Positions 1 to 64,000 of a stretch of 64,000 nt of DNA are shown here, in pieces (position 1 is the stretch's first letter; every line of letters starts with the position of its first letter). Both the position numbers and the translations under genes were made by a program. The notes beneath the pieces were generated by a model. The model worked only from the letters and a program-made list of their open reading frames with translations, did no database searches and was not told where the DNA came from. Source of the stretch: Paragemmobacter straminiformis (lineage in GTDB: Bacteria > Pseudomonadota > Alphaproteobacteria > Rhodobacterales > Rhodobacteraceae); contig NZ_JACLQD010000002.1 of assembly GCF_014243445.1 (NCBI RefSeq), positions 620,001 to 684,000 on the forward strand, given 5' to 3'.

Positions 1-44
1 CCCTGCCCCGCGCGCCTAAATTCGGCTCAAAGAGGGAGACCGCA

Positions 45-281
45 ATGGCCGTTGACGCGCGCGATATCGAAAACCTTATCCGGGCCAGCTTTCCGAATGC
101 CAAGATCACGGTCGAGGGCGATGACGGGCAGCATTTCGCGGCGGAAGTGATCGATGCGAGTTTCAAGGGCATGAACCGTGTCCAGCAGCAGCGGGCGGTC
201 TATGCCGCGCTGAAGGGCAAGATGGATGGCGCGCATGGAGAGCTGCATGCGCTGGCGCTGACGACCAAGGCGCCGGAATGA
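45..281 (+). CDS. BolA family protein
   Basis: A 78-residue protein of the BolA/IbaG family: compact alpha/beta fold, with a helix near residues 5-15 ending in FPNAKI and a conserved late segment HGELHALAL. BolA proteins pair with monothiol CGFS glutaredoxins to handle Fe-S clusters, and grxD lies about 150 bases downstream on the same strand, which supports that role here. The ATG at 45 follows a purine-rich AGAGGGAGA. Whether this is the IbaG or the BolA subtype cannot be settled from sequence alone. Confidence 0.93.
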   Translation: MAVDARDIENLIRASFPNAKITVEGDDGQHFAAEVIDASFKGMNRVQQQRAVYAALKGKMDGAHGELHALALTTKAPE

Positions 282-285
282 ACGC

Positions 286-438
286 ATGGGGCGGAGCGGC
301 ATCTATGCCGAATGCCTGCGCTGGATAGGTGAGAATTGGGGAGTTGCCGCGATGCTTATCGCCTTTCCCCTGGTTGTCTGGGCCAGACTTTGGCCATATA
401 TCTTAACATTGAAACGTAAGTCCAAGGACGAGCCATGA
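286..438 (+). CDS. Small single-pass membrane protein between bolA and grxD
   Basis: A 50-codon open frame starts five bases after the bolA stop and ends in an ATGA overlap with grxD at 435-438. The product begins [13 protein letters not shown], has one hydrophobic segment (about residues 20-41, rich in V, A, L, I, F, W), and ends in a lysine-rich tail (LKRKSKDEP), as expected for a single-span inner-membrane protein with a cytoplasmic C-terminus. No Shine-Dalgarno sequence is evident; translation may be coupled to bolA. I do not recognise a family. The filling of the gap and the 4-base overlap argue for a real gene over a chance frame. Confidence 0.6.
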
Positions 439-797
439 CCTCTGCGACAGACCAGATCCGCGAGACGATCGAAAAGAACGATGTCGTTCTGTTCATGAAG
501 GGCACCAAGATGATGCCGCAATGCGGGTTCTCGTCCCGCGTGGCGGGGGTGCTGAATTACATGGGCGTGAATTTCGCCGATGTGAACGTGCTGGCCGATG
601 CCGAAATCCGCCAAGGCATCAAGGATTTCAGCGACTGGCCGACCATTCCGCAGCTTTACGTCAAGGGCGAGTTCGTGGGCGGCTGCGATATCGTCACCGA
701 GATGACGCTTTCGGGCGAGCTCGACACGCTGTTCGAGACGAAGGGCGTGGCCTTTGACAAGGACGCGGCCGAAAAGATCAGGGCTGCAAACGGCTGA
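435..797 (+). CDS. grxD: Monothiol glutaredoxin, Grx4/GrxD family
   Basis: A 120-residue CGFS-type monothiol glutaredoxin. The active-site CGFS is at residues 30-33 after KGTKMMPQ; later come [19 protein letters not shown], with the cis-Pro (TIPQ) and the GG-D glutathione-binding motif. The family carries a glutathione-ligated [2Fe-2S] cluster with BolA partners and delivers clusters in the cytoplasm. The C-terminus is slightly longer than the usual 107-115 residues. It lies in a probable bolA-small ORF-grxD operon, with a strong hairpin terminator just after the stop. Confidence 0.96.
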
Positions 798-817
798 ACC
801 GCCGCCAAGCGCCGCAA

Positions 818-844
818 GAAAGCCCGCCTTGTGCGGGCTTTTTC
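818..844 (+). terminator. Rho-independent terminator after grxD (probably bidirectional)
   Basis: Arms AGCCCGC (821-827) and GCGGGCT (833-839) enclose a 5-base loop, followed by a T-run at 839-843. An A-rich stretch on the left (AAGAAA) gives a T-run on the other strand, so it could also end the convergent mliC transcript. Confidence 0.85.
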
Positions 845-1175
845 AGTTTTGCAGGGTGCAGCCCGACAAGAGCGGGACTTCGCTGCCCGCTTCGCCGTCT
901 TTCCAGTAAAGCGTGGCCGTATCGCCCTTGGTCCACCACACATAGGACGACCCGTCTGACGGCCAGCCGTAGCGCGCCCCCGAGGCGGCGGGTTCGGAAT
1001 AGAGCAGAATCTGGCTGCCCTCGACCACAAGCACGGCAAGCGACGGGTCGTCGCCGTTCACATAGACGACGGGCACGGTCACGCCACGGTCGCAGGCATA
1101 GCGCGCGGTGGTGGCCTGCGTTTCGGCATAGGCCGGTGCGGCAGCGACCACGAGGGCGAGAAGCGCCGCCTTCAC
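843..1175 (-). CDS. MliC-like secreted lysozyme inhibitor
   Basis: A 110-residue precursor with a signal peptide (KAALLALVVAAAPAYA, cleavage after about residue 17) and a small beta-rich domain. It contains YACDRGVTVPVVY near the mature N-terminus, a central GARYGWPSDGSSYVWWTKGDTATLYW, and a final GC. Cys28 and Cys106 are placed for the disulfide of the MliC/PliC (COG3895) fold. Family members bind the active site of c-type lysozymes in the periplasm. No lipobox is seen, so it is predicted to be soluble. It overlaps the end of zapA by 4 bases and is probably co-transcribed with it. Confidence 0.8.
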   Translation of the reverse strand: MKAALLALVVAAAPAYAETQATTARYACDRGVTVPVVYVNGDDPSLAVLVVEGSQILLYSEPAASGARYGWPSDGSSYVWWTKGDTATLYWKDGEAGSEVPLLSGCTLQN

Positions 1176-1543
1176 GCGCGGCGTTCCTCGATGCGGGCGG
1201 CAAGCGCCTCGGCACGGGCGGCGATTTCGGCCAGCGTCTCGCCCACCTGCGGCGGGATCACGGGAACCTCGATCCGCTGCGGTTCGGGCGTGGGGCGCTG
1301 TTCGAGTTCGGTCAGACGCGCCTTGAGGGTGCGGTTCTCATCCTCGACCGCTGCGGTCCGGTCGGCGAGCATCAGCCCCGCCATCAGAAGCAGGCGCGCT
1401 TCGGGCAGACGCCCCATGCTGGACAGAAGCGGCTGCGCTTCGGTGTCGAGCATGGCGGCGGCGGTCTGGAGGAAGTGTTCCTCGCCCGACTGGCAGGCGA
1501 CCTGGAAATTGCGGCCGCCAATGGTGATGGTCAGTTCGGGCAT
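1172..1543 (-). CDS. zapA: Cell division protein ZapA
   Basis: A 123-residue ZapA. The N-terminal globular part has the typical MPELTITIGGRNFQVAC start and a following EEHFLQTAAAMLD, then a long helix/coiled coil (residues 50-90, VEDENRTLKARLTELEQ) and a disordered tail. ZapA binds and cross-links FtsZ filaments at midcell. It follows the coiled-coil ZauP-like gene directly: the zauP stop and the zapA ATG share the bases at 1543. Confidence 0.93.
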   Translation of the reverse strand: MPELTITIGGRNFQVACQSGEEHFLQTAAAMLDTEAQPLLSSMGRLPEARLLLMAGLMLADRTAAVEDENRTLKARLTELEQRPTPEPQRIEVPVIPPQVGETLAEIAARAEALAARIEERRA

Positions 1544-2022
1544 CAGGACACCTCGGCAATCAGGGGATCGAGTTCGGCGATGATTTCATCGAGTTCGGCC
1601 ATTTCGGCAAAGCGGGTGACGCGGATCGATTCAAGCTCGGCCATCATGGCGCGGTTGATCTGGTCGGAGTCGGGAATCTTGTCGGCAGCGGCGCGGCGCA
1701 GGGCGCGCAGGTTCTCGCGCAGTTGCACCACGTTCTTGCGCATGCGCTGCATTTCCAGCCCCTGCACGTCGATCTGGCGCGTCAGCTTTTCGACGCGGGC
1801 TTCGAGTTCGCCCGGTGTGGCGGGGCGCGCTGCGGCCTTGGGGGCGGCGGCAAGCTGGGCGCGAAGGTCGGCGGTCTGCTGGCGTTCGGCGGCGAGTTCG
1901 GCTTTCAGGCGGGCGATTTCGGCGGATGCGGCCCCGTCTGCGGGGGCTGTTCCCTCGACTCCGGCGGCGATGCGCTGGAGGGCCGCGTTGATCCGGCGTT
2001 CGAACTCTGCCAGTTCCTGCAT
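1543..2022 (-). CDS. Coiled-coil ZauP-like protein (ZapA upstream protein)
   Basis: A 159-residue, almost wholly helical protein starting MQELAEFERRINAALQRI at the ATG at 2022, which is preceded by an AAAGG ribosome site; the frame is open further upstream without a likely start. A low-complexity A/P/G linker sits near residues 22-35. Coiled coil follows (AEIARLKAELAAERQQ) and then a second long helix ending ELDEIIAELDPLIAEVS. In Caulobacter the gene immediately upstream of zapA encodes ZauP, a coiled-coil partner that helps ZapA focus the Z-ring. Position and architecture match; sequence-level orthology is inference. Confidence 0.7.
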   Translation of the reverse strand: MQELAEFERRINAALQRIAAGVEGTAPADGAASAEIARLKAELAAERQQTADLRAQLAAAPKAAARPATPGELEARVEKLTRQIDVQGLEMQRMRKNVVQLRENLRALRRAAADKIPDSDQINRAMMAELESIRVTRFAEMAELDEIIAELDPLIAEVS

Positions 2023-2198
2023 GAAGTGACCTTTCGCAATGCCTGCGGTGCTTTCTTGCCGTCTGTTATCGCGGAGCCGTGCCGCCCTTGCCAGAGCCAA
2101 TTTGCGAATCGGCAGCAAGCCCCTAGCCGAGGATATTAACCTAAACTGGCAAGACGACAGCGGCCTTTGCAACCAAGGACTTGGCTTGTTTGCTTGAA

Positions 2199-2234
2199 CT
2201 TGCCGCATCTGCTGCTATTGAGCAGGCAAGTTTT
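2199..2234 (+). promoter_or_regulatory. Hairpin followed by T4 in the tkt leader
   Basis: CTTGC (2199-2203) pairs with GCAAG (2226-2230) and CTGCT with AGCAG inside it, leaving a 5-base bulge, followed by TTTT at 2231-2234. It ends about 30 bases before the tkt start codon and could be an attenuator or the end of a short leader RNA. The evidence is structure only. Confidence 0.3.
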
Positions 2235-2262
2235 CCGCAAGCTCTCAGACAGGACCACGGCC

Positions 2263-4278
2263 TTGGACATCCAAACCCTTCGCGACCGTCACCCGGATCA
2301 CTGGAAACGCGCCTGCGCCATCCGCACGCTGACGCTGGATGCGGTGGCTGCCGCCAATTCGGGCCATTCGGGCATGCCGATGGGCATGGCCGATGTGGCA
2401 ACCGTGCTGTTCGACAAGCACCTGCGCTTCGATCCCAAGGCACCGCGTTGGGCGGACCGGGACCGGTTCATCCTGTCGGCAGGCCACGGGTCGATGCTGA
2501 TCTATTCGCTGCTTTACCTGACCGGCTATGCCGATGTGACGTTGGAGCAGATCAAGAATTTCCGCCAGTGGGGCGCGATCACGGCGGGGCATCCGGAATT
2601 CGGCCATGTCGCCGGGGTCGAGACGACGACCGGACCGCTGGGTCAGGGCATTGCCAATGCCGTCGGTTTCGCCATTGCCGAAGAGAACCTGCGCGCGCGT
2701 TGGGGGGCGAAGATCGTCGATCACCACACCTATGTGATCGCGGGCGACGGTTGCCTGATGGAAGGCGTGAGCCAAGAGGCCATCGGGCTTGCGGGCAAGC
2801 AGAAGCTGAACCGCCTGATCGTGCTGTGGGATGACAATGGCATCACCATCGACGGCAAGGTTTCCATCGCCGATGTGACCGACCAGAAGGCGCGGTTTGC
2901 CGCGAGCGGCTGGAACGTGCTGGCCTGCGACGGGCATGACCCCGAGGATATCGACCGCGCCATCACGGCGGCGAAAAAGTCGGACAAGCCGACGATGATC
3001 GCCTGCAAGACGCATATCGCTCTGGGCCATGCGGCGCAGGATACGTCGAAAGGCCACGGCGCCCTGACGGACGCGGGCCAGATGGCGGCGGCAAAGGCGG
3101 CTTATGGCTGGGACTACGCGCCCTTTGAAATTCCGGCCGATGTGAAAGCGGGCTGGGAAGCGATGGGCAAGCGCGGCGCGGCGGCGCGGGCGGAATGGGA
3201 GGCGCGGCTTGCCGCCCTGTCGCCCGCCAAGCGGGCCGAATTCGCGCGGATCTTCGCGGGCACCGCTCCGGCAAAGCTGGCATCTGTAATCCGTGGCGTG
3301 AAGAAGGCGGCGGTCGAGGCTGCGCCGAAACTCGCCACCCGCGCGTCGTCGGAAAAGGTGCTGGCGGCGGTGAACCCCGTGATGCCCGAAACCATCGGCG
3401 GGTCGGCTGACCTCACGGGGTCGAACAACACCAAGACCGCCGATCTGGGCGTGTTCACCCCCGAGGATCGCAAGGGCCGTTACGTCTATTACGGGATCCG
3501 CGAACACGGGATGGCCGCCGCGATGAACGGCATGGCGCTGCATGGCGGCGTGCGGCCCTATGGCGGCACCTTTATGTGCTTTACCGATTATGCCCGCCCG
3601 TCGATGCGGCTTTCGGCGCTGATGGGGATTCCGGTCGTCTACGTCATGACGCATGATTCCATCGGTCTGGGCGAGGACGGGCCGACGCACCAGCCCGTCG
3701 AGCATCTGGCGATGAGCCGTGCGACGCCGAACACGCTGGTGATCCGCCCCGCCGATCTGGTGGAAACCGCCGAAGCCTGGGAAGTGGCGCTGACCGAGAC
3801 GAAGCGCCCGACCGTGCTGGCGCTGAGCCGCCAGAACCTGCCCGCCGTGCGCAAGACGCATACGAACACGAACATGGTCGCCAAAGGCGCCTATGTGCTG
3901 GCCGAGGCCGTTGCCAAGCGGCAGGTGATCCTGATCGCGACGGGGTCTGAGATCGAGATCGCGCTGAAGGCACGCGATGCGCTCGAGGCCGAAGGCATCG
4001 GCACGCGCGTCGTCTCGATGCCCTGCATGGAGTTGTTCGCAGCTCAGGACGAGGCCTATCGCCGCAAGGTCCTGCCCCCCGGCCCCGTGCGCGTGGCCAT
4101 CGAGGCGGGCGTGCGCCAAGGCTGGGACCGCTGGCTTCTGGGCCAAGGCGGGCGCGAGGCCAAGGCCGGGTTCGTCGGCATGTCGTCGTTCGGCGCTTCG
4201 GCCCCGATGGAGCGGCTGTACAAGGAATTCGGCATCACGGCAGAGAATGCCGTGGCTGTGGCGAAATCCATGCTGTGA
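2263..4278 (+). CDS. tkt: Transketolase
   Basis: A 671-residue ThDP enzyme that moves two-carbon ketol units between sugar phosphates in the pentose phosphate and Calvin cycles. The start chosen is TTG at 2263 with AGGA eight bases upstream, giving the N-terminus [14 protein letters not shown] typical of this order; the frame is open to 2167 but that extension looks non-coding. Visible motifs: [10 protein letters not shown], the ThDP/Mg motif [13 protein letters not shown] with the later DDN (about residue 163 on), and the catalytic Glu in [19 protein letters not shown] (near residue 412). It lies divergent from zauP-zapA and upstream of the gap genes. Confidence 0.95.
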
Positions 4279-4284
4279 CGGGGG

Positions 4285-4329
4285 GCAAAACTCTTTGAAG
4301 AGTTTTGCAATTTCCTTCGAAGGAAATTG
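4285..4329. repeat. Two adjacent palindromic hairpins (REP-like)
   Basis: GCAAAACTCTT (4285-4295) pairs with AAGAGTTTTGC (4298-4308), and CAATTTCCTT (4308-4317) with AAGGAAATTG (4320-4329). Both have 10-11-base perfect arms with only two bases between. From memory, this pair of palindromes recurs between genes in Rhodobacterales genomes. Confidence 0.6.
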
Positions 4330-4355
4330 GGCCGCGCTTAATGCGCGGCCTTTTT
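4330..4355 (+). terminator. Rho-independent terminator after tkt
   Basis: GGCCGCGC (4330-4337) and GCGCGGCC (4343-4350) with loop TTAAT, then T5. The right half overlaps the last codons of the convergent DUF808 gene. Confidence 0.85.
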
Positions 4356-5309
4356 CTTGCCGGTGACCGCCGCGATGGCGGGCCCGATGATGCGGGTGGC
4401 AACGGGGATCAGGATCAAGCCCAAAGCCACGCCGAAGATACCGTCGAGCGTTGCCGTCACGGCCCATGCGACAAGGCCCTGCGCCACGGGGACCGCATGG
4501 GCTGCGGCTTCGGCGGCGTGGTGGATTGTTTCATAAAGCCAAGGCCAGCCCAGCACCTCGAGCCCGTGGGTGATGATGTTGCCGCCGACCCAAAGCATCG
4601 CCGCCGTGCCGACGACCGACAGGAAGGCCATCAGCACCGGCATTCCCTTGACCAGACCGCGCCCGAAGGCGCGCCCTGCCCCCGTGCGGCCGTTCTTGGC
4701 AAGAAACAGCCCGATATCATCCATCTTCACGATCAGCGCCACCGCGCCATAGACGCCGACGGTGATGACCGTTCCGACGATGGCCAGTGTCAGCGCCTCG
4801 ATCCAGAAGGTCGAGTTGGGGATCGCGGCAAGGGCGATGGTCATGATCTCGGCCGAGAGGATGAAATCGGTCTTGATCGCCCCTGCGACCTTGTCCTCTT
4901 CCAGATGGGCGGGGTCTTTGGTGTCGAAGTCTTCTTCCACCGCCTCATCCGCGTGGGGAAGCATGGCGTGGAACAGTTTTTCCGCCCCCTCGAAGCAGAG
5001 ATAGGCCCCGCCCACCATGAGGAGCGGTGTGATCGCCCAAGGCGCGAAATTGGCAAGCAGAAGGGCGGCGGGCAGCAGAAGGACCAGTTTGTTCTTGAGC
5101 GAGCCGCGCGCGATTTTCCAGATGATCGGCAATTCGCGGTCGGCCTTGAAGCCGTGGACGTATTTCGGGGTGACGGCGGCATCGTCGATCACCACACCCG
5201 CTGCCTTGGCCCCTGCCTTGGCCGCGGCCCCGGCGATATCGTCGACCGAAGCCGCGGCCACTTTGGCGATGGCCGCCACATCGTCGAGAAGTGCGAGAAG
5301 TCCGCTCAT
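4338..5309 (-). CDS. DUF808 family membrane protein (YedI-like)
   Basis: A 323-residue member of the DUF808 (COG2354) family. The start at 5309 gives MSGLLALLDDVAAIAKVAAASVDDIAGAA, the family's characteristic N-terminus. After the charged segment KYVHGFKADRELPIIWKIARGSLKNK come roughly six to seven hydrophobic helices, including LLLPAALLLANFAPWAI, AEIMTIALAAI, ALTLAIVGTVITVGVYGAVALIV and a C-terminal pair. It is a predicted inner-membrane protein. The function of the family is unknown. It ends inside the tkt terminator and stands alone. Confidence 0.88.
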   Translation of the reverse strand: MSGLLALLDDVAAIAKVAAASVDDIAGAAAKAGAKAAGVVIDDAAVTPKYVHGFKADRELPIIWKIARGSLKNKLVLLLPAALLLANFAPWAITPLLMVGGAYLCFEGAEKLFHAMLPHADEAVEEDFDTKDPAHLEEDKVAGAIKTDFILSAEIMTIALAAIPNSTFWIEALTLAIVGTVITVGVYGAVALIVKMDDIGLFLAKNGRTGAGRAFGRGLVKGMPVLMAFLSVVGTAAMLWVGGNIITHGLEVLGWPWLYETIHHAAEAAAHAVPVAQGLVAWAVTATLDGIFGVALGLILIPVATRIIGPAIAAVTGKKKAAH

Positions 5310-5377
5310 GTTCACCGTTCCGAAATTGCCTGTGTTCCTACCTAGTGCAGAGCAATGGCTTTGCAAAGGCTTGGCCC

Positions 5378-5410
5378 TGTTAGCGCAAACCGTCGATGTT
5401 TGCGTTAACA
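5378..5410. promoter_or_regulatory. Paired LacI-type operator candidates upstream of gap1
   Basis: TGTTAGCGCAAACC (5378-5391) and TGTTTGCGTTAACA (5397-5410) both fit a palindrome of the form TGTTWRCGYWAACA with a central CG, the hallmark of LacI-family operators. Their centres are 19 bases apart, and the two are also inverted repeats of each other. They lie about 90-115 bases before the gap1 start. A related palindrome precedes gap2 (6696) and the DUF1127 gene (8023). Confidence 0.55.
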
Positions 5411-5495
5411 TATTGAAAATACATCGGTTTTGCACTTGCAGCACGGGTTTGAGCCGATAAGAGAAACGCGTCACCTACACAGGGAGAAGGCGCGC

Positions 5496-6500
5496 ATGAC
5501 CATCACCATCGGGATCAACGGCTTCGGTCGCATCGGGCGCTGCACGCTGGCGCATATCGCGGAATCGGGCCGCAACGACGTGCAGGTGGTGGCGATCAAT
5601 GCCACGGGGCCGATCGAGACGAATGCGCATCTGCTGAAATACGACTCGGTTCACGGGCGTTTTCCGGGGGTGGTCAAGGTGCATGACGGAGCGCTCGACC
5701 TTGGGCGCGGGCCGATCCGGGTGATGTCGAGCTATGATCCGGCGACGCTCGACTGGGAGGGCGTGGATGTGGTGCTGGAATGCACCGGCAAATTCAACGA
5801 CCGCGACCGCGCGGCGGTGCATCTGGGGCGCGGGGCCAAGCGGGTGCTGGTGTCGGCCCCGGCCAAGCGGGCGGACCGGACGGTGGTTTACGGCGTGAAC
5901 CATCGCGGGCTGACGGCCGAGCATTTGGTGGTGTCGAACGGGTCCTGCACGACGAACTGCCTTGCGCCGCTGGCCAAGGTGCTGAACGACGCCATCGGCA
6001 TCGAGTCGGGGATCATGACCACGATCCACAGCTACACGGGCGACCAGCCCACGCTGGACCGCCGCCACAACGACCTTTACCGCGCCCGCGCGGCGGCAAT
6101 GGCGATGATCCCGACATCGACCGGCGCGGCCAAGGCGATCGGCGAGGTGCTGCCCGAGCTGGCCGGCAAGCTGGACGGATCGGCCATCAGGGTGCCGACA
6201 CCGAATGTCAGCGCCGTGGACCTGACCTTCGTGGCGGGCAAGTCGGTGACGGTGCAGGACGTGAACGAGATCGTGCGCGAGGCGGCGGCCGGCTACATGG
6301 GCATGGTGCTGGCCTATGACCCAGAACCGAAAGTGTCGATCGACTTCAATCATACGCCGCAATCGTCTATCTTCGCGCCTGACCAGACCAAGGTGGTCGG
6401 TGGCCGCACCGTGCGCGTGCTGGCCTGGTATGACAACGAGTGGGGCTTTTCCTGCCGCATGGCCGACGTGGCCGGTGTGATGGGGCGGCTCCTCCAGTAA
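5496..6500 (+). CDS. gap: Glyceraldehyde-3-phosphate dehydrogenase, GapB-like copy
   Basis: A 334-residue phosphorylating GAPDH with Rossmann motif INGFGRIGR, catalytic Cys151 in [20 protein letters not shown], the phosphate-site STGAAKAIGEVLPEL, and the C-terminal WYDNEWG. The residue after VVAIN is Ala36-Thr37 where NAD-specific enzymes, including the second copy here, have Asp. As I recall it, Bacillus GapB, which prefers NADP and works in gluconeogenesis, has Ala-Ser at this place, so this copy is predicted to accept NADP. The ATG at 5496 follows AGGGAGAAGG. Confidence 0.93.
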   Translation: MTITIGINGFGRIGRCTLAHIAESGRNDVQVVAINATGPIETNAHLLKYDSVHGRFPGVVKVHDGALDLGRGPIRVMSSYDPATLDWEGVDVVLECTGKFNDRDRAAVHLGRGAKRVLVSAPAKRADRTVVYGVNHRGLTAEHLVVSNGSCTTNCLAPLAKVLNDAIGIESGIMTTIHSYTGDQPTLDRRHNDLYRARAAAMAMIPTSTGAAKAIGEVLPELAGKLDGSAIRVPTPNVSAVDLTFVAGKSVTVQDVNEIVREAAAGYMGMVLAYDPEPKVSIDFNHTPQSSIFAPDQTKVVGGRTVRVLAWYDNEWGFSCRMADVAGVMGRLLQ

Positions 6501-6511
6501 GCGGAGGTGTC

Positions 6512-6658
6512 GTGACCGACAGGATCGCACTTATCATAGGCGCGCTGGCAATCGGCGCGCTTTTGCTTGACCAGGCCCTGAATGGCGGGGCTGCGGGCTT
6601 CTTCCTGCTGCGAAAGCTGGCGGAGCTTATCTATTTCGTGTCATTCTGGCGGCATTAG
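6512..6658 (+). CDS. 48-residue membrane protein between the gap genes
   Basis: A GTG start at 6512, preceded by a good GCGGAGG site, opens a 48-codon frame beginning 11 bases after the gap1 stop. The product starts with Asp-Arg after the initiator and Thr and has a hydrophobic stretch IALIIGALAIGALLLDQAL, a short GG turn, and a second amphipathic/hydrophobic stretch ending AELIYFVSFWRH. This predicts one or two membrane segments. The RBS and close spacing make it a likely gene co-transcribed with gap1. The function is unknown. Confidence 0.68.
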   Translation: MTDRIALIIGALAIGALLLDQALNGGAAGFFLLRKLAELIYFVSFWRH

Positions 6659-6695
6659 CGACAGACTCGGGTTGAATTCCGACGCGTTCTGTCGA

Positions 6696-6709
6696 TGTTA
6701 GCGCTATCG
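6696..6709. promoter_or_regulatory. LacI-type operator candidate upstream of gap2
   Basis: TGTTAGCGCTATCG matches the TGTTAGCGCTAACA palindrome at 12 of 14 positions and lies 74 bases before the gap2 ATG. It is the same motif family as at 5378-5410 and 8023. Confidence 0.5.
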
Positions 6710-6782
6710 GGTGTGGCGAGATTCGCCACGGGGCATCGCCTGTGGCGCAGACCGCCAGAGGGACCAATCGGAAGGATACGCC

Positions 6783-7787
6783 ATGACCGTCAAAGTAGCC
6801 ATTAACGGGTTCGGCCGCATCGGGCGCAACGTGCTGCGCGGGATCATCGAATCGGGTCGCACCGATATCGAGGTGGTGGCGATCAACGATCTGGGTCCGG
6901 TGGAAACCAACGCCCATCTGTTGCGCTTCGATTCCGTGCATGGCCGCTTTCCGGCGACCGTGACCACGGGCGAGGACTGGATCGATGTGGGCCGCGGGCC
7001 GATGAAGGTGACCGCCATCCGCAACCCCGCCGACCTGCCCTGGGGCCATGTGGATATCGTGATGGAATGCACGGGCATCTTCACCAGCAAGGAAAAGTGC
7101 CTTGCCCATCTCGAGAACGGATCGAAGCGGGTGCTGATCTCGGCCCCCGGTGACGGTGCGGACAAGACCATCGTCTATGGCGTGAACCACGACACGCTGA
7201 CCAAGGACGATATCGTCGTCTCGAACGCCTCGTGCACGACCAACTGCCTGTCGCCTGTCGCCAAGGTGCTGAACGATGTGATCGGCATCGAAAAGGGGAT
7301 GATGACGACCATCCATTCCTACACCGGCGACCAGCCGACGCTGGATACGATGCACAAGGACCTGTATCGCGCCCGCGCGGCGGCCCTGAGCATGATCCCG
7401 ACCTCGACCGGAGCGGCCAAGGCCGTGGGGCTGGTGCTGCCCGAGCTGAAGGGCAAGCTTGACGGTTTCGCCATCCGCGTGCCGACGCCGAACGTGTCGG
7501 TCGTGGACCTGAAGTTCATCGCCAAGCGCGCGACCAGCGTCGAAGAGGTGAATGCCGCGATCAAGGCCGCGGCGACAAACGGGCCGCTCAAGGGCATTCT
7601 GGGCTATACCGAGTTCAAGAATGTCTCGTCGGACTTCAACCACGATCCGCATTCCTCGGTGTTCCATATGGACCAGACCAAGGTGATGGACGGAACCTTC
7701 GTGTCGATCCTGACGTGGTATGACAACGAATGGGGCTTCTCGAACCGCATGGCCGATACGGCCGTGGCGATGGGCAAGCTGATCTGA
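6783..7787 (+). CDS. gap: Glyceraldehyde-3-phosphate dehydrogenase, GapA-like copy
   Basis: A second 334-residue GAPDH, very similar to the first in length and motifs: INGFGRIGR, catalytic Cys151 in [42 protein letters not shown]. It keeps Asp36 after VVAIN, the residue that binds the adenosine ribose hydroxyls and favours NAD, so it is the likely glycolytic NAD-dependent enzyme. The start at 6783 has GGAAGG upstream. It is probably transcribed from its own promoter, because about 125 bases and an operator-like palindrome separate it from the small membrane gene. Confidence 0.94.
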
Positions 7788-7853
7788 TCCGGCACAAGGC
7801 CGGAAGTCCGGGGCGGGCGCTGGCAACGGCGTCCGCCCTTTGCATTGCGCGGG

Positions 7854-7963
7854 GCGATTTCCGGCGCGGAAATCGCAACGGAATTTGACGCAAATTCCGG
7901 AGGTTGACGCAAGCGCCCGGAAAATGCGCCATTTTCCGACGCGGAATTTGCGTCAAATTCCGC
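7854..7963. repeat. Array of four short hairpins with 5-base G...C loops
   Basis: Hairpins at 7854-7876, 7879-7899, 7918-7938 and 7941-7963 have perfect 8-9-base arms, and their loops read GGCGC, GACGC, GCGCC and GCGTC. Arms differ in sequence, but two share the GGAATTT core. The same design recurs at 45298-45410. Confidence 0.8.
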
Positions 7964-8022
7964 CCTGATATTTCCGCAAGACCTATGCGCTGAACGCATA
8001 GCGGCATCCATGCCTTGGGCGT

Positions 8023-8036
8023 TGTTAGCGCAACCA
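8023..8036. promoter_or_regulatory. LacI-type operator candidate upstream of the DUF1127 gene
   Basis: TGTTAGCGCAACCA matches TGTTAGCGCTAACA at 12 of 14 positions and lies 70 bases before the DUF1127 start codon. Confidence 0.45.
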
Positions 8037-8105
8037 TCCGCACCCATCTTCCAACCAAGCCGAAGGGACACCGAAAAGCCCTTGGCGATACAAAGGATTT
8101 GGAAA

Positions 8106-8270
8106 ATGTTGAACGTGATCGAAACGCTGAAAACCGCCGCCGCCAACCGGGCATCCTATCGGCGGACGCGGGACGAGATCGCCCGCCTGCCGCGCGACAT
8201 CGCGCTTGATCTGGGGATCTTCCCCGAAGATGCAAGCCAGATCGCATGGGCTGCCGTCTACGGCAAATAA
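8106..8270 (+). CDS. DUF1127 family small protein
   Basis: A 54-residue protein with the DUF1127 core: an N-terminal amphipathic helix (ETLKTAAANRASYRRTRDEIARLPRDIALDLGI) with an Arg-rich stretch and the closing FPEDASQIAWAAVYGK. The ATG at 8106 follows AAAGGA at a good distance, though the frame is open upstream. Small DUF1127 proteins in alphaproteobacteria have been tied to RNA handling and to carbon and phosphate physiology; the exact role here is unknown. It is monocistronic, with a strong terminator. Confidence 0.88.
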   Translation: MLNVIETLKTAAANRASYRRTRDEIARLPRDIALDLGIFPEDASQIAWAAVYGK

Positions 8271-8297
8271 GGAATTCGGGCGCCATCGGTGCCGGAG

Positions 8298-8322
8298 CGG
8301 GGGGCAAACGCCCCCCGTTTTT
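8298..8322 (+). terminator. Rho-independent terminator after the DUF1127 gene
   Basis: CGGGGGGC (8298-8305), loop AAAC, GCCCCCCG (8310-8317), then T5. Confidence 0.88.
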
Positions 8323-8326
8323 CGTT

Positions 8327-8818
8327 TCAGCCGAGCTTTTTCTTCAGTGCGTCGACGACCGGAGGGGTCACGAACTTGGACACATCGCCGCCGAGGCGGG
8401 CGATTTCCTTGACCAGTTTCGAGGCAATTGCCTGACGGCGGGCATCGGCCATCATGAAAACGGTCTCGATGCTGGCGTCCAGGGCACGGTTCATGCCGAC
8501 CATCTGGAATTCGTATTCGAAATCGGCCACGGCGCGCAGGCCGCGCACGATGACGGTGGCGCCGACATCGCGGGCGCAATCGATCAGCAGGTTCTCGAAC
8601 GGGTGGACGACGATTTCGCCGCCCGTCTTGGCGACGATGGCGGCGCATTCGGCTTCGACCATCGCGACGCGCTCTTCGAGCGAGAACATCGGCCCCTTGT
8701 CGCGGTTGATGGCGACGCCGATCACCAAGCGGTCGACCAGCGCCATCGCGCGCTGGATGATATCGACATGACCCAGCGTGATCGGGTCGAAGGTTCCCGG
8801 ATAAAGGCCGATGCGCAT
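8327..8818 (-). CDS. coaD: Phosphopantetheine adenylyltransferase
   Basis: A 163-residue CoaD, which adenylates 4'-phosphopantetheine in coenzyme A biosynthesis in the cytoplasm. The nucleotidyltransferase motif GTFDPITLGH is at residues 8-17; VIVRGLRAVADFEYEFQM is the second signature, and the ISSSLVKEI-equivalent reads IASKLVKEIARLGGD. The length is typical. The upstream region on the minus strand (8819-8890) separates it from the CBS gene. Confidence 0.97.
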   Translation of the reverse strand: MRIGLYPGTFDPITLGHVDIIQRAMALVDRLVIGVAINRDKGPMFSLEERVAMVEAECAAIVAKTGGEIVVHPFENLLIDCARDVGATVIVRGLRAVADFEYEFQMVGMNRALDASIETVFMMADARRQAIASKLVKEIARLGGDVSKFVTPPVVDALKKKLG

Positions 8819-8890
8819 GGGTCCCCCTGCCCTGTCAACTGGCTTGCACGCAACAATATTGCGCCGTGCGATGCAAGGTGAAAACGGGGG

Positions 8891-9328
8891 TCAGAAGCCC
8901 TTGATCATGCCTTCGAGCGCGTCCTTTTCCATCGCCAGTTCCATCAGTCGCGCCTTGACCACATCGCCGATCGAGATGAGGCCGATCATCTGGTCGCCCT
9001 CCATCACCGGCATGTGGCGGAAGCGGCCGTCGGTCATTTTCTGCAAGACCTCGTCGGCCTTGTCGTCGCGGCGGCATGAGGTGATGGTCGAGGTCATGAC
9101 GGTATCGACGCTGTCGGTCATGCAGGCGGCCCCGCGGCGGCCAAGTTCGCGCACGATATCGCGTTCCGACAGAATCCCCGCAACGCGCTTGCCGTCGGAC
9201 GAGACGATGACAGCCCCGATGCGGCGGGAGGACAGAAGCTCGGCCGCTTTGGCAAGGCTGGTTCCGGGCGGAACCGTCACCACGCCATCGTCGGATTTGG
9301 ATTTCAGGATCTGGCTTACATGCATCAT
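8891..9328 (-). CDS. CBS domain protein
   Basis: A 145-residue protein made of two CBS repeats: the first about residues 1-65 (VTVPPGTSLAKAAELLSSRRIGAVIVSS... GILSERDIVREL) and the second about 75-135 (TITSCRRDDKADEVLQKMTDGRFRHMPVMEGDQMIGLISIGDVVKARL). Such stand-alone CBS pairs bind adenosyl ligands and modulate partner enzymes. The partner is not evident from the neighbours. A TTGACA-like -35 element lies just upstream on the minus strand (about 9385-9405). Confidence 0.9.
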   Translation of the reverse strand: MMHVSQILKSKSDDGVVTVPPGTSLAKAAELLSSRRIGAVIVSSDGKRVAGILSERDIVRELGRRGAACMTDSVDTVMTSTITSCRRDDKADEVLQKMTDGRFRHMPVMEGDQMIGLISIGDVVKARLMELAMEKDALEGMIKGF

Positions 9329-9410
9329 GGACCTCCCGTTCCGAGCCGCAATGCCTCAGCGTCAGCCCGCAGACAGGAGTCTGTCAAGCAAAGGATTGTC
9401 AAAACGGGAC

Positions 9411-10316
9411 TCAGACAGCGCGTTCGAGGCGGGCCATCTCGGCCCGGATGCCGCTGGCGAGAAGGTCGGCAAAGCGGTTGAGCCGTTCGACGCGGCCATC
9501 ATCGGCGTGGCGGATCAGCCAGAAGGCGCGGGTCAGGCTGATGCGGTCGGGGATCACACGGACAAGTTCGGGCGCGGCGGGAAGGGCGAAGTCATGCACG
9601 ATGCCGACCCCTGCCCCGCAGCGCAGCCAGTTCAGTTGCACCGAGACCGAGTTCGAGGCGAGCGGCACCTGCCCCGCGCCGATTTCCGAAAGGTAGTCGA
9701 GTTCCTTGTCGAAGATCATGTCGGGGATGTAGCCGATCAGGCGGTGCGCCCGCAGATCTTCGGGGGCGCGAATCGGGTCGTGCCGCGACAGGTAGTCGGG
9801 GTGGGCGGCAAGGTGCAGGCGGTAGTCGGTGAGTTTCTGCACCGTCAGGCGGCCCGCCGTCGGGCGGCTGACGGCGATGGCCATATCGGCCTCGCGTTTG
9901 GAGAGGTTGAACACGCGCGGAAGGGCGACGATCTGCACCTCGAGCCCCGGATTGGCGTCGCAGATGGCGGCGAGGACCTGTGGCAGCAGGTAGTTGGCGC
10001 AGCCGTCGGGCGCACCGATGCGGATCTGGCCCGACAGGCCTTCGGGACCGGAAAGCGCCTCGCGCGCGCCCTCCATCGCGGATTCGGCGCGTTCGGCATG
10101 CGAAAGCAGGCGGGTGCCTTCCTCGGTCAGGGCGTAGCCTTGGGGAGATTTGGCGAAAAGACGCGCGCCCATCGCCTCTTCCAGACGCGCGATGCGGCGG
10201 CCCACGGTGGCGGGGTCGATCTTGAGCCGCTTGCCCGCCGCAGACAGGCTTTCGCTGCGGGCCACGGCAAGAAAGATGCGAAGGTCGTCCCAGTCCAAAA
10301 CCGCCTCGTAAAACAT
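9411..10316 (-). CDS. LysR family transcriptional regulator, divergent from mmsA
   Basis: A 301-residue LysR regulator. The winged HTH is at the N-terminus (DWDDLRIFLAVARSESLSAAGKRLKIDPATVGRRIARLEEAMGARLFAKSPQGYALTEEG) and the effector-binding domain follows from about residue 90. The start at 10316 (MFYEAVLDWDD) is the first ATG that fits the family; the ribosome site is weak, and a TTG a few codons later is possible. Its start lies opposite mmsA across a 218-base spacer full of dyads, the usual layout when a LysR protein controls the divergent gene. Control of mmsA is inference. Confidence 0.9.
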   Translation of the reverse strand: MFYEAVLDWDDLRIFLAVARSESLSAAGKRLKIDPATVGRRIARLEEAMGARLFAKSPQGYALTEEGTRLLSHAERAESAMEGAREALSGPEGLSGQIRIGAPDGCANYLLPQVLAAICDANPGLEVQIVALPRVFNLSKREADMAIAVSRPTAGRLTVQKLTDYRLHLAAHPDYLSRHDPIRAPEDLRAHRLIGYIPDMIFDKELDYLSEIGAGQVPLASNSVSVQLNWLRCGAGVGIVHDFALPAAPELVRVIPDRISLTRAFWLIRHADDGRVERLNRFADLLASGIRAEMARLERAV

Positions 10317-10342
10317 CGGTAGGGGCGCGCCCGAACCGAGGG

Positions 10343-10424
10343 GTGGGTGCACGTATACGTGCGCCCGCCCCGTGGGGGCGGGTCGGGCGCGCCCCGTGGC
10401 TTTGGGCCACGGGGCAATCCCTAT
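10343..10424. promoter_or_regulatory. Cluster of dyads between lysR and mmsA
   Basis: The spacer holds a perfect 14-base palindrome GCACGTATACGTGC (about 10350-10363), a hairpin CCCGCCCC/GGGGCGGG, and a hairpin CCCCGTGGC/GCCACGGGG (about 10395-10420). They are candidate operators or REP-like elements for the divergent lysR-mmsA pair. Confidence 0.5.
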
Positions 10425-10534
10425 CGTTACGCTTCCGGCGTCCTGCAAAAATGCAAAACGCTTTTGCCATATCTTCTCTGTTTCAGGCATTTCCGCAAGG
10501 CTATTGTCAGCCCAACGCAATCGGAGGGATTCCC

Positions 10535-12034
10535 ATGAAAGAGATCGGTCACTGGATCAACGGCAAGCATGTTCCCGGCACCTCGGGCCGCTTTGCCGAT
10601 GTGTTCAACCCCGCAACGGGCGAAGTGCAGGCGCGCGTGGCGCTGGCCACCAAGGCCGAGCTTGACGCCGCCACCGCCGATGCGGCCAAGGCGCAGGTCA
10701 AATGGGGCGCCACGAACCCGCAGCGCCGCGCGCGGGTGATGATGGAATTCGTCCGCCTGTTGAACCGCGACATGCAGAAACTGGCCGAAGTGCTTTCGTC
10801 GGAACATGGCAAGACCGTGCCTGACGCCAAGGGCGACATCCAGCGCGGTCTGGAAGTGATCGAGTTCTGCATCGGCGCGCCGCATATGCTGAAGGGTGAA
10901 TTCACCGACAGCGCCGGCCCCGGCATCGACATGTATTCCATGCGCCAGCCCATCGGTGTGGCGGCGGGCATCACGCCCTTCAACTTTCCGGCGATGATCC
11001 CGCTGTGGAAGATGGGCCCCGCCCTGTCCTGCGGCAATGCCTTCATCCTCAAGCCGTCCGAGCGCGACCCGTCGGTTCCGCTGATGCTGGCCGAGCTGTT
11101 CCAAGAGGCCGGTCTGCCCGATGGCGTGTTGCAGGTCGTGAACGGCGACAAGGAATCGGTCGATGCGATCCTTGACAACCCGCTGATCGCGGGGATCGGC
11201 TTTGTCGGTTCGACGCCGATCGCCGAATACATCTATGGGCGCGGCTGCTCGAACGGCAAGCGCGTGCAGTGCTTCGGCGGGGCCAAGAACCATATGATCA
11301 TCATGCCGGATGCCGACATGGACCAGGCCGCCGACGCGCTGGTCGGTGCGGGCTATGGTGCGGCCGGCGAACGCTGCATGGCGATTTCGGTTGCCGTGCC
11401 GGTGGGTGATGAAACCGCCGACCGGCTGATCGAAAAGCTGATCCCGCGGATCGAGAAGCTGAAGGTCGGCCCCTATACCGGCGGCAATGATATCGACTAT
11501 GGCCCGGTGGTGACCGCTGCGGCCAAGGCCAATATCCTGAAGCTGGTGGAATCGGGCGTGGCGCAGGGCGCGAAGCTGGTGGTCGATGGCCGTGGCTTCA
11601 AGCTGCAAGGCTACGAGAACGGCTTCTTCGTCGGCCCGCATCTTTTCGACCATGTCACCACCGACATGGACATCTATCGCAAAGAGATTTTCGGGCCGGT
11701 CCTTTCGACCGTCCGCGCCAAGACCTACGAGGAAGCTCTGGGCTATGCGATGGACCATGAATACGGCAACGGCACCGCGATCTTCACCCGCGACGGCGAC
11801 ACGGCGCGCGATTTCGCCGCCCGCGTCAACGTCGGCATGATCGGGATCAACGTGCCGATCCCGGTTCCGCTGGCCTATCACACCTTTGGCGGGTGGAAGA
11901 AATCGGCCTTTGGTGACCTGAACCAGCACGGGCCTGATTCCTTCCGCTTCTACACGCGGACCAAGACGATCACCTCGCGCTGGCCTTCGGGCATCAAGGA
12001 AGGTGCATCGTTGAATTTCAAGCCGATGGATTGA
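10535..12034 (+). CDS. mmsA: Methylmalonate-semialdehyde dehydrogenase (CoA-acylating)
   Basis: A 499-residue aldehyde dehydrogenase of the MmsA/IolA type, which converts methylmalonate semialdehyde or malonate semialdehyde to propionyl- or acetyl-CoA in valine and inositol breakdown. Visible are PIGVAAGITPFNFPAM, the NAD-binding KPSERDPSVP, FGGAKNHMIIMPDADMD, the catalytic Cys281 in GERCMAISVAV, and FGGWKKSAFGD. The invariant general-base Glu of other ALDHs is replaced in this subfamily by the FGGAKNH motif. The ATG at 10535 follows CGGAGGGA. No mmsB or valine genes are adjacent. Confidence 0.95.
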   Translation: MKEIGHWINGKHVPGTSGRFADVFNPATGEVQARVALATKAELDAATADAAKAQVKWGATNPQRRARVMMEFVRLLNRDMQKLAEVLSSEHGKTVPDAKGDIQRGLEVIEFCIGAPHMLKGEFTDSAGPGIDMYSMRQPIGVAAGITPFNFPAMIPLWKMGPALSCGNAFILKPSERDPSVPLMLAELFQEAGLPDGVLQVVNGDKESVDAILDNPLIAGIGFVGSTPIAEYIYGRGCSNGKRVQCFGGAKNHMIIMPDADMDQAADALVGAGYGAAGERCMAISVAVPVGDETADRLIEKLIPRIEKLKVGPYTGGNDIDYGPVVTAAAKANILKLVESGVAQGAKLVVDGRGFKLQGYENGFFVGPHLFDHVTTDMDIYRKEIFGPVLSTVRAKTYEEALGYAMDHEYGNGTAIFTRDGDTARDFAARVNVGMIGINVPIPVPLAYHTFGGWKKSAFGDLNQHGPDSFRFYTRTKTITSRWPSGIKEGASLNFKPMD

Positions 12035-12057
12035 GCCTGACGGCATAAACCAAAGTG

Positions 12058-12086
12058 CAAAGGGCCGCCTATAGGGTGGCCCTTTG
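12058..12086 (+). terminator. Rho-independent terminator after mmsA
   Basis: A 12-base stem with one G.T wobble, CAAAGGGCCGCC (12058-12069) against GGGTGGCCCTTTG, with loop TATA. Confidence 0.8.
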
Positions 12087-12154
12087 TCATTCTTGGCCTT
12101 GCCTGCGGAGGGTGCAGCCTGTTTCATTCGGGCAAGTTTCGAAGGGTGGTGCGT

Positions 12155-12793
12155 ATGGACTGGATCGGTCGTGTGGGGCCGCTGTCAGAGGCGGCGCGGA
12201 CGGAATTGGCAGGATTGCCGAAGCGGAGTTTGCCAAGGGGCATCGACCTTTTCGCCCCCGGCGATACGGCGCAGGGGTATCCGGTGCTGCTATCGGGGCG
12301 GGTCGAGGTGTTTCTGACCGGACCGAACGGGCGCGAGATTCTGCTTTACGCGGTCGAGCCGGGGCAATCCTGCGTGCAGACGACCTTGGGGCTTTTGGGC
12401 GACGAACCCTATACGGGGGCTGCGACCACGGTGGCCGATTGCGAGACCGTCATCATACCGAAGGCGATGTTCCTGCGGCTGATGGATGCCGACGCGGGGT
12501 TCCGGTCCTTTGTGCTGCGGTCCTTCGGGCAGCGGATGGCGGATTTGACGCGGCTGCTGGAATCGGTCGCCTTTGGCCGTGTCGATGCGCGGCTGGCGTC
12601 GGTCTTGCTGGACCTGGCCGAGGGGCATGTGGTGCGGGCCACACAGTCCGAGATCGCGGCGCGGATCGGGTCGGCGCGCGAGGTCGTGTCGCGCAAGCTC
12701 GATTCCTTTGCCAAATCGGGTTGGGTGACCACGGAACGCGGCGAGGTGCATCTGCGCGACCCTGCCGCCCTGCGCCGTGCGGCGGCCACCTGA
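12155..12793 (+). CDS. Crp/Fnr family transcriptional regulator
   Basis: A 212-residue regulator with an N-terminal cyclic-nucleotide-binding-like beta barrel (residues 20-120, LFAPGDTAQGYPVLLSGRVEVFL) and a C-terminal HTH_Crp domain (RATQSEIAARIGSAREVVSRKL, about residues 158-180). There is no N-terminal four-Cys cluster, so it is not an FNR-type oxygen sensor; one Cys in EPGQSCVQTT could serve as a redox residue. The ATG at 12155 has GAAGGG at 9 bases; a GTG at 12146 is less likely. The small DUF2892 membrane gene follows on the same strand, and Crp-like regulators often accompany such genes in sulfur or redox loci. Confidence 0.9.
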   Translation: MDWIGRVGPLSEAARTELAGLPKRSLPRGIDLFAPGDTAQGYPVLLSGRVEVFLTGPNGREILLYAVEPGQSCVQTTLGLLGDEPYTGAATTVADCETVIIPKAMFLRLMDADAGFRSFVLRSFGQRMADLTRLLESVAFGRVDARLASVLLDLAEGHVVRATQSEIAARIGSAREVVSRKLDSFAKSGWVTTERGEVHLRDPAALRRAAAT

Positions 12794-12890
12794 CCACGTG
12801 ACCCCGTGTCCAGATCAATACGGGACGGCGGCGAATCTGTTACCCTTTGCGTGACCCGCCTGAGCGGGCCGTTGGCAAAGGATCGGGAAC

Positions 12891-13100
12891 ATGCTGAAGA
12901 CGAACGTCGGACCCCTTGATCGGACCTTGCGTGTCATCCTCGGGCTGGTGTTGCTCGGGGCTTTCTTTTTCGGCAAGGGCGAGGGGCCGTGGCATTACGC
13001 GCTGCTGATCGGCGTGGTGCCGCTGGCAACGGCTGCGGTGTCGAATTGCCCGCTGTACAGCGTTCTGGGACTGTCGACCTGCCCTGTAAAACGGGGCTGA
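12891..13100 (+). CDS. DUF2892 (YgaP-like) membrane protein
   Basis: A 69-residue protein of the DUF2892 family: amphipathic start MLKTNVGPLDRTLRVILGLVLL, two transmembrane helices (about residues 13-30 and 38-55) and the closing NCPLYSVLGLSTCPVK with two Cys. The family is often fused to or next to rhodanese domains. The Crp-like regulator 98 bases upstream probably controls it. Confidence 0.9.
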   Translation: MLKTNVGPLDRTLRVILGLVLLGAFFFGKGEGPWHYALLIGVVPLATAAVSNCPLYSVLGLSTCPVKRG

Positions 13101-13105
13101 ACGGA

Positions 13106-13131
13106 AAAGGGCGGGGTTTCCCCCGCCCTTT
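13106..13131. terminator. Bidirectional hairpin terminator between the DUF2892 and NCS1 genes
   Basis: AAAGGGCGGGG (13106-13116) pairs with CCCCGCCCTTT (13121-13131) across loop TTTC. It lies between convergent genes. Confidence 0.8.
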
Positions 13132-13149
13132 GCATGTTGCGCCTGTCGG

Positions 13150-14598
13150 TCAGGCGGTTTGGGTGCGGGCCGCTTCACCGGCGCGCAGGGCGTAATAGAC
13201 CGCCCCGCCGATGCCCACGCCGAAGAACCAGCCATAGGTGCCCCACCATGCGGGCAACACGGTGGTGAAGGTCGGCAGGATCGACGAGAAGACCATGCCC
13301 ACGGCCAGCGCGATAAACGCCTTGGTGTGGAAACCGCCCGCGAACTTGAACTCGCCCTCTTCCTGATAGAGCGCGTTCACATCGAGGCGCCCTTTGCGGA
13401 TCAGGTAGTAGTCGACCATCATGATCCCGAAGATGGGGCCCATCGTCGAGCCGATGAAGTTGACGAAATGGGCGGCACCGGTTTCCCACGGGGCCCAGGG
13501 GTAAAGCACCAGCGCGATGCCGGCCGCGATGTATCCGCCCTTCTTGAAGTCGATCTGGCGCGGAAAGACGTTGGCAAAGTCGAAGGCGGGCGAGACGAAG
13601 TTCGCCACGACGTTGATGCCCAGCGTGGCGACCGCAAAGGTCAGCGCGGCAAGCAGCGCAAGGAACCACGAGTCGAACTTGGCAGAGATGGCTTCGGGGT
13701 GCAGAAGCACCTCGCCATAGACCGAGAAGGCGGCGGTGGTGGTGACGCCTGCGACAAGGCAGAAGGCCAGCAGGTTGATCGGCAGGCCCCAGAGATTGCC
13801 CTTGCGCAGCGCAGCCTCGCTGGTGGCATAGCGCGAGAAGTCGCAGAAGTTGAGGTAGAGCGCCGCGAAATAGGTGATCCAGGTCGCGGCAACGGCGGCA
13901 AGGGCGGCAAAGCTGCCCGGAGTGCCCGGAACGCCGGCATCGGCGGTGGCCTTGAGCAGCACGTCCTGCGGGATTTCCGACCCGAACGAGAAGGTGCCGG
14001 ATTTGATGACCAGATAGGTCGCAAGCACCAGCATCATCGCCCAGACGGCGGGGCCGGCCCAATCCTGGAACTTGCGCACGGTTTCCATGCCGCGCTGGAT
14101 GATCAGCAGTTGGGCGGCCCAGACGATGACGTAGCAGATCACCTCGAGCGTGGAATGGCCGAGGAAATGGCTGGTCTGGTGGAATTCCAGAAGCGCGGGC
14201 GAGCGGACGAGCAGCGCCACGATGGCACCCCCTGCCGCTGCGGTCTGCGCGCCATACCAGAAGCAGGCGACGACCGCGCGGACAAGGGCGGGAATGTTCG
14301 CGCCGAAGGTGCCAAAGGAGGCGCGCGCCAGCACGGGGAACGGAACGCCGGTGCGGACGCCCGCATTGCCGACCATCGACATCAGCGCGAAGATCACCAG
14401 GGACCCGATGCCGATGGCGATCACGAAGTTGAGGAAGCTGCCGCAAAGCAGGAACAGGCTTGCGGCGAGGTAATAGCCCCAAAGGCTATGAACGTCGGAG
14501 GTCCAGACGTTGAAGATCGAGAAGGCTCCCCATTTCCGCTCGGTCGCGGGGGCCAGATCCTCGTTGTGAAGCGAGGGTGACGGATTGGTCAGTTTCAA
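13150..14598 (-). CDS. NCS1 family nucleobase:cation symporter
   Basis: A 482-residue permease of the NCS1 (cytosine/purine/hydantoin) family. The N-terminal signature NEDLAPATERKWGAFSIFNVWTSDVHS precedes about 12 membrane helices, with GVPFPVLARASFG in the TM3 region and NFCDFSRYA near the middle. The start is taken as TTG at 14598 with AGGAAGG nine bases upstream, because the frame above it lacks similarity. The substrate is not predictable; no purine, pyrimidine or hydantoin catabolic genes are adjacent. Confidence 0.9.
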   Translation of the reverse strand: MKLTNPSPSLHNEDLAPATERKWGAFSIFNVWTSDVHSLWGYYLAASLFLLCGSFLNFVIAIGIGSLVIFALMSMVGNAGVRTGVPFPVLARASFGTFGANIPALVRAVVACFWYGAQTAAAGGAIVALLVRSPALLEFHQTSHFLGHSTLEVICYVIVWAAQLLIIQRGMETVRKFQDWAGPAVWAMMLVLATYLVIKSGTFSFGSEIPQDVLLKATADAGVPGTPGSFAALAAVAATWITYFAALYLNFCDFSRYATSEAALRKGNLWGLPINLLAFCLVAGVTTTAAFSVYGEVLLHPEAISAKFDSWFLALLAALTFAVATLGINVVANFVSPAFDFANVFPRQIDFKKGGYIAAGIALVLYPWAPWETGAAHFVNFIGSTMGPIFGIMMVDYYLIRKGRLDVNALYQEEGEFKFAGGFHTKAFIALAVGMVFSSILPTFTTVLPAWWGTYGWFFGVGIGGAVYYALRAGEAARTQTA

Positions 14599-14845
14599 AG
14601 GCGTGTCCCTTCCTGTTATTTCGGGGCGCAGGCATAGGCCCGGCTGCCCCATGAGGCGACGGTTCCGGCTCTGTGGCCGGTTCAGCATGAGTCTTCGGCA
14701 AAGGCCGCAAAAAGCGGCGTCCGGCGAAAATGCGCGCAATGGGCCAACAGAGCAATGCCCGTAAATTGAGCATGACCTTTCGGATATTTTTGAAAAAGCT
14801 AGAGCGGAAACCGATCTTTACAGGCGGCTTTCCGCTAATTGCCCG

Positions 14846-17704
14846 CTATTCGGCCGCGACACGGCGCGGCTTGAGCGTGTCGCGCAGATAGCGGCCGGTG
14901 TGGCTGGCCTCGACCTTCGCCACATCCTCGGGCGTGCCTACGGCCACGATCTGCCCGCCGCCGTCGCCGCCTTCGGGACCGATGTCGATGATCCAGTCGG
15001 CGGTTTTGATAACGTCGAGGTTATGCTCGATCACCACGACCGTATTGCCCTGATCGACAAGTTCGTGCAGCACTTCAAGCAGTTTGCGGACATCCTCGAA
15101 ATGCAGGCCTGTGGTGGGTTCGTCGAGGATGTAGAGCGTGCGGCCCGTGGCGCGGCGCGACAGTTCCTTGGAGAGTTTGACGCGCTGCGCCTCTCCGCCC
15201 GAGAGGGTCGTCGCCTGTTGGCCGACCTTGATATAGCCAAGACCGACCTGACACAGCGCATCCATCTTTTCGCGGATGGCGGGCACGGCCTGAAAGAAGG
15301 TTTGCGCATCCTCGCAGGTCATGTCGAGAACATCGGCGATGCTTTTGTTCTTGAACTTCACTTCAAGGGTTTCGCGGTTGTAGCGCTGGCCCTTGCAGGT
15401 CTCGCAGGTGACATAGACGTCGGGCAGGAAGTGCATCTCGATCTTGATGACGCCATCGCCCTGACAGGCCTCGCAGCGCCCGCCCTTGACGTTGAAGCTG
15501 AAGCGTCCGGGCTGGTAGCCACGGGTTTTCGCCTCGGGCAGGCCGGCGAACCAGTCGCGGATGGGGGTGAAAGCGCCGGTATAGGTGGCGGGGTTCGACC
15601 GCGGGGTGCGGCCGATGGCACGCTGGTCGATGTCGATCACCTTGTCGAGATGCTCGAAGCCCTTGATCGTCTCGCAGGGCGCGGGGGTTTCGCGCGCCCC
15701 GTTCAGGCGGGTGGCGGCGGTCTTGAACAGGGTTTCGATGGTAAGCGTCGATTTGCCCCCGCCCGAAACGCCGGTGACGCAGACAAACATGCCAAGCGGG
15801 AATTCGGCGGTGACGTTTTGCAGGTTGTTGCCCGTCGCGCCGACCACGGTCAGCTTTTTCCCGCTGCCCTTGCGGCGCGTTTTCGGCACGGCGATTTCGC
15901 GGCGACCGGACAGGTATTGCCCTGTAAGGCTGGCGGGATCGGCCTCGATCTGCTGCGGTGTGCCGTGGGCGACGACGCGGCCGCCGTGAACGCCCGCGCC
16001 TGGGCCGATGTCAAAGACATAATCCGCCTCGCGGATGGCATCTTCGTCATGTTCCACGACCAGCACGGTATTGCCCTGATCGCGCAGGTTCTTCAGCGTG
16101 GTGAGCAGGCGGTCATTGTCGCGCTGGTGCAGGCCGATCGAGGGTTCGTCCAGCACGTAAAGCACGCCCGTCAGCCCCGAGCCGATTTGCGACGCAAGCC
16201 GGATGCGCTGGCTTTCCCCGCCCGACAGCGTGCCCGCATTGCGCGAGAGCGTCAGATAATTCAGCCCCACATTGACCAGAAAACCCAGCCGCTCGCGGAT
16301 TTCCTTGAGGATCGCGCGCGCGATCTCGTTCTTTTGCGGGCCAAGGCTGTCGGGCACGGTGCCGATCCAGGCGTAGGCCTCGGCAATCGACATGCGGACG
16401 ACCTGACCCACGTGCAGGCCCGCGATCTTGACGGCAAGGGCCTCGGGCTTGAGGCGGTAGCCGTGGCAGGTGCCGCAGTCGCGGTTGTTCTGGTAACGCT
16501 CGAACTCCTCGCGCACCCAGGAGCTGTCGGTTTCGCGGTAGCGGCGTTCCATGTTCGGGATCACGCCTTCGAAGACGCGCGACACCTCGTAGATGCGGCC
16601 GCCCTCGTCGTAGCGGAACTTGATCTCTTCCTCGCCCGAGCCGTGAAGGAACACTTGCTGCACCTTGGCGGGCAGGTCCTTCCACTTGGTCTTGCGGTCG
16701 AACTGGTAGTGTTTTGCCAGCGATTCGATGGTCTGGGTGAAATAGGGGGATTTCTGCTTGGACCAGGGCGCAAGCGCGCCTTGCAGCAGGGTCAGGCCCT
16801 GATCGGGCACGACAAGCCGTTCGTCGAAGAACAGTTCCACCCCGAGCCCGTCGCATGCGGGGCAAGCGCCGAAGGGGGCGTTGAACGAGAAGAGGCGCGG
16901 CTCGATTTCGGAAATGGTGAAGCCCGACACGGGGCAGGCGAATTTCTCGGAATAGGTGATGCGCTGGCCTTCGCCCTCGGCCGGGGCGGTTTCGATGATG
17001 GCGATGCCATCGGCAAGGTCGAGCGCGGTGCGGAAACTGTCGGCAAGGCGGGTCTGGATGCCGTCGCGCACCACGATGCGGTCAACCACCACATCGATGT
17101 TGTGGCGGAACTTCTTGTCGAGGGTGGGCGGCTCCTCGAGCTCGTAGAAGGCGCCGTTCACCTTGACGCGCTGGAAGCCCTGTTTGCGCAGTTCGAGAAA
17201 CTCTTTCTTATACTCGCCCTTGCGGTCGCGGATGATCGGGGCAAGCAGATAGGCGCGGCTGCCCTCCTCCATCGCCATGACGGCATCGACCATGTCCTGC
17301 ACCTGCATGGCGGTGATGGGCAGGCCGGTCGCGGGCGAAAAGGGCGTGCCGACGCGGGCGAACAAAAGGCGCATGTAGTCGTAGATTTCGGTGACGGTGC
17401 CGACCGTCGAGCGCGGGTTCTTCGAGGTGGTCTTCTGCTCGATCGAAATCGCGGGCGACAGGCCCGAGATATGGTCGACATCGGGCTTGCCCATCATGTC
17501 GAGGAACTGCCGCGCATAGGCCGAGAGGCTTTCGACATAACGGCGCTGGCCTTCGGCGTAGATCGTATCGAAGGCGAGCGAGGATTTGCCCGAGCCGGAC
17601 AGCCCCGTGATAACGACAAGCTGGTCGCGCGGGATGTCGACATCCACGCCCTTGAGGTTGTGTTCGCGCGCGCCCCGCACCTCGATGAACTTTTGCTCGG
17701 CCAT
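14846..17704 (-). CDS. uvrA: UvrABC system protein A
   Basis: A 952-residue excinuclease subunit that recognises bulky DNA lesions and loads UvrB. Two ABC ATPase halves are visible: Walker [10 protein letters not shown] near residue 34 and GVSGGGKST in the second half, signatures [12 protein letters not shown] and [12 protein letters not shown], and zinc-binding CPACDG and CEACQG...CETCKG. The length matches the family. A LexA-type SOS box lies about 63 bases before the start, so it is expected to be DNA-damage inducible. Confidence 0.98.
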
Positions 17705-17766
17705 GCTATCCCCCGGCTATGCGTCAGAGATAGGTCACGCGGGGCGAGTCTCCAACCGAAAAAAGT

Positions 17767-17781
17767 GAACAAGTGGTGAAC
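17767..17781 (-). promoter_or_regulatory. LexA (SOS) box upstream of uvrA
   Basis: Read toward uvrA, the site is GTTC-ACCACTT-GTTC, an exact match to the alphaproteobacterial direct-repeat SOS box GTTC-N7-GTTC. It is 63-77 bases upstream of the start codon at 17704. Confidence 0.85.
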
Positions 17782-17826
17782 AAGAGGGCAACCGCCGTGA
17801 ACGCGCGCGATTTTCCTGGGGATGGA

Positions 17827-18978
17827 TCAGCGACGGCGGCGCGATTGCAGCCCGTGGATCGCAATGCCAAGCAGGCACAGCGGCAAGGCAAAGGCCGCGA
17901 CACCGGCGGGGCCGACGTGCAGGATCAGCCATGCCAGAAGCGGCGTGCCTGTGGTGGTGCCAAGGTTGCCCAGTTGCGCCACGGCACCCGAGGCGCGGGC
18001 GCGGTCGGCGGCGCCGGCGTTCAGCTGCGGGATCGAGGCGAAGCTTGCCCCCTGCACGATGCCCATCGCGGCGGCGAGCGTCAGGCTGGCGGCCAGCATC
18101 GGCCCCCCCTGCCCCCAGCACAGCCAGAGCAGCGCCGCGGCAAGCGCCCCGACGGCAAAACCGGCCTGCACCAGCTGCACGGCGGTGATGCGCGACAAAA
18201 GCCAGACGCCAAGGGTCAGCGAGACGAGGATCGAGACCAGCGGCATACCTGCCGCGACACCGGCCTGCATCGCGGGCGGCATCAGCGGCGGAAGCAGCGT
18301 CAGCACCGCCACATAAAGCGCCGTGTAGCAGACAAAGCCCGTGGCGGGCGCGGCGATGCGGGGGGATGCGTAGATCGACAGATGTTCGGCAAGGATGCCG
18401 CCCATCTCTTGCGTCCTGCCCGGCGGATCGGGCGGCAAAAGCGCCGACAGGACCAGCGCCAGCACCGAAAGCCAGAGCGCATGGCCAAGAAAGAGCGCGC
18501 TCAGGCTTCCTCCGGCAAGCAAGGGCGGGGCGACCAGCGCGAGAAGCGCATAGGTCACGCCGAAGAAACTGCTCCACAGCGTCATGGCCAGCCCCTGCCG
18601 GCGCGGCGAGGCGATGCCTGCGATCATCGTGGGGCCGACGACGACGATGGAAAGATGCGAGACCCCCTCGACCACCCGCGTCAGGAACAGCGCGGCATAG
18701 GGCAAGGGCAGGCATTGCAGCGCCGACATGGCAGCGCCAAGGGCAAGCGCCACCACGATGGCGCGGCGCGGCCCGATGCGGGCCACCAGAAGCCCCGCCG
18801 TGGTTCCGAAAACCAGCCCGACGATGCCCACGACCGAGACCAGCAGGCCAACCCCGACAGGACCCGCCGCCGGATAGCGGGCGGCGAAAAGATCGAAGGC
18901 GAAGGACATCTTGCCGAACTGCGCCGCAGCGCCAAGCCCCGCGGCCCAGAGGGCAAGAACGGTCAAAGCGGCGCGCAT
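17827..18978 (-). CDS. MFS transporter
   Basis: A 383-residue major facilitator with about 12 hydrophobic helices. The cytoplasmic loop after TM2 carries LLVARIGPRRAIVVALALG, the MFS motif A equivalent; VVEGVSHLSIVVVGPTMIAGIASPRRQGLAMTLW is the TM4-TM5 region. The start is ATG at 18978, because the frame above it overlaps a hairpin element. It follows lpd but a hairpin lies between them. The substrate is unknown. Confidence 0.88.
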   Translation of the reverse strand: MRAALTVLALWAAGLGAAAQFGKMSFAFDLFAARYPAAGPVGVGLLVSVVGIVGLVFGTTAGLLVARIGPRRAIVVALALGAAMSALQCLPLPYAALFLTRVVEGVSHLSIVVVGPTMIAGIASPRRQGLAMTLWSSFFGVTYALLALVAPPLLAGGSLSALFLGHALWLSVLALVLSALLPPDPPGRTQEMGGILAEHLSIYASPRIAAPATGFVCYTALYVAVLTLLPPLMPPAMQAGVAAGMPLVSILVSLTLGVWLLSRITAVQLVQAGFAVGALAAALLWLCWGQGGPMLAASLTLAAAMGIVQGASFASIPQLNAGAADRARASGAVAQLGNLGTTTGTPLLAWLILHVGPAGVAAFALPLCLLGIAIHGLQSRRRR

Positions 18979-19017
18979 CCTGCCCTGTTCCTCTTGCCTC
19001 AAATATCCTCGGGGGGT

Positions 19018-19040
19018 GCGGGGGGCAGACAGCCCCCCGC
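19018..19040 (-). terminator. Hairpin downstream of lpd
   Basis: GCGGGGGGC (19018-19026), loop AGACA, GCCCCCCGC (19032-19040). No T-run follows, so it may be a Rho-aided or RNA-stabilising structure. The adjoining CTCAAATATCCTC is, from memory, a common intergenic word in Rhodobacterales. Confidence 0.55.
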
Positions 19041-19045
19041 TGCCG

Positions 19046-20440
19046 TCAGAAGTGCAGCGCGCGGCCGTAGGCGTCAAGCACCGCTTCGTGCATCATCTCG
19101 GACAGGGTCGGATGCGGGAAGACGGTGTTCATCAGGTCCTCTTCCGTGGTCTCGAGGCTGCGGCCGATCACGTAGCCCTGGATCAGCTCGGTCACTTCCG
19201 CGCCGACCATATGGGCCCCCAGCAGCTCGCCCGTCTTGGCGTCGAACACGGTTTTGACGAAGCCTTCCGCCTCGCCCAGGGCAATCGCCTTGCCGTTGCC
19301 GATAAAGGGGAAGCGGCCCACCTTGATGTCGTAGCCGGCAGCCTTGGCCTTCTCTTCGGTCAGGCCGACCGAGGCGACCTGCGGCGTGCAATAGGTGCAG
19401 CCGGCGATGGAATTGGGCTTGATCGCATGGGGGTGCAGCCCCGCGATGAGTTCGGCGACCATGACGCCCTCATGGCTGGCCTTGTGGGCAAGCCAGGGCG
19501 CGCCCGCGATGTCGCCGATGGCGTAAAGCCCCTCGACACCGGTGCGGCAGTATTCGTCGGTCACGACATGGGTGCGGTCGATCTTGACGCCAAGCGCCTC
19601 GAGGCCGAGGTTCTCGGTGTTGCCGACGATGCCCACGGCGGAAATCACCGTGTCGAAATCATGGGTCTCGATCTTGCCGTTCTGTTCGATATGGGCGGTG
19701 ACACCCTTGCCCGGCTTGCGGTCAAGCTGTTTGACGCCGGCCTTTTCAAGGATCTTCATCCCCTGTTTGACAAAGGCCTTCTTGGCAAAGGCCGCGACCT
19801 CGGCGTCCTCGACGGGCAGGATGCGGTCCATCACCTCGACCACGGTGGTATCGGCGCCCAGCGTGTTGAAGAAGGACGCGAATTCGATGCCGATGGCGCC
19901 CGAGCCGATGACGAGCAGTTTCTTGGGCATGCGCACGGGTTGCAGCGCGTGGCGATAGGACCAGACAAGGTCGCCATCGGCTTCCAGACCCGGCAGTTGG
20001 CGGGCGCGCGCGCCGGTGGCAAGGATGATGGCGGGGGCGGTCAGCTCTTCGACGCCCTTGTCGGTCTTGACCGAGACGCGGCCCTTGGCGGGAAGCGTGG
20101 CCTCGCCCATGACCACGGTGATCTTGTTCTTCTTCATCAGGTGGCCGATGCCCGACGACAGTTGCTTCGCCACCCCGCGCGAGCGGGCGACGACGGCGTT
20201 CAGGTCATAGGAAATGCCCGTGGCGGCAAGGCCGAATTCCTTGGCGCGGTGCATCAGGTGGAACACCTCGGCCGAACGCAGCAGGGCCTTGGTCGGGATG
20301 CACCCCCAGTTGAGGCAGATGCCGCCGAGGTTTTCACGCTCGACGATGACGACCTTTTTGCCCAGTTGCGCGGCACGGATCGCGGCGACATAGCCGCCGG
20401 GGCCGGCGCCGATCACGATGACGTCGTATGAAGCGGCCAT
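19046..20440 (-). CDS. lpdA: Dihydrolipoyl dehydrogenase
   Basis: A 464-residue FAD disulfide reductase: FAD motif VIGAGPGGYVAAIRAAQ, redox-active pair in GGICLNWGCIPTKAL (near residues 43 and 48), NAD motif VIGSGAIGIEFA, and the C-terminal His-Glu pair in HPTLSE. It reoxidises lipoamide in 2-oxoacid dehydrogenase or glycine cleavage complexes. No E1, E2 or glycine-cleavage gene is adjacent, so it probably serves complexes encoded elsewhere. A TAGTTT-N6-AAACTA dyad lies 21 bases upstream of the start. Confidence 0.96.
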   Translation of the reverse strand: MAASYDVIVIGAGPGGYVAAIRAAQLGKKVVIVERENLGGICLNWGCIPTKALLRSAEVFHLMHRAKEFGLAATGISYDLNAVVARSRGVAKQLSSGIGHLMKKNKITVVMGEATLPAKGRVSVKTDKGVEELTAPAIILATGARARQLPGLEADGDLVWSYRHALQPVRMPKKLLVIGSGAIGIEFASFFNTLGADTTVVEVMDRILPVEDAEVAAFAKKAFVKQGMKILEKAGVKQLDRKPGKGVTAHIEQNGKIETHDFDTVISAVGIVGNTENLGLEALGVKIDRTHVVTDEYCRTGVEGLYAIGDIAGAPWLAHKASHEGVMVAELIAGLHPHAIKPNSIAGCTYCTPQVASVGLTEEKAKAAGYDIKVGRFPFIGNGKAIALGEAEGFVKTVFDAKTGELLGAHMVGAEVTELIQGYVIGRSLETTEEDLMNTVFPHPTLSEMMHEAVLDAYGRALHF

Positions 20441-20460
20441 GATTTCCTCCCTTGGAAAAG

Positions 20461-20478
20461 TAGTTTGGCCTTAAACTA
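20461..20478. promoter_or_regulatory. Dyad upstream of lpd, operator candidate
   Basis: TAGTTT (20461-20466), six bases, AAACTA (20473-20478). It lies 21-38 bases before the lpd ATG, where a regulator or a leader hairpin could act. Confidence 0.4.
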
Positions 20479-20515
20479 TTCTTATTTGCCAAGCAACGCA
20501 TGCAGCGCCGTGGGC

Positions 20516-21100
20516 CTATGCACTGGGTGCATGGCTTTCCTGCAAGGCCTGGACAACGGCCATGTAGCCACCCTGTTCCAGAAACGCGGTCTCTTGCGGT
20601 GTCGAGACGCGGCCCAAGGCGGCATTGCGCGTGGGAAAGCGGCCGAAGCGGGCGATGATCGTCTGATGCGCGCGGGCGTGCAGCAGCATTTCGGGATCAG
20701 AGGCCATGCGTTCGGCCATGAGTTGCACGGAAAGCGCCTGATCGGCGGGGTCTTCGGAATGTTCGAAGGGCATGTAAAAGAACTGCCGGTCGGGTTCGGG
20801 CGCGTTCAGGTCCCACCCCTTGTCGAGCGCCGTCCGTGCCGCGGCAAGGGCCAGCGGGTCGGTGGCGAAGCTGTCGGCCGTGCCGCGGAACATGTTGCGC
20901 GGCAACTGGTCGGTCAGGATAAGAAAGGCAAGCGTGCCGACGGTGCCGTCGATCCAGTGACCAAGCCCGCCATCGCGTGCCGCCTCCCACACCGCGTGAA
21001 AGTCGCGGCAAGCGTGGTCGATCGCATCGCCGCCCGCATACCAGCCCTCGCGCCCGATGGTGCCGAGCCAGAATTCAAGAACCTCGACCGGATCGGACAT
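20516..21100 (-). CDS. DUF924 family protein
   Basis: A 194-residue helical protein of the DUF924 (COG3803) family. The N-terminus reads VEVLEFWLGTIGREGWYAGG in place of the usual FW motif plus WF segment; the strongly conserved LILTDQLPRNMFRGTADSFATD lies near residues 60-82, FYMPFEHSED near 108, and GRFPTRNAALGR near 150. The family adopts a TPR-like fold; its function is unknown. It is probably monocistronic. Confidence 0.93.
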   Translation of the reverse strand: MSDPVEVLEFWLGTIGREGWYAGGDAIDHACRDFHAVWEAARDGGLGHWIDGTVGTLAFLILTDQLPRNMFRGTADSFATDPLALAAARTALDKGWDLNAPEPDRQFFYMPFEHSEDPADQALSVQLMAERMASDPEMLLHARAHQTIIARFGRFPTRNAALGRVSTPQETAFLEQGGYMAVVQALQESHAPSA

Positions 21101-21163
21101 GGCGCGCCTCCCATTGCGGGGAAAGGGTGACAGGCTTTGGCAAGGCTGGCAAGCGCGGGCGGG

Positions 21164-22393
21164 TCAGCGCCCCGACTGCCCCTGACCGATCACCGCCGAT
21201 GCCGCCACGGGCGAGGCCGTCGGCACGAGGTTGGCGAAATGGCCCGTGCCCGCCGGTGCGGCGCGGCGCGTCATGCGCCAGAGCGCGTAGCCGGCCAGAG
21301 CGACATAGAGGATGGCGATGAACAGGAAGAACCCCGAGGGGCCCATGCGCCCCATGATCCAGCCGGTGACGACGGGGCCGAAGATCGCGCCGAAACCGTT
21401 GAGGAAGATCATCCCCGCGCTGGCGGCGGCCATGTCGTCCTTGCCAAGGAAGTCGTTGGTATAGGCGATGAGCAGCGCATAGACAGGGTTGGTGATTCCG
21501 CCCAGAAGCAGTGCCACGACAAGGTAGAGCGAGAAGGGAAGATCGAAGATCGACGGCACGATCATCACCACGGCGGCAATGGCCGAAAGCGCCATGATCA
21601 GCTTGCGGCGGTCCATGCGGTCGGACAGGAAGCCGATGGGATATTGCAGGATCAACCCGCCGACATAGAGCGCGCCGATGAACACCGAGATGTCGCGCAC
21701 CGACAGCCCCTTCATCGAGCCCCAGACCGCCGCCATGCCGAACATGGCCGAAAAGACGCCGCCCGTCAGCAGCATCCCCGCGCAGCCCAGCGGCGAGATG
21801 CGGAACAGGGCCGGAAAGGACAGGGCCTTGGTCGTGGCGAAGGTGGGCGCGGGCGTCGGGGCCAGCAAAAGCGGCATGAAGGCCAGAGAGACGAGGACCG
21901 AGGGGATCACGAAAAGCGTGAAACCCGAAGGATCCGACACGTTCAGCAGCGCCTGCGAGGCGATGATACCCAGCATCTGCACGATCATATAGGCAGACAG
22001 CGCCTGCCCGCGGGTTTCGTTGGTGGCCGCGTTGTTGAGCCAGCTTTCGGCGGTGATGTAGATCCCCGAGAAGCAAAAGCCGATCAGCACGCGCAAGAGC
22101 GACCAGACGATCCAGTCGGGGGCCACGGGATAGACCACCAGCACCGCCGAGATGAGCGAGCCGAGTGCCGCAAAGACCCGCACATGCCCGACCTTGCGGA
22201 TCATCGCGGGGGCAAGTTGCGAGCCGATCAGGAACCCCGCGAAATAGGCCGACATGACGACCGAGATCTCGAAGGTCGAGAACCCCTCGATACTGCCGCG
22301 GATGCCGAGGAGCGAGCCTTGTATGCCGTTGCCGACCATCAGGAGCATCACGCCCAGAAGCAGCGGCCACGAGGTTTTCAGAACGGTCAGCAT
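21164..22393 (-). CDS. MFS transporter (YcaD-like)
   Basis: A 409-residue major facilitator with 12 predicted helices. The segment MLLMVGNGIQGSLLGIRGSIEGFSTFEISVVMSAYFAGFLIGS and the later GIYITAESWLNNAATNETRGQALSAYMIVQMLG resemble the YcaD subgroup. The central loop is poorly charged and the C-terminus is short. The substrate is unknown. The same strand continues with queA, but the spacing of about 90 bases on each side suggests a separate unit. Confidence 0.88.
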   Translation of the reverse strand: MLTVLKTSWPLLLGVMLLMVGNGIQGSLLGIRGSIEGFSTFEISVVMSAYFAGFLIGSQLAPAMIRKVGHVRVFAALGSLISAVLVVYPVAPDWIVWSLLRVLIGFCFSGIYITAESWLNNAATNETRGQALSAYMIVQMLGIIASQALLNVSDPSGFTLFVIPSVLVSLAFMPLLLAPTPAPTFATTKALSFPALFRISPLGCAGMLLTGGVFSAMFGMAAVWGSMKGLSVRDISVFIGALYVGGLILQYPIGFLSDRMDRRKLIMALSAIAAVVMIVPSIFDLPFSLYLVVALLLGGITNPVYALLIAYTNDFLGKDDMAAASAGMIFLNGFGAIFGPVVTGWIMGRMGPSGFFLFIAILYVALAGYALWRMTRRAAPAGTGHFANLVPTASPVAASAVIGQGQSGR

Positions 22394-22481
22394 GGCGGCA
22401 TCCTTCGGGGCGACAGGGCAGATATAGCATGGCGGCAGGGGCTGGCGCGCCGGAAAACCGACGACTGCCCCGCGACCTGCG

Positions 22482-23513
22482 TCAGGGAATCAGCAAAGAG
22501 GAATCACCGTAGCTGAAGAACCGGTAACGGTTGGTGACGGCGTGGTCATAGATCGTGCGGATGCGGTCCTGCCCCATCAGCGCGGAAACAAGCATCATCA
22601 GCGTCGACTTGGGCAGGTGAAAGTTCGTCATCAGCGCGTCGGTGACGCGGAAGCGGTAGCCGGGGTAGATGAAGATGTCGGTCGGTCCGGTCCAGGGTTC
22701 GACCTGCCCCGAAGCGGCGGCGGATTCGATCAGCCGCAGGGCGGTGGTGCCCACGGGAATGACGCGCCCCCCTGCCCGCTTGGTGGCATTGATCTCGGCC
22801 GCCGCCTGCGGGGTGACCTGCCCCCATTCGGCATGCATCTTGTGGGTGGTCACATCCTCGACCTTCACCGGAAGGAAGGTGCCCGCGCCGACGTGAAGGG
22901 TGACTTCGGTAAAGGTGACGCCCATGTCGGCAAGGGTCTGGAGCAGCGCCCGGTCGAAGTGGAGCGAGGCGGTGGGGGCTGCGACCGCGCCGGTATGGCG
23001 GGCAAAGACGGTCTGGTAATCGTCGCGGTCCTGCGCATCGGGGGCGCGTTTGGCGGCGATATAGGGCGGAAGCGGCATGGCGCCCGCCTCGGCCAGGGCG
23101 GCGTCGAAATCATCGCCCGCTAGGTTGAAGTCAAGCCGCAGGTCGGTTTCCGATTTCTCGGTCACGGTGGCGGAAAGCCGGTCGGAAAAGCGGATCACCT
23201 CGGCCGTGTTCACCTTGCGCAGGGGCTTGGCAAGCGCGCGCCAGCCCGTGGCGAGGGGTTCGAGCAGGGTGATCTCGATCTTCGCCACGGCCTCGCCGCG
23301 CTGGCGCTGGCCGGTCAGGCGGGCGGGGATCACGCGGGTGTTGTTCAGCACCAGACGGTCGCCGGGGCGAAAGATCTGCGGCAGGTCGTAGACATGCCGG
23401 TCGCTGATGCTGTCACCCTGCGCCAGCAAGAGCCGCGCATGGGTGCGGGGCCGCGCGGGGCGCGTGGCGATCAGGTCTTCGGGAAGGTGGAAGTCGAAGT
23501 CGGACAGTTTCAT
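22482..23513 (-). CDS. queA: S-adenosylmethionine:tRNA ribosyltransferase-isomerase
   Basis: A 343-residue QueA, which forms epoxyqueuosine from 7-aminomethyl-7-deazaguanine in tRNA. Diagnostic parts: [67 protein letters not shown], and the final [17 protein letters not shown]. The start ATG overlaps the stop of the AsmA-like gene (ATGA), so translation is probably coupled. Its pathway partner tgt lies 30 kb away in the same window. Confidence 0.97.
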
Positions 23514-26500
23514 CCGCCGCTGTCTCCGAGTTTGGGGGGGGCGCTGCGGAAGAGTTCGCGGAAGCGCCCGGGGGTAAGGATCGACAGCGGGTTGACGGAT
23601 ACGGTCGCGCCCTCGGCATTGCCGGTGACCTCGTAATTGAAGCCGAACACACCCTCGCCCCGCTTGGTAAAGACCGAGCCGATGCCGTTGAGCAGGTAGA
23701 GCGGCGAGACCACGCCTTGCAGGCGCATCTCTTTGCTGGCGGTGCCGTAGACGCCCGCCATCGACACGCCCAGCGACGCGCCGACCGCCGAGGCGCGCGT
23801 GATCTGCACCGCGCCGGGGGTGACGACGAATTCGCCGGTCGACTGGTTGAACAGCAGCCCCTCGCCGTTCAATTGCTGGAGCAGGCCGATGACCGAGACG
23901 GCCGAGAGCAGTTCTGCCAGAACCGGCGCATTGGCGACGCGGACGTCGGCGATATCGGCCACGCCATCGTAGACGCCCGGTTCCGCGCGGGGTGTCAGCC
24001 GCATGTCGAGGCTGCCGCCACGGGCCGAGGCGAAGACTCCGGCCGAATCGAGCACCGCGCCGGCATTGTCGGACCTGATGCGCACCGCCGAGCCGTTCGC
24101 CGAAGGCACGACCGTTCCGGTGACCGAGGCAATGCCGTTGACGAGGCCCTGAAACGACCCGTTGAAGCCGCCGCGCGGGGTGAAGTTGCCCTCGAATGCG
24201 GTAAGGCGCAGGTCGTCGGAAATGCGCAATTCCTCGAGTTTGACGGCAATCGGGATATCGGCCCCCTCGCCCTCGCCCTTGCCCGCGCCTTCGGCCATCT
24301 TGCGGATGTCGATGCTGCCCGAGGTGATGGCGACCGCGACGGGGCGGCCTGCACCGCGCCCCGTGATCTCGACCGAGCCTTGCAGCCATTGGCCGATCAG
24401 CACGGGCGAGAAGCGGGCGATGTCCAACCCGCCATCCTTGCGCATGCGGACCGAGCCTTCGGCATCGATCCCGGGAGCCGTGAGGGCGAGCCGTTCGACG
24501 ACCGGAGGCGAGGACAGCACCGCCTCGACCGAGAGCCGCCCCAAGGCGTCGCGCGGTTTCGACCAGCCCGTGCCGGGGATCGAGACGGCGACGCGGTTCA
24601 GGTCCGAGACCAGCGACAGGCGGGGCGGTTCGCCCTTGGGCAGGGCGATGGTGACCTGTGCCTTCCCCGTGCCTTCGACCATGCCCGCCGGCAGGCCGAG
24701 GTTGAATTCCGACACTGTCAGGGGCGAGAGTTCTGCCGTGCCCTCGATGCGCGCCTTGCCTGCGGCATCGGGACCGAAGGGCTGCGAGAAGGTGATGTCG
24801 AAGGGCAATTTGCCCACGGTGCCGCTGCCGGAAATACGCATGCTCTTTGGGTCTGCGCTGACCGAAAGGTCAGAGGCCGCGACGGTCTTGCCCTTGACCA
24901 GCAGGTCAGAGCGGAAGCCGCTGACACGCCCGTCGACGGCAAAGCTGACATCGCCGGGCATGATGCGCGGAATGAGCGGGAAGCGCAGCACGGCGTCGAG
25001 CGTGGCCTCGCCCGTGCCGATCTCGACGGGGCGTCCTGCCTTGGTCAGGAAACGGAAGGGCGGTTCGTCGAGAATCGACAGGGCGGCGGTCAGGCTGGAG
25101 CGGGTTTTCAGCCGGACCTCGGCCTGCGCGGGTTTGCGGGTGATGTCGAGGACGGAAAAGACCGAACCCGCCATGTCGATGGTGCCGCCGATGGGCGGGG
25201 TGACGACGCCTTTCGACAGAACCATCGTGTAGGTCTGGCCTTCGATGGTGGCATAGCCGTTGGCGCGGGTGATGGGCGGCATGGTGCGGATGAAACGCAC
25301 CTCGGTGTCGCGGAAATCGTAGCCCATCTGCATGCGGGTGGGCTTGCCCGGTGTGATGCGGACGGCCGAGCGCACATCGGCGAGCGTGCCGTTCAGCACA
25401 TTGGCGGCAAGCCATTGGCGGGTCTTTGGCACCAGCGTCACCGGCCAGAGTTGCAGCAGGTTGTCGGTGGTGATCTCGTCCAGCATCACATCGAGGGCGG
25501 CGCGCCAGCCGTCGTTTCCGGCACCGACCGACCCCTTGGCCGAAAGCCTGTGCCCGCTTTCGATCAGGGCGATCTGGCCGATGTCGACGCTGAACGGGTC
25601 AAGCCGCAGGCGGAAGTCTATGGCGCCTTCGGTGAAGAGAACGGGTTTTTCGAAAAGGCCCGCCGGATCGACCATCGCTTCCGAGACATGGACCTGTGTC
25701 AGGAACACTTGCGGCAGGCGGCCGCCGAGCGGGCCGGTCAGATAGGTGCCATCGGCGGATTGCAGATAGCTTTGCCCCGTGGCCTTGATGCGCAGCGCGG
25801 GGCTTTCCACATCTATCGCGGTCAGCTTGATGCGGCCGTGGTCGGGGTCGTAACCGATGTCGAGCGTGGCGCGGTCGAAGGGAACGGGCTGGGCCGCCTC
25901 GGTCGGGTGGAGGGCGCCTTGGCCGAGGGACAGGCTGGCTTCGAGCGCCGTGATGCCCTGCCCGCCCAGCGTCGCCGCAAGACGGCCCGAGATCGGCGCG
26001 TCGAGAACGCGCAAGGCTGCCAGCAAGGGGGCCTGATCGGCAAGGTCGGCGGCGGCGACCTGATCGACGGTCGCGGTGATCCGCGCTTCGGTGGCGCTTT
26101 TGTCCGAGACGATGGTCAGAACCGCCTGCGCCGGCGTCGTGGCATTGCCGAGCAGCGAGATCCCCAGTTCGGCACGAATGTCGCGGGCGCGGTTTTCAAG
26201 GCGCAGGCGGCCGTCGCCCACCTCCCATGTGCGGTTCAGGCGGTCGTCGCGCAGCGAGACGCCAAGGGCATCCGCCTCGACCGTTTGCAACCGCGAGAGC
26301 AGCGGGACGGCGAAGGCCGCGTCGACCATGTCGAACAGGGCGGGGATGCCGTCGATGGATGTGCCCAGATTGCCCGCGCCAAGCGCCAGATCGAAACGGC
26401 CCTGCGCATCGCGGCGCAGGTCGATGCGCGCCCCGCTGATGCGCAGGTTGCGCGGGCGCACCTGACCGTCGAGCAGCGAGTCGAGGTCGAAGGTGATGCC

Positions 26501-26968
26501 GGTTTCCGGCAGGGTCAGCAGCGGGTCGCCCTTGGAATTCTCGACCCGCAAATCTTCGAGCCGCAGGCGCGGCACCCAGTCGGAATCGATGCCGATCTCG
26601 ATTCCGCCCAAAGACACGGCCCCGTCGGGCAGCGCATCGGAGAGCGCGCGGTTGAGGCGGCTTTCCACCTCGGCCACGGCAAAGACGGGAAGGCGCAGGG
26701 AGGCACCCGTCAGGCCAAGGACGGCGATCAGCGTGCCGATGGCAAAGCCAAGAAGCAGGACGAAGGCGAAAACCCCGTGCGGCAGACGGCTGCGCCTTTT
26801 GCGCGCGGCCGGTTCGGATGCGGGCGGCGCGTCGGGGGCCGCTTCAGGGGCCGCTTCGGGGGTCGCTTCGGGCGCGGGATGCGGCGCCGTCACGGGCGGC
26901 ACGGCAAGCGGACCGGCGGCGGAACCATCCGCACCGGGGCTGTCGCCCGTTTCCGCCCTGTCGGTCAT
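23510..26968 (-). CDS. Large AsmA-like (YhdP/DUF3971 type) envelope protein
   Basis: A 1152-residue protein. After a Pro/Ala-rich cytoplasmic segment ([17 protein letters not shown]), one transmembrane helix occurs near residues 65-85 ([22 protein letters not shown]), followed by about 1060 residues of beta-rich repetitive sequence. The C-terminal third ([54 protein letters not shown]) is the AsmA-like C-terminal domain of the YhdP/TamB superfamily. Such proteins bridge the periplasm and move or regulate phospholipids between membranes. The start at 26968 is the first ATG after which the composition looks coding; an earlier frame is open to 27073. It overlaps queA by 4 bases. Confidence 0.85.
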
Positions 26969-27093
26969 GCCCTGCCCTTTTGTCCGCCCGACGCCCGCAA
27001 TTCGCGTCCCTTTGGCGGGGATTGCCTTTATCTTTGCCCGAAGGCAACTAGAACGCAAAGCATTGGACTTCAAAATGCAAGGAGCCGCCCAAG

Positions 27094-27555
27094 ATGCTGA
27101 CCCAAGGGGCCGATGCGCCCGAATTCACCCTTCCCCGCGATGGCGGAACGGATGTGACCCTGTCCTCGTTCCGTCCGGGCAAGGTGGTGCTGTATTTTTA
27201 CCCCAAGGACGACACGCCCGGTTGCACGCTTGAAGGGCAGGATTTCACCGCCCGTCTTGCCGATTTCACCGCCGCGAACACCACTGTCATCGGAATTTCC
27301 AAAGACAGCGTGAAGGCCCATGACAAGTTCTGCAAGAAGCACGGGCTTGGCGTGATCCTCGCCAGCGACGAGAACGGGCACACCTGCGAGGATTACGGCG
27401 TCTGGCTGGAAAAGAGCATGTACGGCAAGACCTACATGGGCATCGAGCGGACGACCGTGCTGATCGACGGCGCGGGCAAGGTTGCGCGGGTCTGGAACAA
27501 GGTCAGCGTCAAGGGCCATGCCGACGAGGTGTTGGCGGCAGCACAGGCGCTTTGA
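27094..27555 (+). CDS. bcp: Thioredoxin-dependent peroxiredoxin, Bcp family
   Basis: A 153-residue peroxiredoxin that reduces hydroperoxides. Peroxidatic Cys44 lies in YPKDDTPGCTLEGQDF. In E. coli Bcp the resolving Cys is five residues on; here that place is Gln49, so the enzyme is either 1-Cys or uses another Cys (C84 in HDKFCKKHG or the one in HTCEDYG). The ATG at 27094 lies 126 bases from the divergent AsmA-like gene. The DUF455 gene overlaps its stop by one base. Confidence 0.95.
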   Translation: MLTQGADAPEFTLPRDGGTDVTLSSFRPGKVVLYFYPKDDTPGCTLEGQDFTARLADFTAANTTVIGISKDSVKAHDKFCKKHGLGVILASDENGHTCEDYGVWLEKSMYGKTYMGIERTTVLIDGAGKVARVWNKVSVKGHADEVLAAAQAL

Positions 27556-28385
27556 TGCTGTCGCTGGCCGAGCGGGCGGTTCAGGTTCTGACCACGGCGG
27601 ACGGGCGGGAGAAAACGGCGCTTGGCCGTGCCCATGCCGCCGAGTGGTTCGCCGCCCGCGCGGCCGGAACGCCGATTCCCGTGGGGCAGGCCCTGCCACC
27701 GCTGCGGCCTGCCCGACCGGAAAAGCCCGATCTCCTCGACCCGCGCGATGTGCCGCGCCGCAGGCCCGGCACCCCCGCCGGCCGCTTGGCGCTGCTGCAT
27801 GCCGTGGCACATATCGAGCTGAACGCGGTCGATCTGCACTGGGATATCATCGCCCGCTTTGCCGACCAGCCGATGCCGCTTGGCTTCTATGACGACTGGG
27901 TCAAGGCCGCGGACGAGGAAGCCAAGCATTTCAATCTGGTAAGCGACTGTCTTGAAGCGCTTGGCAGCCATTATGGCGCCCTGCCCGCCCATGCCGGCAT
28001 GTGGCGCGCCGCCGAGGACACGGCGGGCGACCTGCTCGGGCGGCTTGCGGTGGTGCCGATGGTTCTCGAGGCGCGCGGGCTGGATGTGACGCCCGGCATG
28101 ATCGGGGTGTTTCGCGCAAGCGGCGATGCGGGCGCGGTCGCGGCGCTCGAGACGATCTATGCCGAAGAGGTCGGCCATGTCGCCTATGGGTCGAAGTGGT
28201 TCAACTGGCTGTGCGGACGGGCGGGCAGCGACCCGAAAGAGGTCTTCCACGATCTGGTGCGCCACTACTTCCACGGGGCGCTGAAACCGCCGTTCAACGA
28301 GGAAAAGCGCGCCGAGGCCGGCTTGCCGCCCGACTTTTACTGGCCCTTGGCCGACGGCATCCCGCCGTCACAAAAAATAATCTGA
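27555..28385 (+). CDS. DUF455 ferritin-like protein
   Basis: A 276-residue protein of the DUF455 (COG2833) family. Probable metal ligands are seen in HIELNAVDLHWD, EEAKHF and EEVGHVAYG, two ExxH-type motifs spaced as in ferritin-like di-iron helical bundles. The function of the family is unknown. The start ATG shares a base with the bcp stop (TGATG), so it is translationally coupled to the peroxiredoxin; a role in oxidative or iron physiology is inference from that. Confidence 0.9.
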   Translation: MLSLAERAVQVLTTADGREKTALGRAHAAEWFAARAAGTPIPVGQALPPLRPARPEKPDLLDPRDVPRRRPGTPAGRLALLHAVAHIELNAVDLHWDIIARFADQPMPLGFYDDWVKAADEEAKHFNLVSDCLEALGSHYGALPAHAGMWRAAEDTAGDLLGRLAVVPMVLEARGLDVTPGMIGVFRASGDAGAVAALETIYAEEVGHVAYGSKWFNWLCGRAGSDPKEVFHDLVRHYFHGALKPPFNEEKRAEAGLPPDFYWPLADGIPPSQKII

Positions 28386-28559
28386 ATTAAGGAACCAGGA
28401 CTGTCTCGGCGGGTTTCTGCCGATCTTGGGCGGAAAAGCGGAGGCGAAAGCGACCGTCCGGTCAAAACCGTTGCGGCATGGGCGAGGCGTGGCTAATCAC
28501 AGGGCGTTCCTGCCCTGCAGGGGCGTTGGATCCCGCAGCCACGAACGGAACCCGCCACA

Positions 28560-29900
28560 GTGCTTACCCGCGTCTCATACCGGATCAATGCTGCGGTCGA
28601 GCGGTATCTTCCGGAACAACGCCTTTTCCTGAAATCCGATACCGAAACACGCTTCATCCGGTTGCGCCCGCTGACACAGGCCGTGGCGCTTGGCACGGCG
28701 ACGCTGTTCGTGGGCTGGACCATCCTCGCCACGGCGATTCTGATGATGGACACGATCGGCGCCGGTTCGTCGCGCGAACAGACCCAGCGCCAGCAGGCCG
28801 AATACGAACAGCGGCTGAACCGCATGTCGGACGACCGTGACCGCCGCGCCGAAGAGACCGTGCGCGCGCAGGAACGCTTCAACCTTGCGCTGACGCAGGT
28901 GGCGGCAATGCAGAGCCGGTTGCTTGCCTCGGAAGACCGGCGGCGCGAGCTGGAAACCGGCATCGACGTGATCCAGAAGACGCTGCGCCGCACGATCAAG
29001 GAACGCGACGAGGCGCGCGCCTCGCTTGAGTCGGTGACGGTGGCGATGAACGAGGCGGGCAATTCGCCCGTCGGTGCCGAAGGCCGCGCCCGCGACACCG
29101 AGGCGACGTTGTCCTACATGACCGATGCCCTTGGCGCTGCGGCCAAGGAACGCGACGCGATGGCGGTCGAGGCCGAGCAGTCGGAAGAGCGTGTCGCGGA
29201 TATCGAGGCCGAGCGCCGCGCCTTGCAGCGCCGCACGGACGAGATCTTCACCAAGCTGGAAGAGGCGCTGACCGTGTCGGTCGAGCCGCTGGACAAGATG
29301 TTCCGGCAGGCGGGGCTGTCGTCGGACGAGTTGCTGTCGACGGTGCGCAAGGGTTATTCCGGTCAGGGCGGCCCGCTTGCGCCGCTGGCGCTGTCGACCT
29401 CGGGGTTGTCGGGTACGCCGGAAGAGACGCGGGCCAATGCGCTGCTGTCCGGGCTGGACCGGATGAACATGTATCGCATCGCGGCCTTCAAGGCGCCGTT
29501 CTCGATGCCGGTGAACACGCCGGTCCGCTACACAAGCGGTTTCGGCGGGCGTGACGACCCGTTCGGGCGCGGCCACCGCAAGCACGAGGGGCAGGACCTT
29601 GCCGGAAGCTACGGCGCGCCGATCGTGGCCACGGCCGACGGGGTCGTGACCTATGCGGGCTGGGAATCGGGCTATGGCCGTCTGGTGAAGATCAAACATG
29701 CCTTCGGACTCGAGACCCGCTACGGTCACTTGTCACAGATCCGCGTCAGTGTCGGCGATAGGGTATCGCGCGGCGACCGGATCGGTGATATGGGCAATTC
29801 CGGACGTTCGACCGGAACCCATCTGCATTACGAAATCCGGGTCGACGGCAAAGCAATCAACCCGATGACCTTCATAAAGGCAGCGCGAGATGTTTTCTAA
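28560..29900 (+). CDS. M23 family (LytM) metallopeptidase with coiled-coil stalk
   Basis: A 446-residue inner-membrane peptidase. There is a short cytoplasmic part, a TM helix near residues 42-64 (AVALGTATLFVGWTILATAIL), a long coiled coil (residues 75-235), then the LytM domain (about 330-440) with zinc-site motifs HRKHEGQDLAG and THLHYEI and the core GYGRLVKIKHAFGLETRYGHLSQI. The ligand pattern looks intact, so it is likely an active peptidoglycan endopeptidase. The start is GTG at 28560. Its last 11 bases overlap the bactofilin gene, a pairing known in several proteobacteria. Confidence 0.93.
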   Translation: MLTRVSYRINAAVERYLPEQRLFLKSDTETRFIRLRPLTQAVALGTATLFVGWTILATAILMMDTIGAGSSREQTQRQQAEYEQRLNRMSDDRDRRAEETVRAQERFNLALTQVAAMQSRLLASEDRRRELETGIDVIQKTLRRTIKERDEARASLESVTVAMNEAGNSPVGAEGRARDTEATLSYMTDALGAAAKERDAMAVEAEQSEERVADIEAERRALQRRTDEIFTKLEEALTVSVEPLDKMFRQAGLSSDELLSTVRKGYSGQGGPLAPLALSTSGLSGTPEETRANALLSGLDRMNMYRIAAFKAPFSMPVNTPVRYTSGFGGRDDPFGRGHRKHEGQDLAGSYGAPIVATADGVVTYAGWESGYGRLVKIKHAFGLETRYGHLSQIRVSVGDRVSRGDRIGDMGNSGRSTGTHLHYEIRVDGKAINPMTFIKAARDVF

Positions 29901-30393
29901 AAGCAAGATCAACGAACCCGGGCCGAAGAACCCCGAAATCGAAAGGCCGAAGATGCCGGAAGCCACCGCACCGAAGCCCCAGGCCGAGTTTTCGCCCTCG
30001 GCTCCCAAGGTGAAGGCTGCGGCCTCGGTCCTGTCGTCGGACCTGACGGTTGTCGGCAACCTGCGCACCACCGGTGACATCCAGGTCGAAGGCACGGTCG
30101 AGGGCGATATCCGCGCGCATCTGCTGACCGTGGGCGAAAGCGCCACCATCCGCGGCGAGATCGTTGCCGATGATATCGTGGTGAACGGCAGGGTCGTCGG
30201 CCGCGTTCGTGGCCTGAAAGTGCGCCTGACCGCGACCGCGCGGGTCGAGGGCGACATCATCCACAAGACCATCGCCATCGAAAGCGGCGCGCATTTCGAA
30301 GGTTCGGTCCAGCGGCAGGAAGACCCGCTGTCGAACGGGCGTTCGTCGGCTCCGGTCACGCCGGTGACCACGGCTGCGGCCAAGACCGAGTAA
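29890..30393 (+). CDS. Bactofilin (polymer-forming cytoskeletal protein)
   Basis: A 167-residue bactofilin: disordered Pro-rich N-terminus (residues 1-42), central beta-helix (about 45-135) of short repeats such as LTVVGNLRTTGDIQVEGTVEGDI and VVNGRVVGRVRG, and a disordered C-terminus. Bactofilins polymerise without nucleotides on the inner membrane and place cell-wall enzymes. Its 11-base overlap with the M23 peptidase gene suggests it positions that peptidase. A hairpin terminator follows. Confidence 0.95.
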   Translation: MFSKSKINEPGPKNPEIERPKMPEATAPKPQAEFSPSAPKVKAAASVLSSDLTVVGNLRTTGDIQVEGTVEGDIRAHLLTVGESATIRGEIVADDIVVNGRVVGRVRGLKVRLTATARVEGDIIHKTIAIESGAHFEGSVQRQEDPLSNGRSSAPVTPVTTAAAKTE

Positions 30394-30414
30394 GAAGCCG
30401 CGATAGATCGATAC

Positions 30415-30439
30415 AAGGGCGCCTTCGGGCGCCCTTTTT
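30415..30439. terminator. Rho-independent terminator after the bactofilin gene
   Basis: AAGGGCGCC (30415-30423), loop TTC, GGGCGCCCTT, then a T-run to 30439. Confidence 0.88.
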
Positions 30440-31239
30440 CATTGCCAGTCGACCGCGCGGCGGTAGAGGTGCCAGCTTGCATGGCCCAGCACCGGAAGCA
30501 CCAGCAGCAAGCCCAAGAAGCCCGTCACCATCCCGAGGAAAAGTGCCGCAGCGATCATCGCCCCCCATCCCAGCATCAACACCGGATTGGTGCGGACAAG
30601 TGCTACCGAGGTCAGCATGGCGGTGACGAAATCGACGTCACGATCCAGCAGCATGGGCAGGCTTACGACCGTCAGGGCATAGAACAGCGTGGCAAGTGCC
30701 GCCCCTACCGCCGTTCCGAAGGCCAGCATCGAAAGCCCCTGCCCCGTGGCGAAGATGCCAAGCGAGGACGACACGTTCACCAGCGTCGCCTGCCCAAGGA
30801 AAAGCGCAAAGATCATATGCGCAAGGAAGTTCCAGAACAGAAAGAACACGACGATGACCACGGCCATCGACGGGATCTGGCGGTCCTTCTGGCGAAAGAC
30901 GACGCCAAGGATTTCGCGCAGGACAAGGGGGGTTGCCGCCTCGCGCCGGCGGCTGATCTCGTAAAAACCGCAGGCGATGAAAGGGCCGAGGATGGGAAAG
31001 CCCGCCCCTGCTGGCAAGGTCCACCAGACCTGCCCCTTGACCGTGAAGGCAAAGACCACAAGCCATCCGCCGATCACATAGACCAGCGAGAAGAAGGCCC
31101 CGTAGAAGGGTTCGGCCAGAAAGTCGCGCCACCCCGAGCCGAGCGCGTGGCGCAGGTCGGCAAGGTCGAGTTCCAGCACCTCGGGCACGGCACGCGGTGC
31201 GGTTTGGGGGTGGGGCTGCATCCCTGTCGTGTCGGCCAT
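30439..31239 (-). CDS. DUF2189 family membrane protein
   Basis: A 266-residue protein with about six membrane helices. The DUF2189 signature covers the region from DLRHALGSGWRDFLAEPFYGAFFSLVYVIGGW onward, followed by GAGFPILGPFIACGFYEISRR. Its function is unknown; proteins of this family sit near respiratory genes in some bacteria, but no such genes occur here. It is likely monocistronic. Confidence 0.9.
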   Translation of the reverse strand: MADTTGMQPHPQTAPRAVPEVLELDLADLRHALGSGWRDFLAEPFYGAFFSLVYVIGGWLVVFAFTVKGQVWWTLPAGAGFPILGPFIACGFYEISRRREAATPLVLREILGVVFRQKDRQIPSMAVVIVVFFLFWNFLAHMIFALFLGQATLVNVSSSLGIFATGQGLSMLAFGTAVGAALATLFYALTVVSLPMLLDRDVDFVTAMLTSVALVRTNPVLMLGWGAMIAAALFLGMVTGFLGLLLVLPVLGHASWHLYRRAVDWQ

Positions 31240-31305
31240 CGTGTCACACTCCTCTGGTCCGAGAGGCTATGCGGCAGCGGCCAGCGCGCAAAGATGTATT
31301 TCAGA

Positions 31306-32433
31306 TCAATCGTCGGCCATCGCCTCGGCGCGGCTTTTGCCTGCCACGTCCATCGCCAGCGTCGCGGCCATGAATTTGTCGAGATCGCCGTCAAGCACCC
31401 CTTGCGTGTCAGAGGTTTCGACACCGGTGCGCAGGTCTTTGACCATCTGGTAGGGTTGCAGCACGTAAGAGCGGATCTGGTTGCCCCAGCCGGCATCGCC
31501 CTTGGCGGCGTGCTGGGCGTTGACCTCGGCGTTGCGGCGGTCAAGCTCCATCTGGTAGAGCCGCGATTTCAGCGCATTCATCGCTATTTCGCGGTTCTGG
31601 TGCTGCGACTTCATCGAACTGGTCACGACGATGTTGGTGGGCAGGTGGGTGATGCGCACCGCCGAGTCGGTGGTGTTGACGTGCTGGCCCCCGGCGCCGG
31701 ACGAGCGGTAGGTGTCGATGCGGATCTCGTTGTCGGGGATGACGATCTCGATGTTGTCATCGACCACGGGATAGACCCAGACCGACGAGAACGAGGTGTG
31801 CCGCCGCGCGGCCGAGTCATAGGGCGAGATGCGGACCAGCCGGTGGACGCCGGATTCCGATTTCAGCCAGCCATAGGCATTGGGTCCGGTGATCTTGTAG
31901 GCGGCGGACCGGATGCCCGCCTCTTCGCCGGCGGTTTCCGACTGGAGTTCGACCTTGTAGCCCTTTTTCTCGGCCCAGCGGACATACATGCGCGCCAGCA
32001 TCGAGGCCCAGTCGCAGCTTTCGGTGCCGCCGGCGCCTGCGTTGATTTCAAGGAAGGTGTCGTTTCCGTCCGCCTCGCCGTCGAGCAGGGCTTCGAGTTC
32101 CTTGGCGGCGGCGACATCGACAAGCGCCTTCAGCGCGGCTTCGGCTTCGGCGACGATTTCGGCGTCATCCTCGGCTTCGCCCATCTCGATCAGCTCGACG
32201 TTGTCGTTCAGACCGCGTTCGATCATGCGGTAGGTCGAGACGGCATCAAGCAATTGCTGGCGCTCGCGCATCAGCTTTTGCGCCTTGGCAGGATCGTTCC
32301 ACAGATCGGGCGCCTCGATCATCGCGTCGAATTCCTCGAGGCGATGCGGCGCGGTTTCCCAGTCAAGCCGCTGCGCAAGCAGTTTCAGCGATTTGCTGAT
32401 CGCATCGACGTTGTTCTGCGTTTCGGCGCGCAT
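31306..32433 (-). CDS. prfB: Peptide chain release factor 2
   Basis: A 375-residue RF2, which ends translation at UAA and UGA. The GGQ motif is in [17 protein letters not shown]; the codon-recognition loop reads SPY (in [14 protein letters not shown]) where E. coli has SPF. The gene is one open frame from ATG 32433 with no internal UGA or CUUUGA-like shift site, so there is no +1 frameshift autoregulation. It lies 118 bases downstream of mrcA. Confidence 0.96.
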
Positions 32434-32550
32434 GGGGCAAGTCCTGTCATGGTCTACGGGCGGGGTGATAGCGCGGGGGGCGCGAACGGGCAAGGGTGCG
32501 GCCCTTGCCCGCGAATTTCACGGCAGAGAAATCAGCGCCGGGGAAGAAGG

Positions 32551-35088
<2,538 letters not shown>

Positions 35089-35192
35089 AACCCCGCCAAG
35101 ATGCCGCGCCAGTCTTGCGCCCGCGCCTTATACACGCGCAAGGCGCGCAAGGTCAAAACGATGGCGTGACCACGCGCACAAAAACGCCGCCC

Positions 35193-36392
35193 CTAGGGCT
35201 TCAGTTTGCTGTCGGTGGCGGCCCATGCACGCAGACCCGAAAGGATTGCGCCCTGCATCGTCTCGCGCCATTCCGGATCGTTCAGGCGCTTGAGGTCGGA
35301 CCCCGAGGACAGAAAGCCGAGTTCCAGCAGGACCGAGGGAATATCGGGCGATTTCAGCACGGAAAAACTGGCCTGCTGGATCGGGTGGCGGTGCATCCGG
35401 ATACCTGCCTGTTGCATCGCGCCGGCAAGAGAGGCGGCAAGGTTCTGGATGCGCGGGGCGGTATCGGTGCGGGCCATGTCCATCAGGACTGTCGCGACAA
35501 GGTCGTCTTGCTGGCTGAGATCGACACCTGCGAGAAGATCGTCGCGGTCATGGCGTTCGGCCAAAGTGCGCGAGGCTTCGTCGCTGGCGTCATCGGCCAG
35601 ATGGTAGATCGTGGCCCCCGTCGCCTCGCCCTCGGCCAAGGCATCGGCGTGGAGCGAGAGAAAGACCTGCGCGTTGGCGGCACGGGCGATGGAGATCCGG
35701 GTCTCGAGCGGGACGAAAACATCGTCCTCGCGGGTCATGGTGACCTGAAAACCCTCGCGGATCAGCCGTTCCTTGAGTTCGCGGGCAAAGGACAGCATGA
35801 GACTGGCCTCGGTCGCGCCATCGCGTTCGGCGCCGGGGTCGATGCCGCCGTGACCGGGGTCGAGGACGACGCGCAGCGGCCCCTGCGGATCGGGGTTGGA
35901 GGAGGGCAGCGCGGCAGGTTGCGGCAAGGCCCAATCGGGCGGTTCGGGCAAGGCGGCGGCGGCGGCAAAGGCGGCGGGGCTGGCCGGATCGAGGCGGACG
36001 GTCACCTTGGCCCCCGCCCCCGTCTGCATCGCAGCGTGCGTCACGGTAAAGGGGCCTGCGAGTTGCAGCACGAGGCGCGACCATCCCGCACGGAACACGC
36101 CCGCGCGCAGGGTTTCGACGATGGCGCTTTCATGCGGCATGGCGGCGGCGCCGGACCAGTCCACCTCGCGGAAGTCGAGGACGAGGCGCGGCGGGTCGGC
36201 CAGCAGCCGGACGCGCCACGGAACGGGCTGGCTGAGCGCAAGGGTGATGTCGGCCCCGCCCGCCGAATCCGCGATGCGCGAGGCGGCGGGGTCGAGGCGG
36301 GCCAGCGCCGTCAGGTCCTGCGCGGCAAGGGGCGCGGCAAGGGGCGCGGACAGGGCAAGCGCCAAAAGGGCCGAGAGGATAAAGCGGATCAC
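35193..36392 (-). CDS. N-acetylmuramoyl-L-alanine amidase (AmiC type)
   Basis: A 399-residue periplasmic cell-wall amidase: signal peptide (FILSALLALALSAPLAAPLAA), AMIN domain (about 28-135), a Pro/Ala-rich linker, and an Amidase_3 domain from about residue 170. Zinc ligands are visible in VLDPGHGG, TEAS and LSLHAD, and the catalytic Glu in LLELGFLSS. It cuts septal peptidoglycan during daughter-cell separation. Its ATG overlaps the aminotransferase stop by 4 bases. Confidence 0.95.
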   Translation of the reverse strand: MIRFILSALLALALSAPLAAPLAAQDLTALARLDPAASRIADSAGGADITLALSQPVPWRVRLLADPPRLVLDFREVDWSGAAAMPHESAIVETLRAGVFRAGWSRLVLQLAGPFTVTHAAMQTGAGAKVTVRLDPASPAAFAAAAALPEPPDWALPQPAALPSSNPDPQGPLRVVLDPGHGGIDPGAERDGATEASLMLSFARELKERLIREGFQVTMTREDDVFVPLETRISIARAANAQVFLSLHADALAEGEATGATIYHLADDASDEASRTLAERHDRDDLLAGVDLSQQDDLVATVLMDMARTDTAPRIQNLAASLAGAMQQAGIRMHRHPIQQASFSVLKSPDIPSVLLELGFLSSGSDLKRLNDPEWRETMQGAILSGLRAWAATDSKLKP

Positions 36393-37537
36393 GCCTTGCG
36401 CCCCTGCATGAAGGTTTGAAGCCGCGCCAGCCCCTCGACGATGTCGGCGGTGGCTCCGGCGTAGGAAAAGCGCAACCGCTGGCCGCCGCGGCGGGGGTCG
36501 AAATCGAGACCGGGGGTCACGGCGACCCCTGCCCCGTCAAGGATTTCGGCGGCAAAGGCAAGGCTGTCGCCGGTCAGGTCCGAGACATCGGCGTAGATGT
36601 AAAAGGCGCCATCAGGCGGGGCGATGCTGGTAAAGCCGGCCTTTGGCAGCCCTTGCAGCATGAGGCGGCGGTTTTCGGCATAGGTGGCGCGGTTGGCTTC
36701 AAGCTCGTCGATGCAGTCGAGTGCGGCGAGGGCCGCGATCTGGCTGGCATGGGGCGGGCAGATGAACATGTTCTGCGCCAGCCGCTCGACGGTGCGGATC
36801 TGGTCTTCGGGCACGACCATCCAGCCGATGCGCCAGCCCGTCATCGAAAAATACTTGGAGAAGGAATTGATGATGTGGACGTTGTCCGACACCTCGAGCG
36901 CGGTGACGGCGCGGGTGGCGTAGTGGAGGCCGTGGTAGATCTCGTCCGAGATGAAGCTGATGCCACGGGCCTGCGCCGCATGGATGAGGTCTGCAAGGCG
37001 CGGCTTGTCGAGCATGGTGCCCGAGGGGTTGCCGGGCGAGGCGACGATCAGCCCCGCAAGATCCACATCCGCGAAATCGGCGGGCACGGGTTGCAGCCGG
37101 TTCGCATCGCTTGCGGGCAGGCCGACGGGGTCGAGCGACAGCGCGCGCAGGATCTGGCGGTAGCTCGGATAGCCCGGTTCGCCCAGCCCGACGCGGTCGC
37201 CTGCGTCAAAGAGCGTGGTAAAGGACAGAAGGAAGGCGGCAGAGGAGCCGGAGGTCACGATCACGCGGTCGGGGTTGAGGTCGATCCCGTACCAGCGGGC
37301 ATAGAGCGCCGCGATCCCGCGCCGCAGTTCGGGCAGGCCGAGGGCCACGGTATAGCCGAGCGCGTCCTGCTCCATCGCGCGGGCCAGCGCCTTGCGCGCG
37401 GCGGCGGGCGCGGGCGTGGCGGGTTGGCCGATTTCCATGTGGATGATGTGGCGGCCCGCCTCTTCGGCCATGCGGGCCGCGCGCAGAACATCCATCACGA
37501 TGAAGGGATCGACCTGACCCCGCCTTGAAATCCGCAT
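36389..37537 (-). CDS. Class I/II pyridoxal-phosphate aminotransferase
   Basis: A 382-residue fold-type I aminotransferase of the AspC/AAT superfamily. Visible are GQPATPAP, the PLP-site segments SSAAFLLSF and SPGNPSGTM, DEIYHGL, the Schiff-base Lys in NSFSKYFSMTGWRIGW, and the C-terminal Arg in LRFSYA. The substrate is undefined. The start at 37537 has a G-rich ribosome site and removes an unlikely extension. Co-transcription with the amidase is suggested by the overlap, but no metabolic link is apparent. Confidence 0.93.
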   Translation of the reverse strand: MRISRRGQVDPFIVMDVLRAARMAEEAGRHIIHMEIGQPATPAPAAARKALARAMEQDALGYTVALGLPELRRGIAALYARWYGIDLNPDRVIVTSGSSAAFLLSFTTLFDAGDRVGLGEPGYPSYRQILRALSLDPVGLPASDANRLQPVPADFADVDLAGLIVASPGNPSGTMLDKPRLADLIHAAQARGISFISDEIYHGLHYATRAVTALEVSDNVHIINSFSKYFSMTGWRIGWMVVPEDQIRTVERLAQNMFICPPHASQIAALAALDCIDELEANRATYAENRRLMLQGLPKAGFTSIAPPDGAFYIYADVSDLTGDSLAFAAEILDGAGVAVTPGLDFDPRRGGQRLRFSYAGATADIVEGLARLQTFMQGRKA

Positions 37538-37625
37538 CTCGCCCCCCTTAAGGTGTACCAAGTGTCCCGGATGCCGGGGCAAGGTCAAGCCATAGCCCGT
37601 TGCGGGCACCAGTTCGAGGTATCCG

Positions 37626-38384
37626 ATGCAGAGCCGTCCCTTCGCCCTATCGCTGGCCCTGTTCGCGGGCCTGACGGCTTCGAGCGCATTCGCGCAGGAC
37701 AGCATGACCCCCGAGGCGCGCGACGCCTTTCGTGCCGAGGTGCGGGCCTACCTGCTGGAACATCCCGAAGTGCTGGTAGAGGCGATGGATGTGCTGCAGG
37801 CGCGCCAGGAGGCGGCGGCGGCCGAAAAGGAAAAGACCATCGTCGCGGACAATCACGAAGCGATCTTCAACGACGGGACAAGCTGGGTCGGCGGCAACCC
37901 CGAGGGCGATGTGACGGTGGTCGAATTCCTCGACTATCGCTGCGGTTATTGCCGCAAGGCATGGCAAGAGGTGGACGAACTGGTCCAGACCGACGGCAAC
38001 ATCCGCTTCGTGATGAAGGAATTCCCAATCCTTGGCGAGCAATCGGTGATCTCTTCGCGCTTTGCCATCGCGGTGCAGCAATTGCACGGTCCCGAAGCCT
38101 ATGCCACGACGCATGACGCGCTGATCTCGCTGCGGGCCGATGCGACGCCGGAATCGCTGGAGCGGCTGGCGGGCGATCTGGGCTATGACTGGGAGGAGCT
38201 GAAGGCCAAGATGGACGCGCCCGAGGTGACGGCGGTGATCGAGGCGAACCATGCGCTGGCGCAAAAGCTTGAAATCACCGGCACGCCGACCTTTGTCGTC
38301 GACGGAACGATGGTGCGGGGCTATGTGCCGCTGGACGGAATGCGCCAGATCATCGCGTCGGAACGCGCGAAGAGCGAGGGATAA
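37626..38384 (+). CDS. DsbA-family thiol:disulfide protein
   Basis: A 252-residue periplasmic protein: signal peptide (FALSLALFAGLTASSAFA), an N-terminal helical extension of the ScsC/Com1 kind (TPEARDAFRAEVRAYLLEHPEVLVEAMDVLQARQE, which may trimerise), then a thioredoxin fold with the active-site CGYC in LDYRCGYCRKAWQE and the cis-Pro loop TGTPTFVVDG. Proteins of this type act as disulfide oxidases or isomerases. No partner DsbD/ScsB gene is near. Confidence 0.92.
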   Translation: MQSRPFALSLALFAGLTASSAFAQDSMTPEARDAFRAEVRAYLLEHPEVLVEAMDVLQARQEAAAAEKEKTIVADNHEAIFNDGTSWVGGNPEGDVTVVEFLDYRCGYCRKAWQEVDELVQTDGNIRFVMKEFPILGEQSVISSRFAIAVQQLHGPEAYATTHDALISLRADATPESLERLAGDLGYDWEELKAKMDAPEVTAVIEANHALAQKLEITGTPTFVVDGTMVRGYVPLDGMRQIIASERAKSEG

Positions 38385-38393
38385 GCGATTGGC

Positions 38394-38451
38394 CTGAAAC
38401 GCTTATCGCGTTTCAGCGCCGCTTTTTCCTTGGCGCATTTTCTGCGAAAAT
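38394..38451. repeat. Hairpins between convergent dsbA-like and ispG genes
   Basis: CTGAAACGC (38394-38402), loop TTATC, GCGTTTCAG (38408-38416), and a second ATTTTC/GAAAAT pair at 38437-38451. They resemble the 9-base-arm, 5-base-loop hairpins of the arrays at 7854 and 45298 but are less regular. Confidence 0.45.
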
Positions 38452-38530
38452 TCCGTTTGCTCGCCTGACTGCCAAGGGACCAGCGACCGGGATCGGGGCG
38501 AGTGACTTTTTGCAGAAGAATCGTGGCCGC

Positions 38531-39655
38531 CTATTCGGCGGCCTCGGCTTTCTCGGCTTCGATCTCGGCCGCTTTCTTTTCCACCAGTTCGACGATGTGA
38601 TCCACCATCGCCTCGTTGCCGAGCTTGTGGCTTTGCTTGCCCGCCAGATAGACCATGCCCGACCCTGCCCCGCCGCCGGTGAAGCCGATGTCGGTCATCA
38701 GCGCCTCGCCGGGGCCGTTGACCACGCAGCCGATGATCGAAAGGCTCATGCTGGTGGTGATATGGGCAAGGCGGTCTTCCAGCGCCGAGACGGTCTTGAT
38801 GACGTCAAAACCCTGCCGCGCGCAGGAGGGGCAGGAGATGATGGTCACGCCGCGATGGCGCAGGCCGAGGGATTTGAGGATCTCGAAGCCCACCTTGACC
38901 TCTTCCACCGGATCGGCGGAGAGGCTGACGCGGATCGTATCGCCGATGCCCATCCAGAGCAGGTTGCCAAGGCCGATGGCCGATTTGACCGTGCCCGACA
39001 TAAGCCCGCCCGCTTCGGTGATGCCAAGGTGGATCGGCGCGTCGGTCGCTTCGGCCAGTTGCTGGTAGGCGGCGGCGGCAAGAAAGACGTCCGAGGCTTT
39101 GACGCTGATCTTGAATTCGTGGAAATCGTTGTCCTGCAACAACTTGATATGGTCGAGGCCGGATTCGACCATCGCTTCGGGGCAAGGCTCGCCGTATTTT
39201 TCAAGCAGGTGCTTTTCGAGGCTTCCGGCATTCACACCGATGCGGATGGAACAGCCGTGATCCTTGGCCGCGCGCACCACTTCGGCGACGCGCTTGGCAT
39301 CGCCGATGTTGCCGGGATTGATCCGCAGGCAGGCGGCCCCGGCCTCGGCGGCTTCGATGGCGCGTTTGTAGTGGAAATGGATATCGGCCACGATCGGCAC
39401 GGGGCTTTCGGCGACGATCTCGCGCAGGGCGCGGGTGCTTTCCTGATCGGGGGTCGAAATGCGGACGATATCGGCCCCCGCGATGGCGCAGCGCTGCACC
39501 TGTTCGATGGTGGCCGCGATATCGGTGGTCAGCGTGTTGGTCATGGTCTGGACCGAGATCGGGGCGTCGCCGCCGACCTTGACCTTGCCCACACTGATCT
39601 GGCGCGAGGGGCGGCGGTAGATGTTGCGCCACGGACGGACGGCGTTGAGCGACAT
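38531..39655 (-). CDS. ispG: 4-hydroxy-3-methylbut-2-enyl-diphosphate synthase
   Basis: A 374-residue [4Fe-4S] enzyme of the MEP isoprenoid pathway (also called GcpE). Fe-S Cys are in [13 protein letters not shown] and CVVNGPGEA; the TIM barrel start [15 protein letters not shown] and the substrate segment INPGNIG are clear. The C-terminus has an extra Glu/Lys/Ala-rich tail of about 15 residues. The start at 39655 removes an unsupported extension. It lies 73 bases downstream of rodZ, a widely kept neighbour pair. Confidence 0.97.
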
Positions 39656-39728
39656 GGATGCCCCTTTTGGCGATGGCCTTGGAGCATAGATAAAGGGCTG
39701 CGGCGCGAACGGCAACAGGTGGTGCGGA

Positions 39729-40991
39729 TTACTCGACGGGTGCGGTATTCGCAGCGGGCAATTCGGCGGGGGCCGCTTCGGCCACGTTGACGAATTTTGC
39801 CAGATCGGCGTCGGCACCGATATCGGCCTCGGCATAGGTTTGCGCAAGGTTTTCAGCCGAAAGGGCAAGGTTCTTGACCACGGTGGCATCGGTCGCTGCC
39901 GGGCCATAGGTCTTGCCGTTGACGGCGAAATAGATCGAGCCGGAATTGCCGGCGCGCAGAAGCGGGGCCTCTTCGAGCTGCGGGACGACATAGCGTTCGC
40001 CCGCGTCGAGGATCTTTTCGAACAGCACGGTTCCATCGGCCGATTGCACACGCACCCATGACGGGCGGACGGCAAAAACCTCGAGCGTGGGGGCGGCGTC
40101 GGCAACGACCTGCACATCGGAGGAGACCGCATCCCCGACCGCATTCTCGACGGCGGTGGCGATTTCGGTTTCGGCGGCGGTCGCGGCAAGGGCGCCCGTC
40201 TCGCGCGGGTCGATCGAGGCGATGGGACCATCGCGCGAGGTCAGGACGGGAACGTCCAGCGCCTCGGGGCGGTAGAGGCGGTCGAGCAATTCGGGCGAGG
40301 CGGCATCAGCCGCGGCCACGGCGGTTTCGTCGCTGGCCGGTGCGGCGGCATCGGCCGGAACGGCGGTTTCCGCGACGATCGGTTCGACCGGCTTCATGTC
40401 GCCCAAGGGGTCGATTTCCGCGACGACGCTGGGGGCCTGATCGACGGGGGCAAGCTGGACGCGCTGCACTTCCTGCAACACCGACCAGCCGCCATAGCCG
40501 ATGGCGCCGATCAGGACCGCAAGGACAAGAACCGACCCGACGGCACCCGGTTCGATGCGCGAGAACAGGCTTTCGGTGCGGGGAATGAAGGTCGCATTCG
40601 GATTGGCGAGCGGATCGCCGAAGTCTTTGACGACGCGCTTGGCGGTCATCGTGGCGGAAGAGGCTGCCGCGCTCATCCCGTGGGCGACGGTGAAATTCGC
40701 TTCGGTGCAGAATTTGGCAAAGGCCCAGTCCGGGTCCATGCCAAGGTAGCGCGCATAGGACCGGATATAGCCCGCGACGAAGCCCTGCGTCTCGAAGGCG
40801 GAGACGTCGGCGTTTTCGATGGCGGCGATGTAGGTGGCCTTGATCTTGAGTTCGCGCTGCACGTCGAGCAGGGATTTGCCCAGCGTCGCGCGTTCGCCCC
40901 GCATGAGGTCGCCAAGCCGCAGATCGAAATCGTCAAAGCCCTTTGGCTTGTCGATTTCAGCCGCCGAAGGTTTTGACCTCCGCCCGATCAT
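39729..40991 (-). CDS. rodZ: RodZ-like cytoskeletal anchor protein
   Basis: A 420-residue protein: N-terminal Xre-like HTH (about residues 24-95, [39 protein letters not shown]), one TM helix near 152-172 ([19 protein letters not shown]), a long Ala/Asp/Glu-rich disordered periplasmic segment, and the DUF4115 beta domain near 305-380 ([24 protein letters not shown]). RodZ links MreB to the wall-elongation machinery. Confidence 0.9.
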
Positions 40992-41108
40992 GCGCTCTGT
41001 CCCTTCACTGCCCCAAGATGTCCGAATCGCGGTTGTTCACCGACTCGTGTTCTGTCGTATTGACGACAAGCTAGCACAGGGCAAGAGATATTGCATTTAT
41101 CTAAAGGC

Positions 41109-42332
41109 TCAGGCCGAGGCCTCGGCGCGATTTAGCGCACAATGGCGCCAAAGTGCGTCCATAGCGGTCACAAGCCGTTCAATTTGCTTAAGATCGTGGA
41201 CCGGCGACGGGGTGAAACGCAGCCGTTCGGTGCCGCGCGGAACGGTCGGAAAGTTGATCGGCTGGACGTAGATTCCGTAGCGGTCGAGCAGCATGTCGGA
41301 AAGCATCTTGCAATGCACGGGATCGCCCACATGGACCGGCACGATGTGGCTGCCGTGATCGATGATCGGCAGGCCAAGCGCCTTGAGACGCATCTTCAGG
41401 ACGCGGGCGTGCAGCTGTTGGGCGTCGCGCAGGTGCTGGGCGGTTTTCAGCACCCTGACGGCCGCAGCGGCCCCGGCCGCGACGACGGGCGGCAACGAGG
41501 TGGTGAAGATGAAACCGGGCGCGTAGGAGCGGACGGCATCGACCATGCGGGCCGAGGCGGCGATATAGCCGCCGAACACGCCGTAAGCCTTGCCCAGGGT
41601 TGCGTTGATGATGTCGACGCGGTGCATCTCGCCATCGCGTTCGGCGACCCCTGCCCCGTGCGGCCCGTACATGCCGACGGCGTGGACCTCGTCAAGGTAG
41701 GTGAGCGCGTTGAATTCGGCGGCGACGTCGCAGATGTCCTTGATCGGGCCGAAATCGCCGTCCATCGAATAGATCGATTCAAAGGCGATGAGCTTGGGCG
41801 CGGCCGGGTCGTCGGCGGCGAGGAGTTCGCGCAGATGTGCCACATCGTTATGGCGGAAGATGCGCTTCGGCCCGCCGCCCCGGCGCACGCCTTCGATCAT
41901 CGAGGCGTGGTTGAGCGCATCGGAATAGATGATGAGACCGGGGAAGATGCTGCGCAGGGTCGAGAGCGTGGCGTCATTGGCGATATAGGCCGACGAGAAC
42001 ACCAGTGCCGCGTCCTTGCCGTGCAGATCGGCCAGCTCGGCCTCGAGCCGCTTGTGATAGACCGTGGTGCCCGAGATGTTGCGCGTGCCGCCCGAGCCTG
42101 CGCCGGTGGCATCGAGCGCCTCGTGCATCGCGGCCAGAACCTCGGGGTGCTGGCCCATGCCGAGATAGTCGTTGCCGCACCAGACGGTGATGTCTTGCGA
42201 GGTGCCGTCGGGCCGCCGCCAGATCGCCTTGGGGAAGTGCCCGTTGACGCGTTCGATGTCGATGAAGGTGCGGTAGCGGCCTTCGTCATGCAGGCGCTGC
42301 AAGCTGGCATCGAGTGCGGCTTCGTAATCCAT
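41109..42332 (-). CDS. hemA: 5-aminolevulinate synthase
   Basis: A 407-residue ALAS (C4/Shemin pathway), which condenses glycine and succinyl-CoA in the first committed step of heme and bacteriochlorophyll synthesis. Signatures: [47 protein letters not shown], the PLP Lys in [14 protein letters not shown], and the C-terminal [12 protein letters not shown]. The start at 42332 gives [11 protein letters not shown] as in Rhodobacter enzymes. An exact FNR-type palindrome is centred about 78 bases upstream. Confidence 0.97.
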
Positions 42333-42402
42333 CGTCGTCTCCCGGTCTGGTCCGGCGCTGCCGGTTTGCGACCCGTGGTAAAGATGAGTCCCGGACGCGG
42401 CC

Positions 42403-42416
42403 TTGACTTGGGTCAA
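42403..42416 (-). promoter_or_regulatory. FnrL-type box upstream of hemA
   Basis: TTGAC-TTGG-GTCAA is a perfect 14-base dyad of the FNR/FnrL class (TTGAY-N4-RTCAA). It is 71-84 bases before the hemA start codon, a place fit for activation under low oxygen; FnrL control of hemA is established in Rhodobacter sphaeroides. Confidence 0.8.
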
Positions 42417-42474
42417 GTCACGCCGCTTGGAAAGGGCCTTTGGCCGAAAACCGGCAAGGCCGATTGTCGCAGCC

Positions 42475-43041
42475 CTAGCCCTTGATCGCCACGGCGCAAT
42501 CGACGGCTTTCGGGTTCTTTTCGACACAGGCGGCGATGGCGGCGGCTTCATCCGCGCCGATGCCCCATGACCCCGTGGCCGCAGAAAGCGCCATCGCGCC
42601 GCCGTCATAGGCCGACTGGAAGGCGGCGGTCGCGTCGGACGACAGTTGCACACCGCCCGGCTGCCACCCCTCGGGGCGGACGACGGCGGCGACGACGCAT
42701 TCGGCGGCCCCCGTCTTTTTGGCATTGCATTCGGCCAGCGCCACGGCCGAGGCCGCTTCGACCGAATGGTAATTGGCGGCGGCGACTGTGGCTTCCGACA
42801 TCAGCCCCTCGTCGGGGGAAATGGCGATGGCGGCATAGTAAAGCTGGTCGCGGGCGACCATTTTCAGAACCTTGGACTGGTCCTTGGGCAAAAGATCGGG
42901 GGCGGTCATTTCGACCTCGGCGGCCTTGGGGGCGAAAAGCGTGGCCGATGCGGAATCGCCCGAGGCGACATCTTGCGCGAAGGCGCAGGGGATGCCGGCC
43001 AAAAGGGCCAGTGCCAGCCCGCCGAAGGTTGCCTTTGACAT
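42475..43041 (-). CDS. Secreted protein with two DUF4189-like repeats
   Basis: A 188-residue precursor with a signal peptide ([17 protein letters not shown], residues 6-22). Two similar segments follow. The first is about residues 68-118 ([12 protein letters not shown]... [24 protein letters not shown]) and the second about 145-187 ([13 protein letters not shown]... [22 protein letters not shown]). Each has a small-residue strand, an Ala-rich helix and a Cys pair about 10-12 residues apart, the DUF4189-type pattern. No function is known. It lies just upstream of hemA on the same strand, but the FnrL box between them argues for separate control. Confidence 0.75.
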
Positions 43042-43157
43042 TCGTTCTCTCCGTCCGCTCGTACCGTCTGGCGCGTCTTTTAGCGCGGCTCTGCCGCTCT
43101 GGACAGGGGCGGAAGTGCTGATAGGGTCGCCATCGCATCACAAGAAGGAGACAGCCC

Positions 43158-44543
43158 ATGACAGCCCGCGCCGATCTTGACGCCGTTCTGAACCGGATCG
43201 ATCAGGACTTGCCCGACGCGCTTGCGCGACTGATGGAGCTGTTGCGGATCCCGTCGATCTCGACCGACCCCGCCTACAAGGCCGAGTGCGCGAAGGCGGC
43301 GGACTGGCTGGTCGAGGATTTGCGGACGCTGGGCTTCGAGGCCGCGTCGCGGCCCACGCCGGGCCATCCGATGGTGGTGGCGCATGGCGGGACAGGCGGC
43401 AAGCATGTGCTGTTTTACGGCCATTACGATGTGCAGCCGGTCGATCCCCTGTCGCTGTGGGACCGCGACCCGTTCGACCCCGAGGTGCAGGATACGCCCA
43501 AGGGCAAGGTGATCCGTGCGCGCGGCGCGTCGGATGACAAGGGGCAGTTGATGACCTTCATCGAAGCCTGCCGCGCGTGGAAGGCCGTGCATGGCAGCCT
43601 GCCCGCAAAGCTGACGATCTTTCTCGAGGGCGAGGAGGAATCGGGTTCGCCCTCGCTGATCCCGTTCATGCAGGAGAACGCGGACGAGTTGCGGGCCGAG
43701 TTGGCGCTGATCTGCGATACGGGGCTGTTCGAGGATGCGGTGCCCGCCATCACGACCATGCTGCGCGGGCTGGCGAAATCGGAATTCACCCTGCGGGCTG
43801 CGGACCGCGACCTGCATTCGGGCATGTATGGCGGCCTTGCGCGCAACCCCTTGCACGTGCTGACGCGGATTCTGGCGGGGCTGCATGACGACTCGGGGCG
43901 TGTGCAGGTGCCGGGCTTCTATGACGACGTGGCCGAATTGCCCGACAGCCTGCGCCAGCAATGGCAGGCGCTGGCTTTCGACCACCGCAAGTTCCTTGGC
44001 GATGTCGGCCTGTCGGTGCCTGCGGGCGAAGCCGACCGCACGCCGCTGGAAATGATCTGGTCGCGCCCGACGGCCGAAGTGAACGGGCTTTGGGGCGGCT
44101 ACAATGGCGCGGGATTCAAGACGGTGCTGCCGTCGGAGGCCCATGCCAAGGTGAGTTTCCGGCTGGTGTCGGCGCAGGACCCCGCCAAGGTGCTGACCGC
44201 CTTTCGGACTTGGGCCGAGGCGCAACTGCCGCCCGATTGCGAGATCATCTGGCATGATGCGGTCGAGGGAAGCCCCGCTTCGGTCATGTCGATCGAGGAT
44301 CCCGCCTTCGAGGCCGCGCGGGCGGCGCTGACCGAGGAATGGGGGCGGTCGGCGGCCTTTGTCGGCGCGGGCGGATCGATTCCGATCGCGGGGTATTTCA
44401 AGACCTATCTGGGCATGGACGCGATGCTGATCGGCTTTGGCCGCGATGACGACCAGATCCATTCGCCCAACGAGAAATACGACCTCGACTGTTTCCACAA
44501 GGGCATCCGGTCCTGGGCGCGCGTCTTGGCGAGGCTGGCATGA
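43158..44543 (+). CDS. M20 family dipeptidase
   Basis: A 461-residue metallopeptidase of the M20 (carnosinase-like/PepV-like) family. Metal and catalytic residues: GHYDVQPVD, RGASDDKGQ, EGEEESGS, the His in RDLHSGMYGG, and the late His in DDQIHSPNEKYD. The lid domain lies about residues 200-360. It hydrolyses dipeptides or related amides in the cytoplasm; the substrate is not evident. The GNAT gene overlaps its stop by 4 bases. Confidence 0.94.
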   Translation: MTARADLDAVLNRIDQDLPDALARLMELLRIPSISTDPAYKAECAKAADWLVEDLRTLGFEAASRPTPGHPMVVAHGGTGGKHVLFYGHYDVQPVDPLSLWDRDPFDPEVQDTPKGKVIRARGASDDKGQLMTFIEACRAWKAVHGSLPAKLTIFLEGEEESGSPSLIPFMQENADELRAELALICDTGLFEDAVPAITTMLRGLAKSEFTLRAADRDLHSGMYGGLARNPLHVLTRILAGLHDDSGRVQVPGFYDDVAELPDSLRQQWQALAFDHRKFLGDVGLSVPAGEADRTPLEMIWSRPTAEVNGLWGGYNGAGFKTVLPSEAHAKVSFRLVSAQDPAKVLTAFRTWAEAQLPPDCEIIWHDAVEGSPASVMSIEDPAFEAARAALTEEWGRSAAFVGAGGSIPIAGYFKTYLGMDAMLIGFGRDDDQIHSPNEKYDLDCFHKGIRSWARVLARLA

Positions 44544-44974
44544 TCCGCGACGCGACCCCGCAGGACGAGGCGGGCTGGCGCGGGCTTTGGGACCAGTACC
44601 TTGCCTTTTACGATGTGACGCTGGCGCCCGAGGTGACGGAGGCCACATGGGCGCGGCTGATGGACCCGGCCAGCCCCGTCAAGGCGCGGCTGGCCTTTGA
44701 CGGCGGCGAGATGGTGGGTTTTGCCATCCACCTCAACCATCCGTCGACTTGGGTTCTGGGGAACGATTGCTATCTGGAGGACCTGTTCCTGTCGCCCGCC
44801 GCCCGTGGCAAGGGGATGGGGCGTGCCCTGATCGAGGATTTGCAGGCGCTGGCCCGAGCCAAGGGCTGGCACCGGCTTTACTGGCACACCGACGAAGGCA
44901 ACAGCGTGGCCCGGCGGCTTTACGACCGTTTCACCCCCTATGACGGGCATGTGCGCTACCGCATGACGCTGTGA
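44540..44974 (+). CDS. GNAT family N-acetyltransferase
   Basis: A 144-residue acetyltransferase: opening IRDATPQDEAGWRGLWDQYLAFYD, acetyl-CoA motif ARGKGMGRALI (about residues 87-97) after LEDLFLSP, and the closing WHTDEGNSVARRLYDRF. It acetylates an amino group of an unknown acceptor. Coupling (ATGA) to the dipeptidase may mean the acceptor is an amino acid or peptide. Confidence 0.93.
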   Translation: MIRDATPQDEAGWRGLWDQYLAFYDVTLAPEVTEATWARLMDPASPVKARLAFDGGEMVGFAIHLNHPSTWVLGNDCYLEDLFLSPAARGKGMGRALIEDLQALARAKGWHRLYWHTDEGNSVARRLYDRFTPYDGHVRYRMTL

Positions 44975-44984
44975 GGAAAAGCAA

Positions 44985-45013
44985 AAAGGCGACCCGATCG
45001 GGTCGCCTTTTTT
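44985..45013. terminator. Bidirectional terminator after the GNAT gene
   Basis: A perfect 26-base palindrome from 44985 (AAAGGCGACCC on the left, GGGTCGCCTTT on the right) ending in T6. It lies between the GNAT gene and the convergent tRNA-Asp. Confidence 0.88.
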
Positions 45014-45019
45014 GAAGAG

Positions 45020-45096
45020 TGGCGCGGTTGACGGGGCTCGAACCCGCGACCCCCGGCGTGACAGGCCGGTACTCTAACCAACTGAGCTACAACCGC
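45020..45096 (-). tRNA. tRNA-Asp (GTC), copy 1
   Basis: 77 bases including encoded CCA. 5' acceptor GCGGTTG pairs with CAACCGC, discriminator G, anticodon loop CTGTCAC with GTC, T-arm GCGGGTTCGAGCCCCGT. Identical to the copy at 45122-45198. Confidence 0.97.
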
Positions 45097-45121
45097 GCAA
45101 TACGTTCGGGAGGGAGGGCTG

Positions 45122-45198
45122 TGGCGCGGTTGACGGGGCTCGAACCCGCGACCCCCGGCGTGACAGGCCGGTACTCTAACCAACTGAGCTACAACCGC
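45122..45198 (-). tRNA. tRNA-Asp (GTC), copy 2
   Basis: Identical in all 77 bases to the tRNA-Asp 102 bases away, with CCA encoded. The pair is a tandem duplication and is probably one transcript running toward 45020. Confidence 0.97.
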
Positions 45199-45297
45199 GT
45201 ATCCACGGCCCGGCCCTCCGAACGTGAGCGGGTATTACGGAAGGGCGCGGGCGGCGTCAAGCGACCTTTCGGATTTTTTCGCCGCTCGCCGCGACTT

Positions 45298-45410
45298 GCG
45301 GGATTTACGCAAATCCCGCAGCGGTTTCTGACGCAGAAACCGCTTCCGACCGTTGGCGCAGAACCGGAATTTGCGCCAAATTCCGGCGCGATTTTTGCAT
45401 CAAAAATCGC
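45298..45410. repeat. Array of four short hairpins, second copy of the design
   Basis: Hairpins at 45298-45319, 45320-45344, 45364-45386 and 45388-45410. All arms are perfect, 9-10 bases (e.g. CCGGAATTT/AAATTCCGG), with loops ACGC, GACGC, GCGCC and GCATC. It lies between the tRNA-Asp pair and the 3' end of the pirin gene; compare 7854-7963. Confidence 0.82.
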
Positions 45411-45412
45411 CC

Positions 45413-46345
45413 TTACGGCGCCGGAATGAACTCTGCATCATCCCCCGGCGGCAGGCGGAAGCGGCCATGCGCCCAGTCGCCGGCGCGCCATGCTTCCTTG
45501 GCGGCCTCGATGCGCTCTTTCGACGAGGCGACGAAATTCCACCAGATATGACGCGGACCATCCATCGTCGCACCGCCCAGCAGCATCAGGCGCGCGCCAT
45601 CCTCGCCCGCCCTGACCGAGATGCGGTCGCCGGGGCGGAACACCAGCATCTGGCCCGCAGGAAAGGTCTGGCCGCCCACCGAAACGCTGCCCGCGATGAT
45701 GTAGATGCCGCGATCCTCGTGGTCATCGGGAAGGGGAATCGCGGCGCGGGGGGACAGGGTGGCATCGGCGTAGAACACCTCGGACGGGGTTTTCAGATCG
45801 ACCCGTTCGCCCCATGCCGTGCCAAGGATCAGCTTGACCTGCTTGCCCTCGCCTTCGAGGTCGGGCAGGGCCGCGCCGTGGGCGTGGTGGAAGGCGGCGG
45901 GGTCATCCTCGTTCGCCTTTGGCAGGGCAAGCCATGTCTGAAGGCCGAAGAGGCCATGGGGCGACTGGCGCATCGGGCCATCGGTGCGTTCGGAATGGGT
46001 GATGCCGTGGCCTGCGAACATCAGGTTCACCGCCCCCGGTTCGATCCACTGGTCGGTGCCGAGGCTGTCGCGGTGGTGCATCTTGCCCTTGAGCAGGTAG
46101 GTCACCGTGGCAAGCCCGATATGGGGGTGGGGGCGCACGTCGATGCCCTGCCCCGTCAGAAATTCGGCGGGGCCCATCTGGTCGAAAAAGATGAAGGGCC
46201 CGACCATCTGGCGCTGGGCCGAGGGCAAGGCGCGGCGCACCTCGAAGCCGCCAAGGTCGCGGGCGCGGGGCACGATCACCGTCTCGATGGCATCGACGGC
46301 ATCGCCGATCGGGATCGACGGGTCGAGGGCGGGGTTCCAGCTCAT
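45413..46345 (-). CDS. Pirin family protein
   Basis: A 310-residue bicupin. The N-terminal pirin domain has the metal-binding RPHPHIGLATVTYLLKGKMHHRDSLG, with His/His and a later His and Glu (HSERTD); the C-terminal cupin lies from about residue 190 (EDRGIYIIAGSVSVGG). Bacterial pirins may be quercetin dioxygenase-like or regulatory. It ends directly at the hairpin array, which may serve as its 3' end. Confidence 0.94.
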   Translation of the reverse strand: MSWNPALDPSIPIGDAVDAIETVIVPRARDLGGFEVRRALPSAQRQMVGPFIFFDQMGPAEFLTGQGIDVRPHPHIGLATVTYLLKGKMHHRDSLGTDQWIEPGAVNLMFAGHGITHSERTDGPMRQSPHGLFGLQTWLALPKANEDDPAAFHHAHGAALPDLEGEGKQVKLILGTAWGERVDLKTPSEVFYADATLSPRAAIPLPDDHEDRGIYIIAGSVSVGGQTFPAGQMLVFRPGDRISVRAGEDGARLMLLGGATMDGPRHIWWNFVASSKERIEAAKEAWRAGDWAHGRFRLPPGDDAEFIPAP

Positions 46346-46560
46346 ATCGGCCTCCGGAGTTTCATTCTGAAAAGATAGGGGATCGGGGGGCCGCTGTCAT
46401 GCACCCTGCCCCGCGCCGTCTCTGTGCGGTGAGGCACAGAGCGCGCAAGAATCTTGCGGGCCGAGGGAACCGGAACCGCAGTTCGGGCGCTGTGGGGGTG
46501 GACCGGTTGGCTTCGCTTGCCCAGCCCGCGCGGTCGGATCAGCCAAAGGACATGCTGCCC

Positions 46561-46761
46561 ATGAAACCTGTCAAAACCACCGCCGCCGCCCTGCTTTTCG
46601 CGCTTGTCGCCCAGACCGCCCTTGCCGGCGGCATGGCCGAGCCGGTCACCGAGCCGGTCATGGCCCCCGCCGTTGTCGAACAGCAGACCAGTTCGAGTGC
46701 GCAGGGGCTGATCGTGCCCTTGCTGCTGCTGGTCGTTCTTGCCGCGGCTGTTTCGAATTGA
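46561..46761 (+). CDS. Small exported protein with C-terminal membrane helix
   Basis: A 66-residue protein: signal peptide (PVKTTAAALLFALVAQTALA, mature start GGMAEPVTEP), a short Val/Pro/Glu linker, a SSSAQG segment, and a C-terminal hydrophobic helix (LIVPLLLLVVLAAAVSN). ATG 46561 is preferred over 46552, because AAAGGA at 46545-46550 is 10 bases from it. The function is unknown. A strong terminator follows at once. Confidence 0.7.
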   Translation: MKPVKTTAAALLFALVAQTALAGGMAEPVTEPVMAPAVVEQQTSSSAQGLIVPLLLLVVLAAAVSN

Positions 46762-46768
46762 TCGCTGC

Positions 46769-46794
46769 CAAGGGGGGCTTTCGCGCCCCCCTTG
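46769..46794. terminator. Hairpin terminator between the small exported gene and the aminotransferase gene
   Basis: CAAGGGGGGC (46769-46778), loop TTTCGC, GCCCCCCTTG (46785-46794). It lies between convergent genes. Confidence 0.75.
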
Positions 46795-46796
46795 CG

Positions 46797-48092
46797 TTAG
46801 AGCCGCTTCAGGACACGCTCTAGCCGCTCGGCAAAGAGCGCGACATGCGCGCTGCCAAAGACCAGCGGCGGGCGTATCTTGAGGACGTTGCCATTTGGGC
46901 CGGTCGCGCTGATGAGAACGCGCTCGTCGCGCAGGCCGTTGACGATGCGGGCGGCCATTGCGGCATCGGGCTTGCCGTCGGTCACGATGTCGAGCCCCAG
47001 GAACAGCCCGGCGCTTCGCAGATCGCCCAGACGCGGGTCGGTCAGGCCGCGCAGGGCGGTGGCGAATTCCGCCCCGACCTTGCGGGCGTTTTCCTGAAGC
47101 CCCTCGCCCTCGACCACGTCAAGAACGGCCATCGCGGTTGCGGCGGCTACGGCATTGCCGCCGAAGGTGTTGAAGTAACGGGCCTTTGCGCCGAAATCCT
47201 TGACCACATGCGGTTGCAGGACAAGCCCCGCCACCGGATAGCCGTTGCCCATCGGCTTGCCGAGCGAGACCATGTCGGGCAGCACGGCGTGACGCGCGAA
47301 CCCCCACATCGCATCGCCCGTGCGGCCGAAACCGGGCTGCACCTCGTCGGCGATGAACAGGCCCCCTGCGGCGTGGATGGCATCGACCGCACCTTGCAGA
47401 AAACCGGCGGGGGCGGCGAAAACCCCGTCCGAGGAAAAGATGGTATCGACGATCAGCACGGCGGGTTTGATGCCGTGGCGGATCAGGTCGTCGATGGCGG
47501 CCTGCACATGGGCGGTAAAGGTTGCGGCCGGGTCGCCAAGGCGCGCATCGGGGGCCGGAACGGTGCGGACATGGCCGCCCAGCGGCACGCCGGGGCCGAG
47601 AGAGGGCGAGAATTCGGCCACGGCCGCCGTCACACCGTGATAGGCGTTTTCGGTGACGATCACCCCCATGCCGCCCGTCGCCGCGCGGGCAAGGCGGATG
47701 GCAAGGTCATTCGCCTCGGACCCCGTGCAGGTGAACATCACGTGGCAAAGCTCTGACGGGAAATGGGAAAGCAGCCTTTCGGCATAGCTGAGAACCGTGT
47801 CGTGCAGATAGCGGGTGTGGCTGGCAAGCAGCGCCGACTGGCGGGCGGTGGCGGCCAGCACATGCGGGTGGCAATGCCCGACCGAGGCCACGTTGTTGTA
47901 GGTGTCGAGGTAGGCGTTGCCTTCGGGGTCGTAAAGCCAGACGCCCTCGCCCCGCACCAGATGGACGGGGGTCTGGTAGAACAGGCGATACGCGGGGCCA
48001 AGCACGCGCTGGCGGCGGGCGACGAGTTGCGCTTCGGTTTCGGGCAGGTCGACCGCTCCGGCGACAAAGGCGTTGGGCATCGGGTCGCGCAT
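46797..48092 (-). CDS. Class III PLP enzyme, predicted phospho-lyase of the AGXT2L type
   Basis: A 431-residue fold-type I PLP enzyme: VWLYDPEGNAYLDTYNNVASVGHCHP, FTCTGSEANDLAIRLAR, DEVQPGFGRTG, Schiff-base Lys in MVSLGKPMGNGYPV, and FNTFGGN. Sequence style resembles the class III group that includes ethanolamine-phosphate and 5-phosphohydroxylysine phospho-lyases. The gene directly upstream encodes a hydroxylysine-kinase-like phosphotransferase, two bases away, which strongly suggests a kinase plus lyase pair acting on an amino alcohol. A plain aminotransferase remains possible. The start at 48092 has GCGAGG upstream. Confidence 0.9.
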   Translation of the reverse strand: MRDPMPNAFVAGAVDLPETEAQLVARRQRVLGPAYRLFYQTPVHLVRGEGVWLYDPEGNAYLDTYNNVASVGHCHPHVLAATARQSALLASHTRYLHDTVLSYAERLLSHFPSELCHVMFTCTGSEANDLAIRLARAATGGMGVIVTENAYHGVTAAVAEFSPSLGPGVPLGGHVRTVPAPDARLGDPAATFTAHVQAAIDDLIRHGIKPAVLIVDTIFSSDGVFAAPAGFLQGAVDAIHAAGGLFIADEVQPGFGRTGDAMWGFARHAVLPDMVSLGKPMGNGYPVAGLVLQPHVVKDFGAKARYFNTFGGNAVAAATAMAVLDVVEGEGLQENARKVGAEFATALRGLTDPRLGDLRSAGLFLGLDIVTDGKPDAAMAARIVNGLRDERVLISATGPNGNVLKIRPPLVFGSAHVALFAERLERVLKRL

Positions 48093-48094
48093 GA

Positions 48095-49135
48095 CTACCT
48101 CGCTACGGGGCAAGCGGATGAAAGGGCGGCGGCGACCTCGACCGGGTCGAGTGCGGCAAGAGATTGCAGCCCCGCCCGCGCCGAGGGGAAATTGCGCAGG
48201 ATATAGGGGGCGTTTTCGGGGTATTTCGCGGCGCGCCAGCTTGCGATGGCGATGGTGGTGACCATGCGGGCGGCGACAAGGTCGAAGTAGACGCCCAGCT
48301 CGTCGCGGGTAAGAGGGTTCACCGCGTGATAGGCCGCCGCAAAGCGGGTGAGCGAGCCAAGCGCGTCTTCGCGGTCGATGCGGTAGGCTGCCGCGACGGC
48401 AAGGTCGCAGACAAGCGGCGTGCGGACCATGTCACCGAAGTCGAGGATGCCCGCCACGCGGTCGGGGGCTGCGGGGTCGACCAGCACGTTATGCGGGTTG
48501 AGGTCGCTGTGGACCACCTGCCAGCGCAGGCGGGGCAGGTGCGGCGCCACGCTTGCGGCGAAACGATGCAGCACGTCGGCGCAAAGGTCACGCGCGACGG
48601 GATCTGAGATATCATCAAGCAGGGCAACGAGTTGCGCTGCGTTCTTGATATCCCATTGCAAGATGTGGTCGGCGCCGGAATCGGCAAAGCCGGACAGGGC
48701 GCGGGTCAGGCGGGCAAGCATCTGCGCCAGCGCCACCGATTGAGCGGGGCTTTGCGGGGCCGCGTGCAACGGCACGCCGTCGAGCCAGGTCAGCACCCGC
48801 ATCAGATGGCCATCGGGCAGGACCACATCATCCTGACCGTCCAGCGCGGCAACAACGCGGGGCACGGGCAGCCCTGCATCCTGTGCCGCGATATGGCGCA
48901 GGGCACGGTTCTGCATGCGCTGGATGCCGTGGCCTTCGGCAAGGTTGGCGATCTTGACGACGAAGCCGCCTTGCGGTCCGGCCAGATGGTGGTTGAGGTC
49001 GCGCTCGGAGGTGAGCGGTGACAGGCGCCCTGTCAGGCCCCAGTGGCGGGCCGCAAGGTCGGCCACCTGATCCGCCGAAAAGGCGGGTGGCAAGGTGTCG
49101 AGCGATCCGCCAAGCGGCGGCGTGATGATGGTCAT
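48095..49135 (-). CDS. APH-type small-molecule kinase, hydroxylysine kinase-like
   Basis: A 346-residue phosphotransferase of the APH/choline-kinase fold. Visible are a nucleotide-binding segment SERDLNHHLAGPQGGFVVKIAN, the Brenner-type catalytic motif VVHSDLNPHNVLVD, and the metal-binding ILDFGDM. Resistance enzymes lack the DLNHHL-type opening, which is typical of the HYKK/AGPHD1 group. It phosphorylates a small hydroxyl-amine, and its product may be cut by the downstream PLP enzyme. The start at 49135 has a strong GGAGGGG site. An ORF extending to 49429 runs through a tRNA gene and is rejected. Confidence 0.88.
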   Translation of the reverse strand: MTIITPPLGGSLDTLPPAFSADQVADLAARHWGLTGRLSPLTSERDLNHHLAGPQGGFVVKIANLAEGHGIQRMQNRALRHIAAQDAGLPVPRVVAALDGQDDVVLPDGHLMRVLTWLDGVPLHAAPQSPAQSVALAQMLARLTRALSGFADSGADHILQWDIKNAAQLVALLDDISDPVARDLCADVLHRFAASVAPHLPRLRWQVVHSDLNPHNVLVDPAAPDRVAGILDFGDMVRTPLVCDLAVAAAYRIDREDALGSLTRFAAAYHAVNPLTRDELGVYFDLVAARMVTTIAIASWRAAKYPENAPYILRNFPSARAGLQSLAALDPVEVAAALSSACPVAR

Positions 49136-49224
49136 GGTCCCCTCCGGCCCCTTGTCCCCTGTTTGACCAAGAAGTGCCGCGAAAGGAAAGCCGGAATTGA
49201 TCGGCGCGATTTCTGGGGGGGATA

Positions 49225-49300
49225 TGGTGGGCGGTGAGGGACTCGAACCCCCGACAACCTCGGTGTAAACGAGACGCTCTACCAACTGAGCTAACCGCCC
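49225..49300 (-). tRNA. tRNA-Val (TAC)
   Basis: 76 bases with encoded CCA: acceptor GGGCGGT/ACCGCCC, anticodon loop TTTACAC giving TAC, stem TCTCG/CGAGG, T-loop TTCGAGT. Confidence 0.96.
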
Positions 49301-49402
49301 GCCCTTGCCGCGGGGTTTAGCCCAAGCGGGGCCGTGGCGGCAAGCGCAAAAGGCAGGGCAAAAGGCGGGTCGGGCTGGGGGGAGCCAAAATGCAAGAAGC
49401 GC

Positions 49403-49424
49403 CGCACGGGGCGACGCTTCCTGT
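49403..49424 (-). terminator. Hairpin downstream of tRNA-Val (CAC)
   Basis: On the minus strand, GAAGCGTCGCC pairs with GCGGCGCTTC (one mismatch), followed by TTGCATTTT. It lies just after the 3' end of tRNA-Val (CAC). Confidence 0.5.
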
Positions 49425-49428
49425 AGCA

Positions 49429-49503
49429 TGGTGGGCGATAACGGATTTGAACCGCTGACATCTTCGATGTGAACGAAGCGCTCTACCGCTGAGCTAATCG
49501 CCC
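49429..49503 (-). tRNA. tRNA-Val (CAC)
   Basis: 75 bases with encoded CCA: acceptor GGGCGAT/ATCGCCC, anticodon stem CTTCG/CGAAG with loop TTCACAT giving CAC. Confidence 0.95.
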
Positions 49504-49516
49504 GATGGCGCGGTGT

Positions 49517-49915
49517 TTAGCTGTCTTCACCGACCTCTGCAAGGGCCTCTTTCCGCGGTTTCGGGGCAATCTTTTCGCCCGCGCCGCGCAGCTTGACGGT
49601 CATCGAGGACTCGCGCCCCTCGCCCTTGGAGCGGGCGATCTTGGCACGGCCGAAGGGCGGAAGATTCAGCGCTTCGCCCTTTTGCAACGCCTCGCCCAAG
49701 GCGGCGAGCGTGGCTTCGACGATTTCCTTGACGACCTTTTTCTTGCCACCGACGGCTTCGGTGACGCGGTCGACCAGTTCCTTTTTCTTCAGCTGCGGGC
49801 CGTGGTCGGGCTTGGCCGCATCGGCTGCGGGGTCGGCACTGACCGCCGTTTCGGGTTTTGCCTTGGGTGTGGTGATCTTTTTCGCTGTCGGCTTCTTCGT
49901 CGCTGTCGCGGCCAT
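49517..49915 (-). CDS. HU-family DNA-binding protein with histone-like N-terminal tail
   Basis: A 132-residue protein. The first about 50 residues are disordered and rich in Lys, Ala, Thr and Pro (ATATKKPTAKKITTPKAKPE), like histone H1 tails. The HU/IHF domain follows: LKKKELVDRVTEAVGGKKKVVKEIVEATLAALGEALQKGEALNLPPFGRAKIARSK. The C-terminal part is short. It is probably a nucleoid protein. The start at 49915 has GGGGCGAG; a longer open frame upstream has no coding look. Confidence 0.88.
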   Translation of the reverse strand: MAATATKKPTAKKITTPKAKPETAVSADPAADAAKPDHGPQLKKKELVDRVTEAVGGKKKVVKEIVEATLAALGEALQKGEALNLPPFGRAKIARSKGEGRESSMTVKLRGAGEKIAPKPRKEALAEVGEDS

Positions 49916-50009
49916 GTGCTCGCCCCCTGATATCGCCCTAACAGGCGTTGTTTTATCGAAAGATAGACGCAAGACGCGAGCGATGCCAGCGGCACGAGGG
50001 GCCGGAACG

Positions 50010-50040
50010 AAAAAGGGGCGCGCCCTGTGGCACGCCCCCT
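50010..50040 (-). terminator. Rho-independent terminator after lon
   Basis: Arms GGGGCGCGCC (50015-50024) and GGCACGCCCC (50029-50038) with one mismatch and loop CTGT; the A5 on the left is a T-run in the lon direction. Confidence 0.8.
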
Positions 50041-50060
50041 TCGGTCACATTGTCACGCGA

Positions 50061-52466
<2,406 letters not shown>

Positions 52467-52681
52467 GATATTTCCTTGTCTGGCAGGAAAGCTCCGGCCC
52501 CGGTCTTCGGCAGCACTCGGCTTTCCCCTGTTCGCCCCCTATATCTGGGGGGGCACATAGGGCGAGTCAACCACGCCTTTGGCGAATATGATGCGCCCCT
52601 GTCAAGGCGGGGGCAAGCAAGCTTTGCGGCGCATTCGCGGCATTTGCGCCCATGAAACGGTGGGTTCCATCCCTTTGGCGG

Positions 52682-53812
52682 TCAGAGCGGTTCGATGTCG
52701 CCCTGCGCGCGGCGGGCGTGGAAATCGGCGACAAAGGCCGCAAGGCTTCCTGCGGCGATGGCGTCGCGCAGGCCCTGCATCAATTCCTGATAGTAATGCA
52801 GGTTGTGCCAGGTCATCAGCATCGAGGCGATGATCTCGCCGGCCTTGTTCACATGGTGCAGATAGGCGCGGGAATAGTTGCGGCAGGCGGGACAGCCGCA
52901 GTGTTCGTCCAGAGGCCGCGGGTCGTTCTGGTGGCGGGCGTTCTTGATGTTGATCTGGCCCATGCGGGTCCATGCCTGCCCCGTGCGCCCCGAGCGCGAG
53001 GGAAGCACGCAATCCATCATGTCGATGCCACGCTCGACCGCGCCCACGATGTCGTCGGGTTTGCCCACGCCCATCAGGTAACGCGGCTTGTCCTCGGGCA
53101 AAAGGCCCGGGGCGTAGTTCAGCACGTCGAACATGGCCTCTTGCCCCTCGCCCACGGCCAAACCGCCAACGGCATAGCCGTCAAAACCGATGGCGCGCAG
53201 GGCGGCGGCGGATTCCTCGCGCAGCGCGCGGGTGACGCCGCCTTGCATGATGCCGAAAAGCGCATGTCCGGGGCGGTCGCCAAAGGCATCGCGCGAGCGT
53301 TGCGCCCAACGCATCGACAGGCGCATGGATTTCGCCACCTCGGCATCGGTGGCGGGCAGCGCGGGGCATTCGTCGAAGCACATGACGATGTCAGAGCCGA
53401 GAAGCTTCTGGATCTCCATGCTGCGTTCGGGCGAGAGCATGTGCTTGGAGCCGTCGATATGGCTCGAGAAGCGGACGCCCTCTTCGGTCAGCTTGCGCAG
53501 TGAGGCGAGCGACATGACCTGAAACCCGCCCGAGTCCGTAAGGATCGGCCTGTCCCAGTTCATGAACCGATGCAGGCCGCCCAGTGCCGCGATGCGTTCG
53601 GCGGTGGGGCGCAACATCAGGTGATAGGTGTTTCCAAGCAGGATGTCGGCGCCCGTGGCGCGCACGCTTTCGGGCAGCATCGCCTTGACGGTCGCGGCGG
53701 TGCCGACCGGCATGAAGGCCGGGGTGCGGATCGCGCCGCGCGTGGTTTCGATCACGCCCGTGCGTGCCTTGCCGTCGGTCGCGTGAACCGTGAAGCCGAA
53801 CCCTGCCGCCAT
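52682..53812 (-). CDS. tgt: tRNA-guanine transglycosylase
   Basis: A 376-residue Tgt that exchanges guanine 34 for preQ1 in GU(N) tRNAs. It contains catalytic Asp segments [10 protein letters not shown] and [15 protein letters not shown] and the zinc site [16 protein letters not shown]. The start at 53812 follows AAAGGGGG. Together with queA it provides late queuosine steps; tRNA-Asp (GTC), a substrate tRNA, is in the same window. Confidence 0.97.
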
Positions 53813-54245
53813 GATGCGCCCCCTTTGGAAAAGCGGCCCCTTTTGCGGCAAAGGCCGCGCAAAGGAAAGCCCCCTGTTCCGCGCCCTGCCCCGCATTTTC
53901 CGCCCGCTTTCCCGTGCCCTGTTCCCCAAGGAACAGCGGCAGGGCGGGGAATCGGCCACAACAGGGGGGCAGAGGCACAGGATGCCTGTGTTTGAAACCA
54001 CGGCAAAGACTTTGAACGGTTGTTTTGGCCCGTAGATGCGGGCACCGCATATTGACCGACACGCGACTGGATTGGTCGGAGGGCGCGGATTTCAGGCCCG
54101 ACGGCTGCGGTTTGACCGCCTTTTCAACCGGGAATTATGCCCGCAGTCAGTGTCATATTCGCCCATTGGGCAAAAGGGGGGCCGTCGGTGGGCGGCCCCC
54201 TGTTCGCATCCGTGCAACAGGATCGTCAGAAGCGGGCCTGCGCGG
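53813..54245. other. Gene-free spacer with several dyads
   Basis: A 433-base gap between tgt and the 132-residue orphan gene. It holds CTGTTCC/GGAACAG (near 53918-53937), CACAGG/CCTGTG (near 53971-53985) and a strong GGGGGCCG/CGGCCCCC hairpin (near 54178-54200) that probably ends the orphan gene transcript. No supported gene was seen; a 17-codon frame at 53982-54035 is too weak to call. Confidence 0.6.
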
Positions 54246-54644
54246 TCAGCGCATCTCGCACAGGGCGGTGCCGGTATCGATGACCACGCGCACCCCGAAG
54301 CTGAGCCGGTAGAACACCGTCGGTTCGGTGTTCGGACCGTCGGACTTGCGCGGGATCGGCGAGAGATTGCGGCTTTCGATCATGCAGGTGACGGGCGGGG
54401 CGGCACCCGCGACGGGACCGAGCTGGAACAGGTCGAGGCCGCAGTCACGCGCGCGGTCGCGGTCGAGCGTGCCGCAAGACATGTCGGAGATATCGTGGAA
54501 GCGGCGGCTTATGGGGTCGTAGATCGCCTCGCCGGCGCTGAGTTCCTCGACGGCGGTGTAATCGTCGGGCGCCACTCCGGTTCGGAGTTTCGTCCCCGCC
54601 GCAAGCATGCGGACAGAGAGCAAGGCAAAGCTCTGGTCGGTCAT
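54246..54644 (-). CDS. 132-residue protein with a degenerate Hint-like segment
   Basis: An orphan cytoplasmic-looking protein. Residues 14-52 (AAGTKLRTGVAPDDYTAVEELSAGEAIYDPISRRFHDI) resemble the opening of Rhodobacterales Hint domains, in which a Cys precedes ...GT.I.T..G...VE.L..GD.V.D; here the catalytic Cys is Ala, so no autoprocessing is expected. A middle DRARDCGLDLFQLGP and three further Cys follow. The similarity is by eye only. No partner gene is clear; it lies between tgt and the bciB-like gene. Confidence 0.5.
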   Translation of the reverse strand: MTDQSFALLSVRMLAAGTKLRTGVAPDDYTAVEELSAGEAIYDPISRRFHDISDMSCGTLDRDRARDCGLDLFQLGPVAGAAPPVTCMIESRNLSPIPRKSDGPNTEPTVFYRLSFGVRVVIDTGTALCEMR

Positions 54645-54896
54645 TTGGCAGCCACTCGCAAGAGGACACTCGGAACAGGCGCCCTTGTCCCCCCCAGGAT
54701 TTCGGACGCCTTTTATTTATCGCACTTTCCCGCCACCCGATCAACAAGATGCTGCCGGAATGGGGCGCGCCCTTGGCGTTGTGGAAGAATGCGCGACAAT
54801 TACCGGGCCAAAGCGGGGCATGTTTCCAAACGGGAAACAATCGGTGGGCTGACGGGCCAAGACACAGCGGCGTTGGCCGGAAAAGCGAATCGCGTG

Positions 54897-56156
54897 TCAG
54901 GTCTTGTCGGTGTCGCGGCGCTCGTGATCGGCGGGTTCGATGCCGTATTTGCGCACCAATCCCCAGACATGCGCGGGCACCATGTTCTTGACCCGCGCGG
55001 GAAAGCTGCGGCGCAGGTGAAGGACGGTCTCGATGGCCTTCATCTCGACCCGCGCGCGCGCGAATTCGAGACCGCGCGGCCCGATGCGCGGTTGCAGGAA
55101 GGCGACGACGGGGCGCAGCCAGTCGGGCATGCTGCGCAGGGGCAAGCCGCCCGCCGCGCGTTCGGTGTTGGCCATGAAGCCGCGCACCGCCGTTTCGCGC
55201 TTGCCCCTGTCGGTGAGAGGGCGGGTTTTCAGGCGGTCTTGCAGCATGGCCAGAAGGGCAACGCCACGCGGGTTGCGGGCGATCACCCATTGGTCGCCAT
55301 CGCCGCCCATGTAGCCCACGGTCACATCGGCCAGACGGTTGGTATAGTCGACGCAGGTCTTGCAGGTAACGGGGAAGAAATCGGCGGGCAGTTTGGACAG
55401 CGGCAATTTCAGGAATGGCACGAGACGCGGCTTGCGGCCATCGTCGAAGCGCAACTCGACGCGGTAGTCGGCGCGGAATTCGAGATAGCTGATCGTCTGG
55501 GGATGCGGGTCGATCTGGCGGAGGAAGGCGTGGAAATTCTCGGTCGTGGTGTTGTCGGAACAGGGGGTTCCGATGACATGGATGCTTTCGAAGCCAAGTT
55601 CCGCCTCGAGCGCGCGCAGGGCGTGGACCTGACAGGGAATGCCGATCAGCGCGATGCGGCGGTGGCCTGCCGCAGCGACGGGTTCGAGCAGCGCCAGCGT
55701 CGGGGCCCAGCCCATCCGCATGCCGCGCACATTGGCAAGGGCGGCGGGATCGGTCACCACCACGGGCACCGGTTTCCAGCGGTCGAAGGGATCGGGGGCG
55801 ACGGTCAGAACGGCGGTGACGGTGCCGGTTTCCAGCAGGCGCGCGGCAAGGGCTGTGGTGATGCCGCTCCATTGCGCACCGGCCAGAGGCTTGGCAAGGC
55901 GCGCGCGCATCATGCTTTGGGTGACGCCGAAGAAGCCTTCCTCGCCAAGGCCCGGATCGGCGGTGCGCCCGTGGACGCGGCGTTCGAGGCCGGCATAGTC
56001 GGGGTTGATGAACTGGCAGGCCTTGCCGCAGGCCTTGCCGTCGCCAAGCCGGGAGACGCCGCAATCGGTGCAAAGCCCCGGCCGCGCCGCGCCGCCGATC
56101 ACCGGACTTTGCAAGCCGGTATCGAAGCAAAGGTTCGCGGTCTGTCCGTCGGCCAT
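54897..56156 (-). CDS. bciB: BciB-like 8-vinyl reductase (FrhB/FdhB family)
   Basis: A 419-residue iron-sulfur flavoprotein of the coenzyme F420 hydrogenase beta-subunit family, closest in motif style to chlorophyllide 8-vinyl reductase BciB and plant 7-hydroxymethyl chlorophyll a reductase. Shared marks are GTPCSDNTTTENFHAFL, a CKTCVDYTNRLADVTVGYMG segment, the N-terminal CTDCG and CGKACQF cysteines, and GIPCQVHAL. In bacteriochlorophyll synthesis it would reduce the C8 vinyl group with ferredoxin. The start is ATG at 56156 (a GTG one codon earlier is possible). A TGT-N12-ACA palindrome lies about 70 bases upstream. Function is a family-level inference; HCAR-like activity is the alternative. 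Confidence 0.8.
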   Translation of the reverse strand: MADGQTANLCFDTGLQSPVIGGAARPGLCTDCGVSRLGDGKACGKACQFINPDYAGLERRVHGRTADPGLGEEGFFGVTQSMMRARLAKPLAGAQWSGITTALAARLLETGTVTAVLTVAPDPFDRWKPVPVVVTDPAALANVRGMRMGWAPTLALLEPVAAAGHRRIALIGIPCQVHALRALEAELGFESIHVIGTPCSDNTTTENFHAFLRQIDPHPQTISYLEFRADYRVELRFDDGRKPRLVPFLKLPLSKLPADFFPVTCKTCVDYTNRLADVTVGYMGGDGDQWVIARNPRGVALLAMLQDRLKTRPLTDRGKRETAVRGFMANTERAAGGLPLRSMPDWLRPVVAFLQPRIGPRGLEFARARVEMKAIETVLHLRRSFPARVKNMVPAHVWGLVRKYGIEPADHERRDTDKT

Positions 56157-56221
56157 CACATGCCCCAAGACGTCGGTGCGACGTCGCGGGCAGAGTAGCG
56201 TTAAAGCGCGGTGCAGTCCAA

Positions 56222-56251
56222 CGAAACTGTCAGAAAAATCTGACAGTTTCG
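56222..56251 (-). promoter_or_regulatory. Palindrome with TGT-N12-ACA, PpsR/CrtJ operator candidate before bciB
   Basis: A 30-base perfect dyad (13-base arms around AAAA) from 56222 to 56251. Its centre, 56228-56245, reads TGTC-AGAAAAATCT-GACA, an exact TGT-N12-ACA and TGTC-N10-GACA match to the PpsR/CrtJ site. It lies 66-95 bases upstream of the bciB start. A transcriptional hairpin is the alternative, but no T-run follows. Confidence 0.7.
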
Positions 56252-56356
56252 CAGGACGTTTTGTCACGCCCGCGCGCGCCCCGCCCCGGGGTTGGCCGCG
56301 AAACCCCGATGGCGGCCCTTGAATACGCCGTAGGGCGTGGTAACCACCCTGCCCAA

Positions 56357-56446
56357 GGAAGTGTGGCCGAGTGGTTTAAGGCTCTAGTCTTGAAAACTAG
56401 CGTAGGGGGAACCCTACCGTGGGTTCGAATCCCACCGCTTCCGCCA
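56357..56446 (+). tRNA. tRNA-Ser (TGA)
   Basis: 90 bases with encoded CCA and a long variable arm (GTAGGGGGAACCCTAC). Acceptor GGAAGTG/CGCTTCC, anticodon loop CTTGAAA giving TGA. Confidence 0.97.
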
Positions 56447-56686
56447 AGTCTGCCGATCCGTCTGCCATGGCGCGAACAGGCGGGCGCGGGCATCGCCCTG
56501 CCCTTTCAGCCCGTTCCGGCGCCCCTTATGTCGCGGCGCTTGGGCCTGCCCCGCTGTGTGGCGGATGCAGCAGCACCGCGCCCGGAATGGGTGCGCCAGG
56601 ATTTTTTCCAGCACAGGCGACCCAAACTATAGTATGTAAAGCTTAATTAATAACTTTTGGCGCGGGCAGCACAAACAGGAGACAGG

Positions 56687-56884
56687 ATGTTGCGTATTGA
56701 TTTTCGACGTGACGAAAGCGGATTGGCACTGACGGAATACCTTGTTCTTCTCGGATTGATCGGCGGCGGGGTGATTTTTACCGTGCTGGCCTTCGGGGGC
56801 TATCTGGGCGAAAACTGGCGGAGCTGGTCAGGCATGTATCAAATGCTGAGCGAGACAGCCCCCACTAATGCCAGCGGCCCGTAG
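56687..56884 (+). CDS. Flp/Fap-type pilin-like small protein
   Basis: A 65-residue protein beginning MLRIDFRRDESGLALTEYLVLLGLIGGGV. The basic head, ESG.A.TEY motif with Glu five residues into the mature part, and one hydrophobic helix match type IVb (Flp) prepilins; the tail after the helix is short. The ATG at 56687 has AGGAGACAGG upstream. No tad/cpa assembly or prepilin peptidase gene is near, so it is an isolated copy. The region before it is AT-rich (TTAATTAATAAC), unlike its neighbours. Confidence 0.7.
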   Translation: MLRIDFRRDESGLALTEYLVLLGLIGGGVIFTVLAFGGYLGENWRSWSGMYQMLSETAPTNASGP

Positions 56885-57153
56885 ATAGGCCACGCCACAG
56901 GGCCGCAAATGCGGGCGCAGCCTTCGGGCTGGCGCGCGTTTTAGCCTGTTGCGACCCTGCCGTGAGGGAGTGACCCTACGGACCATCGGTGCGCAAAAGA
57001 TGTGTAACGTTCTACCCATCCGCATGGATGGAATTTTCATTCTATCATTTTTGCCCGATTCCTGCAAAAAAGGCCCTGCCCGATGCGATGGCGTGCAACA
57101 GGGGCTTATCTTGGCGGCGTGTATGGCCTTGTCGATCCAGCGGAAGGTCACAG

Positions 57154-57477
57154 ATGCTTTGCTACACGGCTGTCATCCGCCCCGAAGGGCCGAGTTCCTT
57201 TGGCGTGACCTTTCCTGACCTTCCTGGATGTCGTGCCGGATCGGAAACCTGGGCGGGGGTGCCCGAAGCGGCAAAACAGGCGATGGAGACATGGTTTGCA
57301 AGCAGGCCGCATGTCGAACCCTCGGCGCTGGCCGCGCTGCTGGATCGTGACGACATCGCGGAGTCGGTTGCGATGGGGGCTTTGCTTTTGCCCGTCTTCT
57401 ATGCCCGCCGCAGTTTCGGGCAGGCGTCCGGCGCCGTGACCACGCCGGTTGCCGGGGCGGACCACAGAGCCGGGTAA
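57154..57477 (+). CDS. HicB-like antitoxin-fold protein, no HicA partner
   Basis: A 107-residue protein. Residues 1-45 show the HicB partial RNase H-like fold: YTAVIRPEGPSSFGVTFPDLPGCRAGSETWAGVPEAAKQAMETW, with the FPDLPGC signature. The remainder (SALAALLDRDDIAESVAMGALLLPVFYARR) is family-poor. The start at 57154 has GGAAGG. No 60-codon HicA double-stranded-RNA-binding frame is seen on either side, so it is an orphan that may be regulatory. Confidence 0.75.
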   Translation: MLCYTAVIRPEGPSSFGVTFPDLPGCRAGSETWAGVPEAAKQAMETWFASRPHVEPSALAALLDRDDIAESVAMGALLLPVFYARRSFGQASGAVTTPVAGADHRAG

Positions 57478-57505
57478 GGGCGGCGGCACGGACCGCCACC
57501 CCCTT
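57476..57505. terminator. Hairpin between the convergent hicB-like and dabA genes
   Basis: GGCGG (57482-57486), loop CACGGA, CCGCC (57493-57497), with outer GGG/CCC extension. Confidence 0.6.
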
Positions 57506-57511
57506 CTTCTG

Positions 57512-59869
57512 TCAGGCAGCCTTGCGCGCGGGGCTGGCGAAGGGTTCCCATCCCATGCCTTGCAGGTAGCGGTCGGCCACCTGACCGGCATCGTCGATCC
57601 GCAGCAGATGCAGCCATTTCTGGTCGAACAGGTCGCGGACACCTGCATGGCGCGCGAGGATGTCGGTGATCGCCTGGGCCGGAGCCTCGACCAGCACGGT
57701 CAGGCGCAGCGGGTCGTGTTGCAGCCTTTCCCCGTCATGCACCGATTGCCACGGCAGGCCGACACGCGGCGCGCCGCCGTGGCCTTCGAGGACGCCGAAG
57801 CCGCCCACGACGTTGTGCAAAAGCTTGTTGCCCCCGCCGAACGCCTGCGGCGCGACCGTCGAGCCGTAATATTGCAGGCTGATCCAGCTTGCCACCACGA
57901 CGGGTGCGGTCAGGATCAGTTCCAGCGTGGCGAACCCCTCGTCCTGCCGCCAGTCGTAGCTGTGCAGGAAGGCCCGGCCGCCGAGGTCGCGGCCCTTGGT
58001 GCGAAAGCGGGGGGCGGCTATGAAGCTGGCGCAGCCCGACAGGCCCCATTCGGGACGGGTTTCGGCCCAGTCGCGGGCACGGGCTTGCAGCGCGCGCCCC
58101 CGATGGCCCGCGCGCGGCAGCCGTCCGGCCCGTTCGGCACGTGCGATCTGCGCCGCCTGTTGCAGCCAGTGGCCCACGTCGGCCATGCCTTCGGGCGCGT
58201 CGAACAAGGTGACCTCGTCGCTGACCGTATCGTGCAGGGCGGCGACGAAGCGGGTGGTTGCGGGCAGGTCGATCCCCTGCCCCGCAAGACCAGCACGGGT
58301 TTCGGGGTCATTCAGCAGGGCGGCAAGGGCGCGTGCGCTGACCGCGCCGCTGTGACCGCCGCAGGCGCCGCATTGCAGGGCGGAGCGGTGCGCGTTGTTG
58401 ACCACATGCGCGCCGTGCCCGACCAAAAGCACCAAGGGCGCGAAGCCCGCACGCAGCGACATGGCCCCCAGAACCTTGGCACCTATGGCGACCTTGGCGT
58501 TCCGGTCCAGCCCTTCGATCACGGGGGCGGGCTCGGGGGCTGCGGATTTGCCACCGAAGCCGAGCGCATCGCGCAGCAATTTGGCACCGTAAAGCGGGCC
58601 GACCGCCTCGACAAAGGCGAAGGACGAGACGGCGGCCTGCCGGAAGCGGCCCCAAGCGCGGGTCGAGCGGGCGGCGATGCGGGCGGCCTCTTCCACCTGC
58701 GGCGCGGCGGCGGGCGCGCTGTTCAGAGCGGGTGCCAGAAGCACGGGCAGATGGGCTTCGGCGGCGACAGCGCCAAAGGGGCGATGGGCGAGCGGCAGGC
58801 CGAAGAACCCGGCAAAGCCGATGGTTTCGATGGCCGGATCGAGGCTTTCGAGCGCGCGGCGGAACACCTCGGACCGGACGTCGATGCAGAAGGCCGCTTG
58901 CAGCTTCGGGGCAGTGGACTGCGGGGTTTCCCCCTGAAGCGCATCTGCCAGCCGCCGCTGCGCCGCCCGTTCGGCTGCCGATTGAAGCGCCGCGTCGAGC
59001 GCGTCGTCATAGCCGGGTGCCGCAGCCGCGCCAAAGGCCACGCGTGCCGCAGCCCAAAGTTCGGCCAAAGGCGCGCCGTAACGGGCGAGCAGTGCCTCGT
59101 CCCAGATCAGCCGCAGCGCCAAAAGATCGGCAAGCGACCCGTCGGTGCCGCCCTGAAGCTCGGCCTGCCATAGCTGCCAGCGCGCGGCCTGCGCCCAGCC
59201 CCCAAGGCGGTGCAACAGGGCGTGGAAATAAAGCTCGGCCTCGGGCGCGCCGATGCCAAGCGAGGACACGGCGCGGGCCACGGCAGACCATGCATCGTCG
59301 GGGGCGGCGGCGGCATGGTCGGCAAAGCCGGTCAAGCCCGCGATTTCGGGCACAAGGTCATGCGTGGCATGGGCGCGCCATGCGGCGTAAAGCCCTTCGC
59401 CCGCGGGGAGCGGCCAGAGGGCCTGACCCTGATCGAAACGGGCCGCGCAAAAGCTGCCGATCCGGTCGAGAAGGATCGTCGGCCAGTCGATGCCGGACAG
59501 CTGCGCGGCAAGGTCGGCAACCGTCGGGATCGGCTGCAACGGCGCTTCGGGTGCGTCGAGCGCAGCCAGAAGTTCGGGCAAGGTCAGATCGGCCTCGCTG
59601 GCTGCCGCTGCGAGATCGGCGTGGGTGATGCGCCCCGCCGCGACCTCGGCCGCGAAGTGGCTGCGCGGCAGGGTCAGGCGCAGCCCCCCGACACGGCCGA
59701 GCCGCGCCGAGGTTTCGGCCAGACCCAGCGCCGATTGGCCGAGGAAGGGGTTCACCGCCACTGTGGCCGACAGGGGGAAGGCGGGCGGAATGGCCTGCAT
59801 CGCGGCGCGGGCGGCGCTGATGATCTCGAGGAAGGGGCCGGTGAAATTGTCGCGGTGTTTGACGAGCAT
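57512..59869 (-). CDS. dabA: DabA, DUF2309 carbonic-anhydrase-like subunit
   Basis: A 785-residue protein of the DUF2309 family, now known as DabA, the cytoplasmic zinc subunit of the DAB inorganic-carbon pump, with a beta-carbonic-anhydrase-like site. Family marks visible are AFCIDVRSEVFRRALE (Cys and Asp of the metal site), LVGHGAHVVNNAHRSALQCGACGGHSG (His and Cys), and the N-terminal TVAVNPFLGQ. The start is taken at ATG 59869, whose GGAG lies 6 bases upstream; an ATG at 59881 is also in frame. It follows dabB by 23 bases. Confidence 0.95.
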   Translation of the reverse strand: MLVKHRDNFTGPFLEIISAARAAMQAIPPAFPLSATVAVNPFLGQSALGLAETSARLGRVGGLRLTLPRSHFAAEVAAGRITHADLAAAASEADLTLPELLAALDAPEAPLQPIPTVADLAAQLSGIDWPTILLDRIGSFCAARFDQGQALWPLPAGEGLYAAWRAHATHDLVPEIAGLTGFADHAAAAPDDAWSAVARAVSSLGIGAPEAELYFHALLHRLGGWAQAARWQLWQAELQGGTDGSLADLLALRLIWDEALLARYGAPLAELWAAARVAFGAAAAPGYDDALDAALQSAAERAAQRRLADALQGETPQSTAPKLQAAFCIDVRSEVFRRALESLDPAIETIGFAGFFGLPLAHRPFGAVAAEAHLPVLLAPALNSAPAAAPQVEEAARIAARSTRAWGRFRQAAVSSFAFVEAVGPLYGAKLLRDALGFGGKSAAPEPAPVIEGLDRNAKVAIGAKVLGAMSLRAGFAPLVLLVGHGAHVVNNAHRSALQCGACGGHSGAVSARALAALLNDPETRAGLAGQGIDLPATTRFVAALHDTVSDEVTLFDAPEGMADVGHWLQQAAQIARAERAGRLPRAGHRGRALQARARDWAETRPEWGLSGCASFIAAPRFRTKGRDLGGRAFLHSYDWRQDEGFATLELILTAPVVVASWISLQYYGSTVAPQAFGGGNKLLHNVVGGFGVLEGHGGAPRVGLPWQSVHDGERLQHDPLRLTVLVEAPAQAITDILARHAGVRDLFDQKWLHLLRIDDAGQVADRYLQGMGWEPFASPARKAA

Positions 59870-59892
59870 GTCTTTCTCCATCTCCAAGGGGA

Positions 59893-61425
59893 TCACCGTG
59901 CGAAGCCGCCGGTCAGGCGGTCGAACAGGGCGTTGGCGTAAAGGCCGTTGGCAAGGTGGACGCGCAAGCCACGCGCGGCGGGGTGTTGCGACCAGAGCGG
60001 GAACATCGCCTGCGCCAGCGCCACGGCGCCGAAACTGGCCAGCGCAAGCAGGATCAGCGCCCATTCCAGCGGCCCGGGGGCGGGCGTGGCAGGCAGGGTG
60101 CCACGGGTCAGCGCCTCGGCCCCGATTTGCAGGGCGAAGTAGCTGACGGCCGACAGACCCGAGGCAAGGAGGACCCGCCACATCAGCGCGCGGGGCGCGG
60201 CATCGGCCAGACCTTGGGCGATCAGATAGGCGACACCGAAGATCAGCATCGCGCCAAGTGCGAGGGCCTGCGGCGACTTGCCGTCGATGCCGAAGGCAAG
60301 GGCGACCGTTGCATAGACCGCCAGCGCCAGCGCAAAGGCGCGGAACACGGCGCGGGCCGAAGGGATCGCCACGGGGCCGGGGCGGCGGTTCGCCCGCACC
60401 TCGGCCACGGCATTGCCCGAGGCGAGGAAGGCATGCGCCTTGTAAAGCGAATGGGCGACGATGTGCAGCAGCGCCAGCGGGAACAGCGCCAAGCCGCATT
60501 GCAGGATCATAAAGCCCATCTGCGCCACGGTCGACCATGCCAGCGCGGTCTTGACGGCGGGCTGGGTGAGCATCACAAGCCCCGCGACAAGCGCCGAGAA
60601 GCCGCCCACCGCAACCAGCACCGCCAGAACTCCGGGTGCCGACAGCATGACATCGGCCATGCGGATCAAGAGGAAACCGCCTGCATTGACAACCCCGGCA
60701 TGAAGCAGGGCCGAGACGGGGGTGGGTGTCTCCATCATCTCGACCAGCCAGCCGTTGAGCGGGAAGAGCGCCGATTTCAGCATGGCGGCGATGGCCAGAA
60801 GGGCGGCGGCAAGCATGGCCCAGGGGCCGGCGGCGGTGGCGTTCAGCGTGGCGATATCGCCCGTGCCGAAGGCCGCAACCAGCGTGACCGAGGCCGCGAT
60901 CACGGCGGCGTCGCCCATGCGGGCGGTGATCGCCTTTTTGCGGGCGGCGCGGCGGGCCTGGATCCGGTCGGGGTAGAACAGCAAGAGTTTGTGCAGCCCG
61001 AGCGCCACGCCGACCCATGCCGCGACCAGTTGGCCAAGGTTTCCGGCCGTGACCAGCAGCATGACGGCAGCAAGGACCAGCGCCATCCAGCCGGTAAAGG
61101 CCCCCTGCCGCGCCTCGCCGTCAAGATAGGTGGCCGAATAGCGCAGCACGACCCAACCGATGAAGGCCACCAGCAAGAGCATCGTCACGCTGACCGCATC
61201 GAGCCGGACCGAAAGGCCAACCCCCGACAGGCCGAGCAGCGGCGAGGTGCCGGCGCCTTGGGTGGCAAGCAGAAGGGCAGCGGCTATGGCCACGACAATG
61301 GCGAAAAGTGCCGTGATTTCAGCAACAAGCAGGCTGCGGCGCGGGCGAAGCGCGGGGCCGGCAAAGGCGAAAGCCGCAGCAAGGGCGAGCGAGAGGGGAG
61401 CAAGGTAGACGAGCAGGATCGGCAT
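59893..61425 (-). CDS. dabB: DabB, NuoL/NdhF-like membrane subunit
   Basis: A 510-residue polytopic protein of the proton-conducting transporter family (about 14 helices). Antiporter-like lysine and glutamate segments are present, such as MLKSALFPLNGWLVEMMETPTPVSALLHAGVVNAGGFLLIRM and a His-Lys pair in HIVAHSLYKAHAFLASGN. With DabA it forms the two-gene energised uptake of inorganic carbon (bicarbonate/CO2 hydration coupled to the membrane potential). There are no other complex-I genes here, so it is not a respiratory subunit. Confidence 0.93.
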   Translation of the reverse strand: MPILLVYLAPLSLALAAAFAFAGPALRPRRSLLVAEITALFAIVVAIAAALLLATQGAGTSPLLGLSGVGLSVRLDAVSVTMLLLVAFIGWVVLRYSATYLDGEARQGAFTGWMALVLAAVMLLVTAGNLGQLVAAWVGVALGLHKLLLFYPDRIQARRAARKKAITARMGDAAVIAASVTLVAAFGTGDIATLNATAAGPWAMLAAALLAIAAMLKSALFPLNGWLVEMMETPTPVSALLHAGVVNAGGFLLIRMADVMLSAPGVLAVLVAVGGFSALVAGLVMLTQPAVKTALAWSTVAQMGFMILQCGLALFPLALLHIVAHSLYKAHAFLASGNAVAEVRANRRPGPVAIPSARAVFRAFALALAVYATVALAFGIDGKSPQALALGAMLIFGVAYLIAQGLADAAPRALMWRVLLASGLSAVSYFALQIGAEALTRGTLPATPAPGPLEWALILLALASFGAVALAQAMFPLWSQHPAARGLRVHLANGLYANALFDRLTGGFAR

Positions 61426-61524
61426 GGCGGTCTCCGACTTTCCAGGACGACCGACCAGTTAGCAGCGCGAAGGTCCAATAAAAAATACATTGTTACGAGG
61501 TTATCATTCTATTAAAACGAACAT
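61426..61524. promoter_or_regulatory. Divergent promoter region between dabB and lysR
   Basis: A 99-base spacer; the half nearest lysR is A/T-rich (AATAAAAAATACATTGTTAC). It must hold both promoters and the LysR site. No convincing T-N11-A box was picked out. Confidence 0.5.
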
Positions 61525-62406
61525 ATGGAACTGAACTACAACCATCTGCGCTATTTCAGGGCCGTCGCACTCGAGGGGAATCTGACCCGGGCAGCGGCGC
61601 ATCTGAACCTGTCGCAATCGGCTTTGTCCGTGCAGATCAAGGCGCTGGAGGACCGGTTGGGCCATCCGCTGTTCGACCGGATCGGGCGGCGGCTCGAGTT
61701 GACCGAGGCGGGGCGGATCGCGCTGGATCATGCCGAGACGATCTTCAAGACGGGTGACGAGCTGATGGCGGTGTTGCGCCAGTCGGGGCGGGCGCGCAGT
61801 GCCATCAGGGTGGGTGCGCTGGCCACGCTGTCGCGGAACTTCCAGCTTGCGTTCCTGCGGCCTTTGCTGGGGCGGGCGGATGTGGAAATCGTGTTGCGTT
61901 CCGCGGGGATGGCGGAACTTCTTCGCGGGCTCGAGGGGCTTGCGCTGGATGTGGTGCTGAGCAACGAATCCGTGCCGCGGGATGCGGCGACGCCGTTTCT
62001 GTCGCGGCGGATCGCGGGGCAGCCCGTCAGCCTGATCGGCAGGCCCGAGCGGCAGCGGGCGGGGGATGACCTTGGCATCCTGCTGGCGCGGGAGCCGCTG
62101 ATTCTGCCCACGGCGGAAAGCGGCCTGCGGGCGGCCTTTGACGGTCTGGCCTCGACCTTCGATGTGGTGCCGCAGATCGCGGCCGAGGTGGATGACATTG
62201 CAATGATGCGACTTTTGGCGCGCGAGGGGGTCGGACTGGCCCTGTTGCCGCCCATCGCGGTCACCGACGAGCTGGCAGCGGGAACGCTGGTCGAACATGC
62301 GCGGCTTGAGGGGGTGGTCGAGAGTTTCTACGCCATTACCCTGACCCGGCGCTTTCCCAACCCCTTGGTCGCCGAGTTGCTGCGCGGGGATCGTGCGGCG
62401 GGTTAA
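61525..62406 (+). CDS. LysR family regulator divergent from dabBA
   Basis: A 293-residue LysR regulator. The HTH segment is MELNYNHLRYFRAVALEGNLTRAAAHLNLSQSALSVQIKALEDRLGHPLFDRIGRRLELTEAG, of the NhaR-like subgroup, followed by a substrate-binding domain. In chemoautotrophs, dab operons lie beside a LysR gene; the divergent layout here suggests control of dabBA by inorganic carbon. The effector is unknown. Confidence 0.92.
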   Translation: MELNYNHLRYFRAVALEGNLTRAAAHLNLSQSALSVQIKALEDRLGHPLFDRIGRRLELTEAGRIALDHAETIFKTGDELMAVLRQSGRARSAIRVGALATLSRNFQLAFLRPLLGRADVEIVLRSAGMAELLRGLEGLALDVVLSNESVPRDAATPFLSRRIAGQPVSLIGRPERQRAGDDLGILLAREPLILPTAESGLRAAFDGLASTFDVVPQIAAEVDDIAMMRLLAREGVGLALLPPIAVTDELAAGTLVEHARLEGVVESFYAITLTRRFPNPLVAELLRGDRAAG

Positions 62407-62473
62407 GGGAATTTTTCGCTTTCCCCCTTGCACCGCTTTTGCGGTCGGGCTATCTGCCCGTCACCGACAGCGT

Positions 62474-62548
62474 GGCCCGTTCGTCTATCGGTTAGGACAC
62501 CTGGTTTTCAACCAGGTAAGAGGGGTTCGACTCCCCTACGGGCTGCCA
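62474..62548 (+). tRNA. tRNA-Glu (TTC)
   Basis: 75 bases with encoded CCA. Acceptor GGCCCGT/ACGGGCT (G.T at the end), anticodon stem CCTGG/CCAGG with loop TTTTCAA giving TTC. A hairpin GGCGCG/CGCGCC near 62577-62598 probably ends the transcript. Confidence 0.96.
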
Positions 62549-62603
62549 CTTTTCCCCTTGCACACCAGACAGATACGGCGCGTTCCTTACGCGCCTTGCT
62601 GTC

Positions 62604-63125
62604 CTATACCTCGAGCCATTCGGGGGTGCAGCCGATGGCGGTGAACCAGCGGATCAGGTCGGCGGGGGCCATTGCCAAGGTGCGGTCGTTCACGAGCGGG
62701 TGGACATGCACAACCGATGCACGGGCGAATGCGGCGTCGATAACCAGTCGTACACCTGTCTTGACGCCGTTCACCATCGCCAAGGGCGAGACGGCGCCGG
62801 GACGGATGCCGAGATTTTCCATCAGCCGCTCTTCCGAGCCGAAGGACAGGCCGGGCGCGCCGAGGCGTTCGCCGAGCAGCTTGAGGTCGATGTCGCGGTC
62901 CTGTTCCAGCGTGACCAGAAGGTTCCGCTTCTTGCGGTCGCGCAGGTAGAGGTTCTTCACATGCAGGCCCGCCCCCATCATGCCCTGCACCTCTTTGCTG
63001 TCGGTCACGGTGCGCAAGGGAACGTGGTCATAGCGGCGGTAGGGAATGCCGAGGGCATCCATCTGCGCCAGCAGCGCATCGGAGGTGGTGGGCAGACTGT
63101 CCTGAAAGGCGGATGAGGCGTCCAT
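62604..63125 (-). CDS. Prolyl-tRNA editing (YbaK/PrdX) protein
   Basis: A 173-residue free-standing editing domain of the PrdX/ProX group, which deacylates mischarged Ala-tRNA(Pro). It contains YDHVPLRTVTDSKEVQGMMGAGLHVKNLYLRDRKKRNLLV, the catalytic Lys in VKNLYL, FGSEERLMENLGIRPGAVSPLAM, and VVHVHPLVNDRTLAM. The start at 63125 has CCGGAG. It stands alone between tRNA-Glu and the permease gene. Confidence 0.94.
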   Translation of the reverse strand: MDASSAFQDSLPTTSDALLAQMDALGIPYRRYDHVPLRTVTDSKEVQGMMGAGLHVKNLYLRDRKKRNLLVTLEQDRDIDLKLLGERLGAPGLSFGSEERLMENLGIRPGAVSPLAMVNGVKTGVRLVIDAAFARASVVHVHPLVNDRTLAMAPADLIRWFTAIGCTPEWLEV

Positions 63126-63221
63126 GGGCGGCTCCGGTTGGTGCGGGTGCCAGAGACACCAGCGGCGGGGCGGGTGCAAGGCCCGCAGCAAAAGGCCCGC
63201 CACGGGGGCGGGCCTTGGGCT

Positions 63222-64000
63222 TCATTCGCCGTAGATCCGTTCGAGCCTGCGGCGGCGGAGTTCGTAAAGGACCGCCCCCGCCAGCGTGACGGTGATCATG
63301 ATCAGGGCCAGCGCGTTGATCGTGGGGGTAATGCCGGTGCGGACCTTGGAGAAAACATAGACCGTCAGCGTATCGGCATTGCCACGGGTGAAGAGTGTGA
63401 CGTTGAAGTTCTCGATCGACTGGAAGAAGGCGATGGCGGCCCCTGCCCCGATGGCCGGATAGAGATGGGGCAGCAGGATGCGGCGCAGCACCATGCCGTG
63501 GCCCGCGCCAAGATCGAGCGCCGCCTCTTCCAGTGCGACGTCAAAGCTTTGCAGCCGGGCGAGGACCAGCAGCATCACGAAAGCCGCGATATAGCTGACC
63601 TGACCGAAGACCGACAGGTGCAGGCCCGCGGGCACGGAAAACTGGTTCCAGAACAGCAGGGTCGAAATCCCGATGACCGCGCCGGGGGCAAGGATCGGGG
63701 CGACCATCACGCCGTAAAGCACGGTGCGGACGCGACCGGTGATCGAGTTGATCAGGATCGCCGCCGCCGTGCCGATGGGAACGGCCAGCACCACCACGGC
63801 CACCGCGACCAGCACCGTATTGCGGAAGGCGACCCACATGCGGCCGTCGGCGGCCAGTTCGGTGAACCATTGGGTGGTGAAGCCGCGCCACGGCAGGATC
63901 GAGGGGAAGCGGCTGTCGTTGAAGGCCGCGCCCCCCATGACGACCAAGGGCGCCAGAAGGTAGAAGAGGAACAGCGCCATATAGAGGTGGAACAGGTAGT
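63222..64000 (-). CDS. ABC transporter permease, PotC type (truncated at window edge)
   Basis: At least 260 residues of an inner-membrane permease; the frame stays open to the right edge, and an internal ATG at 63980 is unlikely to be the start. About six helices are visible, with the EAA loop LEEAALDLGAGHGMVLRRILLPHLYPAI. The segment APLVVMGGAAFNDSRFP is typical of the PotC/PotI group for polyamines and related solutes. Partner genes would lie outside the window. Confidence 0.88.
   Translation of the reverse strand, partial: YLFHLYMALFLFYLLAPLVVMGGAAFNDSRFPSILPWRGFTTQWFTELAADGRMWVAFRNTVLVAVAVVVLAVPIGTAAAILINSITGRVRTVLYGVMVAPILAPGAVIGISTLLFWNQFSVPAGLHLSVFGQVSYIAAFVMLLVLARLQSFDVALEEAALDLGAGHGMVLRRILLPHLYPAIGAGAAIAFFQSIENFNVTLFTRGNADTLTVYVFSKVRTGITPTINALALIMITVTLAGAVLYELRRRRLERIYGE

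Follow-up and report, generated by a model that had tools for sequence, protein, structure and literature searches.

A gene on the minus strand of the stretch of DNA analysed here (64,000 nucleotides, referred to as the window) most likely encodes, judging from its sequence, an 8-vinyl reductase repressed by PpsR, and very probably this is a BciB-type enzyme standing in for BciA. BciB is a ferredoxin-dependent 8-vinyl reductase (Chloroherpeton thalassium, Synechocystis Slr1923), and BciA is the NADPH 8-vinyl reductase of Rhodobacter sphaeroides. The product, a flavin and iron-sulphur enzyme, would act in bacteriochlorophyll a synthesis by turning 3,8-divinyl chlorophyllide into its 8-ethyl form, replacing the unrelated NADPH enzyme BciA, and its gene would stand alone in the genome with an operator of its own. 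At high oxygen (or light), PpsR would bind TGTCAGAAAAATCTGACA and repress the gene along with other pigment genes, a repression that a putative PpaA/AerR encoded beside ppsR may relieve; once repression was lifted, the enzyme would be made, and electrons would pass via two iron-sulphur clusters to FAD for reduction of the 8-vinyl group. We infer both the regulation and the chemistry (PpsR binding, the direction of regulation, the substrate and the ferredoxin donor) from the protein families named. The features concerned are as follows:

54897..56156, minus strand: bciB-like gene, 419 aa from its ATG, with FrhB_FdhB_N/C domains, BciB/HCAR group
56016..56072, minus strand: changed first iron-sulphur motif, codons 29-47 (Cys29, Cys32, Ser35, the new Cys43, Cys47)
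56222..56251: inverted repeat, CGAAACTGTCAGA-AAAA-TCTGACAGTTTCG, with 13-base arms and a 4-base loop
56228..56245: predicted PpsR/CrtJ operator core, TGTCAGAAAAATCTGACA, 71 bp 5' of the ATG
56357..56446, plus strand: tRNA-Ser(tga), divergent neighbour
54246..54644, minus strand: 132-aa ORF between the bciB-like gene and tgt, a candidate gene without Pfam or NCBIfam match
52682..53812, minus strand: tgt, tRNA-guanine transglycosylase (TIGR00430, E 3e-146; start chosen by eye)

The first-pass annotation had placed the gene next to tgt, which is nearly so, but the 132-aa ORF intervenes. It had also described the gene as standing apart from any photosynthesis cluster; the cluster is on contig C11 and the window on C9, separate contigs of a draft genome. 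The reading frame continues without a stop as far upstream as a GTG at 56267, and a start there would place the dyad inside the ORF; the match to HCAR starts only at residue 27 counted from the ATG. Rfam searches of positions 54800-57500 gave the tRNA as the sole match. Further along, a HicB-like antitoxin domain protein is encoded at 57157-57477 on the plus strand (PF15919, E 5e-8), and a DabA match (PF10070, E 3e-243) covers residues 405-1136 of the minus-strand ORF 57512-61018, beside a proton-antiporter-type membrane subunit (59893-61425, minus strand) and a divergent LysR gene (61525-62406). The minus-strand segment 57512-61425 is likely an inorganic carbon uptake operon, in which the antiporter-type subunit would be DabB.

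The protein and its first iron-sulphur motif

In Pfam searches the bciB-like protein matched PF04432 and PF04422 (the FrhB_FdhB N and C domains), and the NCBIfam FrhB/FpoF models matched it far under their cut-offs; its homologs are recognised by family models only as F420-hydrogenase-like protein. The best solved relative was HCAR, which in plants reduces 7-hydroxymethyl chlorophyll (PDB 5dqr, E 4.9e-66, 36% identity; the next structure, 4.5e-16), and this homology spans the whole length of the protein. An AF2 model that drew on 36 sequences, no other alphaproteobacterial ortholog among them, and reached a mean pLDDT of 79 (residues 1-26 and 411-419 below 50) likewise had HCAR as its top Foldseek match (TM 0.82-0.85, vs 0.45-0.57 for F420-type proteins). 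HCAR differs, however, in clustering with the cyanobacterial-type proteins in the tree described below, and these bacteria are not known to contain its substrate. The bciB-like protein is 34-42% identical to 35 proteins drawn from the Chromatiaceae group, the Chloroflexota-labelled set and the cyanobacterial type.

A tree was made of 85 proteins, and the 37 orthologs used from the same family (Rhodobacteraceae) form one clade in it (97/95), sister to the cyanobacterial-type proteins and HCAR plus the Chromatiaceae/Chloroflexota group, and six FrhB-type proteins of that family are separated with 100/100 support. The exact place of the ortholog clade is unsure because long branches meet, as the tree program warned. 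The tree took 17 of the 56 cyanobacterial-type loci, leaving out 39, and omits the partial L091, L092 and L119 and one FrhB-type protein of more than 700 aa; its group labels were assigned by us, L142 carrying a Chloroflexaceae title yet grouping with cyanobacteria. The two characterised BciB proteins are outside the set, and the cyanobacterial-type proteins in it were taken as BciB on the literature for the absent Slr1923 (PMC13297055, in excerpt). It had been proposed that the gene encodes a BciB/HCAR-type reductase and that its product should group with BciB or HCAR rather than with FrhB-type proteins. The latter part was borne out, the protein being a whole-length homolog that groups with BciB/HCAR apart from the FrhB-type proteins, but in this tree it sits on a sister branch outside both clades and has a changed cysteine motif. 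With presumed BciB (cyanobacterial-type, Chromatiaceae) it shares homology along its whole length, cysteines 175, 199, 265 and 268, the CxDN motif and phototrophic hosts; it differs from them in its branch and in its first cysteine set.

Of the cysteines expected for two [4Fe-4S] clusters, the second set is retained; the first motif reads CxxC-x10-C-x3-C in the window protein, so that four cysteines are kept in another layout, with Ser at position 35 where the comparison groups have Cys. All 38 family orthologs covering the region lack the third Cys of CxxCGxC, which is Ser in the 30 whose motif sequence was inspected, and have a new Cys four residues ahead of the last one. The new Cys was found in none of 22 Chromatiaceae-group, three Chloroflexota-labelled, 17 cyanobacterial-type and seven FrhB-type proteins, nor in HCAR, and the old third Cys is present in all members of these groups that were compared. 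The same changed motif occurs in 7/7 further alphaproteobacterial loci inspected, six of them from other families; an eighth, L206, was unmatched by the motif search expression and stands outside the seven. Cys43 would act as a ligand in place of the missing third cysteine. A model of Slr1923 sets ferredoxin against residues 9-40 (PMC13297055, in excerpt), a span that in our reading includes the changed motif, and our hypothesis is that the change alters the contact with the electron donor. Because of the deep sister position and the changed CxxCxxC motif, substrate or donor could differ from those of known BciB; the moved cysteine is a testable idea on electron supply in this enzyme group.

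Distribution of bciB-like and bciA genes

The family sample comprised 198 genomes, almost one per genus, of which 39 have a bciB-like ortholog (E 3e-126 or better; FrhB-type proteins matched the same query at E 3e-4 to 1e-8). Thirty-seven of these matches are near whole-length, that of G030 is partial and that of G091 is split across two contigs; an in-frame TGA lies within the match in two of the 39 (G020 and G063). Reaction-centre genes are present in 84 of the 198 genomes and in 38 of the 39 with an ortholog (Fisher p 4e-16, kinship ignored). In G027, without puf or ppsR match, a bciB-like gene with a PpsR-like site scoring 26.4 lies on contig C24 (L185); this contig is only 3,164 bases long, so misplaced DNA is possible, and the gene is possibly a remnant or part of a misplaced contig. 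In a wider set of 385 alphaproteobacterial genomes the gene was found in nine, the window's own included (E 1e-30 or better), and seven of the nine belong to other families. The occurrence of BciB in some purple bacteria is already published (PMC7242693, in excerpt).

A BciA-like gene was detected in 38 of the 198 family genomes (E 2e-52 or better; the next match, 8e-19) with a plant query sequence, and three of these genomes (G090, G159 and G172) are without puf. No genome among the 198 carries both genes, and the 84 with reaction-centre genes divide into 38 with the bciB-like gene, 35 with BciA and 11 with neither (Fisher p 3e-14, kinship ignored). It should be noted that BciA and BciB occur together in Acaryochloris marina according to the literature available in excerpt, so exclusion is not a defining feature of BciB. 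PpsR is encoded in 82 of the 84 puf genomes and in 85 of the 198 overall.

Neither gene was found in full in G008, G021, G025, G029, G082, G107, G142, G157, G182, G188 and G196; six of these (G025, G029, G082, G107, G182 and G188) are at least 95% complete, and G142 has a bciB-like fragment at a contig end. A conventional 8-vinyl reductase may therefore not be strictly needed, and these eleven may rely on chlorophyllide a oxidoreductase, which can carry out 8-vinyl reduction (PMC4214422, in excerpt), or on another enzyme.

The existence of the eleven genomes, together with a protein that falls outside the other tree groups and has a changed cysteine motif, is what can be said for a BciB homolog acting on some other tetrapyrrole, as HCAR does, with a real PpsR site serving a different step. 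We regard this as unlikely, as exclusion of BciA throughout 198 genomes with many switches between the two is what equivalent function predicts, and these bacteria are not known to have a chlorophyll b cycle. With 8-vinyl reduction as the preferred function, a likely 8-vinyl reductase can be named for 38 of the 84 family genomes in the sample that carry reaction-centre genes.

PpsR-like sites upstream of the gene, its orthologs and bciA

The gene had been reported to follow a perfect 30-base dyad containing TGTC-N10-GACA, an exact TGT-N12-ACA, and this had been read as a predicted PpsR/CrtJ operator. The 13-base arms of the dyad match fully, but its AAAA centre is not self-complementary; among inverted repeats in the window with arms of at least 10 bases and loops of up to 10, its arms are the second longest. 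Both patterns match exactly at 56228-56245, but TGT-N12-ACA in the form given is too weak a pattern to support an operator. The loose pattern was rejected as evidence by itself, being close to chance in the window (six observed vs a shuffle mean of 4.5, with 30 of 100 shuffles equalling that count) and slightly above the control across the genome (404 vs 326 for the reversed pattern), and a stricter matrix test was therefore used. The matrix was built from 13 R. sphaeroides ChIP-seq sites 5' of named genes, taken from the first 18 rows of a table in PMC4344238 (in excerpt), leaving out those at hypothetical genes or not upstream of any gene. On it the operator core scores 22.4, the top score in the 64 kb of the window (runner-up, 13.6) and inside the range of the 13 published sites (13.4-25.5); the best score in 60 random first-order Markov sequences of window length was 18.9.

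PpsR sites have been described as tandem upstream of several operons (PMC10890935, in excerpt), and no strong second site was found here, the next places near the gene scoring 13.6 (56635, past the tRNA gene) and 8.7 (56215). Single sites do occur in the ChIP-seq table (PMC4344238, in excerpt), so tandem arrangement is not strictly required. The site thus has the exact core and the high score of PpsR/CrtJ operators, but it is single, sits in a longer dyad and lies on a contig other than that of the photosynthesis cluster. A sigma-70-like promoter was looked for beside the core, and none was found.

The organism had been called a phototroph or a recent descendant of one, and a genome search for puf, bch and ppsR had been suggested. 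The search found pufL/pufM-type genes, BchE, BchZ, BchB and PpsR (C11:119759-121078, TIGR02040, E 2.5e-165), which are the genes of a phototroph; "recent descendant" is not needed. A B12-binding-domain protein, just above the Pfam cut-off, is encoded beside ppsR and is putatively PpaA/AerR. In the 4.1 Mb of the genome, TGTCA-N8-TGACA occurs at eight places and TGT[AC]A-N8-T[GT]ACA at 15, vs one for each reversed control, and eight of the 15 fall within C11:117.6-140.2 kb, inside the photosynthesis cluster. One of the genome's sites, TGTCAGTTTTATCTGACA at C11:121234, is very like the operator core and stands directly before bchE, and a PpsR-like site at C8:846227-846244 (L003; score 17.1) lies 32 bp before the ORF of hemE, a ChIP-seq target of PpsR in R. 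sphaeroides (PMC4344238, in excerpt). Three of the 15 places score merely 12-13 on the matrix (C8:43766, C11:117678 and C11:368410), and that at C11:117678 falls within an ORF; some of the 15 need not be PpsR sites.

The operator prediction is strengthened by the orthologs, which mostly share little neighbourhood. The strict pattern was found at 18 of 30 of them (in 360 bp spanning the estimated start and the sequence before it), with 0.0006 expected per locus from mononucleotide shuffling, and matrix scores of at least 16, a cut-off of our own choice, occur upstream of 22 of 37, the window's own included, vs none in the Markov controls of that set (the partial loci L091 and L092 are outside the 37). 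The remaining 15 have no site of at least 16, three of them scoring 12.7-14.1, and all 15 genomes carry PpsR. Control by PpsR is therefore not universal, and since PpsR is present in 82 of the 84 puf genomes, the missing sites are not explained by an absent regulator. Among the Chromatiaceae/Chloroflexota-group homologs, no site of at least 16 was found upstream in any of 25; PpsR in those bacteria may read other sites.

For bciA, such sites were found upstream of two of 34 loci, in effect two of 33 since L056 was without upstream sequence in the scan, which also left out four of the 38 genes, these four being cut by contig ends; the difference from 22 of 37 gives a Fisher p of 1e-6 (kinship ignored). 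BciA, which presumably catalyses the same step, is set apart from the bciB-like protein by its unrelated family, by its absence alongside it in 198 genomes and by its upstream sequence. In at least three genomes (G164, G045 and G123) bciA lies within 4-10 kb of pufLM, and such genes might be served by distant PpsR-controlled promoters beyond the 330-bp scan. A strong PpsR-like site precedes bciA in two cases only, L063 in G165 (19.3) and L068 in G011 (23.0); on the PpsR tree these genomes neighbour bciB-like ones or fall among them. We take RSP_3070 to be the R. sphaeroides tag of bciA. In the available part of the main text of PMC4344238, neither name is given.

Since some of the TGTCA-N8-TGACA-like places have G+C-rich cores and lie outside the photosynthesis cluster (for example C1:22709 and C8:43766), another regulator reading this pattern could own the site; we think this quite unlikely, as the closely similar TGTCAGTTTTATCTGACA precedes bchE and the orthologs of the gene track reaction-centre genes. 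It is very improbable that the dyad acts instead as an RNA leader hairpin, attenuator or terminator. Its minus-strand RNA does fold stably (-30.5 kcal/mol, z -8.2) and its arms reach six bases past the PpsR core, but no U-run follows, and it is the 18-bp core that recurs in orthologs while positions and outer bases vary, comparably long outer arms being seen by eye in L025 only among the 22 ortholog sites. That the gene encodes an FrhB-like protein with a role in polysaccharide or some other metabolism, preceded by a chance dyad, is scarcely credible: homologs carry the annotation F420 hydrogenase/dehydrogenase beta subunit C-terminal domain protein and the Pfam domains are of that kind, but the FrhB-type proteins of the family split off in the tree and match at far weaker E values than the orthologs, and the dyad core recurs 5' of the latter.

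Locus settings and exchange of the two enzymes

The neighbourhoods of 26 loci (flanks of about 3-6 kb, shorter at contig ends; ORFs of at least 90 aa with a composition filter) were compared with the ORFs of the window and the photosynthesis cluster at E 1e-20. No conserved neighbourhood was found, 19 of the 26 matching solely by the gene itself and an ORF antisense to it. In G140 (L201), beside the photosynthesis cluster, acsF, puhE and a gene for 5-aminolevulinate synthase are directly followed by the ortholog, which is encoded on the other strand; in G105 (L088) a DabA homolog (55%) lies about 1 kb from the bciB-like gene, DabA being near the gene in the window too; and in G001 (L204) a homolog (69%) of the window ORF 45416-46396 adjoins the ortholog. 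Neighbourhood matches of 30-50% identity at L190, L194, L199 and L203 are probably paralogs. No tRNA-Ser was found near the ortholog in 13 loci scanned, and blastn of about 1.5 kb around the gene gave no common flank with the other genome of the same genus. Outside the family, the homolog in 'Candidatus Thiodictyon syntrophicum' is two genes from bchI-bchD-bchO. The bciB-like gene is usually scattered outside the photosynthesis cluster, and the PpsR-like site would explain how photosynthetic control persists there.

On a tree of 81 PpsR proteins, comprising those from 80 of 84 other PpsR genomes and the window's own, the bciA/bciB-like state must have changed 19 times or more across the 72 genomes that carry a label. 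For bciB-like against the rest, 23 changes were counted (shuffled mean 27.2, with 40 of 500 shuffles as low), of which the well-supported branches alone require 17; 21 of 78 inner branches are weak. The labels are clustered weakly on this tree, and the distances of PpsR and of the bciB-like protein hardly correlate (r 0.13 over 630 non-independent pairs). This mixing fits repeated displacement with transfer and would also follow from transfer of the photosynthesis cluster itself. Substitution of bciA for the bciB-like gene in place was not seen in the two cases compared, L063 with L085, and L068 with L086, L197, L188 and L031.

Taken further, the alphaproteobacterial BciB could be a distinct type with a rewired ferredoxin-facing cluster, its relocated ligand perhaps accepting another donor, that travels as a unit of operator and gene and has been swapped repeatedly with BciA, so that the enzyme present would decide how the 8-vinyl step is controlled, often by PpsR for bciB-like genes and mostly not for bciA. 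This is possible, although we would stop short of calling it probable. Repeated and exclusive exchange of two unrelated enzymes, probably for one step and with differing promoter sites, offers a natural experiment in gene displacement. This analysis adds three things: a PpsR-like site that recurs before orthologs, an exchange with BciA that is exclusive within the genomes sampled, and the altered cysteine motif. A literature search of limited scope found no mention of PpsR control of bciB or of the cysteine change in the excerpts it covered (PMC4214422, PMC10890935, PMC7842958, PMC4344238, PMC13297055, PMC4836224, PMC7242693, PMC5972617, PMC4500134 and PMC6052148).

Two other kinds of repeat were seen in the window. 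The perfect 30-base palindrome at 44983-45012, which has the longest arms in the window, ends in a T-run and adjoins two tRNA-Asp genes, looks like a terminator, and the segments 45297-45410 and 7854-7963 hold several inverted repeats with 10-11-base arms and similar sequence, maybe members of a repeat family.
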